A stretch of 64,000 bases of DNA. Source: Acidobacteriota bacterium. Its GTDB lineage: Bacteria; Acidobacteriota; Polarisedimenticolia; Gp22-AA2. The stretch spans positions 1-64,000 of the forward strand of contig QHXX01000022.1 in assembly GCA_003223135.1 (NCBI GenBank), given 5' to 3'. The position numbers were made by a program, and so were the translations under genes. Under the pieces are notes generated by a model, which was not told where the DNA came from, searched no databases, and saw nothing but the letters and a program-made list of their open reading frames with translations. The stretch's first letter is position 1; each line of letters opens with the position of its first letter. Below are positions 1 through 64,000 of this stretch, piece after piece.

Positions 1-4
1 CGCA

Positions 5-349
5 ATGTCTCAGGACATCCTCGAAATGATCAACAAGGAAATCGAGTCCAACACCATCTGCCTGTTCACCAAGGGCACGGCCGACATGCCCATGTGCGGC
101 TTCTCGGCGCGCGCCATCGCCGTCTTCAAGGAGCTGGGCAAGCCCTTCAAGACGGTCGACATCCTGCCTGACCCCCGCATCCGGCAGATCCTGTCCACCG
201 TCAGCCACTGGCCGACCGTCCCGCAGGTGTTCGTCGGCGGCAAGTTCATCGGCGGCAGCGACATCGTCGTCGAGATGCACCAGAAGGGCGAGCTCAAGCC
301 TCTGGTCGAGCAGGCCTTCAAAGCGAAGCAGGCGGTGCCGGCGCGCTAG
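5..349 (+). CDS. grxD: Grx4-family monothiol glutaredoxin
   Basis: CGFS active-site motif (MPMCGFSARA) plus WPTVPQVFVGGKFIGGSDI typical of monothiol glutaredoxins. Confidence 0.95.
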   Translation: MSQDILEMINKEIESNTICLFTKGTADMPMCGFSARAIAVFKELGKPFKTVDILPDPRIRQILSTVSHWPTVPQVFVGGKFIGGSDIVVEMHQKGELKPLVEQAFKAKQAVPAR

Positions 350-404
350 GCGACCGCTCCTCCCCGACCACCCCGGTCATCCGGCGCGATGGCTCGTCCG
401 CAGG

Positions 405-3400
405 GTGCGTGTGGGCACCCAACGGGGTGGCACTCCGCCCCTCCCGGCCCTAGATTCACCCGTCGAAGCAGTCTGCCGCCGGAGAAAGTGTGCCGTCTCC
501 GGGCCAGGGGGCCCGGGAGCGAGGGAGTCGCCGATTTCGACACCCGCGGAGTACTCCAAGAGGGCAAAGCAGTCGGCGCGGGCCGGGAACTACTCCCAGG
601 CGGGAGACTTCTACCGCCTGGCCGGGGACTGGAAACACGCCAACGACATGTACCTTAAGGGAGGGCACTACGACCTGGCCGCCCGGCTCGCGGAGGAGAT
701 GGGCGACCTCCCCAACGCCGCTCTCTACTACCTAAAGACCGGTGACCTGGCGGCCGCCGGCGAGGTCGAGCTCAAGCAGGACAATCGCGAGAAGGCGGCC
801 TGGATGTTCAACAAGGCCGGCCAGTACGCGCGCGCCGCCGAACTGCTCGAGGCCCTGGACCAGTTCGCCGCCGCCGCCGACAACTACCGCAAGGGCGGCT
901 TCCGCGACAAGGCGGCCATTCTCTACGTCAAGGCGGGCAAGGAGGCGCTGGCCGCCTCGATCTTCGAGGAGTTGATCGAGGAGCTGAGCCGGCAGGAGCC
1001 GGGCGGGTTCCGCTCCGAGGCGGAGCGCGCATTGCTCTTGAAGTATCACCGCTATTGCGGCGAGCTGCACATGAAGCTGGACCGTCCGGATCAAGCCGCG
1101 CCGCACTTCGAGCTGGCCCTCATGTACGACCAGGGGGCCGAGGCCTGGCATCGGGCCGGGCACACCGAGAAGGCGGCCGACATCCTGCTGCGCCTGCAGC
1201 GGCCGGAGGACGCCTTCCGCATCCTGCAGGAGGCGGGCCGGGACATCTCGACGCTGGGGCCGGTGGTGCAGGCGGAGATCCTGGCGCGCCAGGGAAAGCA
1301 AAGCGAGGCGGCCGACATCCTGGAACGGGCCGGCAGTTTCTTCAAGGCGGCCGAGATGTGGAAGGAGGCGGGAGAGCCGCTGCGCGCCGCGGTCCTGTTC
1401 GAGAAGGAAGGAGAGACCGACCAGGCCGCCAATCTGTATGTGCAAGCCGGCAAGCACGAAGACGCTGCTCGTCTCTTCGAGTCGGCGCGTGATTTCAAGA
1501 ACGCCGCCGACCTGTACCGCAAGGCGGGCCGGATCGAAGAGGCGGCGCGCGTCTACATGAAGGCCGACGACCCGATCGCGGCCGCCCGTCTGTACTACGA
1601 GAAGAAGAACTACGACGCCTGCATCAAGGCGCTGCAGAAGGTTTCGCCCGACGACCCCGGCTTCCGCAAGGCGTCGTTCCTGCTCGGCCGGATCTTCGCC
1701 GAGCAGGGGCTGCACACCCTCGCCGCCGACAAGTTCGCGGCCGCCATCGAAGGTGAGGACGTCAACGACGAGACCGTCGTCATCTATTACTCGCTGGCGC
1801 TGGCGCACGAGGCGAACCTGCGGCCGCGCGAGGCGCTGAGCGTATACCAGAAGGTCCTGTCCTACGACTACTCCTATAAAGACGCGCTCAAGAGGATGAA
1901 GGCCCTGGAGGAAGAGCCATTGGTGCGCCTCAGCACGCGCGGAACGCCCCGCAAGGAGGCCACCGAGAGCGGCTGGGCCGAGCCGAACCGCTACCGCGTC
2001 GAGCAGTCGCTCGGCGCCGGCAAGCTGGGCGAGGTCTTCCGCGGAGTGGACATGGCGCTCGGGCGCAAGGTCGCGATCCGCCGCGTCCACGAGGGCCCGA
2101 ACGAGGCGGGGAAGGCGGACCGCTTCCTGAAGGAGGCGGCGCAGGCCGCGCAGCTCAGCCACCCGAGCATCGTGTCGATCTACGACACCGGCGCGGACGA
2201 GAACGGCCGCTTCATCGTCTCGGCGCTGGCCGAGGGGAAGACGCTGCGGGCTCTTTTGAGCGAGAAGGTGCGCTTCGAGGTGAATCGCGTCGTCGAGCTT
2301 GGCCGGCAGATCCTGCAGGCCCTGGAGCACGCCCACGGTCGCGGCGTCCTGCACCGCAACCTGCGACCCGAGAACATCTTCGTGACCGAGGACGACAAGG
2401 TGAACGTCGCCGACTTCGGTCTCGGCGTGCGCCTGACCGACCTGTCCACGCAGGAGCTCTCGACCGGCCGCCTGATTCAGTACACGCCCCCCGAGATGCT
2501 GTTGAAGGACAGGGTCGACGGTCGCTCCGACCTCTACTCGTTGGGCATCATTCTTTATGAACTGGCCGTCGGGCACCCGCCGTTCGAGGGAAGCGATGTC
2601 GGCCATCAGCAGGCGCACGCGGCGGTGCCGCTTCCCGGCCCCGGCGAGAGGCCCCTGCCCGATTTTCTGAGGTCCGTGATCCTGCGACTCCTGGAGAAGG
2701 ACAAGAACAGGCGCTACCCGGACGCCGCCGCCGTGCTGCGCGACTTGCAGCTCAAGGTGGTCGTGCCCGGCATCACCGTGGCCGGGCGCTACGAGGTGCT
2801 GGCGGAGATCGGCCGCGGCGGCATGGGGACCATTTTCCGGGCGCGCGACACCGAGCTGGACGAAGTGGTCGCCCTCAAGTTTCTCGCGGGCGAGATCGGC
2901 GCCGACCTCGCCGCCCGCTTCGTGCAGGAGATCAAGACCGCTCGCAAGGTCAACCACCCGAACGTCGTGCGCGTCTTCACGCTGGAGAAATGGCAGGAGC
3001 ACCGCTTCATCGTCATGGAGTACATCGACGGCGTCGCCCTGCCGCGCTGGATGACGCGCACCCCGCCGCCCGGGCGCTCCGATCGCGTGCGCCTGGCGCT
3101 GCAGCTCACCACGGCCCTCGATGCGGCGCACAAGAACGGCATCGTGCACCGCGACATCAAGCCGGAGAACATCCTTGTGAGCGCCGGCGGCGACGCGAAG
3201 ATCCTCGACTTCGGCATCGCCCGGCCCGAGAACCCGGGCCACACCCTGACCGCGACCGGTGCCGTCGTCGGATCGCCCATGTACATGTCGCCCGAACAGA
3301 TTCAGGCGATGGGTGTCGACCGCCGGACGGACATCTATTCGCTCGGGGCCGTCCTCTATTACCTCTTCACGGGCCTGGAGCCTTTTGCGGGCAAGGACAT

Positions 3401-3584
3401 TCAGGAAATTCTGATGAAGCACCTCGGGACCCGGCCGAAGCCACCTCATCAGATCGACACCTCGCTGCCGCGTCCGCTCTCCGATGCCATCATGCGGGCG
3501 CTTGCGCCCGACCGCGAGAAGCGCTTCCAGGCCGCCTCTGATCTGGCGTCCGCCCTGTCCCTCGCCATCGAGTCGGCGGCGTAA
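405..3584 (+). CDS. TPR-like alpha-solenoid protein with tandem C-terminal Ser/Thr kinase domains (first one degenerate)
   Basis: N-terminal Ala-rich helical repeats (AADNYRKGGFRDKAAILYVKAG...); kinase 1 has VAIR/HRN/DFG; kinase 2 has VALK/HRDIKPEN/DFG/SPE. The true start may lie downstream of the GTG at 405. Confidence 0.9.
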   Translation: MRVGTQRGGTPPLPALDSPVEAVCRRRKCAVSGPGGPGARESPISTPAEYSKRAKQSARAGNYSQAGDFYRLAGDWKHANDMYLKGGHYDLAARLAEEMGDLPNAALYYLKTGDLAAAGEVELKQDNREKAAWMFNKAGQYARAAELLEALDQFAAAADNYRKGGFRDKAAILYVKAGKEALAASIFEELIEELSRQEPGGFRSEAERALLLKYHRYCGELHMKLDRPDQAAPHFELALMYDQGAEAWHRAGHTEKAADILLRLQRPEDAFRILQEAGRDISTLGPVVQAEILARQGKQSEAADILERAGSFFKAAEMWKEAGEPLRAAVLFEKEGETDQAANLYVQAGKHEDAARLFESARDFKNAADLYRKAGRIEEAARVYMKADDPIAAARLYYEKKNYDACIKALQKVSPDDPGFRKASFLLGRIFAEQGLHTLAADKFAAAIEGEDVNDETVVIYYSLALAHEANLRPREALSVYQKVLSYDYSYKDALKRMKALEEEPLVRLSTRGTPRKEATESGWAEPNRYRVEQSLGAGKLGEVFRGVDMALGRKVAIRRVHEGPNEAGKADRFLKEAAQAAQLSHPSIVSIYDTGADENGRFIVSALAEGKTLRALLSEKVRFEVNRVVELGRQILQALEHAHGRGVLHRNLRPENIFVTEDDKVNVADFGLGVRLTDLSTQELSTGRLIQYTPPEMLLKDRVDGRSDLYSLGIILYELAVGHPPFEGSDVGHQQAHAAVPLPGPGERPLPDFLRSVILRLLEKDKNRRYPDAAAVLRDLQLKVVVPGITVAGRYEVLAEIGRGGMGTIFRARDTELDEVVALKFLAGEIGADLAARFVQEIKTARKVNHPNVVRVFTLEKWQEHRFIVMEYIDGVALPRWMTRTPPPGRSDRVRLALQLTTALDAAHKNGIVHRDIKPENILVSAGGDAKILDFGIARPENPGHTLTATGAVVGSPMYMSPEQIQAMGVDRRTDIYSLGAVLYYLFTGLEPFAGKDIQEILMKHLGTRPKPPHQIDTSLPRPLSDAIMRALAPDREKRFQAASDLASALSLAIESAA

Positions 3585-3619
3585 ACCGGAGCACCGCGCC
3601 CGTCGACGGCCGTTTCCTC

Positions 3620-4546
3620 TCAGCCGTAGCTTTCCCGGTGAATCCGCCCACGCGGGACGCCGATCGAGGCGAGGTGCGTCATGACCGCCTCCAGAAACCT
3701 CCGCTGCGGCTCGCCCCCCTTTTCCTTTGCGGCCAGCCGATCAAACTTCGTCACGCCCGGTCCGCAGACGAAAACTTCGACCGAGGAGGGATCGGGGACG
3801 AACTCGCGGATGATCTCTTCGGTCACCCGGCCGCGGCGGACATCCGAGGATGACCGCAGCCGTTTCTTCTCCCGGCTGAGGGCGTGGACGATCCTCAGCC
3901 TTTTGGGATGTGCGGCGGCCAGCTCGTCGAGCTGCTGCCTGAAGATGACGTCCTCCCAGACCCTGTTGGCGTAGATCAGGGTGTGCCGCACCTTCAGGTG
4001 CTGGTGCAGGGCGTGCTTGAGAATGCTCATGTTCGGTACGATGCCCGACCCGGCGCACATGTGGACCAGGTGGTCCGTGCGGGACTCGATGTCATGAGGC
4101 AGAACGTAGGGCCCGCTGAACCCGGTGACGACCAGCCGCGTCCCGGGTAGCGTGTCCCAGACGAGAAGAGGCGACAGCAGCGGCGGGTAGCGGGTGATAC
4201 CCGGGACGTACCGTTCTTCCTTGATCGTGATGGCAAGGGATCGCTCGTGCGGCGCGGAGCTTAAAGAGTAGGCCCGCGCCTGCTCCTTTGTCCCCTTGCA
4301 GTCCTCGAAGTACGCGATAAACCGCTCGAGGGCGCGGAACTGCTGCGGCTCAAGAGTCAGGAAGTGGCCCGGACGGTATTCGAGACGATCGTTGCCGGTG
4401 AACAGCACGAGGGTCGCCGCTTCCGGGGTCTCGCGCACGACCTCCCCAACCATCACCTCGAGGTCTTTGATTTTAGGTCGCGGGGCGGTCTCCGGATCCA
4501 GAGGTGCCTGCACGGGGGCCCTCCTGGCGCGTGAGAATACCACCAC
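3620..4546 (-). CDS. FAD/NAD(P)-binding ferredoxin reductase-type oxidoreductase
   Basis: YRPGHFLTL FAD-binding region, MCAGSGIVPNMSILKHAL nucleotide-binding motif, C-terminal VFVCGPG. Confidence 0.85.
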   Translation of the reverse strand: MVVFSRARRAPVQAPLDPETAPRPKIKDLEVMVGEVVRETPEAATLVLFTGNDRLEYRPGHFLTLEPQQFRALERFIAYFEDCKGTKEQARAYSLSSAPHERSLAITIKEERYVPGITRYPPLLSPLLVWDTLPGTRLVVTGFSGPYVLPHDIESRTDHLVHMCAGSGIVPNMSILKHALHQHLKVRHTLIYANRVWEDVIFRQQLDELAAAHPKRLRIVHALSREKKRLRSSSDVRRGRVTEEIIREFVPDPSSVEVFVCGPGVTKFDRLAAKEKGGEPQRRFLEAVMTHLASIGVPRGRIHRESYG

Positions 4547-4722
4547 GGAGCGGACCGGGTCACTCGGCGCGGGGTCATGACTGTGGCCACCGGCCTATCC
4601 CTCGCCGCGGAGGCGGCGACGAAGGGGATGTCCGCGCTCGCCGCGCGGCGCGTCTGCTTGCTGGCCGGCGGAGACGTGCGCTATAGTCAGGACAGCGGCC
4701 ACCTTCACGCACGGGACGATGG

Positions 4723-5088
4723 ATGATCAAAACGCATGGACTGACGCACATCAGTCTCGCCGTCCGCGACCCCGAACGCTCGTTGCGCTTCTACCGGGAA
4801 GTCTTCGGCGTCAAGGAGTACTACCGCGACGAGGACAGCATCCAGGTCCAGGGGCCGGGCAGCCACGACGTCCTTGCCTTCGAGCGCAAGGCCGGGGCCG
4901 CCGGCGTCCCCGGCGGCATCGAGCACTTCGGGTTCCGCCTCGTCCGCCCCGAGGACATCGACACCGCCGTGAAGGAGGTCGAGCGCGCCGGCGGCAGGCT
5001 CCTCCGCCGCGGCGAGTTCGCCCCCGGCCTCCCGTACGCGTATGTCCACGATCCAGATGGCTATGAGATTGAAATTTGGTACGAGTGA
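4723..5088 (+). CDS. VOC (glyoxalase/bleomycin resistance) family protein
   Basis: HISLAVRDPERSLRFYREVFGV ... HVHDPDGYEIEIWYE-type pattern with two modules. Confidence 0.9.
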   Translation: MIKTHGLTHISLAVRDPERSLRFYREVFGVKEYYRDEDSIQVQGPGSHDVLAFERKAGAAGVPGGIEHFGFRLVRPEDIDTAVKEVERAGGRLLRRGEFAPGLPYAYVHDPDGYEIEIWYE

Positions 5089-5103
5089 GGCCGGGCGCGC
5101 GTC

Positions 5104-5313
5104 GTGAGCGCACCTGTGAACCCCTTCGGGCACGTTGACATCCGGGTGACGAGCCGGGAAGAGGTGGAGCTCCTGGCGGCCGTCGTCCGAAGCGCCGGCG
5201 GGCGCATCACGAGCGGGCCGAAGGTCTACCCGGAGTACAGGGGCACGTACTTCGCGGTCTTCTTCGAGGACCCCAGCGGCAACCGTCTCGAGGTGGTCTA
5301 CCGGACGATCTGA
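5104..5313 (+). CDS. Short VOC-like protein (single module)
   Basis: HVDIRV...YPEYRGTYFAVFFEDPSGNRLEVVYRT matches only the second half of VOC proteins. Confidence 0.65.
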   Translation: MSAPVNPFGHVDIRVTSREEVELLAAVVRSAGGRITSGPKVYPEYRGTYFAVFFEDPSGNRLEVVYRTI

Positions 5314-5337
5314 GGGTCCGCCGGGCGGGGGCGGGGG

Positions 5338-5706
5338 CTAATCGGTCCGGTCGACGGCCAGATCGAGGTGCATCCAGATCACACGCGAGTACCGGAACAG
5401 CAGCGGGGCGAAGGGGACAAACAGGGGCAGCGCCAGAGTAAGGATGGCCAGATCGGACCACTCCCGCAACAGGAGTCTCAGGACACCCGCCAGGGCCAGA
5501 TAGACCGGGATCGCCAGGGCGTAGCTGACGTACATCGCGCCGACGAAATAGCCCGGCTCGCGCTCGAAAATGTGGCCGCACATAGGACAGGCATCGTGCA
5601 TGACGAGCAGCGAGCGGAACGCGCGCCCCTGGTGGCATCTGGGGCAGCGTTGTCGCGCGATGGAAAGAAGGTGCGTGCGGAACGGCTCGGCCATGTAGCG
5701 ACCCAA
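5338..5706 (-). CDS. DUF983-like membrane protein
   Basis: CPRCHQGRAF...CPMCGHIFEREPGYFVGAMYVSYALAIP with two hydrophobic segments. Confidence 0.8.
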   Translation of the reverse strand: MGRYMAEPFRTHLLSIARQRCPRCHQGRAFRSLLVMHDACPMCGHIFEREPGYFVGAMYVSYALAIPVYLALAGVLRLLLREWSDLAILTLALPLFVPFAPLLFRYSRVIWMHLDLAVDRTD

Positions 5707-5938
5707 TCGTGGAGCTGCCGGCTGGTGGTCCCCAGTCTATCGCACCCTGCTCCAGGCGTTCAATCGGCCCTCCGAGCACTTTCCTCGGTCGCGGGGCGAC
5801 GAAGCCGCCTTCCAACAGTACGGACACGCCAGCATGATGCACGCGCCGGTCCCGTGAAAGCGGAGGGGTCTCCGGGGAATCCCCGGCACCCCCGGCTTCT
5901 TGATCCGGGCTCCTACCTCATGTAGTCTCTCCGCCATC

Positions 5939-7198
5939 ATGACAGGCGGGACGACCCTTCCCGATCCCCGGGTCCTTCTCGAGGAGGCGCGGGCTCTGCG
6001 CCCCTTCATCGTCGACCTCACCGTGCGCGTCTGCCGGGAGCGGACGGTGAACTACTTCGCGGAGGACTTTCCGGGAGGGGGGCCCGACGGCATGACGTCG
6101 CCGGGGCAGGAAGGGAAGGTGGTCGCCGTCCTGGCGGAAGAGCTCAAGAAGGTGGGGGTGCAGTTCACGACACACGCCAAGGTGCCGGGCCGGGATTGCC
6201 TTCTGGCGACGGTCGGCCGGCGGTTGCCGGGGTACCGGCACATGCTGGTGCTGTTGCACACCGACACGGTGCCGAGCGGGGCGCCCTCCGACTGGAAGTT
6301 TCCGCCGTTCGAGCCGTTCGAGAAGGACGGGAAGCTCTTCGGCCGCGGGGTGCTGGACGACAAGGGACCGCTGGTCTCGGCGTTCGCGGCGCTCCGGATC
6401 CTCAGCGCGCACGAGGACCTGATCCCCGGCGCCTTCACCTTCGGGGCGGTCGGAGACGAGGAGGTCGGCATCGGCGTGGGTCTCCCGTACCTGATCGAGC
6501 GCGGGCTCATCCACTGCACCGATGCCGTCATTCCCGACATCGCCGGAAACATGAAGGAGATCAATGTCGCGGAGAAGGGACGGGTGCTCCTGAAAGTGAA
6601 GGCGCACGGCCGGCAGGCGCACGCCATGGAGCCGGCGAAGGGCGTGAACGCCATCAACGCCATGGCGCGCTTCCTGGTCGCCCTGCAGAACGGGAGACTG
6701 CGCTACCGCGCCCATCCGATCCTGGGCGGGCCGACGATCAACGCCGGGCTGGTGCGCGGCGGCGTGGCGCCGAACGCGGTGCCGGCCGACTGCGAAACGA
6801 CGCTCGACATCCGCTACGTGCCGGGACAGACCGCCGACGGAATCCGCCAGGAGATCCAGACGATCGCCTCCGAGTCGATCTGGGGGCCGGGAGAGGTGGC
6901 CGCGGCAGGATTCACGGCGGAGATCATGCAGGACGCCAAGCCATGCGAGGTGTCGCCGGACGCGCCCATCGTCAAGCGTATCCGGAGGCACGCTCCCGAC
7001 GCCCGGGTCGTCGGCAGCGGCGGCGGCACGTTTGCCAAGGACCTGGTGCTCATGGGTGTCGACGCCGTGGGCTGGTCGCCCGGCGATGAGGCGACTTACC
7101 ACCAGCCGAACGAAGAGATCGAGGTGGAGCAGCTCGTGACGTTCGCCGGCCGGCTCGCCAACCTGGCGCTCGAGATCGCCAACGAACAACAGGCATGA
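5939..7198 (+). CDS. M20 family dipeptidase/peptidase
   Basis: LLHTDTVPSG, GRGVLDDKGPLVSAFAAL, GDEEVG metal-ligand motifs; in-frame ATG at 5939. Confidence 0.9.
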   Translation: MTGGTTLPDPRVLLEEARALRPFIVDLTVRVCRERTVNYFAEDFPGGGPDGMTSPGQEGKVVAVLAEELKKVGVQFTTHAKVPGRDCLLATVGRRLPGYRHMLVLLHTDTVPSGAPSDWKFPPFEPFEKDGKLFGRGVLDDKGPLVSAFAALRILSAHEDLIPGAFTFGAVGDEEVGIGVGLPYLIERGLIHCTDAVIPDIAGNMKEINVAEKGRVLLKVKAHGRQAHAMEPAKGVNAINAMARFLVALQNGRLRYRAHPILGGPTINAGLVRGGVAPNAVPADCETTLDIRYVPGQTADGIRQEIQTIASESIWGPGEVAAAGFTAEIMQDAKPCEVSPDAPIVKRIRRHAPDARVVGSGGGTFAKDLVLMGVDAVGWSPGDEATYHQPNEEIEVEQLVTFAGRLANLALEIANEQQA

Positions 7199-7911
7199 GG
7201 GCGACCCGCCGCCCGATCGGGCGGGCGGCCATCGTCGCGGCGATCCTTCTGGCACCGGTTGCGACGCTTTCCCGGGGGGACCGCGCCACCGCCCAGTCGC
7301 CGGAGGCCCCGCACGACGCCACGTCCCACCAGTCGTTCACGGACGTCGAGAGATGGAAACGGATCTTGGACGACCCGAAGCGTGACGAATGGCAGAAGCC
7401 GCAACAGGTGGTCGAGGCGCTCGGCCTCGGCCCCGGCAACATCGTGGCGGACCTGGGCGCCGGCACGGGCTATCTCGAGCGTTATCTCTCGAAGGCGGTG
7501 GCGCCGGGCGGCATCGTCCTGGCGATCGACACCGAGCCGGAAATGGTGCGGCAGCTCGGGCAACGGGCCCTCAAAGAGGGGACGGCCAACGTCGTGCCGG
7601 TCCTGGCGCTCCCGCAGGAGCCGTTCCTGCCGCCGGGCCGCGCCGACCGCGTGCTGATCGTCGACACCTTCCACCACATCGACGATCGAATCCGCTACGT
7701 CCGCAGGCTGGCGGACGCGCTGGCTCCCGGCGGGAGCGTCGTGATCATCGACTTCCACAAGCGTCCGCTCCCGGTGGGGCCGCCACCGGAGCATAAGCTT
7801 GCGCGTGATTTCGTCGTGGACGAGATGAAGCAGGCGGGCTTCCGTCTGGCGGACGAGAAGACCTTCCTGCCATACCACTACTTTCTGTTCTTCCAGCCGG
7901 GGACGAAATAG
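7195..7911 (+). CDS. Class I SAM-dependent methyltransferase with N-terminal signal/anchor
   Basis: VADLGAGTGYLERYLS motif I; overlaps the upstream stop codon (ATGA). Confidence 0.85.
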   Translation: MRATRRPIGRAAIVAAILLAPVATLSRGDRATAQSPEAPHDATSHQSFTDVERWKRILDDPKRDEWQKPQQVVEALGLGPGNIVADLGAGTGYLERYLSKAVAPGGIVLAIDTEPEMVRQLGQRALKEGTANVVPVLALPQEPFLPPGRADRVLIVDTFHHIDDRIRYVRRLADALAPGGSVVIIDFHKRPLPVGPPPEHKLARDFVVDEMKQAGFRLADEKTFLPYHYFLFFQPGTK

Positions 7912-8486
7912 TGCTGACCACCGCCGACTTCAGGAAGGGCCTGGCGATCCTGGTGGAGGGGCAGCCCTACCTCATCATGGACTACAGCGTGCAGACCCCC
8001 TCGGCGCGCGGGTCCGCCACGCTGGTGAGGATCAAGGGGCGCAACGTCATCACCGGGCAGGTGCTGGACATGACCTTCAAGGCGGGCGAGAAGTTCCAGG
8101 AGCCGGACCTCGAACGCCGCAAGATCAACTTCCTGTACGCCGCCGGCGACGAGTTCCATTTCATGGACGAGCAGTCCTTCGAGCAGTTCCACCTCGACCG
8201 CGAGACGCTTCAAGACGCGGCGCGCTGGCTGCGAGAAGGGATCACCCTGCGCTCGGTCGTCTTCCAGGGGGCGGTGGTCGGCATCGAGCTGCCGCAGTTC
8301 GTGGAGTTGAAGGTGGTCGAGACCGGTCCGGGCGGCCGCTCCGACATGGCGAGCGGCAAGGTCACGAAGCCCGCGACCCTCGAGAACGGCACGCAGATCC
8401 GCGTCCCGGTCTATCTCGACGGGGGCGAGACGGTGATGGTGGACACGACGACCGGCGAGTTCGTGAGGCGGGTGTCCGGCAAGTAG
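7911..8486 (+). CDS. Elongation factor P family protein with EfpL/YeiP-type loop
   Basis: Full-length EF-P fold sequence; loop TPSARGSATLVRIK resembles YeiP/EfpL SPTARGAATLYKM rather than the PGKG loop; GTG start overlapping the upstream TAG. Confidence 0.88.
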   Translation: MLTTADFRKGLAILVEGQPYLIMDYSVQTPSARGSATLVRIKGRNVITGQVLDMTFKAGEKFQEPDLERRKINFLYAAGDEFHFMDEQSFEQFHLDRETLQDAARWLREGITLRSVVFQGAVVGIELPQFVELKVVETGPGGRSDMASGKVTKPATLENGTQIRVPVYLDGGETVMVDTTTGEFVRRVSGK

Positions 8487-8520
8487 ACAGGCGAGGGAAC
8501 GGACTCGCGGGGGGGCACGC

Positions 8521-8871
8521 ATGAAGCTGTCGCGCAGGGCCGTGACCCGGGCCGTCATCGGCGCGCCCGTCATGCTGTTCGCCGCGTCGGTCGCCCGGCT
8601 GGAATCGCTCCTGGGATGGAAGGAGGCGCGCGCCGCGCAGGCGCCTGCGCCTTCACCCGCGCCCGAGGAAGCGCCCGCCGACTCGGCGCTCGGGCGCTTT
8701 CTGGCCCGCGAGGAGGAGGAGCTGTCGGGCGAGGAGCGTCGCAGGGTCCGCCGGCAGGTGGCGCAGCTGGAGCAGGCGCTCAAGGAGATCCGCGGCTTCA
8801 AGGTCACGAACGACGTCCCGCCGAGCGGCACGTTCAAAGCACTCAGGACGAGGCGGCCCCATGATCGCTGA
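8521..8871 (+). CDS. Small exported hypothetical protein (possible Tat-like signal)
   Basis: MKLSRRAVTRAVIGAPVMLFAASVARL N-terminus; overlaps the start of the downstream amidase. Confidence 0.6.
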   Translation: MKLSRRAVTRAVIGAPVMLFAASVARLESLLGWKEARAAQAPAPSPAPEEAPADSALGRFLAREEEELSGEERRRVRRQVAQLEQALKEIRGFKVTNDVPPSGTFKALRTRRPHDR

Positions 8872-10324
8872 CGACATCCTCTACAAGCCGGTCACGGAGC
8901 TTTCGAAGATGGTGCGCGCACGGCAGGTCTCGCCTGTCGAGCTGACGCGGGCGTACCTGTCGCGCATCGAGGCGCTCAACCCGGTGCTGTCGGCCTTCGC
9001 CACGATCACCGGGGACCTCGCCCTGGAGCAGGCGAGACAGGCGGAGCGCGAGATCGCCGCCGGAAGAAACCGCGGGCCGCTGCACGGCATCCCGTACGGG
9101 GCGAAGGATCTGGTCGCGACGAAAGGGATCAGGACCACCTGGGGGGCGAGGCCGTTCGCCGACCGGGTGATCGACGACGACGCGGCGATCATCCGGAAAC
9201 TTCGCGGGGCGGGCGCCGTCCTGCTCGGCAAGCTGGCGATGATCGAGCTGGCCGGGGGCTTAGGGTACTCGAAGGGTGAGTCCTCGCTCACCGGGGCCGC
9301 GCACAACCCCTGGGCCCTCGACCGCTGGACCTGCGGATCGTCGTCCGGGTCGGGGGCGGCCGTGGCCGCGGCTCTGGTCCCGTTCGCCATCGGATCGGAG
9401 ACCTGGGGATCGATCATCTGCCCGTCGTCGTTCTGCGGCGTGTCGGGTTTGCGCCCAACATTCGGACGCGTGTCGCGGCAGGGAGCGATGGCCCTGTCAT
9501 GGACGCTCGACAAGCTCGGCCCGATGGCGCGCTCGGCGCGCGACTGCGAGATCGTCTTCGATCACATTCAGGGCCACGATCCGGACGACCCGTATTCCTC
9601 CGACGAGAAGCCGGCGCCGGCCTCCGACCCCGGTTCCGTCAAGACGCTGAAGGTCGCGTACCTCAAGCTCGATTTCGACAAGCAGGGCGACAAGTCGGTG
9701 GAAAAGGCGTTCCTTTTGGCCCTCGAAGACCTTCGTCGGGCCGGCGTTCACCTGGAGGAGGCGAAGTTGCCGGACCTCCCCTTCGAGGCGGCCGCCTCCG
9801 TCGTCCTGACCGCCGAGGTGGCCACGGCCTTCGAGGATCTTCAGAGATCGGGGGGCGCCCGCGATCTGGTCAGCCCCGACGCGCCCCTGTCGTTCGTGGT
9901 GGCACGAGCGGTGACCGGACCCGACTTCGTCAAGGCGCAGCGCGTGCGCACGGTCTGCCAGAAGGCGATGGCCGACTTGTTCGCGCGGCACGACGTCCTC
10001 CTCTACCCGGGCGAGGGGTACACCGCCTTCCCGATCGACAAGGACTTCAACGACATCGCCTGGTCCGACCCGGTGGGCGCCGCCGGCAATCTGTGCGGCC
10101 TTCCGGCGTTCGCCGTGCCGTGCGGCTTCGGCGCCGACGAGCTGCCGGTCAGCCTGACGGCGATGACTTCCGCCTTCGAGGAAAACAAGGGAATCTCCCT
10201 GGCACGCTTCTTCCAGGGCATCACGTCCTGGCACCTCAAGCGGCCGCCCCTTCTGCCCGTGGGCGTGACGCCCCTCGCCGGAGCGACAGGGTGGGACGTG
10301 TCCCCGCGGGCATCAGTGCCCTGA
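8861..10324 (+). CDS. Amidase (amidase-signature family)
   Basis: CGSSSGSGAAVAAALVPFAIGSETWGSIICPSSFCGVSGLRPTFGRVS. Confidence 0.93.
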   Translation: MIADDILYKPVTELSKMVRARQVSPVELTRAYLSRIEALNPVLSAFATITGDLALEQARQAEREIAAGRNRGPLHGIPYGAKDLVATKGIRTTWGARPFADRVIDDDAAIIRKLRGAGAVLLGKLAMIELAGGLGYSKGESSLTGAAHNPWALDRWTCGSSSGSGAAVAAALVPFAIGSETWGSIICPSSFCGVSGLRPTFGRVSRQGAMALSWTLDKLGPMARSARDCEIVFDHIQGHDPDDPYSSDEKPAPASDPGSVKTLKVAYLKLDFDKQGDKSVEKAFLLALEDLRRAGVHLEEAKLPDLPFEAAASVVLTAEVATAFEDLQRSGGARDLVSPDAPLSFVVARAVTGPDFVKAQRVRTVCQKAMADLFARHDVLLYPGEGYTAFPIDKDFNDIAWSDPVGAAGNLCGLPAFAVPCGFGADELPVSLTAMTSAFEENKGISLARFFQGITSWHLKRPPLLPVGVTPLAGATGWDVSPRASVP

Positions 10325-10333
10325 GGCGGGTGG

Positions 10334-11071
10334 ATGGATCCCAAGGGCCGAGTGGCGCTCATCAGCGGCGGCGCACGAATCGGGCAGGAAGTGGCCGCCG
10401 CCCTGGCGCGGCGCGGCTGTCACATAGCACTCACCTACAACAGGTCCCGCAAGAGCGCCGAGGAGACGGCGGACCGCGTGCGCTCGTTCGGGGCGCGCTC
10501 CATGGTGGTGAAGGCCGACCTGTCGCGGGCGGCGGGGGCGGCCGCGGCGGTGCACGCCGTCCACGGGAGGCTCGGCGGCCCGGATATCGTCGTCTGCATG
10601 GCGTCGGTGTACGAGCGGGTGCCGTTCGAAAAGCTGGACGAGCGGTCATTCCGGATGAACCTGGACGTCGACCTGGCGAGCGCCTTTTACCTCGCCCGCG
10701 AGGCGGCCCCGCAATTGAAGAAAGGCGGCGCCGGGCGCATCGTCCTGTTCGCCGACTGGCTGCCGAGAAGCGGCCGGCCGCGCTACCGCGGCTTCCTGCC
10801 GTACTACATCGCCAAGGCCGCCGTCGTCGGCCTGACCGAGAGCCTGGCGCTGGAGCTGGCGCCCGAGATCCTGGTGAACGCCATCGCTCCCGGTCCGATC
10901 CTCAAGCCGCCCGGCATGAGCGCCAGGGCCGATCGGGCCGTGCGCCGGGTGACGCCGCTCGGGCGCTGGGGCGGCCCCGAAGAAATCGCGCGCGCCCTTC
11001 TCTTCCTGGTCGAAACCGAGTTCGTCACCGGAGAGTGCATCCGGGTCGACGGCGGGCGTCACCTGCACTAG
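10334..11071 (+). CDS. Short-chain dehydrogenase/reductase
   Basis: ALISGGARIGQEVA nucleotide-binding motif, YYIAKAAVVGLTESLALELAP active-site region, GECIRVDGGRHLH C-terminus. Confidence 0.92.
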   Translation: MDPKGRVALISGGARIGQEVAAALARRGCHIALTYNRSRKSAEETADRVRSFGARSMVVKADLSRAAGAAAAVHAVHGRLGGPDIVVCMASVYERVPFEKLDERSFRMNLDVDLASAFYLAREAAPQLKKGGAGRIVLFADWLPRSGRPRYRGFLPYYIAKAAVVGLTESLALELAPEILVNAIAPGPILKPPGMSARADRAVRRVTPLGRWGGPEEIARALLFLVETEFVTGECIRVDGGRHLH

Positions 11072-11144
11072 TCCGGGCCATGGCCCGGCCCGATTGGAAG
11101 AGGCTGTTGTAGTATTCGCGTCCCATCATGGAGGATTACGGACA

Positions 11145-11819
11145 ATGAACCAGCCACGCACCTCCTCGCTCAGGATCGACGCCGTCCGTCCATGGGCGCT
11201 TGCCCTGCTCTTCGCGGTGGGCCTGGCGCTCGCCGTGTCGCCGGCCGTCGCCGCGATCGAGAATTACCAGATCGACCCCGCCCACAGCGCCGTGGGGTTC
11301 TCCATCCGGCACCTGTTCAGCAAGGTGCCGGGGCGGTTCACCAGGTTCGAGGGGAAGATCGCCCTGGACAGAGAGGACTGGTCGAAGAGCTCGGTCCAGG
11401 TGAGCATCGACGCCGGGAGCGTCGACACCAATGAGCCGAAGCGCGACCAGCACCTGCGCAGCGACGCGTTCTTCGACGTCGCCAAGTTCCCGAAGATCAC
11501 GTTCCAGTCGACGGCCGTGAAGCAGGTCGCACCGAACAAGCTTCAGGTCACGGGAAGCTTGACGATCCGCGGCACCACCAAGCCGGTGGCGCTCGACGTC
11601 GATGTCCTGGGCTTCGGGCCGGGCTACGGCGGCGTCGTCCGCGCCGGATTCGAGGCGCACGCGAAGATCAACCGGCAGGACTTCGGCGTCGCCTGGAACG
11701 ACGTGATCGAGGGCGGTGGCGCCGTCCTGGGCGATGAAGTGGAGATCAACATCAACGTCGAGGCGGCGAAGGAGCAGCCGAAGCCGGCCGCCAGCCCGGC
11801 CCCCAAGAAGGGCAACTGA
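11145..11819 (+). CDS. YceI family periplasmic protein
   Basis: Signal peptide, then YQIDPAHSAVGFSIRHLFSKVPGRF and FPKITFQSTAV. Confidence 0.93.
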   Translation: MNQPRTSSLRIDAVRPWALALLFAVGLALAVSPAVAAIENYQIDPAHSAVGFSIRHLFSKVPGRFTRFEGKIALDREDWSKSSVQVSIDAGSVDTNEPKRDQHLRSDAFFDVAKFPKITFQSTAVKQVAPNKLQVTGSLTIRGTTKPVALDVDVLGFGPGYGGVVRAGFEAHAKINRQDFGVAWNDVIEGGGAVLGDEVEININVEAAKEQPKPAASPAPKKGN

Positions 11820-11931
11820 GGGGCCGGCTCGCCCCGCCCGCACCTGAATCGTACGGGACCACCGCGCCCGACGTGACGACTCCGGGCACGCCGGAAGCAG
11901 CGTTCTCCGGTCCCGCACGCCGCAACCCCGC

Positions 11932-12876
11932 TCAGCGGTCGATGGCGGGAGCGAGCCGCCTCCAGCCGCTTCCCTCGTGGTCGTAGTGGAAGATGCCGGG
12001 ATGGAGGATCTCCGCAAGGATCTCGAGCGACTCGACCAGGCGCGGTCCGGGGCGGTTGAAGAACAGGTGCCCGTCGGCGAGGAAGACCCGCCCGCCGCGC
12101 ACCGCCCGGAGACGCCCCCAGCCCGGCAGCTTCCGGAGAGCCTCCGCTTCCCGGGCGGTGCGTTCCAGGTCGAAGCCGCAGGGCAGGACGACGATCGTGT
12201 CCGGATCGGCGGCCGCGAGGCTGTCCCACGTCATCCCGGGTGAATGCCGTCCTGCCTCGCCGAACAGGTTGCGGCCCCCGGCCAGCGCTACGAGCTCGGG
12301 CATCCAGTTGCCCGCCGCCATCAGAGGATCGATCCACTCGACGCAGGCGACCATGGGGCGGCTGTCGATCCGGGCCGCGCGGGCCGCGATCGCCTCGACC
12401 CGCCCTTCCAGGTCCCGTCTCAACGCCCGGCCGCGTTCCGCGACCCCCAGCGCCTCCGAGACCCGCTCGATGTCCTTCCATACGTCCAGAAGATGCGCCG
12501 GCTGAAGGGCCAAAAGCGCCGGGCGCGAGCCGATCCACTCCCCGAGCGCCGTCTCGACGTCGCGCAGGCTCACGGCGCACACGTCGCACAGCGTCTGGGT
12601 GATCACCAGGTCGGGCCGGAGCTGCCGCAGCCGCGCGGCGTCGACGCGGTAGACCGAAAGAGCCTGCTCGAGGATCGCCCGGACCGAGACGTCGATGTCG
12701 CGACTCGGCCGCCCGGCGTCAAGGCGCGGCTCGGAGCAGGCGGGAAGATCGCGCACCGATTCGGGGACATCGCACTCGTGCGAGCGGCCCACGAGGCGAT
12801 CCTCGCAGCCGAGGGCGCAGACTATCTCGGTGCTGCTGGCGATGAGCGACACGACGCGCGTGGCTTCCCTGGACAC
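11932..12876 (-). CDS. Cobalamin ABC transporter substrate-binding protein (BtuF-like)
   Basis: RVVSLIASSTEIVCALGCEDRLVGRSHECDVP, LVITQTLCDVCAVS; located at the end of a riboswitch-led locus. Confidence 0.85.
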   Translation of the reverse strand: MSREATRVVSLIASSTEIVCALGCEDRLVGRSHECDVPESVRDLPACSEPRLDAGRPSRDIDVSVRAILEQALSVYRVDAARLRQLRPDLVITQTLCDVCAVSLRDVETALGEWIGSRPALLALQPAHLLDVWKDIERVSEALGVAERGRALRRDLEGRVEAIAARAARIDSRPMVACVEWIDPLMAAGNWMPELVALAGGRNLFGEAGRHSPGMTWDSLAAADPDTIVVLPCGFDLERTAREAEALRKLPGWGRLRAVRGGRVFLADGHLFFNRPGPRLVESLEILAEILHPGIFHYDHEGSGWRRLAPAIDR

Positions 12877-12928
12877 GTCCGGAGTCTACCTCGTCTCCGC
12901 GCCCCCGCCATGAAGACGCCTAGATTTG

Positions 12929-13680
12929 TCAGCGCGAAGAACTGGAATTCGGGCGGCGAACGACGCTCCAGGGCGACGGGAGGGGGCCGACGTACAGGAG
13001 GTCGTAGTCCACGACGGCGTGGATCGAGGGGAAGCCTTCGAAATAGCCCGCGATCCCGGCGGCGTCGAGCAGGAAGGTCGGATGGATCCGCGACAGGTCG
13101 ACGTTCACGGTCGCGTCGACGATACGCTCGAACCTGAGCGCCTGCAGGTGGTGGCTCACACGGACGTTCAGTCGGCGCGCCGCGGAGTCGTGGTGGACCT
13201 GCACCAGGAGCGGCATGTCGAGCGGCAGGGCGGTGGCGGCCGATGCGAAGGCGAAATTGAAGAAGGCGTTGCCGGCCACGTTGCCGCCGAACACGGAGGG
13301 GGTCACGAACGGGCCGCCGAAGACGGTGACATTCGGGAAGTAATCGAACTCGACCAGGTCGAAGCTGTCGGACGGGAACGAAGTGCGGTTGAGCCCGGTG
13401 GTGGCGCGGTTCCACAGGCCGAAGGCGATCTGCGAGAAGCCGTTCGGGTCCGCGAAGAAGCCCTCGGAGCGGATGGTCAGGATGGCGCCGAAGTCGAAGT
13501 CGGCGTCGGTGGAGAAAGACTGTCCGATGGGGGTCGAGAGCCGCGCAGTCGGGAGGGTGGTGTCGTACACGACCCGTAGCGTCCCTTCGCGATCGGCGGG
13601 GAAGTGGGACGGCTCCTCGGGCACAAACGTGAAGCGGGCGGCGACGTCTCCTTCGCCGAAGAAGGCGCCGGCAGGGCGGC
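12929..13680 (-). CDS. Hypothetical, possibly exported protein; 5' end missing or out of frame
   Basis: Coding-like frame TLRVVYDTTLPTARLSTPIGQSFSTDADFDFGAILT...; upstream reading GAFFGEGDVAARFTFVPEEP is in frame but has no start or signal sequence. Confidence 0.55.
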
Positions 13681-15045
13681 GACCGGTGCGCCGTTCTCCG
13701 CGTTGAAAATCAGGACGCGGGGCTCGAAGAAATTGCTGTCCGCGACCAGGAGATACCCGTCGCCGTCGAGCTCGATGGACGAGACCAGACCGGCGCTGTC
13801 GAAGATCGTGTCCCGCACCTCGCCGGTCGTAGGGTCGAACGACTTGACGAAGTTGTGGAACGAGGCGTCGGAGACGAGACAGTAGCCGCGCGTCGCCGAG
13901 TGGATCACGACACCGCTGACGTTTCCTCCGAGGACGTCATCGTCCACCAGGAGCCCGCGGGCGGCGCGGGTGACCGGGTCGATCGTTTCGATGCCGCCGC
14001 TCAGGACCGGCGCCGGCCGGTTGAAGCCGGGGAAGAGGCCGGCCAGCCCGACGTAGATGAGACCGGTCGCGGGCGCGTAAGACAGCGACTCGAAGGGATT
14101 CTGGCCGGAGAGGTCGATGACCTGGATCACCTGCCGGAGCACCGGATCGATGACCACGACCCGTCCGTTCATTAATTCGCTGAAGGAGGCGTCCGCGTCC
14201 TGCAGCGTGACGTAGATCAGGCCGTCGTGCAGAAGCGCCTGATCGGGCCGGGGATAACGGTCGCGGTTGCGGGCGTACGGCGTGAGGTCGATGCGATCCA
14301 CGATGTCGCCCGTCGCGAGGTCCATGACCGCGACGTCGCTGAACCCGGCGCCGTAGCGCGTGATGAATGCGGTGCCCGCGTCGCCGGCGGCCCCGGGCGG
14401 CGGGACAACGAGATCGAGAGGGTTCGACAGGTTGCCGGTCGAGTACTCGAAGAGCGTCTCGAACGGACCTTCCGGATTGAGCCCCTGCACGTTGTCGAAC
14501 GTGAATCGGTTCACAATGAACGGCCTTCCGTCCTCGACCCGCGCGATCGCGTCGCTGCTGATGATCTCGACGTCGTCCTCCACGCTGATCCGCGTGTCGT
14601 AGCGCACCGTGATGACGGAGACCTTGCCGATCGACCCCTGCAGGTCGGAGCCCGCGACGAGATACCGTCGCCGTTTCACCGCCACGAACGAGCCGTGTCC
14701 AGGGAATCCGAAGAGCGCCGCGGGCCCGGCCACCCGCCGGGCGCCATCCAGAGCCGTCCCTTCGAGATCGAGCAGGAGGCCGGCGTTTCCGACGCGGATC
14801 GGTCCGAAGAATCCGGTCGCCAGAGCGCCGCTGCCGTACGAGCCGCGCACTGCGATCTCCGGCGGCGCCTCGAACGCCTGCGGGACGCCGCCGGCGCTGA
14901 CCGAGAGGACGTGCGCCCGCGCCTCGAACGCCGGGTCGCCGTCGTCGAGCGATGCCTCGTCGAAGATCATCTCGAGGTCGAGATCGATGCCGCGATAGGT
15001 GAGTCCGGAGACGACGATCTCGGTGTCCGGGTAGGTCACCGACAT
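13660..15045 (-). CDS. YncE-like beta-propeller protein (BtuG-like candidate), both ends disrupted
   Basis: Repeated propeller-like blades (GDIVDRIDLTPY, GRVVVIDPVLRQVIQVIDLSGQNPFESLSY, GLIYVGLAGLFPG, GEVRDTIFDSAGLVSSIELDGDGYLLVADSNF); no signal peptide in frame. Confidence 0.65.
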
Positions 15046-17014
15046 TGACCTCGAAGGTCGCATCGAGGCCCTTGCGCAGACGCAGGCGGTAGCCGGCATC
15101 GTGCAGGTAGCGGGCGGGGAGCGCCTCGCTCGGGGTATTCGAAGGGTCGATGAAATTGCGCCCGACGTAGGTGAAGTCGTAGAACAGTCGGCCAGGGCCG
15201 GCCGCAAGTGTCGCGGAAGCGGTCATCTCGTTTTGCGGTCGTCCCGGCAGAAGACGCCCGTCCGTGGGCCGGCCGCTGACGTCGCGCGGCGCCTGGTGGG
15301 TGACGTTCAGGCTGCCGTTGAAGCGCTTTCCGATCCCGAGGGCAAGCGTCAGCTCGGCGCCGCGGATGCGCGCCCTGTCGAAATTTTGCGCCAGGACGGT
15401 GCTCTGCGAATTCGGGATGAACTGGATGAGGTCCTCCGCCAGGGTCTCGAACAGGGTGAATTCAACGCGCGCCGAGCGCAGGGCGCCCGCGGGCCGGGGG
15501 AGGGAGGCGGCGAGGCCCAGATCGAGGCTCCGCCCTCGCTCCGGCATGAGCGCGGGGTTTCCCTGCACAGACCCCTGGTTCCCGAACAGCTCGACGAAGT
15601 CCGGCAGGCGAGCGAAGCGGCCGAAGTTCCCCTTGACGGTGAGCGCCTCGGACGCCTTGAGTCGAAAGCCGATCTTGCCGGTGAGATAGCTGTCTTCTTC
15701 GTCCGGCAACACGACGCCTCCCGCCGAGCCCGGACGGAAGGTGCTGGCGTAGGCCTCGTGCCGCAGCGAGGGGTTGATGACGAGCCGGTCAGAGGCGAAG
15801 GAGATCTGATCCTCGAGCGTCACGACCGTGCCGTGGCGCATGGCCCGGCCGATGTCCGCGGGCCCGCGGATGGCGCGATCCTCGAGATCGGCGGTCTCGC
15901 GGCGCCGTGCCAGCAGAAACGAGATCGCCTGGCGGCCCGGGGCGGCGACGACGAGGCCGAACTCGGCTCCCAGCGTGTCGATCAGATTGACGGTGTCGAC
16001 CAGGCGGCCGGTGACGCTGGTCGGCCCTGTCGGGTCGTCGAACTCCTCGCGGTACCGCGTGTAGTCGGCGGCTACGCGCGCCAGGAGCCGCCCGCCGAGA
16101 ATCCCCGGCATCTCGAATTCGGGTCGCAGCAGCCAGCGGGTCGTCGCAAACCGCGCGTCGGGAGACTTGCAGCAGTCGAGGCCCGGAACGCCCCGGTCGC
16201 TCGCGAGCAGATCGGCGGCGAGCGCGAAGCGGCCGCGACGACCGCTCTTGAGCGTCGCCTGCCCCGACAGGTGCCCGCGGCGAAAATCGTTGTTCTCCCG
16301 GCGCAACGTGGCGTCGTCCCTCGGATCGTGAGGTGTGCCGTTATTGTCGAAGTGAAGGTAGGCGCCGTCGCCGCGGGCGCCGTCGAACCCGACCCGGTAG
16401 TCGCCGCGATCTCGCCGGCCGGCGATCGACGCGATCGCCTCCGTCGATCCGTACGACCCGGCCGAGGCCGAGCCGGTCGCCACCGGGGATCGGGACGCCC
16501 GGCGGGTGTGGATCAGGACCGCCCCTCCGATCGAGGCGGCCGGCAGCCCGGCCGGCGTGAAGCCGCGGTACACCTCGATCGACTCGACCTGTGCAAGCGG
16601 CAGGTCGGCCAGGTTCACCGCCCCGCCCAGAGCGCGATTGAGCGGCACGCCGTCGAGATAGACGACGACCTGCTCGGCGCTCGAGCCGCGGATCGAGACG
16701 GTGGCGTACTCCCCTCCCAGCCCCCGCACCTGGACCCCGACCATGTCACGCAGGAGCTCGGGGACCGACGTCACCTTGTCGGCGAAGTCTTCGGCGCGGA
16801 TCACGGTCGCGAAGGCGGTGGTGTCCAGCCCCGCCGCTTCGTCGGAGCTGCCGCGGACCTCGATCGTCTCGATCGGACCCTGCGCCGCGACCGGGGACGG
16901 AGCGGGTGCGGGAGTGGACGCGGGGGGAGCGGCGTCCTCGGCGCGGGCCGCGGCCGCCACGACCAGCACCTGGCCCGCGAGAAGCAGGGCCGCCCGCTGC
17001 GACCATCGGCTCAC
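15046..17014 (-). CDS. TonB-dependent outer-membrane receptor, BtuB-like; C-terminus disrupted
   Basis: Signal peptide, plug domain (IETIEVRGS, VSIRGSSAEQVVVYLDGVPLNRALGG, IEVYRGFTPAGLPAASIGGAVLIHTR), barrel strands up to GLDATFEVN. Confidence 0.88.
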
Positions 17015-18279
17015 AGGCAGTCGCCCGTCGCGGGGTGGCGGATATCGTGTGCCGTGGAGAAACCGTACCCCAGGCCGCTCCCGGGCGGGTTCTGGCGCAC
17101 CAGGTAGAAGAACGCCTGCCCCGCCGAAGGGAGGGATGCGTCGGCCAGACCGCGCGTGGTCAGGTCGGTCGAGTCGTTCTCGATGCAGGTGACGACTCCG
17201 AGATCGACGAGCCCGCCCATGGCATGGAGCGCCGAGACGCCGCCACGGATGACGTCGTAGGTGATCCCCGAGCCGAGGAAATTCCAGCGCACCACGGTCG
17301 GCGACGCCTCGGCGACCTCGAGATCCAGGACCGGGACGAAGAACGGAGCGGCGGACGCCCTGGCGGGATCGCGGCAGGACGCGGCCTCGATGCCATCGGG
17401 CACGCCGTCGCCGTCGCTGTCAGGGTCGGCGGGATTGGTGAGATAGAAGAAACGCTCGGCGTCGTCCGACAATCCGTCGCCGTCACTGTCGATCTCGGCG
17501 GGACCGAGGAGCGGCCGCGAATGGATCGCCACGACCGCGTCGAGGTCGAACCCCTCCGACGACCCCGGAATGCCGATCGGCAGGTTCGGATCGATCAGGC
17601 GCACGTAGCGCGCCCGGGTCAGCCCGACGGTGGCCAGGTCGAAGGCGTCGCCGCCGTGCCCGGACACGCCCCCGGGTGCCGCCGGGTCGAAGACCAGCGG
17701 GTCGTCCGGCACCGTCCAGTTGCCGGTGAAATTGGGCGTGATCCCGAACAGCCCGATGAGACGCCCCAACAGCGCCTTGTCGGTGCACAGCGACGTCACC
17801 TGCGCCAGGGCGGAGGCGTCGAACGGGAACCTCATGAAGGTCACGCCGTCCTCGCTGACCTCGACGATTCCCGGCTCGGCGAACACCGAGTACGGGTCGG
17901 CGTCGCTCGCGGGCACGCTGGTACAGAAGAACGGGTTCTCGAAGACGATCAGGTCCGGACCCGGCCCGTCGACGATCTCGTTGTCGGTGAACTCCAGTGT
18001 GATCGTCCCGCCATGGCCCACGGACATGACGGCCAGGGAGCCGGTCGTCGGCGTGGCGCTGCCGGGAGGTCCCAGGACGATCCCCGGCTGCCAGGTGTTG
18101 AACGCCGGCGGCGAGCTGACCGATCCCGGGACGAACGAGACGATCCGGTCGGGGAAGCAGTCGCTCGTCGTCTGGGCGCGCGCGGGCGACCCGCGCAGGG
18201 CGATGAACAGACAGACCAGAATGGCGGCGAATGACCGCCCGACGCGACGCCAGGTGACGGCGGGAGCGAAGCGATCCAT
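17011..18279 (-). CDS. Secreted surface protein with thrombospondin type 3-like Ca-binding repeats
   Basis: Signal peptide from ATG at 18279; GGTITLEFTDNEIVDGPGPDLIVFENPFF; DSDGDGLSDDAERFF...DPDSDGDGVPDGIE. Confidence 0.75.
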   Translation of the reverse strand: MDRFAPAVTWRRVGRSFAAILVCLFIALRGSPARAQTTSDCFPDRIVSFVPGSVSSPPAFNTWQPGIVLGPPGSATPTTGSLAVMSVGHGGTITLEFTDNEIVDGPGPDLIVFENPFFCTSVPASDADPYSVFAEPGIVEVSEDGVTFMRFPFDASALAQVTSLCTDKALLGRLIGLFGITPNFTGNWTVPDDPLVFDPAAPGGVSGHGGDAFDLATVGLTRARYVRLIDPNLPIGIPGSSEGFDLDAVVAIHSRPLLGPAEIDSDGDGLSDDAERFFYLTNPADPDSDGDGVPDGIEAASCRDPARASAAPFFVPVLDLEVAEASPTVVRWNFLGSGITYDVIRGGVSALHAMGGLVDLGVVTCIENDSTDLTTRGLADASLPSAGQAFFYLVRQNPPGSGLGYGFSTAHDIRHPATGDCL

Positions 18280-18335
18280 GGCGACCCCCCTCGAGGCAGA
18301 GCGTCCTCGCGACGGATCGCCGGGGGGAAACACAG

Positions 18336-18362
18336 AAAACCCCGGCCTCTTCCGGGCCGGGG
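18336..18362 (-). terminator. Intrinsic terminator between riboswitch and first ORF
   Basis: Minus strand CCCCGGCC-cggaaga-GGCCGGGG followed by TTTTCTGTGTTT; 8-bp perfect stem. Confidence 0.8.
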
Positions 18363-18418
18363 CGTCATCGGTGAGTTGCGCCGAGATCCCTCTCCCGCGA
18401 GAGGTCCGTCACGACATC

Positions 18419-18600
18419 ATCGCGGGCAGGTTTCCTGGCTCGCGGCTGTCTACTCGCCGGCCCTTCCCAGGAACCTCAGGCTCCCAGTGGGATTCTCCGG
18501 CTTTCGGTACCGCTCACAGTTGCGGGGCAGCGGGGGTTTCTCACCCCCTTCCCTTTTCAACCGCTCCGCCGCGACGGCGGAGCGATCGCCCACGATGCGA
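18419..18600 (-). promoter_or_regulatory. Cobalamin riboswitch
   Basis: Minus strand contains GAAAAGGGAAG, CTGCCCCGCAACTGTGAGCGG, GAAAGCC...CCACTGGG, CTGGGAAGGGCCGGCGAGTAGACAGCCGCGAGCCAGGAAACCTGCCCGCG; upstream stem CGCTCCGCCG/CGGCGGAGCG. Outer boundaries approximate. Confidence 0.93.
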
Positions 18601-18650
18601 AATGTCAAGGAACCGAAGCGGCCCTTATATACGCCGCCCGGGAATCGATG

Positions 18651-19475
18651 TCAATGCGCGTTTCGCTCCGCGCGCTCCTTCAGGGCCCGGTTCATCGCCT
18701 CGAAGCCCTGCTGCGTCGCGTTCCACATGGAGCGCGGCATGAACGGAATGAGCAGACCGCGGAAGGTCTCGCGCTGAGAGAAGCGCACCCTGCCGGCTGA
18801 AAATGGCGCGATCGTGAAGACGTGTTCCCCGTCAAAGACGCCAGGGAGGAGCACGCGGCCCAGCCAGCGCAGCTCGCGGTCCGGGTCGGCGATGAGAACA
18901 GTGGGTCGAAAGGTCATGCCGCGCCGTCCCGGCAGGCGGATCTCGACGGTGAGGCGCTCGTCCCTGCGGACGGCGCCTTCGATTCTCACGATGAACGGGT
19001 TCCAGCGCGCGTACGACTGGAAATCCGCAAGGACGTCCCAGACGCGCCGGGCGGACGCTTCGATCGTCACGTGCGAGAGGAGCCGCCGTTCGACCAGCCC
19101 GCGGCGCGGTTCCGGCAGAAGCGGGATCGAAGAGGCGTCGTACTCAACGGTCGCCCGCTCCGCCATGCGCGCGGCCGTTCGGGTCCAGATCTCGACCGAA
19201 GCGCGGAACGCCGGCAGCGCCGGAACAGGGGCGCCCCCGGGGATCGCCGCGAGTTTCGCGTCTCCCTTGGCCAAAAGCGACGCCGCTCCGGAAGGCTGGC
19301 CGCACTGCAGCTTGTGGAATCCGGCCGCCACCTGGATCAGGCCATGCAGGAGAATTTCGTCCGCTCCCAGCGCCCGGCGCCAGGCGTCCTCCCAGACCTC
19401 GTGGGCCTCGAAGAATTGCGCGCGGTTGAACAGGACGCTCCCTTCATCGAGAAGGCGCTCCATTCTGGAATCCAA
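18651..19475 (-). CDS. DUF309-like domain fused to SRPBCC domain
   Basis: N-terminal FNRAQFFEAHEVWEDAWR...LLHGLIQVAAGFHK (DUF309 pattern); C-terminal IEASARRVWDVLADFQSYARWNPFI (SRPBCC pattern). Confidence 0.8.
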   Translation of the reverse strand: MDSRMERLLDEGSVLFNRAQFFEAHEVWEDAWRRALGADEILLHGLIQVAAGFHKLQCGQPSGAASLLAKGDAKLAAIPGGAPVPALPAFRASVEIWTRTAARMAERATVEYDASSIPLLPEPRRGLVERRLLSHVTIEASARRVWDVLADFQSYARWNPFIVRIEGAVRRDERLTVEIRLPGRRGMTFRPTVLIADPDRELRWLGRVLLPGVFDGEHVFTIAPFSAGRVRFSQRETFRGLLIPFMPRSMWNATQQGFEAMNRALKERAERNAH

Positions 19476-19622
19476 GGCCGTTTCTCCGGGCCGGGGCAGG
19501 GACAGCGGATATCGTATCGGCGCCGGCGAGACTGTATCTCAAAGACAGTGCTGGCGGGGAAGAGGCGGGACCTCAAAATGCGCCGGGGACTTCGTCCTGT
19601 CTTGATCTACAATCGTGGCACC

Positions 19623-20159
19623 GTGAGACGCCATTTCATACTGACTGCCATCGGAAAGGATCGCCCCGGGATCGTCGCGGACCTGGCGGAGATGGTGTTC
19701 GATCTCGGCTGCAACCTCGAGACCAGCAGCATGATCAACCTGGGAAGCGAGTTCGCCACCATGCTCCTGCTCTCCGGCCGCGGCGACGACCTGCACCAGC
19801 GCCTGCACATGACCTGCAAGCACCTGGAGTACGAGAAGGGGATGACGATCTTCATCAAGCCGATCGAGGAGGGCGCAGGTCCTGCATCCCCGCCGGGCGG
19901 CCGGCCGTTCCGCGTGCGGACGATGGGCGAGGACAAGGCCGGGATCGTGGCCAGAACGGCCCGGGCGATCGCCGACGCCGGCGGCAACATCCTGGAGCTG
20001 ACGTCCCATTTGAAAACGGCCGCCTCCACCGGCACCCCGCTCTACGAGATGGAAATACGCTTCGATTTGCCGCGCTCGGTCGATCCGGACGGGCTGCGCA
20101 GGACGCTCCAGACGATCGAAGAGTCGCTCCACATCGACATCACCCTGTCGCCCGTCTGA
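19623..20159 (+). CDS. Tandem ACT-domain protein, GcvR-like
   Basis: FILTAIGKDRPGIVADLAEMVFDLGCNLE and FRVRTMGEDKAGIVARTARAIADAGGNI; GTG start. Confidence 0.85.
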   Translation: MRRHFILTAIGKDRPGIVADLAEMVFDLGCNLETSSMINLGSEFATMLLLSGRGDDLHQRLHMTCKHLEYEKGMTIFIKPIEEGAGPASPPGGRPFRVRTMGEDKAGIVARTARAIADAGGNILELTSHLKTAASTGTPLYEMEIRFDLPRSVDPDGLRRTLQTIEESLHIDITLSPV

Positions 20160-20166
20160 GCCGTTC

Positions 20167-21123
20167 ATGAGGAGCCCGGACCTGCGAAGCGCCGCGCAGG
20201 AGGGACGCGCCACACCCTCGCGCTGGTACACGCACGGCTGGAACCGCGATCTCTCCTGGCGACTGATCCACGCCATCATCCCCAGAGTACCGCGCCTCCT
20301 GCGGCCGCCGATCCACGTCGCCACCACGGCCGTCTGCTACCTGGCGATGCCGCGGGAGAGGCACGCCGCCCGCCTCAACCTCGAGCGGGTCACCCGGCGA
20401 CCCGGTCTCCCGGCGCGCCTCCTGGCGTTCCGCCTGTTCTACAACTTCAGCAAATTCATGGTCGGGTACACCGACCTCGTGCGGATGCGGCCGGAGGCGA
20501 TGCGGCGTTTCGTCGAGGGGGGTGACGACGCGCGGCGGCTCGTCGATACGCTTCTGGCCGATGGGAAGGGGTTGATCGTCCTGACGATGCACCTGGGGAA
20601 CTGGGAGATGGGTCTGGCGCACCTGGCCTGCATGGGGCGGCCGGTGAGCGTCGTGCTGCGGCCCGAGGGCTCGGAAGCGGCTCCCTACGAAAGTGAGGCG
20701 CGCCGCCGGGCCGGGGTGCGCATCGTCCCTGCAGGGGAGTCGGCCTGGAACGGTCTCGATCTTTTGCTGGCGCTCCGCCGCGGGGAGATCGTGGCGATCC
20801 AGGGGGACCGCCCGTTCGGGCCGCTGCGCGAGCGCGTGCGGCTCTTCGGCGCACCCGTCGATCTCCCGGCGGGCCCCTTTTTTCTGGCGCAGGCGAGCGG
20901 CGCGCCGATCCTCGCCGTCTGCGTGCCGATTCGCGGCCACTTCCGGTACCGGATCGTCGTGGACGGCCCGCTCCGCGTCGGGCCCGGTGTTACGGACGTG
21001 CGGGCGGCGGTCGAGGCGTTCGCCCGGATCCTCGAGAGGTTCGTCTCCGCCTACCCGACCCAGTGGTTCAACTTCTATGAAGTGTGGGAGAGGTTCGAAG
21101 GGGTGGGCGCGCCACCAGGCTGA
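20167..21123 (+). CDS. LpxL/HtrB-like lysophospholipid acyltransferase
   Basis: LTMHLGNWEMGLAHLA (HX4-type motif), IQGDRPFG, FNFYEVWE. Confidence 0.82.
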   Translation: MRSPDLRSAAQEGRATPSRWYTHGWNRDLSWRLIHAIIPRVPRLLRPPIHVATTAVCYLAMPRERHAARLNLERVTRRPGLPARLLAFRLFYNFSKFMVGYTDLVRMRPEAMRRFVEGGDDARRLVDTLLADGKGLIVLTMHLGNWEMGLAHLACMGRPVSVVLRPEGSEAAPYESEARRRAGVRIVPAGESAWNGLDLLLALRRGEIVAIQGDRPFGPLRERVRLFGAPVDLPAGPFFLAQASGAPILAVCVPIRGHFRYRIVVDGPLRVGPGVTDVRAAVEAFARILERFVSAYPTQWFNFYEVWERFEGVGAPPG

Positions 21124-22630
21124 GGAGTGTTTTCCGCTCGGTCTTGCCGCGGGCGCTCACGGGGATTCGATCTACCAACTCGATGCGTCGCGGCACCTTG
21201 AAGGAGGCGAGCCGCCCACCGCAGACCGAAAGGAGAGTCTCGCGGGTCACGCCGCGCGCCACCACCACGCAGGCGCACACCGCCTGTCCGCGGTGGCGGT
21301 CCGGCGCTCCGAAGACGACCACCTGCCGGACGCCGGGCACGTCGCGCAGAACCGCCTCGACCTCGGCCGGGTTCACCTTCCGGCCGCCCACGTTGATCAT
21401 CCGGTCGACGCGGCCGAGCAGGCAGAGCCGCCCATCGGCGTCGATGCGCCCGAGGTCCCCCGTGACGAAGCGCCCGCCGCCCAGGTCGGACCCGCTCTCG
21501 GGGACGTAGCCGACAGCCACCGCCTCGCTCTCCACGCACAGGCGGCCGACCCCGTCCTCGCCGCCGCGCCCGGTGCGCAGGTCCACCCGAACTCCCTCGA
21601 GCGGCGTCCCGACGCAGCCGTCGGGGACTACCCCGTCGCGCGACCGGTCATAGGAGATCCCGCCGCACTCACTGGCTCCGTAAAAGGTCCTCACGGGCAG
21701 TCCGAAGCGCTCCTTGAAGGCGCGCGACACGCCGGCCGGGAGCGGCGCGCCGGCCGACAGGCACAGACGCAGTCCCTTGAAGCGCTTCCTCCCCGCTGTC
21801 TGCAGCAGAAGACTGAAGAGGTACGGCGTGCCGGGCAGAACCAGAGGGCCCGGGCGCGAGAGCGCCTCCACCAGGAGAGCCGGCAGGGGCTGCTCAAGGA
21901 GGAGCGGACGCGTTCCCTGCAAGACGAGCGACATCAGAACGTGCCCGAAGCCGTAAGCGTGCCCGAGCGGGATGGCGGTGACCAGCGTGTCGCCCGGGCG
22001 GACACCCAGTGTGCCCGTGATCTGACGCGCGTCGGCGAGGAGCTGGTCGGCCGTCACCACGACGCCGCGCGGCCGGCCTGTGCTCCCGGACGTCAGTCGC
22101 ACGACCGCCGCCTCCCGGTGCGCCTCGCACCCGGCGACCATGGGGCCGCCGGTCCCGGTCTTCGACGCGATACGCCGTCCCGGAATCCAGGCGTGCAGAC
22201 CCGAAAGCGAATCGCCCAGGTCCTCGACATCGCCTGCGTCGGGATCGGCCCGCCGATCCAGCAGGCAGAAGGCGGGCCGCAGCGTCCGGACCAGATCCGC
22301 GATCTCGGCACGCGACAAGTCGGCATCGGCCAGGAGCGGAACGAAGCCACGCTTCCAGAGGGTTGTGATCGCCACCAGGTAGGTGTCGAGGTTGCGGCAG
22401 GACAAAAGGACCAGCTGGCCGGAATCGGGGACCGCCGTCGGGCGCCCCGTCACGGTGCCGACACGCACGAGGCGTCGCTCGGCCCCGAGGATCCGCCTTT
22501 CGAAAGAATCGACGTCGAGACTGCATCCGGGCGGAAGGCAACCGGCCACGTCTCTCTTGGGGGAGGCGGCGAGGCTGGCCAGGAGTCTGTCGTGGAGCGC
22601 CCTCGTCGGCGGCCCGGGCATGCGGCGCAT
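21068..22630 (-). CDS. AMP-dependent synthetase/ligase (acyl-CoA/ACP ligase-like)
   Basis: RLTSGSTGRPRGVV, YGASECGGISYD, TGDLGRIDADGRLCLLGRVDRMINVGGRKVNPAEVEAVL. Confidence 0.92.
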   Translation of the reverse strand: MRRMPGPPTRALHDRLLASLAASPKRDVAGCLPPGCSLDVDSFERRILGAERRLVRVGTVTGRPTAVPDSGQLVLLSCRNLDTYLVAITTLWKRGFVPLLADADLSRAEIADLVRTLRPAFCLLDRRADPDAGDVEDLGDSLSGLHAWIPGRRIASKTGTGGPMVAGCEAHREAAVVRLTSGSTGRPRGVVVTADQLLADARQITGTLGVRPGDTLVTAIPLGHAYGFGHVLMSLVLQGTRPLLLEQPLPALLVEALSRPGPLVLPGTPYLFSLLLQTAGRKRFKGLRLCLSAGAPLPAGVSRAFKERFGLPVRTFYGASECGGISYDRSRDGVVPDGCVGTPLEGVRVDLRTGRGGEDGVGRLCVESEAVAVGYVPESGSDLGGGRFVTGDLGRIDADGRLCLLGRVDRMINVGGRKVNPAEVEAVLRDVPGVRQVVVFGAPDRHRGQAVCACVVVARGVTRETLLSVCGGRLASFKVPRRIELVDRIPVSARGKTERKTLLSLVARPPLRTSPTLHRS

Positions 22631-22701
22631 TATAGCGGCAGTGCCGCACTTTCCGGCGCTTGATGTTGCGGTGTCGTCAAGGCCGGGGGTATCATCCAGC
22701 C

Positions 22702-23685
22702 GTGAGCGACGCCACCTCCGGTCCGCCTGCTCCCTCCGCGCCCAGGCGTTGCGACCTCCACCTCCATACCCGCTACTCGTCCTGGCGCCACGCGCGCGTC
22801 CTGCGAGCGCGCGATTCGTACTCCGAGCCGGTCGATGTGTTCGACCGGGCGAAGGCCGCCGGGATGGACTACGTGGCGATCACCGACCACGACTCCATCG
22901 AGGGGGCCCTGGGCCTCCTCGAGGCCCGGCCGGATCGGGCGTCCGAGATCATCGTGGGCGAGGAGGTGGAGACGCGCTTCCCCGACACCGGGCAGCCGCT
23001 GCACGTCAATGTCTATGGTCTCGATGAGTCAGCGCACCGCGAGGTGCAGATCCTGCGCGGAAACGTCCGCGAGCTCGTTTCTTATCTGCGCCGGCGCGGT
23101 CTCCTGTTCGTCCTTAATCATCCGTTCTGGTCCTACCGATTCCAGAAGCGCCCGCGCGCCTACGTCGAGGAGATCCTGGAGCTGTTCGACCACATCGAGG
23201 TGGCCAACAGCACGATGCCGTCCGGCCACGGCGAGGCGGCCGAGGCGATGTTGCGCTATGCCCTGGCCCTCGGCCTGCGCAAGACGGCCGTCGGCGGCAG
23301 CGACGCGCACGTTCTGGACCACGTCGGCTCGTCCTACACGTGCGCGCCGGGCGACACCGCCTCCGAATGGCTCGCGAGCGTGGCGCGTGGCGACTGCCGT
23401 CCGGTCGGAAGCGTCATCGGCTTCCCGCGCCTCCTGTCGCACGTCTACCGCGCCGTCGGCCGCTACTACGCCGGCATGGCGACACCCGAGGGCCGGGCCG
23501 GGATGGATGCCGTGAATTACCTCGCCGCCGCCGTCCTCCTGCCCGCCGCGACCGTTCTCGGCGTTCCCGCCGTCCTCGCCTGCCTCAACGAGATCAAGCA
23601 GCGCTCGGTCCTCGCCGTGACGCGCCGCAGTCTGGAGCGTCTCATCGGCGCCGGGGCGCAGGCTCCCCTCGAGGCGTTGGACTGA
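22702..23685 (+). CDS. PHP-domain metal-dependent phosphoesterase
   Basis: CDLHLHTRYSSW, YVAITDHDSIEG, GGSDAHVLDHVG. Confidence 0.9.
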   Translation: MSDATSGPPAPSAPRRCDLHLHTRYSSWRHARVLRARDSYSEPVDVFDRAKAAGMDYVAITDHDSIEGALGLLEARPDRASEIIVGEEVETRFPDTGQPLHVNVYGLDESAHREVQILRGNVRELVSYLRRRGLLFVLNHPFWSYRFQKRPRAYVEEILELFDHIEVANSTMPSGHGEAAEAMLRYALALGLRKTAVGGSDAHVLDHVGSSYTCAPGDTASEWLASVARGDCRPVGSVIGFPRLLSHVYRAVGRYYAGMATPEGRAGMDAVNYLAAAVLLPAATVLGVPAVLACLNEIKQRSVLAVTRRSLERLIGAGAQAPLEALD

Positions 23686-23707
23686 TTTCTCGCTCGCCGA
23701 GTGCCCA

Positions 23708-23795
23708 CCATCCCTCAAGAAAACCCCCGAGGCTTGTTCCAGGGAATCCCTCCATCTCTCAAGGACACGCCCGAGGTTTGTTTCAGGGAATCTCT
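23708..23795 (+). repeat. Two-copy 44-bp imperfect tandem repeat
   Basis: CCATCcCTCAAG...CCCGAGGcTTGTTcCAGGGAATCcCT repeated at 23708 and 23752. Confidence 0.85.
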
Positions 23796-23894
23796 GATTG
23801 TCTCGGCGCCCTCTCCCCGTGATATTGCGTGAATTGAGCGGACGAGCGGCCGCGGGGACACCCTCGGCGTCCCTGCAAGGACACGGAGGACGCA

Positions 23895-26800
23895 ATGCGG
23901 CGACGATCGGCGGGCGCGCGGGTCGGGATATGGGTCGTTCAGTTGATTCTGCCGATTTCCGTGCTGATCGCCCTTCCGGCGCCGGTGCGGAAGTCCCTCG
24001 CGCCCGCCGGCGCGGCGGTGTTGGAAAAGATCAATCGAGAAGGGCGGGCCACCTACTGGGTGGTCCTGAAGGAGCAGGCCGACCTGAGCGGCGCGTTCCG
24101 GATCGCGGACTGGGCGGCGCGCGGCCAATACGTCTACGACGCGCTCACATCCGTAGCGGCCCGCAGCCAGGTCGGGGTTGCCTCCCACCTCAAGACTCGG
24201 GCCCTCCCCCACAAGTCGTTCTGGATTGTCAACGCCATCCAGGTGACCAGCGGACCCGACGTCCTCGACCAGATCCGCAGGCGGAAGGAGGTGAGGGAGA
24301 TCCAGGCCGACACGGTCTTCACCATCCCGGATCCCGAGCCTGCGGCGGAGGTCACGCCGATCCAGGGGGTGGAGTGGAACATCGACCGCATCAACGCCCC
24401 CCAGGTCTGGTCGAGCTTCGGCGTCCGCGGCGAAGGAATCGTCGTCGCGAACATCGACACTGGCGTGCAGTTCGACCATCCGGCGCTCGTGGCGCAGTAT
24501 CGAGGTAATCGCGGCGCGGGGCGTTTCGACCACAGTTATAACTGGTTCGATCCCTCGAGTGCGTGCGCCAACCCGGCCGAGGCGCCGTGCGACAACAACG
24601 GGCACGGCACGCACACCATGGGCACCATGATCGGCGACGACGGTGGAGCCAACCAGATCGGCGTCGCCCCCCGTGCCCAATGGATTGCCGCCAAGGGCTG
24701 CGAAACCAACGATTGCTCGGCGGCGGCCCTGACCGCCTCCGCCCAGTGGATCCTCGCCCCCACCGACTTGAACGGAGGAAACCCCCGCCCGGATCTGCGA
24801 CCCCATGTCGTGAACAGCTCCTGGGGAGGTCAGGGCGGTAACATGTTCTATCAGGAGTTCGTGCGCGCCTGGGTGGCGGCGGGAATCTTCCCGGCTTTTT
24901 CGAACGGCAACGCCGGCCCGGACTGCGGCACCACGGGATCCCCCGGTGACTACCCGGAGAGCTACTCGTCCGGCGCCTTCGACGCCAACAACGTCATCGC
25001 GAGGTTCTCGGGCCGCGGTCCCTCCCGCTTCGAGGGAGTCGTGAAACCGAACATCGCCGCGCCGGGCGTGAGCGTCCGCAGCAGCACGCCGACCGACTCG
25101 TACGCCTCCAAGAGCGGCACCTCGATGGCCTCCCCCCACACCGCGGCCACGGTGGCCCTGATGTGGTCGGCCAGCCCCGCCCTGCTCGGTCAGATCGCCG
25201 AGACCCGGGCACTTCTGGATCAGTCGGCCAGCGATACGTCCGACCTCCAATGCGGCGGCGTCGCGGCCAGTAACAACGTCTGGGGCGAGGGGGCGCTGGA
25301 TGCCTTGGCCGCGGTCCAGCGGTCGCCAAGAGAGCCGGCCGGCGCGCTCCAGGGCACGTCGACCGACGCCGCTTCCGGCCTGTCCGTGTCGGGCACCGTC
25401 GTAGAGGCCGCCGGCCCGATCACACGAACCACGAGGACGGATGACACCGGCGCCTACCGCTTCCCCGTGCTGTCCGCCGGCTCCTACAACATCACCGCGA
25501 GAGCGTTTGGCTATTCGAGCCAGACGGCCTCCGTCTTCGTGGCCGATGGCGGGACCGCCGTTCGGGACTTTCGGCTTGCGTCGACGCCGCGGTACGGTCT
25601 GGACGGCCACGTGCGCGACGGCACGGGCACGCCGGTCGCCGGCGCCGCCGTGACCATCGTGGGCACGCCGATTCCGTCCGCCACCACCGATGCCCTCGGC
25701 TATTACGGCTTCGCCGGCGTGCCCCCGGGCACCTACGACGTGCGGGCGCGTCCGGGCGGCGGGTGCCTGGCTGCCGGGACAAGGCAGCTGATCCTGAACG
25801 GCGACGCGACCGGGTTCGACATCAGCCTGCCGGACCGATCGGACGCCTTCGGCTACACCTGCCGGCACGAGGCGCCTGCTTACATCGAGGCCGGCACCCC
25901 CCTCGGTGTGGACTTCGACACCACCCGGAAGGTGGTGAACCTGCCGTTTGCGTTCACCTACTATGGCCACACCTACCAGTCGGCGGCGGTCTGCGCTTAT
26001 GGCTCGCTGAGCTTCGTGGGCGGCTGCGACCTGCAGCTGTGCGAATATCCGGTCCCGCTCCCCAGCGTGGAATCGCCCGACGGCACCATCTTCCCGTTCT
26101 GGGAATACTTGACCGTTCCCAAGGACAGCGTCCGCAGCGAGGTCCTTGGCTCGGCGCCCGACCGCCGTTTCGTGGTCGAGTGGCGCAACGTCGGCGTGCG
26201 CGGCATCAGCGTCGCCATCGACTTCGAGGTCATCCTCCACGAGAACGGCACGATCGAAACGCAGTACCGCAACGTAGGGGACGACCCGCAGGAGAAGGGC
26301 AGCTGCGCCACGATCGGCATCGAGGACCCGTCTGGAACCACCGCGCTGATGTACTCGTTCCACCAGCCGTCGATCGCGATGCCGCAGCACGCCGTCGTCT
26401 ACCGCCCGCCGCCCTCACCCGCCGTGGAAGGCACGATCACCGATGCCAACGACGGCGCGCCGATCGCGGGAGCGACGGTGCGTGCAATGAAGGCCGGCAC
26501 CCCCGTGGTCACGCTGACGACCGACACCAACGGGGTCTACTTCACGCAGTTGCCGCGCGGCGAGTACACCGTCGAGGTCAGCAAGGCGAGATACGGCAGC
26601 CGATCGACGGTTGTCAGCCTCGTCGAGGACCGCACCTACACACAGGACTTCGCGCTCGAGACGCCCCTCGCCGAGGACAACCCGACCGCCCTCGATTTCG
26701 TGGTGCCCCGGGGCGATCGGCGGACCGGGACGCTGGCGCTGCGCAACGGCGGCGGGCTGGATTTGGCCTGGATGATGAGCGAGATCGGCACGTCGCAGCA

Positions 26801-28148
26801 GACCCCCGGGACCATTCTCAAGACCTGGACGCCCACGGTGTGGCCCAACGGCGTGGGGTACGACGGCGACGTCTGGCTGGCTGACATCACCGGGAACCGA
26901 AACACCGAATTCACCGTCGATGGCGCGCCGACCGGCGCCTCCTGGCCCGCCAACTTCGGGGGCGCGTGGCCCGGTGACATGGCCTACGACGCGGGGCGCG
27001 GCTGGATGTGCCAGGTCAACGGGACCACCGACGGCATCTACGGCATCTATTGCTGGGATCCCGCCAGCGGCAGCCTGACGGGTTCGATCACCGGGAGCTT
27101 CCCGTGGGCGCGCTCATGGCAGAAGGGTCTGGCCTACCGCCCGGACGACGACAGCTTCTACGTCGACAGCCCCATCGAGCAGATCCTGTACCACGTCGCC
27201 GGCTTCAGCCACGCCGCGCCCGGCGCGGTGATCGGGCAGTGCGTCACTCCGAATCTCGAATTCCCCGGGCTGGGCTGGAACCCGGCCTTTGGCACGGTCT
27301 GGGGAACGACCGTAGCCTCCACCATCAACGCTCTCGATCCCGAAACCTGCGCCCTGGAAGAGACGCTGACGACCCCCGGCTCCGGCTGCTGCGTCTACGG
27401 TCTGGAGACGGACGAAGCCGGCAATCTATGGATAGGCCACAGCCACACCAATCCCCGGGTCTCCCTCCTCGCCAGCGGCCTCCCGAGCTCCACAAACGTG
27501 CCCTGGCTGTCCGAGAGCGTCGCCTCCGGCACACTAGCCCCGGCCGCAACGCAGTCGATCGAGGTGACCGCCGACGCCGCCGGCCTCGCGCCGGGCACCT
27601 ACGCGAGCGAGCTGGTCATCAGAACCAACAGCGCGCGCCTGCGCAACCTCCGGGTGCCGGTCACGCTGGTCGTGACCTCCACTCAGCAGCCCTACCTCGG
27701 TCAGCCGTTCGCGGTACCGGGGCTCATCCAGGCGGAGGACTTCGATCGCGGCGGCGAGGGCGTGGCCTACCACGACAATGTCCCCGGGAACGCGGGGAGC
27801 CTCTACCGCCCCGATGAAGACGTGGACATCATCGCCCCGTACCCCGGTGGTCACGTGGTCAACAATTTCGAGACGGGGGAGTGGCTCGAGTACACAATCA
27901 GCGTCTCGCAGACCAGTACTTACCGGCTCGAGGCTCTGGCGAGCAGCGAGTTCGAGGGAAGCCGCTGGCACATGGAGATCGACGGCGTGGACGTGACGGG
28001 CCCCGTGACCGTCCCCAACACGGGGAGCTGGCGGAGCTTCCAGTGGATGGGGGTCGGAGGCGTGAGTCTCGCGACGGGCCGGCACGTCCTGCGCCTGCAC
28101 GCCGAGCAGGAGTACTTCAACCTCGACGCCCTTCGCATCGTCCAGTAA
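23895..28148 (+). CDS. Secreted S8 subtilisin-like peptidase with carboxypeptidase-regulatory-like domains and C-terminal CBM6-like domain
   Basis: Catalytic triad VANIDTGVQFDHP, NGHGTHTMGT, SGTSMASPHTAA; repeated SGTVVEA/GHVRDGTGTPVAGAAVT/GTITDANDGAPIAGATV; IQAEDF...GEWLEYTISV. Confidence 0.9.
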   Translation: MRRRSAGARVGIWVVQLILPISVLIALPAPVRKSLAPAGAAVLEKINREGRATYWVVLKEQADLSGAFRIADWAARGQYVYDALTSVAARSQVGVASHLKTRALPHKSFWIVNAIQVTSGPDVLDQIRRRKEVREIQADTVFTIPDPEPAAEVTPIQGVEWNIDRINAPQVWSSFGVRGEGIVVANIDTGVQFDHPALVAQYRGNRGAGRFDHSYNWFDPSSACANPAEAPCDNNGHGTHTMGTMIGDDGGANQIGVAPRAQWIAAKGCETNDCSAAALTASAQWILAPTDLNGGNPRPDLRPHVVNSSWGGQGGNMFYQEFVRAWVAAGIFPAFSNGNAGPDCGTTGSPGDYPESYSSGAFDANNVIARFSGRGPSRFEGVVKPNIAAPGVSVRSSTPTDSYASKSGTSMASPHTAATVALMWSASPALLGQIAETRALLDQSASDTSDLQCGGVAASNNVWGEGALDALAAVQRSPREPAGALQGTSTDAASGLSVSGTVVEAAGPITRTTRTDDTGAYRFPVLSAGSYNITARAFGYSSQTASVFVADGGTAVRDFRLASTPRYGLDGHVRDGTGTPVAGAAVTIVGTPIPSATTDALGYYGFAGVPPGTYDVRARPGGGCLAAGTRQLILNGDATGFDISLPDRSDAFGYTCRHEAPAYIEAGTPLGVDFDTTRKVVNLPFAFTYYGHTYQSAAVCAYGSLSFVGGCDLQLCEYPVPLPSVESPDGTIFPFWEYLTVPKDSVRSEVLGSAPDRRFVVEWRNVGVRGISVAIDFEVILHENGTIETQYRNVGDDPQEKGSCATIGIEDPSGTTALMYSFHQPSIAMPQHAVVYRPPPSPAVEGTITDANDGAPIAGATVRAMKAGTPVVTLTTDTNGVYFTQLPRGEYTVEVSKARYGSRSTVVSLVEDRTYTQDFALETPLAEDNPTALDFVVPRGDRRTGTLALRNGGGLDLAWMMSEIGTSQQTPGTILKTWTPTVWPNGVGYDGDVWLADITGNRNTEFTVDGAPTGASWPANFGGAWPGDMAYDAGRGWMCQVNGTTDGIYGIYCWDPASGSLTGSITGSFPWARSWQKGLAYRPDDDSFYVDSPIEQILYHVAGFSHAAPGAVIGQCVTPNLEFPGLGWNPAFGTVWGTTVASTINALDPETCALEETLTTPGSGCCVYGLETDEAGNLWIGHSHTNPRVSLLASGLPSSTNVPWLSESVASGTLAPAATQSIEVTADAAGLAPGTYASELVIRTNSARLRNLRVPVTLVVTSTQQPYLGQPFAVPGLIQAEDFDRGGEGVAYHDNVPGNAGSLYRPDEDVDIIAPYPGGHVVNNFETGEWLEYTISVSQTSTYRLEALASSEFEGSRWHMEIDGVDVTGPVTVPNTGSWRSFQWMGVGGVSLATGRHVLRLHAEQEYFNLDALRIVQ

Positions 28149-28418
28149 GCCCGGACTGTCGTCTCGCAGGCCGGCACCTACCGGCTCGAGGCTCTGACGA
28201 GCAGCGAGTTCGAGAGAAGCCGCTGGCACATGGAGATCGACGGCGTGGACGTGACGGGGCCGGTGATGGTCCCCAATACGGGGAGCTGGCGGACCTTTCA
28301 GTGGATGGGGGTCGGAGGCGTGAGTCTCGCGACGGGCCGGCACGTCCTGCGCCTGCACGCCGAGCAGGAGTACTTCAACCTCGACGCCCTTCGCATCGTC
28401 CAGTAAGCCCGGACTGTC
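27903..28418 (+). repeat. 258-bp direct tandem duplication of the subtilase 3' end
   Basis: Copy 1 27903-28160, copy 2 28161-28418; both include the stop codon; last part essentially identical. Confidence 0.9.
28161..28406 (+). pseudogene. Orphan CBM6-like C-terminal fragment (second repeat copy)
   Basis: Reads TYRLEALTSSEFERSRWHMEIDGVDVTGPVMVPNTGSWRTFQWMG...LDALRIVQ* but has no start codon or upstream domain. Confidence 0.75.
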
Positions 28419-28451
28419 GGCCGGCGCCGGTTCCGGGGCGGCGGCACTCTC

Positions 28452-29822
28452 CTAGTACAGGTACGGGTGCTTCCCGGCCTGCTGCATCTTCCGGAAGATC
28501 AGGTTCGCCGTCAGGTAGTGCATCTGGATCTTGAGGTTGCGCGGGGAGGGCGGGAAGAAGCGGCGCAGGATGGAGCGCATGCTGAAGAAGTCGCGGTAGG
28601 TGGCCCAGAACTTCTGCTCGGCCATTTCCGGCGTCATGCGTTTCGGCCGGATGACCGCGCTGCCGTAGTGGTAGCGGTCCCAGTCCCGCGTCAAGATCCG
28701 TCCTTCCTTCTCCATGCGGTCGTAAAACGGCGTCCCGGGGTACGGGATCGGAAGGTGGAACTTCGCCAGCGGCACCTTCTGGCGGATCAGGAACTCGAGG
28801 GTGCGATCGAAGTCCGCCGGATGGTCGTCGTCGAGGCCGATCATGATCAGGGCCACGACCTGGATGCCGCGCCGGCGCAGCAGGCGGATGAGGCGGGCGT
28901 ACTCCCGCGCCTGGGCCCAGGGCTTGTTGATGCCATCGAGGTTCGACTGCTTGATCGTCTCGAAGCCGATCGAGAGAAGAAAGCAGCCGCTCTTGGCGGC
29001 CAGGTCGAGGAGCTCTTCGTCCTCGGCGATCTGGATGGTGCACTGGCTGCACCAGCGCATCGACTTCGGGATCATGGAGCGGAACAGCTCCTTGGCGTAG
29101 CGCCGATCCGCCACCGGATTGTCGTCCATGAACAGGACGTTGCGTGATCCCTTGGCGCGGATGGCCTCGAGGTCGCGCAACACCTCGGCGATCGGGCGTT
29201 TGCGGTACGTCCCGTCGTGGAATTGCGTGATGCAGCAGTAATCGCAACGGAAAGGGCAGCCGCGCGTCACGTACAGCGGGAACTGGAAGTAATACTCGCG
29301 GTACACCCTCTCGCGCATCAGCTCGGGTCGCCAGAGCGGCAGATGATCGAGGTCGACCACCGGCAGCCCGCGGAGGTCGTGCAGCTTCTCCCCCTGGTAC
29401 ACGCGTTTCCGGAAGCCTCCGCGCTGGACATCGGCCAGAAGCTCCGGCCAGGCATACTCGGCCTCGCCCTTGACGATGGCGTCGCAGTGCTCCAGAGCCT
29501 GTTCCGGGTTCAAGGACACCCACTCCCCTCCCATCACCACCGGCAGACCGCGCGATCGGTAGGCGTCCGCGAGCCTGTAAGCGCGGCCGATCTGCAGCCC
29601 CATCGCCGTGATGCCGACAAGGTCGGCGTCGGTGTCGAGGGGCGGCTCGTCCATGAAGTCGTCCACCAGCTCGCAGGTGAAGTCGGGCGGTGTGAGGGCC
29701 TCGAGATGGACGAGGGTCAGTCCGGAGGTCCAGTACCGCCCGACGCGCGCGACGGACCCGTCCGGCCGGCGGTGCGAGGAGGAAATCAGCAGGATCTTGC
29801 GGCGGCCGCCGCGGGCAGGCAT
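28452..29822 (-). CDS. B12-binding domain radical SAM protein
   Basis: DADLVGITAMGLQIGRAYRLA (B12-binding-like) and YVTRGCPFRCDYCC (CX3CX2C). Confidence 0.9.
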   Translation of the reverse strand: MPARGGRRKILLISSSHRRPDGSVARVGRYWTSGLTLVHLEALTPPDFTCELVDDFMDEPPLDTDADLVGITAMGLQIGRAYRLADAYRSRGLPVVMGGEWVSLNPEQALEHCDAIVKGEAEYAWPELLADVQRGGFRKRVYQGEKLHDLRGLPVVDLDHLPLWRPELMRERVYREYYFQFPLYVTRGCPFRCDYCCITQFHDGTYRKRPIAEVLRDLEAIRAKGSRNVLFMDDNPVADRRYAKELFRSMIPKSMRWCSQCTIQIAEDEELLDLAAKSGCFLLSIGFETIKQSNLDGINKPWAQAREYARLIRLLRRRGIQVVALIMIGLDDDHPADFDRTLEFLIRQKVPLAKFHLPIPYPGTPFYDRMEKEGRILTRDWDRYHYGSAVIRPKRMTPEMAEQKFWATYRDFFSMRSILRRFFPPSPRNLKIQMHYLTANLIFRKMQQAGKHPYLY

Positions 29823-29836
29823 CGGAGGTCGTGTCC

Positions 29837-30625
29837 TCACGTCCGGCCGCGCGCGGGTGGTGCGCCGCGGCGCCTCAGCCATTGGCGCAGGACGGTGCCG
29901 ACGATGCGGAACGTGTCGCGCAGCGGCCTGTAGTGACTCGTCGCCCGGCCATCGACGACCAGGAGCCTTATCGGCACCGAGGCAATCGGCAGGCGCCACT
30001 CCGCTGCCCGCATGAGCGCCTCCATCTCGGCCTCGTAGCGCCGCCCCTCGAGACGCAGCCTCGCGAGGAAGACCGCGTCGTAGAGCCGGAAGCCGCTCTG
30101 GGAATCGGGCAGATCGACCCCGGTGAAGACACGCAGGGAGGCCGAGGAAAAGCGGTTCATGGCGCGGCGCGGGCCCCACATGCGCGCGAAGTCGCGGTTG
30201 CGCGAGCCGACGATCAGGGCAGGGCGCTCTCTTCCGTACAGATCCGCGAAGGCCGGGATGTCCTCCGGATCGTGCTGGCCGTCGGCGTCCAGGGTGATGA
30301 CGGCCTCGAGGCCGCCCGGCGGGGCGAAGGCGCCCTCGCGTTCCGGAGCGGCGGCGCGCGTCTCCGAGAGCAGCGCCTCGAAGGCGGTGGCGAGCGCCGC
30401 CCCCTTGCCGCGATTGATGGAATGGCGGATGACCTCGGCGCCCGCCTGGCGCGCGCGCGCCGCCGTGTCGTCGGTCGAGCCGTCGTCGACGACGATGACC
30501 CGGGGGACATGACGGAGCGCCCCCGCGACGACGGCCCCGACCGTCGCCCCGGCGTCGAGCGCCGGGATCACCGCCACCAAAAGCGGCGCGGCCCCGTTCT
30601 TGCCCGACGGGTCAGGCCGCGCCAC
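29837..30625 (-). CDS. Family 2 glycosyltransferase
   Basis: VAVIPALDAGATVGAVV, VIVVDDGSTDDTA, ITLDADGQHDPEDIP. Confidence 0.92.
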   Translation of the reverse strand: MARPDPSGKNGAAPLLVAVIPALDAGATVGAVVAGALRHVPRVIVVDDGSTDDTAARARQAGAEVIRHSINRGKGAALATAFEALLSETRAAAPEREGAFAPPGGLEAVITLDADGQHDPEDIPAFADLYGRERPALIVGSRNRDFARMWGPRRAMNRFSSASLRVFTGVDLPDSQSGFRLYDAVFLARLRLEGRRYEAEMEALMRAAEWRLPIASVPIRLLVVDGRATSHYRPLRDTFRIVGTVLRQWLRRRGAPPARGRT

Positions 30626-30884
30626 GCTTCCCGGCGACGAAATCGACGAGGCTCTTGAGTGAGGTGAGGATGCGCCGGCCCTCGGCCACGTCCGCGATCT
30701 TGAGACCGTACTCCTTCTCCAGCCCGACCACGAGCTCGAGAAGGTCGATCGAATCGAGATCGAGACCGCCTCCCACGAGCGGCGCGTCGTCCTGGATGCT
30801 GTCGGGATCGACCTGCTCCAGGCGCAGGCGGCGCACGATGAAGCGCTTCAATTCTCCGTGGAGCCCGTGGCTGTTGCCGGACAT
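30612..30884 (-). CDS. Acyl carrier protein
   Basis: LVGGGLDLDSIDLLELVVGLEKEYG with phosphopantetheine Ser. Confidence 0.9.
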   Translation of the reverse strand: MSGNSHGLHGELKRFIVRRLRLEQVDPDSIQDDAPLVGGGLDLDSIDLLELVVGLEKEYGLKIADVAEGRRILTSLKSLVDFVAGKRGAA

Positions 30885-30976
30885 GGCAAGGCCGCTCTTA
30901 TACCAGAGAGGCCCGCCGGTTGCAATGATGCGGGGCGTCGTCTAAACTCGCGTCTCCCCATGCGGGAGAGCCGCAC

Positions 30977-31432
30977 GTGAGCGATGCCACCTTCCCTCCC
31001 CACTCCCATCCGTTCCGAATGATCGACGTCATCCTGGAGCTCGAGCGCGAGCGCTGCACCACGATCAAGGCGGCGAGCGGCGACGAGGTGGTGCGTGACG
31101 ATTGGGGAGCGTCCGCGGGGCGCACTCCCTTTTCTCTTCTTCTCGAGGCCCTGGCCCAGGCCGCGGTGCCTCTCGCGGGACTTCAGGATCTGGACCGCCC
31201 GCGCGCATCCGATCGGCCGCTGCGCCCCGCGGGGATGATCGTCGGCATCGACGGAGCGCGCCTCCTCCGGCCGGTGCGGCCGGGCGATCGCCTCCTGATC
31301 ACCTCCTCGGTGATCGGACGCTTCGGCGGCATGATCCGGGTTCGCAGCATCGCCGAGGTTGCCGAGTCGGCCCCCGGCCAGGCCGTCGTGGCGGAGGGAG
31401 AATTCACGATCGCCCTGGAGGAAACGCCGTGA
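30977..31432 (+). CDS. FabZ/FabA-like 3-hydroxyacyl-ACP dehydratase family protein
   Basis: HPFRMIDVILEL, LLLEALAQAAVPLAGLQDL, VRPGDRLLITSSVIGRFGGMIRV. Confidence 0.75.
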   Translation: MSDATFPPHSHPFRMIDVILELERERCTTIKAASGDEVVRDDWGASAGRTPFSLLLEALAQAAVPLAGLQDLDRPRASDRPLRPAGMIVGIDGARLLRPVRPGDRLLITSSVIGRFGGMIRVRSIAEVAESAPGQAVVAEGEFTIALEETP

Positions 31433-32640
31433 GGCTGGTCGCCGTTACCGGGGCCGGGGTCATCTCCGCCCTGGGCGCCACCGCGGCCGCGACCTGGGAG
31501 GGGCTCGTCGCTGGACGCAGCGGGATCGGGCCGCTGACGCTGTTCGACGCCTCGAAAGACCGCACCCATACCGCCGCGCAGATCACCTCCACCGAATGGG
31601 ACCGGGGACTCACCGGGGCGGAGCAGGCGCGCCTGTCACGCGGCGACCGGCTCGGGCTCCATGCCGCCGGGCAGGCGTTCGCCGACGCCGGCCTCGACCC
31701 GTCGCGCTTCGAGGCGAGCCGCGCCGGGCTGATCCTCGGCGGCGGCGGGGGCGGACTCCTGCAGGCGGAGGCGTATCTCGGAGCGGTCCTATCGGGCCGC
31801 GCCCCGAAACCGTCCTCGGCCCGGGGTTTCTTCATGGGGACGACGGCCGACCTGATCGCACAGCGCTTCGGCCTCGGCGGCCGGGTGCAGACGATCATGA
31901 ACGCCTGCTCGTCATCGACGATCGCCATCGGGATGGGCGCGTCCCTGGTGGCCGGTGGCGCCCAGGAGGTGGTGCTGGCGGGCGGCGTCGAGACGCTATC
32001 GCGCACGACCTTCGCGGGCTTCAACTCGCTGCGGCTGGTCGACCCCGATCCGTGCCGCCCGTTCGATCGCAGACGCCGCGGGATGTCCCTGGGGGAATGC
32101 GCGGCCTTCCTCGTGCTCGAGCCGGTCGAGGCGGCCCGGGCGCGCGGCGCCCGCATCTACGGGGAGGTCGCCGCCTACGGAATGTCCTCCGACGCCTACC
32201 ACCTGACCGCGCCCGATCCGGAAGGAAGAGGCCTGCAACGATCGATGCGGGCCGCGCTCGCGGCCGCGGGGATGTCCGCGGACGACGTCGATCACGTCAA
32301 CGCGCACGGCACCGGCACCGAGCAGAACGACGCCGCCGAGACGCGGTCCCTCAAGGGGTTGTTCGGCGCGCGCGCGGACCGTGTCCCGATCGTGTCGATC
32401 AAAGGGGCCGTCGGCCACTGCCTCGGCGCCGCCGGGGCCATCGAGGCGTTCGCGTCCTTGATGTCCCTCGTCCACGGGCTGATCCCCCCGACGACCGGGC
32501 TCGATGAGCCCGGTCCGGACTGCGACCTCGACCATGTCCGCGGTCGCGCCCGGGAGGCGAGGTTGCGCGTCGTCCTGTCGAATTCGACGGCGTTCGGAGG
32601 GAACAACGGCACGCTCATCCTGAAAGCTCACCAGGCATGA
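31429..32640 (+). CDS. Beta-ketoacyl-ACP synthase (KS-alpha-like, active-site residues present)
   Basis: NACSSSTIAIGMGA, HVNAHGTGTEQND, IKGAVGHCLGAAGAIEA; GTG start overlapping the upstream TGA. Confidence 0.92.
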   Translation: MRLVAVTGAGVISALGATAAATWEGLVAGRSGIGPLTLFDASKDRTHTAAQITSTEWDRGLTGAEQARLSRGDRLGLHAAGQAFADAGLDPSRFEASRAGLILGGGGGGLLQAEAYLGAVLSGRAPKPSSARGFFMGTTADLIAQRFGLGGRVQTIMNACSSSTIAIGMGASLVAGGAQEVVLAGGVETLSRTTFAGFNSLRLVDPDPCRPFDRRRRGMSLGECAAFLVLEPVEAARARGARIYGEVAAYGMSSDAYHLTAPDPEGRGLQRSMRAALAAAGMSADDVDHVNAHGTGTEQNDAAETRSLKGLFGARADRVPIVSIKGAVGHCLGAAGAIEAFASLMSLVHGLIPPTTGLDEPGPDCDLDHVRGRAREARLRVVLSNSTAFGGNNGTLILKAHQA

Positions 32641-33110
32641 AAGTGAAGCCCGGCAGGAACAAGGCGCGTCGGGCGGAGCCGCTCCGCCTCCTCTTCGTGT
32701 GCACCGGCAACGCGGCGCGCAGCCAGATGGCGGAGGGTCTCGCCAACCATCTCGGCAAGGGGCGGATCGAGGCCCACAGCGCCGGAACGTTTCCGGCCGG
32801 GATGGTGATGCGTCATGCCGTCGCGGTCATGAAGGAGCGCGGCATCGACATCAGCGGCCACTACTCGAAAGGGCTCGACGAAGTTCCGGCCCGGTTCGAC
32901 AGGGTGGTCACCCTGTGCGACTCGGCGGTGCGCGAATGTCCTGTTCCGCTCATCAAGGCCCGCCACGAGCACTGGTCGACGCCCGATCCGAGCTTCGTCG
33001 ACGGCGATCCCCAGACTGTGCGCCAGGCCTTCCGGCAGGTGCGCGATCGTCTCGAGTCGCAGATCGCCGCCCTGATCGAAAGGCTCGTCGACGGGGACGG
33101 GAGCGCATGA
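32637..33110 (+). CDS. Low-molecular-weight phosphatase/arsenate reductase-like protein
   Basis: LLFVCTGNAARSQMAEGL (CX5R) and HWSTPDPS. Confidence 0.9.
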   Translation: MKVKPGRNKARRAEPLRLLFVCTGNAARSQMAEGLANHLGKGRIEAHSAGTFPAGMVMRHAVAVMKERGIDISGHYSKGLDEVPARFDRVVTLCDSAVRECPVPLIKARHEHWSTPDPSFVDGDPQTVRQAFRQVRDRLESQIAALIERLVDGDGSA

Positions 33111-34143
33111 CCTTACGCGTGGTGATCACGGGTGGCGGCGCCGTCGGTCCCTTCGGCGCCGGGGTCGGGGCCCTGGTCGAGGCGGTCGCGACCGGCCGGA
33201 CGGCGATCGAACGATCCGGGCGGGGGTGCGCCGCGCGTCTGCGCGACGGCGTGGACGCGGGTCCTATCCGCGCCAATGTCTGGCGTCGGCTGGATCGCTG
33301 CTCCCGCATGGCCGTGGCCGCCGCGCGCGAGGCGCTCGAGGACGCCCGGCTCCGCGCCCCGGCCGGAGTCCCTGTGGCGAGGGATCAGGCGGCGCCCGCG
33401 CTCGTTTTCGGCACGATGTCATCAGGGGTGGAGACGCTGCGCGCCTTCCTTGCCACGACGTTCGCGGAAGGGCCCGAGGGCGCCTCGCCGATGCTCTTTC
33501 CTTTCACCGTGCCGAACTCGCCCGCGAGCCAGTGCTCGATCCTTCTCGGTCTGCGCGGCCCGAACCTGACGATCAGCGAGATGGAGGCGTCCGGACTGGC
33601 GGCGATCGCGACCGCCGCCGGTCTGGTGCGCGCCGGCGTCTGTGACGTCGCTCTGGCCGGCGGCGCCGACGAATGGGTCGGGGAGTACGACCGGGCCTGG
33701 GCACGGCTGCGCCTGACGCACCGGGGGGATCCCGCCGCCTTTCCCGGCCCCTTTGGCAGGGGCCGCCGTGGGTTCGTTCCGGGCGAGGGGGCGTACTTCG
33801 TGGTCGTCGAGTCGCTCGAAGGGGCGGCCCGCCGCGGTGCCCCGGCGTGGGCCGAGGTGGCGGGCGAGGCCATGACGCACGCCCCGGGTCCGGCGCACGG
33901 CTGGCCCGCGGAGCCCGGGGCCATGGCCGACGCGATTGGCCTGGCGCTGTCCCAGTGGCGGCGGGATCCATCCGCGACGGCTTCGTCCCGCCCGTGGCCG
34001 GTCTCCTCGATCCCGACCCGGACCTCGATCTCAACCTCGTCCTCGGAGAGGCCCGCCGCGGTCCCGTGCGTTCGGTCCTGATCGACGCCCTCGGGACCGG
34101 CGGATCCTGCGCGGCGGTCGTCCTCAGCCGCGCGGATTCCTAG
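33108..34143 (+). CDS. Beta-ketoacyl synthase lacking catalytic Cys (KS-beta/chain-length-factor-like), frame disrupted near 33950
   Basis: GLRGPNLTISEMEASGLAAIATA (Cys position is Glu); C-terminal RDGFVPPVAGLLDPDPDLDLNLVLGEARRGPVRSVLIDALGTGGSCAAVVL is in another frame. Confidence 0.75.
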
Positions 34144-34499
34144 GCGTCCGCCTCGGGCAGCGATGTGCGGGCGTCATCGAGGATCTGCTTCGCCTCGTCG
34201 GCTTCGGGCTCCGGCACGTAGACGGCGAACACGGTCGTCACCGGAAGCAGAAGACCCGCGCCGCCGGTGAACGGCTCATCCGGAACGATCGCGTGCGGGA
34301 CGCCGCTGTCGTCGAGGTAGGCGAGGATCGGGTGCATTCCGGCGCTCTCCAGAAGACGGAGGGCGAGGAGGGCCTCCTCCCGCGTCGCCTCGACGGCCGC
34401 GGGACGCGCTCCGGCGAGAGGGCTGCCGCACGAGGGGCAGGGCGTCGCACCGGCCGCGACCGGCTCGCCGCAGGTGGGGCATCCATCCTCGGTGTCCAT
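34140..34499 (-). CDS. Zinc-ribbon plus DUF2007-like protein
   Basis: CPTCGEPVAAGATPCPSCGSPL followed by LLESAGMHPILAYLDDSGVPHAIV. Confidence 0.65.
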   Translation of the reverse strand: MDTEDGCPTCGEPVAAGATPCPSCGSPLAGARPAAVEATREEALLALRLLESAGMHPILAYLDDSGVPHAIVPDEPFTGGAGLLLPVTTVFAVYVPEPEADEAKQILDDARTSLPEADA

Positions 34500-34535
34500 G
34501 ACGGCATCGTATGCCCGGGAGCCGCGGGCGGTCAA

Positions 34536-35324
34536 TCACGCCAGGCGGAAGATGGTTTCCAGGTTGCGCGTCGTCGCTTCGCCGACCGCCTCCGGCGTCA
34601 ACCGCTTCAAATCCGCGACCTTCGCCGCCACGAGGACGACGCGCGCCGGCTCGTTGCGCTTGCCGCGGAACGGGTGCGGCGTGAGGTAGGGCGAGTCGGT
34701 CTCGCACAGGATGCGGTCGAGCGGCGCGAAGGCGGCGGCCTCGGCCACGCCGGAGGAGTTCTTGAACGTGACCGGCCCGGCGAACGACAGGTAGAAGCCG
34801 AGGTCGAGGCAGCGCCGCGCCTCCTCCTTTCCGCCGGAAAAGCAGTGAAACACGCCGCCTATCTCCCGCGCCCGCTCTTCGCCCAGAATGAGAAGAGTGT
34901 CGTCCCAGGCCTCACGCGTGTGGACGACGATGGGCAGTGTCAGGGAGCGTGCCAGGCCGATCTGGTCGCGGAAGACCTGCCGCTGCGCGTCGCGCGGCGA
35001 GAAGTCGTAGTGGTAGTCGAGCCCGATCTCGCCGATGGCCACCGCTCGGGGCAGCGCCGCCGCGCGCCTGATCCCCTGGGCGACCTCCGGCGTGAAGCTC
35101 TTCGCCTCGTGCGGGTGCACCCCCGCGGTGAAATGGATGAAGTCGTGGCGGGCGGCCAGCGCGGCGCAGGCCTCGGCGTCGCCGATGAACGATGCGACCG
35201 TGACCAGCCGGACGATGCCGGCCTGCCGGGCGCGCGCGATGACCTCGTCCCGATCGGGGTCGAAGTGTTCCAGGGTCAGGTGCGCGTGGCTGTCGCTGAA
35301 CACCCGGGCTACTTCACCTTCCAT
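34536..35324 (-). CDS. tatD: TatD family hydrolase
   Basis: FSDSHAHLTLEHF, GVHPHEAKS, IGEIGLDYHYDFSP, VVHTREAWDDT, CETDSPYLTPHPFRGKRNEP. Confidence 0.93.
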   Translation of the reverse strand: MEGEVARVFSDSHAHLTLEHFDPDRDEVIARARQAGIVRLVTVASFIGDAEACAALAARHDFIHFTAGVHPHEAKSFTPEVAQGIRRAAALPRAVAIGEIGLDYHYDFSPRDAQRQVFRDQIGLARSLTLPIVVHTREAWDDTLLILGEERAREIGGVFHCFSGGKEEARRCLDLGFYLSFAGPVTFKNSSGVAEAAAFAPLDRILCETDSPYLTPHPFRGKRNEPARVVLVAAKVADLKRLTPEAVGEATTRNLETIFRLA

Positions 35325-37300
35325 CCGGGAGGCACGGGCTCTTCGGTCGTCAGGATGTAGGGCTGGCCGGAAGCGTCCGAGGCGGCGAGGAGCATTCCCT
35401 GGGACACCACGCCGCGAAGCTTCGCCGGCCTGAGGTTGGCGACGACGACGATCGTCTTGCCGACCAGCGACTCGGGGGCATAGCGTGCGGCGATACCGGC
35501 GACGATGGTGCGCGTGCCGGTGCCGATGTCCACCGTGAGCTTGAGCAGCTTGTCGGCGCCCTGGACGCGCTCGGCGGCGACGATCCTTGCGGTCCTGAGA
35601 TCGACGCGCCCGAACTCGTCGATGGCGATCTCGGCGGTGCCCGCCGCGCCGACCGGAGCCGCCGCCTCGGGAGCCGGGGGTGCATCCGGCCCGGGGGCGG
35701 GAGCACCGGTCGTGGCCTCGGCTGCGTCCGTGCGCGCCTCTTTTCCGGCCCTGGCGTCCTTGAGGTACTCGGCCTTGTCAATGCGGGGGAAGAGCGACTC
35801 ACCGCGGGCAATGGGCCGCCCCGGCTTCAGCTCGCCCCAGTGGATGTGCGCGAGGCTGGCGGTCGTGACGTCGCCGCTGAGGCCGAGGCGTTTCCACAGA
35901 CCGGACGCGGACTGCGGCATCACCGGGGCGACGAGGACGGCGACGATGCGCAGTCCCTCGGCGACCGTGTAGAGCACCGAACCGAGCGCCCAGCGACGCC
36001 CGGGGTCCTGCGCCAGCTTCCACGGCTCGTTCTGCACGATGAAGCGGTTGAGGAGCCCGACGAACCCCCAGACGCGCGCCAGGCCAGAGCTGAAGTCGAG
36101 CTCCTCGAAGTCCTTCACGAAGCCTGCCACGGCGTCCTGCGCCGCTTTCTTCAGCGGTTCGTCTCCCCGGAAGCGCGGATCGGTCTTCGGCACCTTGCCA
36201 CCGCAGTAGTCCTCGATCATCTTGAGCGCGCGGCTGGTCAGGTTCCCCAGGTCGTTGGCCAGGTCGGTGTTGACCCGATCGATGAACGCCTCGTCGGAGT
36301 AGTTCGCGTCCTGCCCGAACACCATCTCGCGCAACAGAAAGTAGCGCACCGGATCGACGCCGAACGCCTCGATGAGGGGGACCGGATCGACCGTGCCTCC
36401 GCGGGACTTCGAGATCTTGAGAGCATCCCGCAGCCACCAGCCGTGCGCGACGACGCGTCGCGGCAGCGGCTCGTCCGCGGACAGCAGGAAGGCCGGCCAA
36501 TAGACGGCGTGGAAGCGGATGATGTCCTTGCCCACCAGATGCATGTCGGCCGGCCAGTAGCGCGCGTAGTTCTTGCGGTCGGAGCCGTACCCGAGAGCGG
36601 TAATGTAGTTGCTGAGCGCGTCGAACCAGACGTAGAAGACGTGCTTCGGATCGCCGGGAAGGGGAATGCCCCAGGTTAAGCTGCTGCGGCTGATCGACAG
36701 GTCCTTCAGCCCCGACTGGACGAACGACACGACCTCGTTGCGGCGCGACTCCGGGAAGACGAACTCGCGATGATCGGCGAAGTGTTTGAGGAGCGGTTCC
36801 TGGTATTTCGAGAGACGGAAGAAGTACGACTCCTCCTCGGTCCAGTCCACCTTGTGCCCCTGATCCGGGCAGCGACCATCGACGATCTGGTTTTCGGGGT
36901 AGAAGGACTCGCAGGAGGTGCAGTACCAGCCTTTGTAAGCATCTTTGTAGATGTCACCCTTCGCCAGGATCTTCTGATACAGCCTCTCGACCCCGCGGCG
37001 ATGGCGCTCTTCCGTTGTTCGGATGAAATCGTTGTGGCTGATCCCGAGCGTCCTCCAAAGCCCGCGAAAGCGCTCGACCACCTGATTGGCGAGCTCCATC
37101 GGCTTCAGTCCCTTCGCCTGTGCGGCGCGCTCGACGGACTGTCCATGCTCGTCGGTGCCGGTCAGGAGAAAGACGTCCTTGCCGAGCATCCGATGAAAGC
37201 GCGCGATCACGTCGGCCAGGACGGTTGTGTAGGCGTGGCCGATGTGCGGAACATCGTTGACGTAATAGATCGGCGTGGTCAGGTAGAACTTGCGGGCCAT
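35309..37300 (-). CDS. metG: Methionyl-tRNA synthetase with C-terminal tRNA-binding domain
   Basis: YYVNDVPHIGHAYTTVLADVIARFHRM, KISKSRGG, C-terminal VDLRTARIVAAERVQGADKLLKLTVDIG. Confidence 0.96.
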   Translation of the reverse strand: MARKFYLTTPIYYVNDVPHIGHAYTTVLADVIARFHRMLGKDVFLLTGTDEHGQSVERAAQAKGLKPMELANQVVERFRGLWRTLGISHNDFIRTTEERHRRGVERLYQKILAKGDIYKDAYKGWYCTSCESFYPENQIVDGRCPDQGHKVDWTEEESYFFRLSKYQEPLLKHFADHREFVFPESRRNEVVSFVQSGLKDLSISRSSLTWGIPLPGDPKHVFYVWFDALSNYITALGYGSDRKNYARYWPADMHLVGKDIIRFHAVYWPAFLLSADEPLPRRVVAHGWWLRDALKISKSRGGTVDPVPLIEAFGVDPVRYFLLREMVFGQDANYSDEAFIDRVNTDLANDLGNLTSRALKMIEDYCGGKVPKTDPRFRGDEPLKKAAQDAVAGFVKDFEELDFSSGLARVWGFVGLLNRFIVQNEPWKLAQDPGRRWALGSVLYTVAEGLRIVAVLVAPVMPQSASGLWKRLGLSGDVTTASLAHIHWGELKPGRPIARGESLFPRIDKAEYLKDARAGKEARTDAAEATTGAPAPGPDAPPAPEAAAPVGAAGTAEIAIDEFGRVDLRTARIVAAERVQGADKLLKLTVDIGTGTRTIVAGIAARYAPESLVGKTIVVVANLRPAKLRGVVSQGMLLAASDASGQPYILTTEEPVPPGWKVK

Positions 37301-37312
37301 GACGTCCCCGGT

Positions 37313-37624
37313 CTAGGAGCGCTCGTCAGCCTCCAAATAGACTTTGAACAGTCGATAGAACTCGGACTCGAAGCTCTTGTGATGGTGGCGCTCCAGAGCC
37401 GCGCCGAGCGTCGATCCCGTCTGTAGCAGCAGACGCACATACTCGTGGTACATGCCGTCGGCATCCCCCTTGGCGGCGAGCGCGCGCATGAGTTTCTCGG
37501 CGTCCATGGCCGGGATTCGCAGACCGGCCTCGCCGCCGGGCCGGGTGGCGATGTCCAGCGCCCCTTCCGTGACGTCCAGAACGACCCGCAGCATGCGGGC
37601 CGTCTTGACCTTGTCGTAGATCAT
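37313..37624 (-). CDS. Conserved hypothetical protein
   Basis: Compact ORF (MIYDKVKTARMLRVVLDVTEGALDIA...) overlapping the upstream larC stop. Confidence 0.55.
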   Translation of the reverse strand: MIYDKVKTARMLRVVLDVTEGALDIATRPGGEAGLRIPAMDAEKLMRALAAKGDADGMYHEYVRLLLQTGSTLGAALERHHHKSFESEFYRLFKVYLEADERS

Positions 37625-38919
37625 CGGCCTCTCGCCCGTCCTTTCGTCCGCCTGGAGCGGCGCGCCCCGCGGCGGCGCGCGCCTCCCCTTGTCCGTCCGG
37701 GCAAAACCGGCGCCTGCGCCCAGGACGCGAGCGCCTCGGGTCCGCCCCGCGGCGGCGCGTACGCCTGCACGGCCAGCCGCTGGACTTCCTTGAGAGGCAC
37801 TCCGGTTTTGAGGGCCACCCTGCGGCAGTCCTCGTACTCCGGCGTGGCCTGCACCACCTCGCCATTGTAAACGGAGACCTTCATCCGGATTGGTCCGTAC
37901 GGCGTCCGCGTCGTCTCGATGCGTCGCGCCAGCTCGATCCGCCCCATCGGCTGGTAGCGGAAGCCGATGGTGGTGGTTTCCCGGAAGATCACCGAGCTGA
38001 CGTCCTCCAGCTTGGGCTCGGGACAGATGACGGTCACCATGGTGCCGGGGCGGCTCTTCTTCATCTGGATCGGCGTATAGAACACCTCCAAAGCACCCGC
38101 GGCGAACAGGCGATCCATGAGGTGTCCGTAGAGCTGCGGGTTCATGTCGTCGATGGTCGTCTCGAGCACCAGCACCGTCTCCCGAAGCACCGCCTCGTCC
38201 AGCAGGTCGCCGTGGAGGACGCGCAACAGGTTCGGGTGGCTGTCGAACTGCTTCGTCCCGGCGCCGTAGCCGATGGCGCGCACGCGCATCGGCGGAAGGG
38301 GACCGAAATCGGCGGCGAGGGTCGCCGCCAGGGCGGCGCCGGTCGGGGTGACCAGCTCCCCCTCGACGTGCGTGGCGTAACACGGCTTCCCCTTCAGGAT
38401 CTCCGCCGTGGCCGGTCCGGGGACCGGAAACGTCCCGTGCTCCATCGTCACCATGCCGCGCCCGACGTGAAGAGGCGAGCAGACGACGCGCGGCCAGCCG
38501 AGTCGCTCCAGCCCGATCATCGCTCCGACGATGTCGACGATGGCATCGACGGCGCCGACCTCGTGCAGGTGGACCTTGTCCCTGGAGACGCGGTGCACGC
38601 GCGCCTCGGCCTCGACGAGGGTTTCGAAGGCGCTCATGGCGCGTCGGCGCACTTCGGACGACAGGCGGCTCGCCTGGACGATGCGGGCGATGTCTTTCAG
38701 GCGGCGCTCGGGCTGGCGCGCCGCGGTGAGCGCGACGTCGACCTTGGTCCCGGCCAGCCCGGAGCGGTTGACCCGCGCGGCGGACAGGGTGTACCCGGAC
38801 ACACGCAGCTTCTTGAGCTGCGAGCGCAAATGGGCCGGCTCGACCCCCAGGTCCACGAGGGCCCCGAGGAGCATGTCGCCGCTGATGCCGGAGAAGCAGT
38901 CGAGGTACAGTCCGCGCAT
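37621..38919 (-). CDS. larC: Nickel pincer cofactor biosynthesis protein LarC
   Basis: LYLDCFSGISGDMLLGALVDLG, KVHLHEVGAVDAIVDIVG, TTIDDMNPQLYGHLMDRLFAAGALEVFYTPIQMKKSRPG. Confidence 0.93.
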   Translation of the reverse strand: MRGLYLDCFSGISGDMLLGALVDLGVEPAHLRSQLKKLRVSGYTLSAARVNRSGLAGTKVDVALTAARQPERRLKDIARIVQASRLSSEVRRRAMSAFETLVEAEARVHRVSRDKVHLHEVGAVDAIVDIVGAMIGLERLGWPRVVCSPLHVGRGMVTMEHGTFPVPGPATAEILKGKPCYATHVEGELVTPTGAALAATLAADFGPLPPMRVRAIGYGAGTKQFDSHPNLLRVLHGDLLDEAVLRETVLVLETTIDDMNPQLYGHLMDRLFAAGALEVFYTPIQMKKSRPGTMVTVICPEPKLEDVSSVIFRETTTIGFRYQPMGRIELARRIETTRTPYGPIRMKVSVYNGEVVQATPEYEDCRRVALKTGVPLKEVQRLAVQAYAPPRGGPEALASWAQAPVLPGRTRGGARRRGARRSRRTKGRARGR

Positions 38920-38921
38920 CG

Positions 38922-39647
38922 TCAGGTCCCGAGAAGATCCGGCAGCACGCCTGCCGCCGGCCCCAAGATCAGTTCGTCGGCCAGGGGCGACAGCGGCGTC
39001 TCTTCGACGTTGATCTCGACCAGGTACGCGCCGTGCCGCTTGGCCAGCTCCGGAAGGGCCGCGGCAGGATACACCAGCGCCGAGGTCCCGATGGAGAGGA
39101 AAACTTTCGAGCGGCGGGCGGCCCCGGTCGCCTCCTGCATCGCCCCTTCGGGAAGGACCTCGCCGAACCACACGACGTCCGGGCGCAGGAGCGCTCCACA
39201 GGCGCAGCGCGGCGGGATCTCGGGCAGCGGCACACGCCGGTCCTCCCGGGACGTGCCTTCCTCGGTGCAGCGCACCCGGAACAGGTCGCCGTGGAGAAGG
39301 ATGACCCCGGCACTTCCGGCCGCGGCGTGGAGCCCGTCGACGTTCTGCGTGATTAGCCGGAAATCGGGATGGTTCCGCCCGAAGCTTGCCAGGGCGAGAT
39401 GCCCCGCGTTCGGCGCGCATCCGCTGACCTGCCGCCGACGCGCATCGTACCAGGCCCAGACCCGCCGCGGGTCGCGGGCGAACCCCTGCGGGGTCGCGAG
39501 GTCAAGGAGCGACTCGTTGTCCCAGAAACCGCCCGGGCTGCGGAAGGTCGGGACCCCCGACTCGGCCGAGATGCCGGCCCCGGTCAACGCCGCGACGCGG
39601 CGACCGCGCCCCAGCAGATCCCTGAGACGCGCCGAGATCGCGGCCAT
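38922..39647 (-). CDS. Sir2-family NAD-dependent deacylase
   Basis: ALTGAGISAESGVPTFRSPGGFW, LITQNVDGLHAAAGS, LHGDLFRVRC, VVWFGEVLPE. Confidence 0.92.
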   Translation of the reverse strand: MAAISARLRDLLGRGRRVAALTGAGISAESGVPTFRSPGGFWDNESLLDLATPQGFARDPRRVWAWYDARRRQVSGCAPNAGHLALASFGRNHPDFRLITQNVDGLHAAAGSAGVILLHGDLFRVRCTEEGTSREDRRVPLPEIPPRCACGALLRPDVVWFGEVLPEGAMQEATGAARRSKVFLSIGTSALVYPAAALPELAKRHGAYLVEINVEETPLSPLADELILGPAAGVLPDLLGT

Positions 39648-40121
39648 CCGTTTTCCCCCGCGCGGACGTGAGCGGCCATGCTAGCCGCCCCGTTCGAGAC
39701 GTGTCAAGAACTCGCGACACCGACTCGCTTCCGTCCGCGAGGCGGATCGCAGCGCATCGCGCCTCATGCTCGCTCGTGAGGTCTCTCGGCCGGCCATCTC
39801 GCGCTCATGGCGCGGCTCGAAATCGGCGCGCCGCGCTGCAGTCCGCCTTTCACCTCGGGCGTTCTCGAGTCGCGGCGCCGTGCCGTGCGTCGACGCGGGA
39901 CGCCCAAAGCGCGGGATGGGCAAGAGCGACCCTTGGGCCGACGGGAACGTGGGAGATGGCTCGGAAACGAGGCGCCGCGCCCTGCGCCCGCAGGGCCGTC
40001 CGAGACCGCGCGCCGTGGCCCCGCCGCGCGCGTTTTGCGCGGTGGGCGGCGCGTGGCGAGGCGAGGGGAGGCTTGCGCAGGGCAGGCGCCTCGAACCAGG
40101 GGTAGCTGGGCGCGCGGTGAT

Positions 40122-42302
40122 TCAGGAAGTCGCGACGAGGTCCTCGACTCGAACGGGCAGGCGCCGGACGCGCTTGCCGGTGGCGGCGAAGATCGCGTTG
40201 CACACGGCGGGGGCGATGACCGGGACGCCTGGCTCGCCCACGCCCGTCGGCGGTTGATCGCTGGGAACGATGTGCACCTCGACCTCGGGCATCTCGTCGA
40301 TGCGCAGCACCTCGTACTCGTCGAAGTTGGCCTGTTTGACGCGGCCCTTTTCGATGGTGATTCCTGATTTCAGCGCGGCGCTCAGCCCGAATACGATTCC
40401 GCCTTCCATCTGCGCCGCGATGATTCCGGGATGGATGGCGCGCCCGCAGTCCACGGCGCAGACAACGCGATGCACACGCAGGGCGCCGTCTTTGCCGATC
40501 GAGACCTCGGCGACCTGGGCGCAGTAGGTCCGGTACGAGAAGTGCGCGGCGATGCCTCGCGCCCGTCCCTTCGCCAGAGGCTTTCCCCAGCCGGCTCGTG
40601 TGGCCGCCAGGTCCACGACCGCCTTCAGTCGGGTGGTGTCCTGCACGAAAGTCTGGCCGGGGTAGGCGATCGTGCGTCCGCCGGACAGGAGCTCCTTGCG
40701 CAACGCCAGGGGGTCCCTGTGAGCGGCCGCGGCCAGCTCGTCGAGGAAGCTCTCCACGACGAAGGCGTTGAAGGAGCTTTCGACGGATCGCCACCAGCCG
40801 CGAGGCACGATCGACCTCGCGGCGGCATACTCCACGTGCACGTTCGGAACGGCGTACGGCAGGTCCCTGGCGCCGCCAATCTCATCCTCCTCGGGGTCGG
40901 AGGCGGTGGGCTCGTGGTAGGCCTTGATCGACGTCGACACGAGCCGGTGATGCCAGGAGGCGATGCGGCCCTTCACGTCGAGGCCTCCCTTGATCCGGTG
41001 AAACGAGGCGGGCCGGTAGAAGTCGTGCTGCAGGTCGTCGGCGCGGGACCACACTGTTTTCACCGGTGCGGTGACCGCCTTCGAGATCTCGACCGCCTCG
41101 ACGGCGTAATCGGGATTGATGCGCCGTCCGAAGCCGCCACCGAGGAGCGTGATGTTGAGCCGGACGGCGCCCGGGGGAAGGCCGGCGGCGCGGGCGATGT
41201 CCGCCAGCGCCCAGCTCGGCGTCTGCACCGGCGCCCAGACCTCGCAGCGGTCCTTCTGCCAGGATGCCGTCGCGTTCTGCGGCTCCATCGTGGCGTGCGC
41301 CTGGAAGGGAAGCTCGTAGACCGCCTCGAGTCGTTTCGCCGCCTTCTCGAGCGCCGCCGCGGCGTCTCCGTCGTCGCGCACGATCTTGCCGGGCTGCTGC
41401 GACAGCGTTTCGAACTGCGCCCGGAGGGTCTCGCTGCTCTCGGCGGCGCCGTCCCCTTCATCCCAGTCGACGCGAAGCGCGTCGCGGCCCTTGAGCGCGT
41501 TCCAGGTCGAGTCGGCCACCACGGCCACGCCGGTCGAGATGGGCACGACGGCACGGACGCCGGGCGAGGTCTTGGCGCTGTTGGCATCGAAGGGCTTTGC
41601 CTTGCCGCCGAAGACGGGAGAGCGCGCGACGGCGGCGTACAGCATCCCGGGCACCTTCACGTCGATGCCGTAGACGGCGCTGCCGTCGACTTTCGAAGGC
41701 GTGTCGGTGCGGGGCAGGCTCTTGCCGACGATGCGGAAGGACTTCGGGTCCTTGAGCGGCGCGTCCTGCGGCACCGGAAGAGCGGCGGCCTTCTCGACCA
41801 GATCGCCATAGCGGATGCGCCGGCCGGTTGGTGCGTGAACGACGGCGCCCCTCTCCGTCCGGCAGGCCGAGCGGTCGGCACCCCAGGTCTGCGCCGCGGC
41901 CGTCACGAGCATGGCGCGCGCCGCCGCTCCGGCCCTGCGCATCGGCTCGTACCTGGTGCGCACGCTCGAGCTTCCGCCGGTGTCCAGGTCGCCGAACCTC
42001 GGGTCGGCCCAGGCCTGCTCGACGCGCACACGCGACCAGTCGGCGTCCAGCTCCTCGGCGACGATCATCGGCAGCGAGGTGCGGACTCCCTGTCCCATCT
42101 CCGATTTGCTCGCCCAGATCGTCACGTCACCCCTGGCGTCGACCTGGAGAAACGCGTTGGGGGCGAAGAGCGCGCTCGGGCGCCCCCGCGGCCCGGTCGC
42201 ATTCATGGCGGCCGATAACCGGACACCCAGGACCAGTCCGGCACCGGCGGCCGGGACGATCCTGAGGAACTCGCGGCGACTGACGCTCGTCACCGGGCTC
42301 AT
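40122..42302 (-). CDS. Xanthine dehydrogenase-family molybdopterin-binding subunit (IorB-like) with Tat signal
   Basis: [77 protein letters not shown]. Confidence 0.92.
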
Positions 42303-42763
42303 CGGGGGCCACCCGTCGCGGCGCGGCGCACCGCCCGGCGAATGCGCTGGTAGGTGCCGCAGCGGCAGATGTGTCCGCCCAATGCCGCGTCGATGTCGTC
42401 GTCCGTGGGCTTCGGCTTCACGGCGATGAGCGCAGCGGCGGTCATGATCATCCCCGACTGGCAGTAGCCGCACTGGGGCACGTCCTCGGCGATCCAAGCC
42501 TTCTGCAGCGGGTGGCCGCGGTCCGCGGACAACCCCTCGATCGTGGTGATGGTCTTCCCGGCGGCCTCGGAAATCGGCGTCACGCAGGAACGGATCGCCT
42601 GGCCATCCAGGTGAATGGTGCAGGCGCCGCAGAGCGAGGCGCCGCACCCGAACTTCGTTCCGGTGAGCCCGAGGGTGTCACGGAGAAACCAGAGAATCGG
42701 TGTGGCCGGGTCTGCCTCCGCGGTGACTTGCTTGCCGTTGACCGTCAGCGTGAATGACGCCAT
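42299..42763 (-). CDS. (2Fe-2S)-binding small subunit (IorA-like)
   Basis: [20 protein letters not shown] and [15 protein letters not shown]...[16 protein letters not shown]. Confidence 0.94.
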
Positions 42764-42853
42764 CGGAGCCTCCTGTCGATCCGACTCATGCCTTGCGGAT
42801 TCACCTCCGGGTCCTGACTGCGGCAGGCGACCAACATTGTATCAGGAGTGTGG

Positions 42854-42883
42854 TTGACACCCTCGAGGGCCCTTGCGTATAGT
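42854..42883 (+). promoter_or_regulatory. Sigma-70-like promoter upstream of the permease
   Basis: TTGACA - 18 bp - TATAGT. Confidence 0.65.
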
Positions 42884-42933
42884 GCGGCGGCTTCCGGGTT
42901 CCAGGCACAACACACACGCGGAGCGCGCCGGGA

Positions 42934-44615
42934 ATGAAGCTTCGTGCCCTGTTCCGGACGAAGAGCGTCGATCGGATCACGCGCGAATCCGAGACGGTCG
43001 TCGAGCACACCCTGAAGCGCACCCTCACATCGTTCGACCTGACGATGCTCGGCATCGGCGCCATCATCGGCACCGGGATTTTCGCCGCGATCGGCACGGC
43101 GACCGCCGGCAACGCCGACCGGCCCGGGGCCGGGCCCGCGATCATCCTGTCGTTCGCCTTGACGGCCGTGGCCTGCATCTTCTCGGCCCTCTGCTACGCG
43201 GAGTTCGCGGCGATGATCCCGATCTCCGGCAGCGCGTACACCTACGCCTACGCGACGCTCGGCGAGATGGTGGCCTGGATCATCGGCTGGGACCTGATCA
43301 TCGAGTACGCCGTCGGCAATATCGCCGTCGCCATCTCCTGGGCGGCGCACTTCAACGACGTGCTCGAGCACGCTTTCGGCCTTCGCCTGCCGGGCTGGCT
43401 CACCATGGACTACGAGACGGCCACCCGGACCCCCGGGGTCATCGACTCCGCGCCTCACCTGTTGGGCTTTCCCATCGTCATGAACCTCGCGGCCGTGGCC
43501 ATCGTCGCGCTGGTGACCTGGGTACTCGTCATCGGAGTGGGGTGCAGGCGGGTGCGGCGCTGATTTTCTTCTCGTACATCGGCTTCGACGCGGTGTCCAC
43601 GGCCGCGGAGGAGACCCGCAATCCGAAGCGCGACATCCCGATCGGAATCATCGGATCGCTGCTCATCTGCACGGTGATCTATGTCGCGGTCGCGGCCGTG
43701 CTGATCGGCATCATGCCCTGGACCGAGCTGGGCGTCGCCGATCCGCTGCCGAAGGCACTGGCGTTCATCCATCTCGATCGGGCGGCCGGTATCGTGTCGT
43801 TCGGCGCGGTCGTAGCGTTCACCGCGGTTCTCCTGGTCTTCCAGCTCGGGCAACCGCGCATCTTCTTCTCCATGTCGCGGGACGGCCTCTTGCCGAAAAT
43901 CTTCGCCGCCGTCCACCCGCAGTACCGGACGCCGCACGTCACCACCATCTGGACCGGCGTCTTCGTCGCCTTCTTCGCCCTGTTCTCGCCCCTCGACAAG
44001 ATCGTGGAGCTGACGAACATCGGCACTCTGTTCGCCTTCGTGCTGGTCTGCATGGGGGTGATGATCCTGCGGCACAGGGATCCGCACCGCCCCCGCCCCT
44101 TCAAGACTCCCTGGATCCCGCTCCTGCCGATCTGGCTGGTGATCCTGTGGTACCTGCCGCGCGAGATCCTGCACGAGGATTGGGGAAAGCGCTTCGAGCA
44201 CACGGTGGTCCTGCTCCTGTCGGCGGCGGGAGTGCTATTTTCGATCATCGGTATCTATGCCTGGCTCAAGCGGCGTAGAGTCCCCGAGATCGTGAAGACG
44301 GAGTTCGCCCTGGCCGGCATCGGCTCGTGCGTCTGGCTGATGGCCGGACTGCCGGCGCTTACCTGGTGGCGGTTTGCGGGGTGGCTCGCGATCGGCCTGA
44401 CGATCTACGCGTTGTATGGCTCCCGCCACAGCCGGATGGCCGACCGCGTGGTGCAGCTGCCCGCCCATCTCAATGCGGTGACGCCCGGCGCCGTCGTGAT
44501 GGCCGGGGTCGTGTGGTGGGCCGCGCCCCACCCCTACAGTCTGATCGTGCCGATCCTGATCCTACTCGGGCTCTCGTTCTATGCCTTCTACGCCACACAG
44601 CGCCGGAACGCCTGA
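42934..44615 (+). CDS. APC/CAT-family amino acid permease, frame disrupted near 43545
   Basis: LTSFDLTMLGIGAIIGTGIFAAIGTAT in frame 1; QAGAALIFFSYIGFDAVSTAAEETRNPKRDIPIGIIGSLLICT in another frame. Confidence 0.85.
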
Positions 44616-45972
44616 ATCGGGCCCGGCCCGTCGCCGCAGGTCGTCCCGCGGCGTCCTGAGGAAAGCACTCCTCTGTTCGGTCGCCATCGCCGGCGTGACG
44701 CCGACACTCCTCGCCGAGGCTCCACCCGCCAAAAAGCAGGAAGCCCCGCCGAGAGTCTCCGCCCTGCGCTGCGGCCGCCTGCTCGACGTGCGCACGGGGA
44801 CCCTGCGGGAAGGGGCGATCGTCGTGGTGCGCGGCGATCGCATCGAGGAGGTCCTCGAGCGTGGCGCAAAACTTCCGGAGGGGGTGTCGCTCATCGATCT
44901 GTCGGCCTTCACGGTCCTGCCGGGCCTCGTCGATGCCCACACGCACACCTTTCTGCAGCCGGGCGACTACGACGTGCAGCTCTTGAAGCAGTCGCTGCCT
45001 CGCAGGACTCTGCAGGCGGCGGCCCAGGCGCGCGCGCTGCTTGTGGCCGGATTCACGACAATCCGCGACCTGGAGACGGAGGGGGCGATGTTCGGAGACG
45101 CGGACCTGCGCGACGCCATCGCCGACGGTCTGGTGGCAGGCCCGCGGATGCAGGTGGCGACGCGGGCGATCTCGACGACGGGGAATTACGCCCTTCTGGG
45201 GTACGCGCACGAAGTGGCGGTGCCGAAAGGCGTGCAAATCGCCGACGGACCGTGGGAGATCCGCAAGGCCGTGCGCGAGCAGATCGAGAACGGCGCCGAC
45301 TGGATCAAGTTCTACGGCGACTATCGCACATTCCTCCCGACCGGGGAAATTCTCGACCTGCGCGTCACCATGACCCAGGAGGAGATGGACGCACTGGTGG
45401 ACGAGGCGGCGCGCCGGCACCGCCCGGCGGCGGCGCACTGTTACGGCAACGACGCGGCGCGTGCGGCGATCAGGGCCGGCGTCCGCTCCGTGGAGCATGG
45501 CCTGTTCCTGGACGAGACGACCTTCAAGATGATGCTCGACAAGGGTGTGTACTACTGCCCGACTCTGACCGCCTACCGCACCTCCTACGACGCGACGCCG
45601 ACCCCCGCCTGGAAGAAAGTCGTCGACGCCCACCGCGACGCGTTCCAGCGGGCTCTCAGGATGAAGCTGAAGATTGCCTCGGGGAGCGACGCCGGCGACT
45701 TCCCTCCCGAAAACGCCGCGAGGGAGCTCGAGCTGATGGTGGACTATGGCCTGCCGCCCCTCAAGGCGATCCAGGCGGCGACCCTGGTCGACGCGGAGCT
45801 CCTCGGCTGGCAGGACCGGATCGGCGCCGTCGAGCCCGGCAAGATGGCCGACCTCATCGCCGTGGAAGGAAACCCCGTCCAGGACATCTCCGCCCTGCGC
45901 AGGGTCCGGTTCGTCATGAAGGGCGGTGAAGCCTTCCTGTCGCCGCCCGCCGTTACGAATTCGTCATTCTGA
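44581..45972 (+). CDS. Secreted amidohydrolase-family protein
   Basis: VLPGLVDAHTHTFLQPGDY, AAAHCYGNDAARAAI, IASGSDAGDFPPE, GKMADLIAVEGNPVQDI. Confidence 0.9.
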   Translation: MPSTPHSAGTPESGPARRRRSSRGVLRKALLCSVAIAGVTPTLLAEAPPAKKQEAPPRVSALRCGRLLDVRTGTLREGAIVVVRGDRIEEVLERGAKLPEGVSLIDLSAFTVLPGLVDAHTHTFLQPGDYDVQLLKQSLPRRTLQAAAQARALLVAGFTTIRDLETEGAMFGDADLRDAIADGLVAGPRMQVATRAISTTGNYALLGYAHEVAVPKGVQIADGPWEIRKAVREQIENGADWIKFYGDYRTFLPTGEILDLRVTMTQEEMDALVDEAARRHRPAAAHCYGNDAARAAIRAGVRSVEHGLFLDETTFKMMLDKGVYYCPTLTAYRTSYDATPTPAWKKVVDAHRDAFQRALRMKLKIASGSDAGDFPPENAARELELMVDYGLPPLKAIQAATLVDAELLGWQDRIGAVEPGKMADLIAVEGNPVQDISALRRVRFVMKGGEAFLSPPAVTNSSF

Positions 45973-46190
45973 GCTCGGGCCCGCAGGGCCCGTCCGACCT
46001 GCGTCCTGTTTTTTCCTGACCTATAATTCACGGCGGCCCACGACGGACGACTCGAGGGATCTGTTTGGCCAACCACACCCTGCCCGTGCAAGAGCAGCTC
46101 CTGAACCTTCAAGCGGTAGGCCGCCCGTCTTGGCAACATGAGCCGCCGGCACGACATCTGGATGACTGAACGGGCGGCCTGGGAATCGGC

Positions 46191-48371
46191 ATGCGTTTTT
46201 TCGACCGAGTCGCGCTGACGCTCCTGACCCGGGGACTGACGATTCTTCTCGGGCTCGTGGGAAGCATCGTCACCGCGCGCTGGCTCGGGCCCGAGGGCCG
46301 GGGGATCCTGGCGATCGTCTCGGTCGTGACCGGTCTCGCCCTGCAGTTCGGGAGCCTCGGCCTGCACAGCGGGAACGCCTATTTCGTGGCGCAGGATCCT
46401 CGACTCGCCCGCGGAGTCCTCGGGAACGCCTCGGTCCTGAGCCTGGCGCTCGGCACGGGCGCGGGGATCGCGGCGATCGCCACCTTCCTGGCCGAGCCGC
46501 GCTGGTTCGCCGGCGTTCCCCTCGTTCTTGTGGTCGTGGCGGCGGCGACGCTGCCGTTCCATTTCTTGAATCTCTTCCTGCAGAACGCCCTCCTCGGAAT
46601 GCACGAGGTGAAGGCCTTCAATGCCTTCGAGGCGGCGGGGAAGGTCCTCACCTTCGCGGCGCTCGTGGTCTATCTGGTCGTCTTCGACGGCGGCCCGGAG
46701 GGGACGGTTGTCCTCTTCTCCTCCTTCGCCGTCATTTCGGCCCTCGCCGCGGTCCTGTACTGCCGGCGCCGGGTCCCCTTCCGGTTCTCTTTCGATCGGG
46801 CCCTGTTCGCGCGCATGATCCCGTTTGGCCTGAAGTCCTACATGTCATGCCTTCTGGCGTACCTGGTGATCCGCTCCGACATGCTGCTCGTGAACTATTT
46901 TCTCGGGACCGCCGCGGCCGGCGTCTACTCGATCGCGGCCCAGGTCGCCGACAACCTTCTGCTCATCCCCGCGACCATCGGATTGATCCTGCTCCCTCGG
47001 ATCGCCTCGGAGGCGCCGCGCAACCAATCGGCGGTCACGGCGCGCGTCACCCGCCACGCCGCCCTCGTCATGACCGTGCTGTGCGCCACTGCCTGGTTCC
47101 TGGCGGGGCCGGTGATCTCCCTGCTCTACGGGCCCGGATTCCGCGAGGCGATTCCGGCGACCCGCTGGCTTCTTCCGGGGATCTGGGCTCTCGGGATGAA
47201 CAGCATCCTGATGCAGCACTTCGGAGGACAGGGGATGCCCCTCGTGACGATCACGGCGCCGCTCGTGGGCGCCGTGCTCAACCTGTCGCTCAACGCCTTT
47301 GTCGTCCCCCGCTTCGGCATCGTGGGAGCGGCCGTCACCAGCAGCGTCGCCTACTCGATGATGCTTCTCCTGAGCCTTGGCGCCTTCCTTCGGGGAGGCG
47401 GAGTGCGCCTGTGGGACAGCCTGGTTCTCGCGCCCGAGGAGCTTCACGGGATTTTCGGGATGCGCATCTGGGGGGGAGGTGCCGCGGAGGCATCACGAAG
47501 GGTCGGCGGAACTCCGGGCGACACCGGTTCGCACGATCGCGACATCAAGCGGCGCACGGCCGCGCACTGGTCGGACAGCCCGATCGGGACGCGCACCGCG
47601 GGATTCGATCCGAAGCACCGGGAGTTCACCAGGGAGTGGTTCGAGGAGCACGCCCGCTTCCGCTTCGTCGATTACGGCCCGTGGATGCGCGACGTGGCGG
47701 GATTCGAAAGGCACCGGGGCGATCGGATGCTCGAGGTCGGCTGCGGGATGGGGACGGACCTGCTCGAGTTCGCTCGAGGAGGAGCGCGGGTCGCCGGCCT
47801 CGATCTCACGAAGCGGCACCTCGACCTGGCGCTCCGCCGCTTCGCGCTCTTCGGTGAGACGGGGGGGTTCTACCTGGGCGATGCGGAGAACCTGCCGTTC
47901 CGCGACAGGAGCTTCGATTTCGTCTACTCCAACGGCGTGCTGCATCACACGCCCGACACGGCGAGGTCGATCAGGGAGATCCATCGCGTCCTGAAGCCGG
48001 GCGGGACGACGACCATCCTGCTCTATCACCGGAACTCCCTCCACTACCGCTTCCAGATCTGCGGCCTGTTCGCGGCGCGGGAAATTCTCTACCGGGTCGC
48101 GGCGAAGTTGCGCGGGCGCAGCGTCCGCATCCTGGACTTCCGCCTGCGCGATCACCTGACGCGGATGACCGACGGCGAGACCAACCCGCTCACGAAGGTC
48201 TTCTCCGTGGCCGAGTGCCGCGATCTCTGTCGCGGCTTCCGGGAGGTCCGGGCGCGCGTCGTCCACCTGAACCGCCAGGACGTCTTCTTCCTGAAATGGC
48301 TGCCGGCCTCGATTCTCCCCGCCCTGGCGCGCCGCTGGGGCTGGTATGTGGTGATCGAGGGAACCAAGTGA
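46191..48371 (+). CDS. Polysaccharide flippase (Wzx-like) fused in frame to SAM methyltransferase
   Basis: N-terminus RGLTILLGLVGSIVTARWLGPEGRGILAIVSVVTG with many TM segments; C-terminus MLEVGCGMGTDLLEFARGGARVAGLDLTKRHL. Confidence 0.8.
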   Translation: MRFFDRVALTLLTRGLTILLGLVGSIVTARWLGPEGRGILAIVSVVTGLALQFGSLGLHSGNAYFVAQDPRLARGVLGNASVLSLALGTGAGIAAIATFLAEPRWFAGVPLVLVVVAAATLPFHFLNLFLQNALLGMHEVKAFNAFEAAGKVLTFAALVVYLVVFDGGPEGTVVLFSSFAVISALAAVLYCRRRVPFRFSFDRALFARMIPFGLKSYMSCLLAYLVIRSDMLLVNYFLGTAAAGVYSIAAQVADNLLLIPATIGLILLPRIASEAPRNQSAVTARVTRHAALVMTVLCATAWFLAGPVISLLYGPGFREAIPATRWLLPGIWALGMNSILMQHFGGQGMPLVTITAPLVGAVLNLSLNAFVVPRFGIVGAAVTSSVAYSMMLLLSLGAFLRGGGVRLWDSLVLAPEELHGIFGMRIWGGGAAEASRRVGGTPGDTGSHDRDIKRRTAAHWSDSPIGTRTAGFDPKHREFTREWFEEHARFRFVDYGPWMRDVAGFERHRGDRMLEVGCGMGTDLLEFARGGARVAGLDLTKRHLDLALRRFALFGETGGFYLGDAENLPFRDRSFDFVYSNGVLHHTPDTARSIREIHRVLKPGGTTTILLYHRNSLHYRFQICGLFAAREILYRVAAKLRGRSVRILDFRLRDHLTRMTDGETNPLTKVFSVAECRDLCRGFREVRARVVHLNRQDVFFLKWLPASILPALARRWGWYVVIEGTK

Positions 48372-50005
48372 GCTTGCCCGAGCCTCGCGCGGCCGTCCTC
48401 CTGCTCGTGCGGGATCCCGCGGAGGCCGAGCGGGCCTTGCCGAGGATCCTCCCGGGGCGGTCGCTCCGTCTGATCCGTCGCGAGGAGGTGCGCCACCTCG
48501 CGCCCCTGCGTCTGGTGTCGCGGCTGCGATCCCTCCGGGTCGATGAGCTGGTGATGCTGGTCGACGATCTCGACATGCACGAGAGCCTCTGGAAGCTGGA
48601 GGCGCTCGGGGCGATGCCGACCGCGCCACGCCGCTACCTCCTCGATCTCTCCGGTCGTAGGTTGATCCTGTCAGCGTCGCGGTTCGTCGCCAGGGATCTG
48701 CCGGCCTGGGGAGCGGGGGTCCTCCTGGCCGGGCTGGCCCTGGCGCGGACGACGGCGCGCGTGAGGTGGCTTCTCGGGGCGCCCCGGCGCGCACCCCGGT
48801 CCGCGTCGGGGAAGCGGATCATCTATCTCAGGTCCGACCTCGGGGCCGGGATCGCCGCCGGTGGCTCGGTGGCGCATACGGCCGGGGTCGTGGCGGGGTT
48901 GCAGGCCGCCGGCGCGGACGTGGGGTTCATCAGCAGCGATCGGCTCCGGCTCTTCGACCCACGACGCCACTCGGTCGATCTTGCGCCCCCGGGCCGCCTC
49001 TGCAACTTCAATCGCGAGACGCAGGGACTGGCGTACTCCTTCCGGTTCGAGCGCCAGGCGCGGATCGTCCTCGCGCGGCGGCCGGCGGATCTCCTCTACC
49101 AGCGCTTCGATGCCTTCAACCACGCCGGGATCGTCCTGTCCAGGGAAACGCGCGCGCCGCTGGTCCTGGAGTTCAACGGATCGGAGGTCTGGATCGAGGA
49201 CCACTGGGGCCGGCCGTTCCGCTTCCGCACGATCTTCGCCGGCCTGGAGAAGGCCCACCTGAAGCACGCGGACCTGATCGTCGTCGTGTCGGCGCCGCTC
49301 GAGGAGTACCTCCTGGGGCGCGGCGTCGAGCGGGATCGGATCCTGGTCCTCGAGAACGCGGTCGACCCCGAGCGTTACCGGCCCGACCTGCCAATCGGGC
49401 CGGTGCGCCGCCGGCTGGGTCTGGATGGGCGAACGGTGATCGGGTTCATCGGCACCTTCGGAAGATGGCACGGGGCGAAGGTCCTGGCCCGTGCCGCACT
49501 CCGGGTCGCCGGCGAGCGCCCGAACGTCCGCTTCCTGTTCGTGGGTGACGGGGTGGAGCGGCCGGAAGCCGAGGCGATCCTGGCGGGGGCCTCGAGGCGC
49601 GAGGCGGCAGTGTTCACCGGTCTCGTCCCCCAGGAGGAGGGTCCCGTGCATCTCGCGGCCATGGACGTCCTGGTGTCCCCGCACGTCCCGAACTCGGATG
49701 GCAGCCGCTTCTTCGGTTCCCCCACCAAGCTCTTCGAGTACATGGCGACGGGGCGGGGCATCGTGGCGAGCCGGCTGGAACAGATCGGCGAGGTCCTGGA
49801 ACACGAGCGGACGGCGCTCCTGGTCCCGCCAGCCGACGAAACCGCGCTGGCGGCGGCGATCCTCCGGCTGGTCGACGACCGGGATCTCAGCGCCCGGCTG
49901 GGCGCCTCGGCTCGACGCCGGGTCCTGGAGCGACATACCTGGGAGGCGCACGGGCGGAGGCTCCTCGATCGCCTGCGCGACCTGGGGCTCATCCGGTGGA
50001 ACTGA
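48368..50005 (+). CDS. Glycosyltransferase family 4/1-like protein with extra N-terminal region
   Basis: DLGAGIAAGGSVAHTAGVVAGL, LVLENAVDPERYRPD, GFIGTFGRWHGAKVLARA, KLFEYMATGRGIVAS. Confidence 0.88.
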   Translation: MSLPEPRAAVLLLVRDPAEAERALPRILPGRSLRLIRREEVRHLAPLRLVSRLRSLRVDELVMLVDDLDMHESLWKLEALGAMPTAPRRYLLDLSGRRLILSASRFVARDLPAWGAGVLLAGLALARTTARVRWLLGAPRRAPRSASGKRIIYLRSDLGAGIAAGGSVAHTAGVVAGLQAAGADVGFISSDRLRLFDPRRHSVDLAPPGRLCNFNRETQGLAYSFRFERQARIVLARRPADLLYQRFDAFNHAGIVLSRETRAPLVLEFNGSEVWIEDHWGRPFRFRTIFAGLEKAHLKHADLIVVVSAPLEEYLLGRGVERDRILVLENAVDPERYRPDLPIGPVRRRLGLDGRTVIGFIGTFGRWHGAKVLARAALRVAGERPNVRFLFVGDGVERPEAEAILAGASRREAAVFTGLVPQEEGPVHLAAMDVLVSPHVPNSDGSRFFGSPTKLFEYMATGRGIVASRLEQIGEVLEHERTALLVPPADETALAAAILRLVDDRDLSARLGASARRRVLERHTWEAHGRRLLDRLRDLGLIRWN

Positions 50006-50075
50006 GAAAGGCCCCGCGTGTTCCAAGTCGCTCGCGGCCCGCCGCCCCGGCGCCGGCGCGTTTCGGCGGTCCGAG

Positions 50076-51830
50076 TCAGCGCGGCCGGTGGTACCCGGGG
50101 CCGCGCAGGATGCGGCCCGGCAGGCGTCCGGTGATTTTCCCCCGCTCGACGACGGGCACACCGTTCACGAAGACCTGGACGATTCCCTCCGAGAACTGAT
50201 GCGGGGCGTCGAAGGTGGCGCGATCGACGACCTTCTCCGGGTCGAAGATCGTGATGTCGGCGTACATTCCCGGGCGCAGCAGGCCGCGGTCCCTGAGTCC
50301 GAGCTTCTGGGCCGGGAGGGAGGTCATCTTGCGTACCGCGTCCTCGAGACGCAGGACCTTCTCGTCGCGGACGTAGCGTCCCAGAATGCGGGGGAACGTG
50401 CCGTAGGCGCGCGGGTGGCAGTTGCTCGCCCCCAGGACCCCCTCGGGGGACACGCCCGGGTTGTCGCAGTTGAATGCCACCCACGGCGCCGTCATCGCCG
50501 TGCGGACGTCGTCCTCAGACATGGCGAAATAGACGCAATCCACGGAGCCGTTCTCCTCGACGAGAAGATCGAACATGACGTCGATCGGGTCCTTGCCCCG
50601 CAAGCGTGCGATCTCCGACAGTCTCTTTCCCTGGTACTGCTTGTTCGCCTGCGTCCGCACCCCCACGACGAGGACGCCCTCGGGCCCGCCGACGTTATGG
50701 AACAGACTCTCCCATCCGCCCGAGGGGTTTTCGACTTCCTTGCGGATGCGATCGCGCTCGGCAGGATCCCTGAGCCGCGCCACGAGCCTGGCGACCCCCC
50801 CTTCCGACGCGGTCGGCGGCAGGCTCGCTGCGAGCCCGGTGGAAGAGGCCGGGTAGGGATAGATGTCGGCCGTGACGTCGATGCCGCGCGCGCGCGCCGA
50901 CTCGATCTCCGCCACGACCTCCTTCATGCGGCCCCAGTTCTTCCGGCCGGCGCACTTCAGATGCCAGATCTCGACGGGCAGCTTCGCCTGCTCGCCAATC
51001 GACTCGGCCTCTTTCAGGGCCGGGATGATGTCGTCCGCCTCGTTGCGGATGTGCGAGGCGTAGATGCCGCCGTACGCCGACGCGACCTTCGCCAGCTCGA
51101 CCAGCTCGTGCGTGTCCGAGAAGCTTGCCGGCGGATAGATCAGAGACGAGGAGACCCCGAAGGCCCCGGCCTCCATGGCCCGTGCCACGTGTCGCTTCAT
51201 CGCCTCCAGCTCCGAGGCGTCGGGCAGCCGGTTGTCGCTCTTCAGGACCGCCTGGCGCACCTGCGTCGCCCCGACGAGGTGGGCGAAGTTGATCGCCGAA
51301 CCCTTCCCCTTGAGCTTCCGGAAATAGCCGTCGAAGTCCCGCCAGTCGACGGCGATCCTGTACTCGGCGAGGCTCGGCAGCAGGTCCTCGATCGTGAAGG
51401 AGGTCTGAGGGGCGACCGATCCCCCCTCGCCGGTCAGCTCGGTGGTGATCCCCTGCGTGATCTTGCTCGGCACCCGCGGATCGACGAGCACGGTGAGCTC
51501 GGACTGACCGAGCATGTCGATGAACCCCGGGGCCACCACGAGGCCGCGCGCGTCGATGGTCCGGCGGGCCATCGCGTCCTTCAGGTTCCCGATGGCGGCG
51601 ATCCGGTCGCCCCGGATCGCGAGGTCAGAGGCGAACCACGCATTGCCGGCTCCATCCACGATAAGGCCGCCGCGCACGATGACGTCGTAGGCCTCGACGG
51701 CACCTGCGGGTGGGCCGGCCTGTGGAGCGGCGGCCGCGGGAGCCGACGCGGCGCGCGCCGCGGTGAACACTGGAGCGGTGTACAGGACGGCGACGGTGAG
51801 AACGAGGAGACTGAGACGAAGCCGGATCAT
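50076..51830 (-). CDS. N-acyl-D-amino-acid deacylase/D-aminoacylase-like amidohydrolase
   Basis: YDVIVRGGLIVDGAGNAWFASDLAIRGDRIAAIG, VVAPGFIDMLGQSE, GGIYASHIRNEADDII. Confidence 0.88.
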   Translation of the reverse strand: MIRLRLSLLVLTVAVLYTAPVFTAARAASAPAAAAPQAGPPAGAVEAYDVIVRGGLIVDGAGNAWFASDLAIRGDRIAAIGNLKDAMARRTIDARGLVVAPGFIDMLGQSELTVLVDPRVPSKITQGITTELTGEGGSVAPQTSFTIEDLLPSLAEYRIAVDWRDFDGYFRKLKGKGSAINFAHLVGATQVRQAVLKSDNRLPDASELEAMKRHVARAMEAGAFGVSSSLIYPPASFSDTHELVELAKVASAYGGIYASHIRNEADDIIPALKEAESIGEQAKLPVEIWHLKCAGRKNWGRMKEVVAEIESARARGIDVTADIYPYPASSTGLAASLPPTASEGGVARLVARLRDPAERDRIRKEVENPSGGWESLFHNVGGPEGVLVVGVRTQANKQYQGKRLSEIARLRGKDPIDVMFDLLVEENGSVDCVYFAMSEDDVRTAMTAPWVAFNCDNPGVSPEGVLGASNCHPRAYGTFPRILGRYVRDEKVLRLEDAVRKMTSLPAQKLGLRDRGLLRPGMYADITIFDPEKVVDRATFDAPHQFSEGIVQVFVNGVPVVERGKITGRLPGRILRGPGYHRPR

Positions 51831-53143
51831 GCCAGGGTCTCCTTTTCCAACTCGGGGCCGGCCACGACCAGGACACAGCTCCGGGGCGTCAGGTATTTCC
51901 GCGCGGCCTCCTCCACGTCTCTCCGAGTGACCGCCCGGATCATCTCCGCCAGCCTCCAGGGATAATCGATCCCGAGACCATAGAACTCCGCGTCGGCGAG
52001 GATCGCCGCAGCTTCGGGGTTAGTTTCCATGCTCCGCGGAACGGAGGCCGCGAGGGCCTGCTTCGAATCGCGCAGCTCGCCGGGCGTGACCCCGCGGCGG
52101 ACGATCTGCTCGATCGTCCTGCGCATCAGGTCGAGCGCCCGGCGCACGCGGTCGGGGGCGACACCGGCGCGCGCCACGAACGGTCCGGGACCCAGCCCGG
52201 CGCTGAAACGCGAGTAAACGTAGTAGGCCAATCCGGCGCGCTCCCGGATCACCTTCCCGAGACGTCCGCCCAGACTGAACTCACCCAGGATGCTGTTGAG
52301 AACGAGCGACGCCGGCAGATCGGGCGACAGACGCCGGGGTCCCCGGAACCCCAGGGCGATGTCGGCCTGCGTCTTACCGTCGATCGGCTTGACCACGACG
52401 ATGGTCCGATCAGGCGCCGGCGGATCGGGGATCGAGGCACGGGCCGCGGGGCCTGGCGCCGTCCCGGCCGTCCCGCGTGCTCCCCGCGCCGGTCCGTCCG
52501 CGCCTCCGTTCCACGTTCCCAGGATGCTCGCGGCGAGGGCCAGGGCGCGCGCCGGGTCGAAATCGCCCGCCATCGACACGATCGCCCCGGACGATCGGAA
52601 GCGGTGTCGGTGGAAGGCCACCAGGTCCGCGCGCTCGATGCGCGATACGCTGTCGCGCGTCCCCAGACGCGGATGGCGGTACGGGTGTCCGGGAGGAAAC
52701 AATGCCTCCTGAAGCCCCATCTCGGAGACCGCCGCCGTGTCCTGATCCCGCTCGGCAATGGTGGTGAGGAGCTGGCCCTTCTGGCGGCCGACCTCGGTGC
52801 CGGGAAATGTCGGCTCCGCCACGATCAGACGCAGGCGCTCGAGGACGCCGGGCAGGTGATCTGACAGGAGCCGCAGCCTGATGTCGAGGGTGTCTCGGTG
52901 GGCCTCCGCCGCGTAGGCGACGCCCAGGTCGTCGAAAAAGCCGGCGATGGCCGCGGCCGACAGGGAGCCCGCGCCGCGGTCCAGGAGGCTCGCGACCAGC
53001 GCCGCCGTCCCCTCCTTTTCCGCCGGATCGAACGCCGCGCCCGCTTCGAGGACCAATTGGACCGCAATCGATCGGGCCGCGCCGTTCGGCCGGGCAATCA
53101 CCTCCAGGCCGTTGTCGAGACGGATCCAAGGCACCGCGCTCAC
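51827..53143 (-). CDS. M16-family peptidase-like subunit without HXXEH
   Basis: LDNGLEVIARPNGAARSIAVQLVLEAGAAFDP, GLAYYVYSRFSAGLGPGPFVARAGV. Confidence 0.88.
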   Translation of the reverse strand: MSAVPWIRLDNGLEVIARPNGAARSIAVQLVLEAGAAFDPAEKEGTAALVASLLDRGAGSLSAAAIAGFFDDLGVAYAAEAHRDTLDIRLRLLSDHLPGVLERLRLIVAEPTFPGTEVGRQKGQLLTTIAERDQDTAAVSEMGLQEALFPPGHPYRHPRLGTRDSVSRIERADLVAFHRHRFRSSGAIVSMAGDFDPARALALAASILGTWNGGADGPARGARGTAGTAPGPAARASIPDPPAPDRTIVVVKPIDGKTQADIALGFRGPRRLSPDLPASLVLNSILGEFSLGGRLGKVIRERAGLAYYVYSRFSAGLGPGPFVARAGVAPDRVRRALDLMRRTIEQIVRRGVTPGELRDSKQALAASVPRSMETNPEAAAILADAEFYGLGIDYPWRLAEMIRAVTRRDVEEAARKYLTPRSCVLVVAGPELEKETLA

Positions 53144-54486
53144 GGGCGGGAGACGCCGTGCCCGCCCGGGGCCGCCGGCGCCGGCTGCGGGCCCGAGGGG
53201 AAGAGGACGCCCACGGTCCGGCGGTCGCCGTCGAGTCGCGCGCGGGCAAGTGTCGCAACCTCGCCGGCCGTGACGGCGCGGACGCGGCGCGGCAGGTCGA
53301 GGAACAGCCGGTGAACGGCCACGGTCTCGAAGAAGCCGAGCTGGTGGGCGGCGTCCGTGGTGCTCTCGGACTCGAGAGCGTGGCGCGCCAGGAACTGATT
53401 CTTGGCGCGCGTCAGATCGCGCTCTTCGATGTCGCCCTGTGCCAGCCGTCCGATCTCGGCTGTCAGCGTCTCCTCGATGCGGCCCGGATCGACTCCCTCG
53501 TTGACCGTGACACCGACGCGATAAAGATAAGGATGACGGGTCGGTACGAGAAGCGTCGAGACCTGGCTGGCGAGGTCGCCTTCGATCAGGGATCGATACA
53601 GGCGGGACGTCTTGCTCGGCCCGCGTCCGTCCTGGCCCGACCAGAGGTTGACCGTCGGCCCCCCGGCGAGAATCCCGTCGGCGACAAGGAACACCGCAAA
53701 CTCCTGCTCGGACGCCGCGGGCGCGTGAAAGGCGAATTCCAGGTAGACGGCGCCGGAGGGCCGCCTGATCGTCAGACGCCTCTCGCCGGACTGCGGCGGC
53801 TCGATCGTCCGCACCGGAGGAGGGTCCTCGCCGCGTCGGATCCCTCCGAAGTGGCGCCGGACGAGGCGAAGCGCCGCGGCTGTCTCGAAATCGCCGGTCG
53901 CGACCAGGATGCCGTTGTTGGGGACGTAGTAGCGGCGATAGTGCCCGTACAGATCGTCGCGGGTGATCGCCCGCAAATCGGAGAGGTAGCCAATCGTGGG
54001 CCAGCGATAAGGGTGGGCCTGGAGCGCCGTTCCGGTCACCTCCTTCTCGAGGTAGGAGCGCGGGTCGTTCTCGCCCCCCTGAAGTTCGGAGATCACCACG
54101 GTCCGCTCGTGCTCGACCTCGTTCTGCGAGTAGAGGCATTCCGTCATGCGCGAAGCCTCGAGGCGCAGCATCTCTTCGAAGGCGTCGCTCTGCACGGTCT
54201 CGAAGTAGGCGGTGACGTCGAGCCAGGTGTAGCCGTTCCAGGTGCCACCGGCGAGCTCGACCTGGCGGGTCACGTCCTCCTTGTGAATGCGGCGCGTCCC
54301 CTTGAAATTCATATGCTCCACCCAGTGCGAGATGCCCGTGATCCCCGGCCGCTCGTCGCGCGACCCGACGCGATACCAGCACCAGACCGAGACCACTGGA
54401 GCCTGCCGCATCTCGCGCAGAATGACGGTGAGGCCGTTCGGCAGTCGCGTGACGACGATGTCACCCCGGCGGGTCCGCGCGGTCAT
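53140..54486 (-). CDS. M16-family zinc metallopeptidase (catalytic)
   Basis: LPNGLTVILREMRQAPVVSVWCWYRVGSRDE, HXXEH motif SHWVEHMNFKGT. Confidence 0.92.
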   Translation of the reverse strand: MTARTRRGDIVVTRLPNGLTVILREMRQAPVVSVWCWYRVGSRDERPGITGISHWVEHMNFKGTRRIHKEDVTRQVELAGGTWNGYTWLDVTAYFETVQSDAFEEMLRLEASRMTECLYSQNEVEHERTVVISELQGGENDPRSYLEKEVTGTALQAHPYRWPTIGYLSDLRAITRDDLYGHYRRYYVPNNGILVATGDFETAAALRLVRRHFGGIRRGEDPPPVRTIEPPQSGERRLTIRRPSGAVYLEFAFHAPAASEQEFAVFLVADGILAGGPTVNLWSGQDGRGPSKTSRLYRSLIEGDLASQVSTLLVPTRHPYLYRVGVTVNEGVDPGRIEETLTAEIGRLAQGDIEERDLTRAKNQFLARHALESESTTDAAHQLGFFETVAVHRLFLDLPRRVRAVTAGEVATLARARLDGDRRTVGVLFPSGPQPAPAAPGGHGVSRP

Positions 54487-54788
54487 GCCCGCCTCTCCCT
54501 GGCCGGCTGGGCGGTCATCGTGTCGGCCCGGCCAGCCCGCCGGGACAGGGCCGCGACATGCTGGTTGCGTTGCCACTGCTCGCGCGGCAGGAGGGTCCGC
54601 GCTCTTCCGCGCTGCGTCGACGGCCTCTGGCTCAATGGGCTCCTCGGGGTCGGGGGCTGGGTACCCGTGGTACCGCGCCATGCAGGGTCCGCGCATGGTA
54701 ATACACGCGCGCGGCGCGCAGCAACCCGCGCGGCGGGGACTCCCGGTCCGTTTCGCCGTACAATGACGGCCCTTCGGAGGTCGATCGA

Positions 54789-55835
54789 GTGCCGGCGTCG
54801 AGCGAGAACAGGACACCGATCCCCGGCTACGTGCCGCTGGTCGAGGTGCGCCGCGGCGACAGCGTCGAGTCCCTTCACTTCGGGGCGATCGCGGTGATCG
54901 ACGCCCGGGGCCGCGCCGTGACGGCCGCCGGCGACCCCGCCACACCGGTCGTCCTGCGCTCCACCGCCAAGCCGGCGCAGGTCCTGCCGCTGTTGGACGC
55001 GGGGGCGGCCGACCGCTTCCACTTCGCCGACGAAGAGATCGCCGTCATGATCGGATCGCACGGCGGCGAGCCGTTCCATGTGCGCGCCGTCCGTTCGATC
55101 CTGAAGACCATCGGCCTCGACGAGAAGGCGCTGCAGTGCGGCGCCCACGCGCCTTATCACAGGCCCTCCGCCCACGCGCTCCGGCAGCGCGGGGAGCAGC
55201 CGACCGCCTTGCACAACAACTGCTCGGGCAAACACGCCGGGATGCTGGCGCTGGCGGTCCACCTCGGGGCGCCGGTGGACACGTACCTCGACCCGGGGCA
55301 CCCGGTACAGGCGCGCATCCGCGCCCGCATCGAGGCGCTTGCGGGTCTTCCGGCGGGGGCCACGCGACTGGCGATCGACGGCTGCTCCGCCCCCACGTTT
55401 GCGATGCCGCTCTCGAGCCTGGCATTTCTGTACGCCCGCCTGGCGGCCGCGGCCGGCCCGGCGGACGCCCCGGATCCGGCTGCGCGCCGGGCGGTCGCGG
55501 CCATGCGCGGTCACCCGGAGATGATCGGTGGTACCGACCGCCTCTGCACCGCGCTCATGCGGGCCGGCCGCCACGGCCTCCTCGCCAAGATCGGGGCGGA
55601 GGGGATGTACGGGCTGGCCTGGCAGAAGGACGGGGTCGGTTTCGGGCTGGCCCTCAAGATCTCCGACGGCGAAGGGCAGAGGGCGCGGTTCAGCGCGGCG
55701 CTGGAGGCGCTGCGGCAGCTCGAGGTCCTGTCGGGCGAGGACGCGGCGGATTTGCGCTCGCGATTCGTCGGCGAGATACGCAATCATCGCGGTCTCGTGG
55801 TCGGGAGCGTCGGCACGACCTTTCGCCTGGTGTGA
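54789..55835 (+). CDS. Asparaginase family protein
   Basis: VVLRSTAKPAQVLPLLDAGA, SHGGEPFHVRAVRSIL, HNNCSGKHAGMLA, DGCSAPTFAMPL. Confidence 0.88.
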   Translation: MPASSENRTPIPGYVPLVEVRRGDSVESLHFGAIAVIDARGRAVTAAGDPATPVVLRSTAKPAQVLPLLDAGAADRFHFADEEIAVMIGSHGGEPFHVRAVRSILKTIGLDEKALQCGAHAPYHRPSAHALRQRGEQPTALHNNCSGKHAGMLALAVHLGAPVDTYLDPGHPVQARIRARIEALAGLPAGATRLAIDGCSAPTFAMPLSSLAFLYARLAAAAGPADAPDPAARRAVAAMRGHPEMIGGTDRLCTALMRAGRHGLLAKIGAEGMYGLAWQKDGVGFGLALKISDGEGQRARFSAALEALRQLEVLSGEDAADLRSRFVGEIRNHRGLVVGSVGTTFRLV

Positions 55836-55908
55836 ACGATGGTATAATCCGTTCTCCCGTTTTAAACCTGAAAGGGCCGGATTTCGTGGTCTTCAGCGGA
55901 GCAACGGT

Positions 55909-56247
55909 TTGAAAGGCGTGGTCGAAGTCGACGACGGCAATTTCGAGAGCCAGGTGCTCCGCTCGCCTGTTCCGGTCCTGCTGGATTTCTCGGCGGAATG
56001 GTGCGGGCCGTGCAAGCGTCTGCAGCCGATCGTCGAGGCGATCGCAGCCGAATACGCCGACCGTCTCAGAGTGGCTCACCTTGACATCGACAAGGCGCAG
56101 GCGACCGCGGTGAAGTACGGCATCATGTCGGTCCCGACCGTTCTCTTCTTCAAAGGGGGGAAGGTCATGGATCAGCTGCTCGGGTATGTCCCCAGGGACA
56201 AGCTGGTCGAGAAGATCGACCCCCTCCTTATGGGAAAGCCCTCCTGA
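55909..56247 (+). CDS. Thioredoxin
   Basis: WCGPCKRLQP active site, YGIMSVPTVLFFKGGK; TTG start. Confidence 0.92.
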   Translation: MKGVVEVDDGNFESQVLRSPVPVLLDFSAEWCGPCKRLQPIVEAIAAEYADRLRVAHLDIDKAQATAVKYGIMSVPTVLFFKGGKVMDQLLGYVPRDKLVEKIDPLLMGKPS

Positions 56248-56249
56248 AC

Positions 56250-56840
56250 GTGTCCACGCATCCATCCCGGTTCGCGCGCGTCGTCGTGGGGGGTGCTCTG
56301 GCGCTGGCGCTCCTGCCGGCTGGACCCTTGGACGCCCAGAAGATGCCGACCCTCGAGCCGCTCCCCGGGCGCCGGGTCGGCGACCTGGCGCTCGACTTCA
56401 CGCTCAAGGATCTGAACAACCAGACGCACCGCCTCAAGGACATGCGCGGCAAGCAGGTGGTCCACGTCGTCTTCTGGGCGACCTGGTGCGTCCCGTGTCT
56501 TCAAGAGATCCCGACACTGCGCGCCGTCCGGGAGAAGTACCACGACCGCGGCCTGGAGATTCTCGGGATCGTGATCAACCTGAGCCAGACCGTGGACGGC
56601 GTGCGGGCCGCGGCGCGGGATCTGAAGCTCAACTACCCGATCCTGTGGGACGACGGCGGCGAGGTCCAGGACCGCTACGGGGTCTCCTCCATCCCGCAGA
56701 ATGTCCTCATCGGCAGGGACGGCGTGATCCGCTATACCGGCACCTCTCTCCCACGCAACTACGAGACCCTCCTCGATTCGCTTCTCAAGGAAGACGGCGC
56801 GGCCCGGACCGCCGGCCGATCTCCGGCCGTCGCGCATTGA
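56250..56840 (+). CDS. TlpA/ResA-like thiol-disulfide oxidoreductase
   Basis: Signal peptide, DFTLKDLNNQTHRL, FWATWCVPCLQEIPTLR. Confidence 0.92.
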   Translation: MSTHPSRFARVVVGGALALALLPAGPLDAQKMPTLEPLPGRRVGDLALDFTLKDLNNQTHRLKDMRGKQVVHVVFWATWCVPCLQEIPTLRAVREKYHDRGLEILGIVINLSQTVDGVRAAARDLKLNYPILWDDGGEVQDRYGVSSIPQNVLIGRDGVIRYTGTSLPRNYETLLDSLLKEDGAARTAGRSPAVAH

Positions 56841-56871
56841 CGATGCCGCGGCCGGAGACTAAGATCGCCGG

Positions 56872-58026
56872 GTGAACCGTCTCGAACGGGCCGTTCTCGT
56901 AGGGCTCTGCCGCCATCGCTTCGATCGGGCCCGGGTGGACGAGCATCTTCAGGAGTTGGGATTGCTCGCCGAGAGCGCCGGAGCCGTCGTGGTGGGCGCC
57001 GTGGTGCAGGAACGCGGGTCGGTACATCCGGGGACCCTGGTGCGGCGGGGCAAGGTGGAGGAGCTCGCGCACCTGGCGCGCGAGCGCCGGGCCGACCTCG
57101 CCATCTTCGACCAGGACCTGTCGCCGGCCCAGATCAAGAACCTCGAGAAGGAGATCGAGGCGAAGATCCTCGACAGATCGGGCCTCATCCTCGACATCTT
57201 CGCGCGCCGCGCCCGCACTCGCGAGGCCCGCACGCAGGTCGAGCTGGCGCAGCTCCGCTACCTCCTTCCACGCCTCACCCGGCAGTGGAGCCACCTGTCG
57301 CGGCAGGTCGGCGGAATCGGCCAGAGGGGTGTCGGAGAGACCCAGCTCGAGATCGATCGCCGCATCATTCGCAAGCGTATCGCTCGCCTGGCGTCCGACC
57401 TGAAGGACATCGAGAAGGAGCGTCATGAACGCCGCAAGAAGCGCTCGGCGGTGCCGCGCGTGGCGCTCATCGGCTACACCAACGCCGGAAAGTCGACGAT
57501 CATGAACCTGCTCACCGGCGCGATGGCACGCGTGGAGAACCGTTTATTCGTCACCCTCGATTCGCTCGTGCGGCGCTGCGAGCGCGGTGGGCGTCCTCCG
57601 TTTTTGGTCGTGGACACGGTCGGATTCATCCGCAAGCTGCCGCACCACCTGGTGGCCTCCTTCCGCAGCACGCTTGAGGAGGCGGCCGGCGCGGATCTCC
57701 TGGTCCACGTCGTCGACTCGTCGTCCGGCGCCCTGGAGGACCAGATGCGGAGCACGCGCGATACGCTGGACGACTTGGGACACGCCGACGATCCGTGTCT
57801 TCTGGCGTTCAACAAGATCGATCAGGCGCCCGAGGGCGTCCTCGAGAGACTCCGTACCGAACATCCGGAGGCGGTGTTCCTGTCGGCCATCGATCCGAAG
57901 CAGGCGGATCTCCTGGAGACGCGCGTGCGCGCGGGGCTGCGCGCCGCCAGGCCGGCCGACGTGCCGGTGCCGCCGGCCGCGTCGATGCGGGCTGCCTGGG
58001 CGCTCGACTCGGGGAGCGGCTCGTGA
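56872..58026 (+). CDS. hflX: GTPase HflX
   Basis: LRYLLPRLTRQWSHLSRQVGGIGQRGVGETQLEIDRR and Walker A GYTNAGKST. Confidence 0.95.
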   Translation: MNRLERAVLVGLCRHRFDRARVDEHLQELGLLAESAGAVVVGAVVQERGSVHPGTLVRRGKVEELAHLARERRADLAIFDQDLSPAQIKNLEKEIEAKILDRSGLILDIFARRARTREARTQVELAQLRYLLPRLTRQWSHLSRQVGGIGQRGVGETQLEIDRRIIRKRIARLASDLKDIEKERHERRKKRSAVPRVALIGYTNAGKSTIMNLLTGAMARVENRLFVTLDSLVRRCERGGRPPFLVVDTVGFIRKLPHHLVASFRSTLEEAAGADLLVHVVDSSSGALEDQMRSTRDTLDDLGHADDPCLLAFNKIDQAPEGVLERLRTEHPEAVFLSAIDPKQADLLETRVRAGLRAARPADVPVPPAASMRAAWALDSGSGS

Positions 58027-58076
58027 AGCGGCCGAGGAAGGAACGCTCCAGTCGGCCCGGCTCGTCGCGCGGGCGC

Positions 58077-59231
58077 ATGCGCGTGGGGGTGATCTTCGGC
58101 GGCCGCTCGGTCGAGCACGAAGTTTCGCTGGTTTCGGCTCGGGCCATCATGCAGGCGCTCGATAAGGAGCGTTACGAGGTCGTTCCGATAGGCATCACCC
58201 GGCAAGGCCGCTGGGTCCTGGGCGACACGCACTGCGCCCTGCCTCCCGATCCGTCCGTGCGCGGCCTCGTGCGCCTGCAGAATGGCGGACGAGGAGCCGG
58301 GCCCGCTTCGCTCGACCGGGCGGGCCTGAAGATCGCGCTTGCGGGCGGGCGGCGGGCGCGCCGACCGTCGCCCCTGGGACGGCTCGACGTGATCTTCCCG
58401 GTCGTGCACGGCATGGGTGGCGAGGAGGGCACGCTGCAGGGTCTCCTGGAACTGGCCGACATCCCGTACGTCGGTGCGGGTGTCCTGGGCTCGGCGCTCG
58501 GCATGGACAAGGCGATGATGAAAGTCGTCTTCCGCGACGCCGGTCTGCCAATCGTCGACCACAGGGTCATCCGGCGGCGCGATCTCGAGAGCGGACGCGA
58601 CCGATTCGTGCAGGCGGTCGAGAAAGGCCTCGGCTATCCCTGTTTCGTGAAGCCGGCGAACGGCGGCAGCAGCGTCGGCGTCAGCAAGGCGAAAGGCCGC
58701 CGTCAGATGCTGGAAGCGCTCGACCTGGCAGCGCGCTACGACCGCAAGATCATCGTGGAACGCGCCATCGACGCGCGCGAGATCGAGTGCAGCGTGCTGG
58801 GGAACGACGACCCGGTGGCGTCCGTTCTCGGGGAGATCATCCCGGCGAACGAGTTCTACGACTACCGAGCCAAATACATCGACGAAAACTCGCGACTGTT
58901 GATCCCGGCCCCCCTGACCGAGGAGCAGGCGAGCCGTATCCGCGACCTGGCGGCCAGGGCGTTTAGAGCGCTCGATCTGTGCGGCATGGCGCGCGCCGAC
59001 TTCTTCCTCGACCGGACCACCGAGGCCATCTTCATCAACGAGGTGAACACCATCCCCGGCTTCACGCCGATCAGCATGTACCCCAAACTCTGGGAGGCGA
59101 GCGGTCTGCCGTTCCCGGCGCTCGTCGATCGACTGATCCACCTGGCGGTCGAGCGGCACGCCGAGAAGAAGAGCCTGATCACCACGTACCGGCCGGCCAA
59201 GAACGGTCGCCGCGCCTTGACAAAGGACTGA
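58077..59231 (+). CDS. ddl: D-alanine--D-alanine ligase
   Basis: VIFGGRSVEHEVSLVSARAI, HGMGGEEGTLQGLLEL, FINEVNTIPGFTPISMYPKLWEASGL. Confidence 0.95.
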   Translation: MRVGVIFGGRSVEHEVSLVSARAIMQALDKERYEVVPIGITRQGRWVLGDTHCALPPDPSVRGLVRLQNGGRGAGPASLDRAGLKIALAGGRRARRPSPLGRLDVIFPVVHGMGGEEGTLQGLLELADIPYVGAGVLGSALGMDKAMMKVVFRDAGLPIVDHRVIRRRDLESGRDRFVQAVEKGLGYPCFVKPANGGSSVGVSKAKGRRQMLEALDLAARYDRKIIVERAIDAREIECSVLGNDDPVASVLGEIIPANEFYDYRAKYIDENSRLLIPAPLTEEQASRIRDLAARAFRALDLCGMARADFFLDRTTEAIFINEVNTIPGFTPISMYPKLWEASGLPFPALVDRLIHLAVERHAEKKSLITTYRPAKNGRRALTKD

Positions 59232-59292
59232 CGGCGTTCTATTTTTTGTAGTGCCCCGGGGAGGCTGCCGGCCCCGCGGCACCTTGTCAACC

Positions 59293-59883
59293 ATGCTCGA
59301 CACCAACGTGCTCGTTCTCAATCGCCTGTTCCAGGCCATCCAGGTCACCACGGTCCGCAAGGCATTCTGCCTGCTCTACAAGGGACACGTGCGCGCCGTG
59401 GCCTCCGACTACACGACCTACGATTGGGAGGATTGGGTCGACGTTCCGGCGCAGCCCAACGAAGACTCCATCGTCACGCCGACGCTGCGCATCCGCATCC
59501 CGCGCGTGGTCCTGCTCGTGGACTTCGACCGGCTGCCGCGTCACGAGGTGCGTTTCACGCGGAAGAACATCTTCTACCGGGATCGCAACCGCTGCCAGTA
59601 TTGCGGCGGGAAATACCAGACGCGCGACCTGAACCTCGATCACGTCGTGCCGCTCTCCCGCGGTGGCAAGTCCACGTGGGAGAACGTGGTCTGCTGCTGC
59701 ATCGCGTGCAATTCGAGGAAGGGCGGTCTGCTCCCGGAGGAGGCCGGCATGCACCTCATCCGGACGGCGGTGAAGCCGCGCTGGCACCCCCTGGTCAAGA
59801 TTTCTTTCACCACCGGGCAATACGAGGCCTGGAAGAACTTCCTCGACATCGCCTACTGGAACACGGAGCTGCGCGAGACGTAG
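59293..59883 (+). CDS. HNH endonuclease family protein
   Basis: RDRNRCQYCGGKYQTRDLNLDHVVPLSRGGKSTWENVVCCCIACNSRKG. Confidence 0.92.
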   Translation: MLDTNVLVLNRLFQAIQVTTVRKAFCLLYKGHVRAVASDYTTYDWEDWVDVPAQPNEDSIVTPTLRIRIPRVVLLVDFDRLPRHEVRFTRKNIFYRDRNRCQYCGGKYQTRDLNLDHVVPLSRGGKSTWENVVCCCIACNSRKGGLLPEEAGMHLIRTAVKPRWHPLVKISFTTGQYEAWKNFLDIAYWNTELRET

Positions 59884-59958
59884 TCCCTCGCGCGTTTCAC
59901 TCCCATCCCGCCGGGCCGTTTCCTTGCAATGCCCAGGACCGTGTGTTAAGTTCCGGAC

Positions 59959-60669
59959 ATGTCCTACTACCGCACGCAATACAGTCCTCAGATCGGTCTT
60001 GGCGGCCGGATCACGCCCGGAGTCAAGGCGCTCCTGATCGTGAACGTGAGCGTCTTCGCGCTTCAGGTATTGGCGCAGCAGATCGCCGGGAGCGGGGATG
60101 TCGAGTTGATCTTCGGTCTGCTGCCGAACCTGGTCATCCACAAGCTCCAGTTGTGGCGGCTCGTCACTTACATGTTTTTGCACTCCACGAGTTGGCTGAG
60201 CCACCTGCTCCTGAACATGCTGATGCTCTGGATGTTCGGCACCGAGGTCGAGCGAGTTTGGGGCACGCGCGAATTTGTGAAGTATTACTTCGTGTGCGGC
60301 ATCGGTGCGGCCATCACCACCTGCTTCGTGTTCAAGGACAGCAACACCATCGGTGCCTCGGGCGCCATCTTCGGGGTGATGCTCGCCTACGGCCTGATGT
60401 ATCCCAACCGTCAGATCTTCTTCTGGTTCATCTTCCCGATGCGGGCCATCAGCTTCGTCATCCTGTGCACGGGGATCGAGCTCTTCTCGCTGCTGAGCCT
60501 GCAGGACGGTGTGGCCCACTTCGCCCACCTGGGGGGGATGCTATTCGGCTACCTCTACCTGAAGCGCGTCTGGCGCGTGCGACAATTCTGGAGCGAACTC
60601 CGCTGGCGGCTGCGGCGGCGCCGCTTCCGCGTCATGCGCTCAGGGGACGACCAGTATCCCTTCCATTGA
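59959..60669 (+). CDS. Rhomboid-family intramembrane serine protease
   Basis: IGASGAIFGVMLAYG and VAHFAHLGGMLFGYLYL. Confidence 0.92.
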   Translation: MSYYRTQYSPQIGLGGRITPGVKALLIVNVSVFALQVLAQQIAGSGDVELIFGLLPNLVIHKLQLWRLVTYMFLHSTSWLSHLLLNMLMLWMFGTEVERVWGTREFVKYYFVCGIGAAITTCFVFKDSNTIGASGAIFGVMLAYGLMYPNRQIFFWFIFPMRAISFVILCTGIELFSLLSLQDGVAHFAHLGGMLFGYLYLKRVWRVRQFWSELRWRLRRRRFRVMRSGDDQYPFH

Positions 60670-60722
60670 TCCGGGGCGGGCGCGCGCCCGGGGACCATCT
60701 TCCTGCTCGGAGTCCTGCGGGA

Positions 60723-61622
60723 TCAGTTGCAGACGAGAGGCACGTAGGATGCGGCCGTATCCGCGCCGAACCGATACGTGATCTGCGGAGGCATGTCGAC
60801 GCGCTGCAGCAGCTGGATGAGGCCGTTGGCGAAGCGGAACACGAGCACGCTCTCCAGATCGCGCGCCGGGACGACCAGGATCAGGTGCCGGCAGTCGCCA
60901 CTCGATCCGACGGCCCAGACGGCAGCCTTGATGCCGGAGACGACGGGAACGTCGGTCCCGCCCTCGATGGTCATCCCGCCGGCCAGGAGCTGCCTTCCAT
61001 GCTGGCCCGTGACGGGCGCGTCCACGCCGCCGCGCAACGCCACGTTGCCGGGCGGACGCGGCGACTCGATGTCGCGGCGCGTGCCCCCCACGTTCAGGAA
61101 GCGCGGCGCCGCGAACAACCGTCCGGTGACCAGCTCGAGTGGCGCGTACAGGTATTTGTCGGTCCGCGCGGCATAAAAAAGGTAGGAACCGGTCATGTCG
61201 GTCCCGATGCGCGGCAGGTCGTCGTCGCCGACGCCAAAGGTCAGGTAATGAAAATTGGTCCAGTTGCCGCCCGCGAAGCGCGCGTAAGCGATCTTTCTAT
61301 AAAGTCCGTCCGATCGGCTCCAGACCAGGACGGCCGATCCGGTCGCATCCAGCGCGAGGAAAGGCGCGGAGTCGCGTGTGGCATCCATCGTGGGCGGGAC
61401 GACGCCCGTGCGGGCGCCGTAGGCGTCCGTGAAAGTGTAGTTGATCCTCCACGACTCCTCACCGGAGAGGGTGGGACGGAGCTGCTCCGAGACCTCGAGC
61501 GAAGACCCGTCGGGCAGACTGAGGCAGCGTGGGGAAGCCAGCGCAGGCAGGCCTGAGGCGGCGAGCCAAACGAGGGCCGTCACGGCCATCCCCGTCGCAG
61601 TCCTTCTGCCCACGTCTCGCAC
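60723..61622 (-). CDS. Secreted hypothetical protein
   Basis: Signal peptide MAVTALVWLAASGLPALASPRC; continuous ORF to VCN*; downstream of the TPR gene. Confidence 0.7.
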   Translation of the reverse strand: MRDVGRRTATGMAVTALVWLAASGLPALASPRCLSLPDGSSLEVSEQLRPTLSGEESWRINYTFTDAYGARTGVVPPTMDATRDSAPFLALDATGSAVLVWSRSDGLYRKIAYARFAGGNWTNFHYLTFGVGDDDLPRIGTDMTGSYLFYAARTDKYLYAPLELVTGRLFAAPRFLNVGGTRRDIESPRPPGNVALRGGVDAPVTGQHGRQLLAGGMTIEGGTDVPVVSGIKAAVWAVGSSGDCRHLILVVPARDLESVLVFRFANGLIQLLQRVDMPPQITYRFGADTAASYVPLVCN

Positions 61623-61630
61623 GCGCCCTC

Positions 61631-62542
61631 CTAGAAGGGGTTCTTCAGGTTGATGATATTGCTCACGTCGAAGGTCCGGAGGAACTGCTTCAGCACCGGC
61701 AGGTGGGGATAGAGCTCCTGCAGCCTGTCGAAGTAGAAGTCGCTTCGCTCCTCGTTCTCCATCAATAGGTTGACTTCGCCGAGCAAGTAGTAGCAGTTCT
61801 TCAGGATGTCCTTGTAGTCCTTCTCCGTGGCGATCGCCAGCGCCTTCTCGCCATGCTCCTCCGCACGCTTCAGCTCCTTGAGTTGCATGTAGGCGAAACA
61901 CAGGTCCTGGTAGCACTCCACCAGGCAGCGCGTATTGCCGTTGGCGAGGGAGATCTGGAGCGCCTCGAGGATGATGGCGATTCCCTGGCGGTAGCGCTTC
62001 TTGAGCAGACTGCAGTACCCGAGGTTCTCCTTGATGTAGTCCACCGGGTACGAGGTCCCGAGGCCGCCTCGCTGGCTGAGAGTCAGGGCGAAGCGATACT
62101 CCGCCATGGCGTCGTCCAGGTAACTCATGTTCATGTAAATGTTGGCGATCAGATTGTGGCAGGTTGCCTTCCACGTATAGTTGTCTATGGTGTCGCTGGC
62201 CCTGAGCGCGCGCTTGGCGTACAGCAGAGCTTTCTGCAGGCGCCCCTGCCGGCGCAGGGCGCTGGCCAGGTTGGAGGAGGCAATGAAGATGATGTTGGGG
62301 TCGGGGCTCTTGAGCAGGATCTCGCGCAGGCCCTTCTCGGCCTCCTGGATCTGGCCCTGGGAGAGCCGGGCGGTCGAGAGGTTGCACACCGCCCTGTGGA
62401 TCAGGTGCGGGTCGTTCAACTCGCGGGCGATCTGAAGAGCGGCCTCGAACTGTTCCGCTGCCAGCCGAAACTCTCCGCGACGCACCTGCAGCGTCCCTTC
62501 GGCCGTCAACTCCGAGTAGCGCGCCACGACATCCGGGGGCAT
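61631..62542 (-). CDS. TPR-repeat protein
   Basis: Helical repeats (AAEQFEAALQIARELND, KALLYAKRALRAS, MAEYRFALTLSQRGG). Confidence 0.85.
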   Translation of the reverse strand: MPPDVVARYSELTAEGTLQVRRGEFRLAAEQFEAALQIARELNDPHLIHRAVCNLSTARLSQGQIQEAEKGLREILLKSPDPNIIFIASSNLASALRRQGRLQKALLYAKRALRASDTIDNYTWKATCHNLIANIYMNMSYLDDAMAEYRFALTLSQRGGLGTSYPVDYIKENLGYCSLLKKRYRQGIAIILEALQISLANGNTRCLVECYQDLCFAYMQLKELKRAEEHGEKALAIATEKDYKDILKNCYYLLGEVNLLMENEERSDFYFDRLQELYPHLPVLKQFLRTFDVSNIINLKNPF

Positions 62543-62552
62543 GGAAGGCTCC

Positions 62553-62930
62553 TCAGTTGTCTTTCTTGACTCTGTCGTCCCTTACTTTTTCTTCGGATTG
62601 GAGCTTGAACTGGATGAAGTCCTGGACTTCGTCCTGGGCCCGCGGCGAGAGCCTCTGGTACTGGCGCAGGAATTCGTACTCGCGGTCGCGCGTGGCGCCC
62701 GAAGCCTCCTCATTGAAGAAGTCGGCGATGTTCATCTCGAAGATCGAAAGGATCTTGAAGAGAGTCTCCAGGCTGACCTTGTATTCTCCGTTCTCCATCC
62801 GGCACAGATCGGATTGCTGGATCCCGATGCGGTGCGCCAGGTCCGCCTGGGTGAGTGCCCGATCCTTGCGGAGCGACCGGATCCTGGACCCCACCAGCAA
62901 AGACTGTCTCTTAAATTTTGACGTCATCAT
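62553..62930 (-). CDS. XRE-family HTH regulator
   Basis: IRSLRKDRALTQADLAHRIGIQQSDLCRMENGEYKVSLETLFKIL. Confidence 0.92.
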   Translation of the reverse strand: MMTSKFKRQSLLVGSRIRSLRKDRALTQADLAHRIGIQQSDLCRMENGEYKVSLETLFKILSIFEMNIADFFNEEASGATRDREYEFLRQYQRLSPRAQDEVQDFIQFKLQSEEKVRDDRVKKDN

Positions 62931-63008
62931 GCGGTATATCCGGGATGGTTCCCCTGAACTGCCTGAAAAACAAGACACTTGAGTCCGATGTCGGTAAACC
63001 AAAAAGTT

Positions 63009-63038
63009 CTTGACACGCTTGTTGCGCCAACATATACT
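63009..63038 (+). promoter_or_regulatory. Sigma-70-like promoter upstream of the sigma factor gene
   Basis: TTGACA - 18 bp - TATACT. Confidence 0.7.
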
Positions 63039-63319
63039 TGCGTCGTCAGCTCACACAGCCACAACCATTCGCCGCGTCAATATCTTGATGAAACCGTCGA
63101 GACAAAGCGCGCAGCCGGTTCGCATTCAACCTTCCCAAACGCCTGTCGACCAGGAAACCAAAATGTCTCTAGACGCTTTCGTCGCCGAAGGGGGTCTGCG
63201 TCTGGGCGCCTGAGCCCAAAAAAGTTGACCTAAATGTATGGTGTTACGAAAACGAAGTCAAGGGAAAAAGAGGTCACCCTGCGCTGCCAGGCAGGGGATC
63301 ATGGAGAAGGGCGAGCCTG

Positions 63320-64000
63320 ATGGCAAATCGTTCTTTTGAAAGAAGTTCCTGCGTTTCGAAATACCTTCAGGAGATCAGCGAGTACCCCCTCCTCACGAAG
63401 GAAGAAGAACATGAGATCGCCGTGCGCATGGGAGAGGTCGCCGGCAAGGATGGGTCGTACCACGATCTCGTCAAATCCAACCTGAGCTTCGTCGTCAAGA
63501 TCGCCAGCGAATATAAGAACATGGGTCTTCCCTTCGAGGACCTGTTGAACGAGGGGAACATAGGGCTTATCGAAGCCGCCCACCACTTCGATCCTGCGCG
63601 GGGAACGAAGTTCATCACCTACGCCATCTGGTGGATCCGCAAATCCATTCTGAAGGCCCTGTCGCAGCACGCCGCCATGGTCCGCATCCCCAACTACCAG
63701 CTCAAGAAAGTCCGCAACGTGCGCAACACCGAGCGCATGCTGGCAAAAGAGCTGGGCCGGGAGGCGGACCGGGAGGAGATTTCGAAGGAGCTGCGGGTCA
63801 CTATCGCCAAGATCGACGAGATCCTGCAGATGAAGATGCGGGAGCTGTCCCTGGACGAGAAGGTCGGCAAGGACAAGGACACGCCGATCTCGGATTACCT
63901 CGTGGATGGGCGGTCGATCAATCCCGAGGACGAGTTGATCAAGAACGAGAGCCAGGGCGTCATCCGTATGGCGCTCCGCAGCCTGAGCGATCAGGAACAG
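63320..64000 (+). CDS. RNA polymerase sigma-70 family factor (RpoD/RpoS-like, partial at window end)
   Basis: Own translation: KYLQEISEYPLLTKEEEHEIAVRM, LPFEDLLNEGNIGLIEAAHHFDPARGTKFITYAIWWIRKSI; open at position 64000, absent from the ORF track. Confidence 0.95.
   Translation, partial: MANRSFERSSCVSKYLQEISEYPLLTKEEEHEIAVRMGEVAGKDGSYHDLVKSNLSFVVKIASEYKNMGLPFEDLLNEGNIGLIEAAHHFDPARGTKFITYAIWWIRKSILKALSQHAAMVRIPNYQLKKVRNVRNTERMLAKELGREADREEISKELRVTIAKIDEILQMKMRELSLDEKVGKDKDTPISDYLVDGRSINPEDELIKNESQGVIRMALRSLSDQEQ

Follow-up and report, generated by a model that had tools for sequence, protein, structure and literature searches.

The window, the whole 64,000-nucleotide stretch of DNA that we analysed, carries on its minus strand a cobalamin riboswitch followed, in order, by genes for P1, a BtuB-type receptor, a propeller protein, P4 and a BtuF-like protein. 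The features are as follows.

18408..18608, minus strand: cobalamin riboswitch RF00174 (cmscan 120.3 bits, E 1.3e-29)
17011..18279, minus strand: P1, secreted, with a LIC_13355-like domain, two TSP3-type Ca repeats and a C-terminal domain
15046..17014, minus strand: BtuB-type TonB-dependent receptor (Plug and barrel domains; C-terminal ~30 residues missing at the join)
15041..15045, no strand: join 1 (~220-270 bp of sister genomes absent)
14671..15042, minus strand: propeller lipoprotein, N-terminal beta-rich domain (alignment; strands in the predicted model)
13666..14670, minus strand: propeller lipoprotein, C-terminal domain, read as seven-bladed (~52-aa repeats; AF2 model; Foldseek matches)
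13664..13667, no strand: join 2 (~190-200 bp of sister genomes absent)
12929..13663, minus strand: P4, secreted (N-terminus missing at join 2)
11932..12876, minus strand: BtuF-like corrinoid-binding-type protein, Peripla_BP_2 (PF01497, E 1.5e-17)

Gene order and missing sequence in the window

The riboswitch score compares with a gathering threshold of 31.5 bits, and the match covers model positions 1-189, the full-length aptamer. The initial annotation had placed a BtuG-like propeller candidate at 13660-15045, downstream of a TonB receptor and under a B12 riboswitch, and each of these placements holds: the ORF runs from 13666 to 15042 on the minus strand with no stop codons, the BtuB-type receptor directly precedes it, and the riboswitch over the operon is the only RF00174 match in the whole genome. 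P1 starts at the ATG at 18279, and its ORF opens at GTG 18333. In sister genomes, from the same family, the stop codon of btuB and the start codon of the propeller gene overlap (GTGGGAGTTCTGA), which implies translational coupling. We rejected a btuB-propeller fusion, for which a 1025-aa ORF (13937-17014) was the candidate; this frame continues out of frame past ~15040, and two separate genes are present in the sisters. The BtuF-like protein has no obvious signal peptide, and its adjacency to the operon is conserved only partly: in G001 the gene again adjoins the operon, whereas in G003 and G004 none turned up nearby.

Two further features lie in the surrounding DNA. A B12-binding domain (PF02310) is encoded at 29439-29636, in a 719-aa open frame that belongs to the same syntenic block and lies some 11 kb away from the operon. 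A subtilisin-like protease gene (1417 aa, 23676-28451) falls within a 4.8-kb stretch that the sister contig lacks, having 17 bp in its place; this marks a lineage-specific insertion or loss.

The sequence around the propeller gene is incomplete at two points. Homology in the window is unbroken from BtuB residue ~660 into the mature propeller protein, and from the last propeller blade into mature P4, whereas sister genomes have ~220-270 bp (join 1) and ~190-200 bp (join 2) more between the matching points. Join 1 removes the end of btuB together with the propeller start codon, signal peptide and lipobox, and join 2 removes the last residues of the propeller and the start and signal peptide of P4; the window sequence contains no Ns at either. 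Similarly abrupt losses occur at 33940-33970 (near 33950) and at 43538, where 162 and 130 bp are present in the syntenic sister contig. One of these two has a 22-base overlap, and the contig seems to have had gaps closed without Ns.

That two joins truncate three genes could also be due to decay of the locus in this organism, with real deletions having destroyed btuB, the propeller gene and P4. We find this quite unlikely, given that the remaining frames are free of stops and under purifying selection and that comparable losses of 130-160 bp at two other places in the contig point to the assembly. Compared with same-genus genomes, all four genes show purifying selection (pN/pS 0.25-0.43), including the propeller gene at ~0.33-0.35 against same-genus species. 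On these grounds, namely the stop-free frames under selection and the losses elsewhere in the contig, we read the truncations of btuB, the propeller gene and P4 as assembly artefacts rather than biology.

The propeller protein, P1 and P4

The initial annotation had noted a missing N-terminus that prevented a lipoprotein check. The N-terminus is indeed absent from the window, but this is not a property of the protein, since sister genomes have a signal peptide there. By inspection, a lipobox cysteine is present in all 21 relatives read (for example LAGC, LLAC or LAAC), and most of the other families have a conserved G-[SG]-[DE]-[YF]-x-P tether after it. The mature proteins have ~490-530 residues and a pI of 4.2-4.9. 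In the alignment, conservation is low over the N-terminal 120 residues, a beta-rich stretch, and the C-terminal 350 hold most of the invariant positions. Tryptophan is mostly absent from the protein in the window's family.

YncE-like propeller repeats had been proposed for this ORF. The repeats are borne out by self profile comparison, which gave off-diagonal matches displaced by about 52, 104 and 161 residues (P ~6e-6), and seven blades can be laid out by eye on ~52-residue repeats. The fold itself comes from these repeats and from a model of low confidence: AF2 on the propeller domain alone returned a mean pLDDT of 48.5 and a pTM of 0.55, with only the last third confident, and a full-length prediction from three sequences (pLDDT 40) was useless. 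The Foldseek neighbours of the low-confidence model are beta-propellers. YncE ranks near the top by E-value; by query-normalised TM score, the best of the listed matches (0.49) is 8bmx_D, the BtuG2 chain of the BtuB2-BtuG2 complex. The C-terminal domain may be described as a predicted seven-bladed propeller, its blade count coming mainly from our reading of the repeats. No Pfam family applies to the protein, one member giving a marginal match to DUF5074 (E 0.06), and hmmsearch with two profiles against all PDB chains did not match BtuG up to E 10.

P1 and P4 are secreted proteins to which no Pfam family is dedicated; their signal peptides are of the ordinary kind and lack a lipobox. P4 has no Pfam or PDB relative; neither protein matches DUF4465 (BtuJ) or any solved B12-binding protein. 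The first domain of P1 matches the LIC_13355 lipoprotein family (NF033170) weakly in all 14 members, with a best E of 1e-13; member 1 scores 38.8 bits, below the curated cut-off of 120. Leptospira LIC_13355 has been studied for laminin and plasminogen binding in a paper that leaves B12 unmentioned (PMC11891782), and we found no tie to B12 in the papers on LIC_13355.

P4 was detected as a single copy in each of 20 genomes, which come from the window's family or from families with the operon, and full-length P1 is found in much the same set. The C-terminal domain of P1 (~100 residues, ~17014-17330 in the window) is common in large exported proteins of the class: it recurs class-wide in many large open frames, several per genome, and might act as an anchoring or sorting module specific to exported proteins of this class.

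Linkage to B12 genes across Acidobacteriota

A family profile search of 396 Acidobacteriota genomes found the propeller protein in 22, one copy each, all within the window's class and spread over several families; seven of them, besides the window's own genome, belong to the window's family. The closest relatives with a name are metagenome bins of Acidobacteria, including one labelled gp22 AA3. The lineage is thus Acidobacteriota, in line with the suggestion that this operon lies outside Bacteroidetes. The propeller gene sits directly downstream of btuB in 22 of the 22 loci, and a cobalamin riboswitch opens the operon in all 17 with an intact upstream region, that is, those whose contig extends far enough upstream; the others are cut off. 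The initial annotation had named homologs never linked to B12 genes as grounds against its proposal; these counts show the opposite.

Within the window's family, seven of the eight members have one riboswitch per genome, upstream of the operon wherever the contig reaches, and P4 follows the propeller gene. In 14 genomes of other families the propeller gene again comes after BtuB, with a riboswitch at each of the 11 loci that reach far enough; these families mostly have the arrangement riboswitch, P4, P1, btuB, propeller. Across loci, P1 and P4 usually lie between the riboswitch and BtuB. Two riboswitch loci, L053 (a single long contig) and L056, have only the riboswitch, btuB and the propeller gene, and the retention of these three alone marks them as the core of the operon.

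Beyond these genomes, we found no relative of the propeller protein in viral contigs and plasmids, where there is also no Bacteroidetes btuB-btuG record to serve as a yardstick, and no relative of P1 in plasmids. Our literature search returned no description of the operon in Acidobacteria.

The hosts are soil and groundwater Acidobacteriota. CbiC, a marker of cobalamin synthesis, is absent from all eight genomes of the window's family, B12-binding domains are present in all eight, and a BtuC-like permease and an ABC ATPase are found together elsewhere in the genome. Together these findings indicate that the organisms of this family are probably B12 salvagers.

Comparison with BtuG and the probable role of the operon

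In Bacteroides, BtuG2 caps BtuB and binds B12 in a central pocket on its negatively charged face, using Trp194 and Trp272 (2023 BtuBG structures, PMC10404256). When 313 human gut genomes were surveyed in 2018, no homologues of BtuG turned up outside Bacteroidetes (Wexler 2018, PMC6143338). Similar to the Acidobacteriota protein, Bacteroides BtuG (BtuG2, PDB 3DSM, 8BMX) is an acidic lipoprotein encoded next to btuB in a cobalamin-riboswitch operon. Its beta-propeller corresponds to the fold predicted here, which we read as seven-bladed, and both kinds of operon encode further exported accessory proteins. However, the Acidobacteriota protein comes from another phylum and has no detectable profile similarity to BtuG. 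It also carries an extra N-terminal beta domain of ~120 residues, whereas BtuG2 as described is a propeller only, and the general lack of tryptophan in the window's family differs from the Trp194/Trp272 pocket. We therefore do not call it a BtuG, as the profiles link it to no BtuG and it carries an additional domain; it is BtuG-like in architecture, sharing with BtuG2 its position, anchor, acidity and, probably, its fold. With YncE-type propellers (E. coli YncE, PDB 3VGZ) it shares the modelled fold and the top Foldseek neighbourhood, but in contrast to YncE it is lipid-anchored, has an N-terminal domain and is strictly linked to btuB and a cobalamin riboswitch.

The accessories BtuH, BtuJ (DUF4465) and BtuK of B. 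thetaiotaomicron are likewise exported from riboswitch-controlled btuB operons (PMC8941943, PMC12751083, PMC13398666). P1 and P4 may play a comparable role, but they belong to other families and are without lipoboxes. They are probably exported helpers of the same regulon, which would serve in auxiliary capture or docking.

The explanation that we favour, and consider likely, is a riboswitch-controlled outer-membrane operon for B12 salvage with a BtuG-like lipoprotein lid on BtuB. The proposal of a propeller comparable to BtuG in a B12-regulated operon outside Bacteroidetes is in this respect supported by the genomic linkage to BtuB and the riboswitch. Judging from the riboswitch class, low cellular cobalamin would permit expression of the operon. 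BtuB would then move the corrinoid across the outer membrane, with the lipoprotein, a small N-terminal beta domain plus a predicted seven-bladed propeller, probably sitting on it as a lid. By analogy with BtuG in Bacteroides, the central pocket of the propeller would capture the corrinoid and pass it to BtuB; P4 and P1 would probably assist as exported helpers, and BtuC- and BtuD-like proteins encoded elsewhere would import the vitamin. The sequences themselves show how the operon is built, its riboswitch, the linkage to BtuB, the lipobox, the repeat pattern, the conservation and the lack of a marker for de novo synthesis. For the propeller protein, we infer the fold, B12 binding, surface exposure and the lid mechanism, and likewise the role of P1 and P4.

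Several observations count against this explanation. The mean pLDDT lends the propeller fold weak support, tryptophan is mostly absent, there is no sequence link to BtuG, and the window's own copy of the gene is truncated. The receptor is also divergent: the best model for an intact sister receptor is the siderophore receptor MxcH (E 1e-38, 133 bits), followed by TIGR01779 (TonB-B12) at E 1.6e-31 and 109.5 bits, far below its cut-off of 599.7.

It is tempting to speculate that the Acidobacteriota machinery for surface capture of B12 evolved independently of Bacteroidetes, that a propeller lipoprotein with no recent ancestry in common with BtuG came to the role of BtuB lid by convergence, and that P4 and P1 are new families for corrinoid binding or docking. 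We regard this fuller scenario as possible but doubtful.

Alternatively, the propeller could be a YncE-like outer-membrane lipoprotein that faces the periplasm and receives or senses the corrinoid behind BtuB. A lipobox alone does not tell the leaflet, and YncE ranks among the best Foldseek matches. Yet its constant place directly after btuB, with overlapping frames, parallels btuB-btuG, and the BtuF-like protein and the BtuC/BtuD-like genes would already serve the periplasmic side, which makes a periplasmic placement rather unlikely. That the operon handles some other ligand (PQQ, a lanthanophore or a siderophore), with the riboswitch just coupling it to B12 status, would suit the divergent, MxcH-like receptor and the occurrence of YncE-type propellers alongside TonB receptors in acidobacterial xoxF3 clusters (PMC10875860), but seems very unlikely in view of the riboswitch in every intact locus across several families, the rank of TIGR01779 far ahead of PqqU (E 1e-7), and the lack of a cobalamin synthesis marker where B12-binding proteins abound.

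Under the explanation of a lidded BtuB, a surface-capture layout that has so far been reported from no phylum but Bacteroidetes probably also exists in an unrelated one. P4 and P1 become candidates for new corrinoid-binding families, and the P1 match might offer a functional lead for the orphan LIC_13355 family. BtuG has been reported as exclusive to Bacteroidetes and is regarded as adaptive in the competitive gut environment. If our explanation is true, lidded TonB transporters for B12 would be a more general solution, which would go some way towards explaining how B12 consumers in soil compete for a vitamin that is scarce there.
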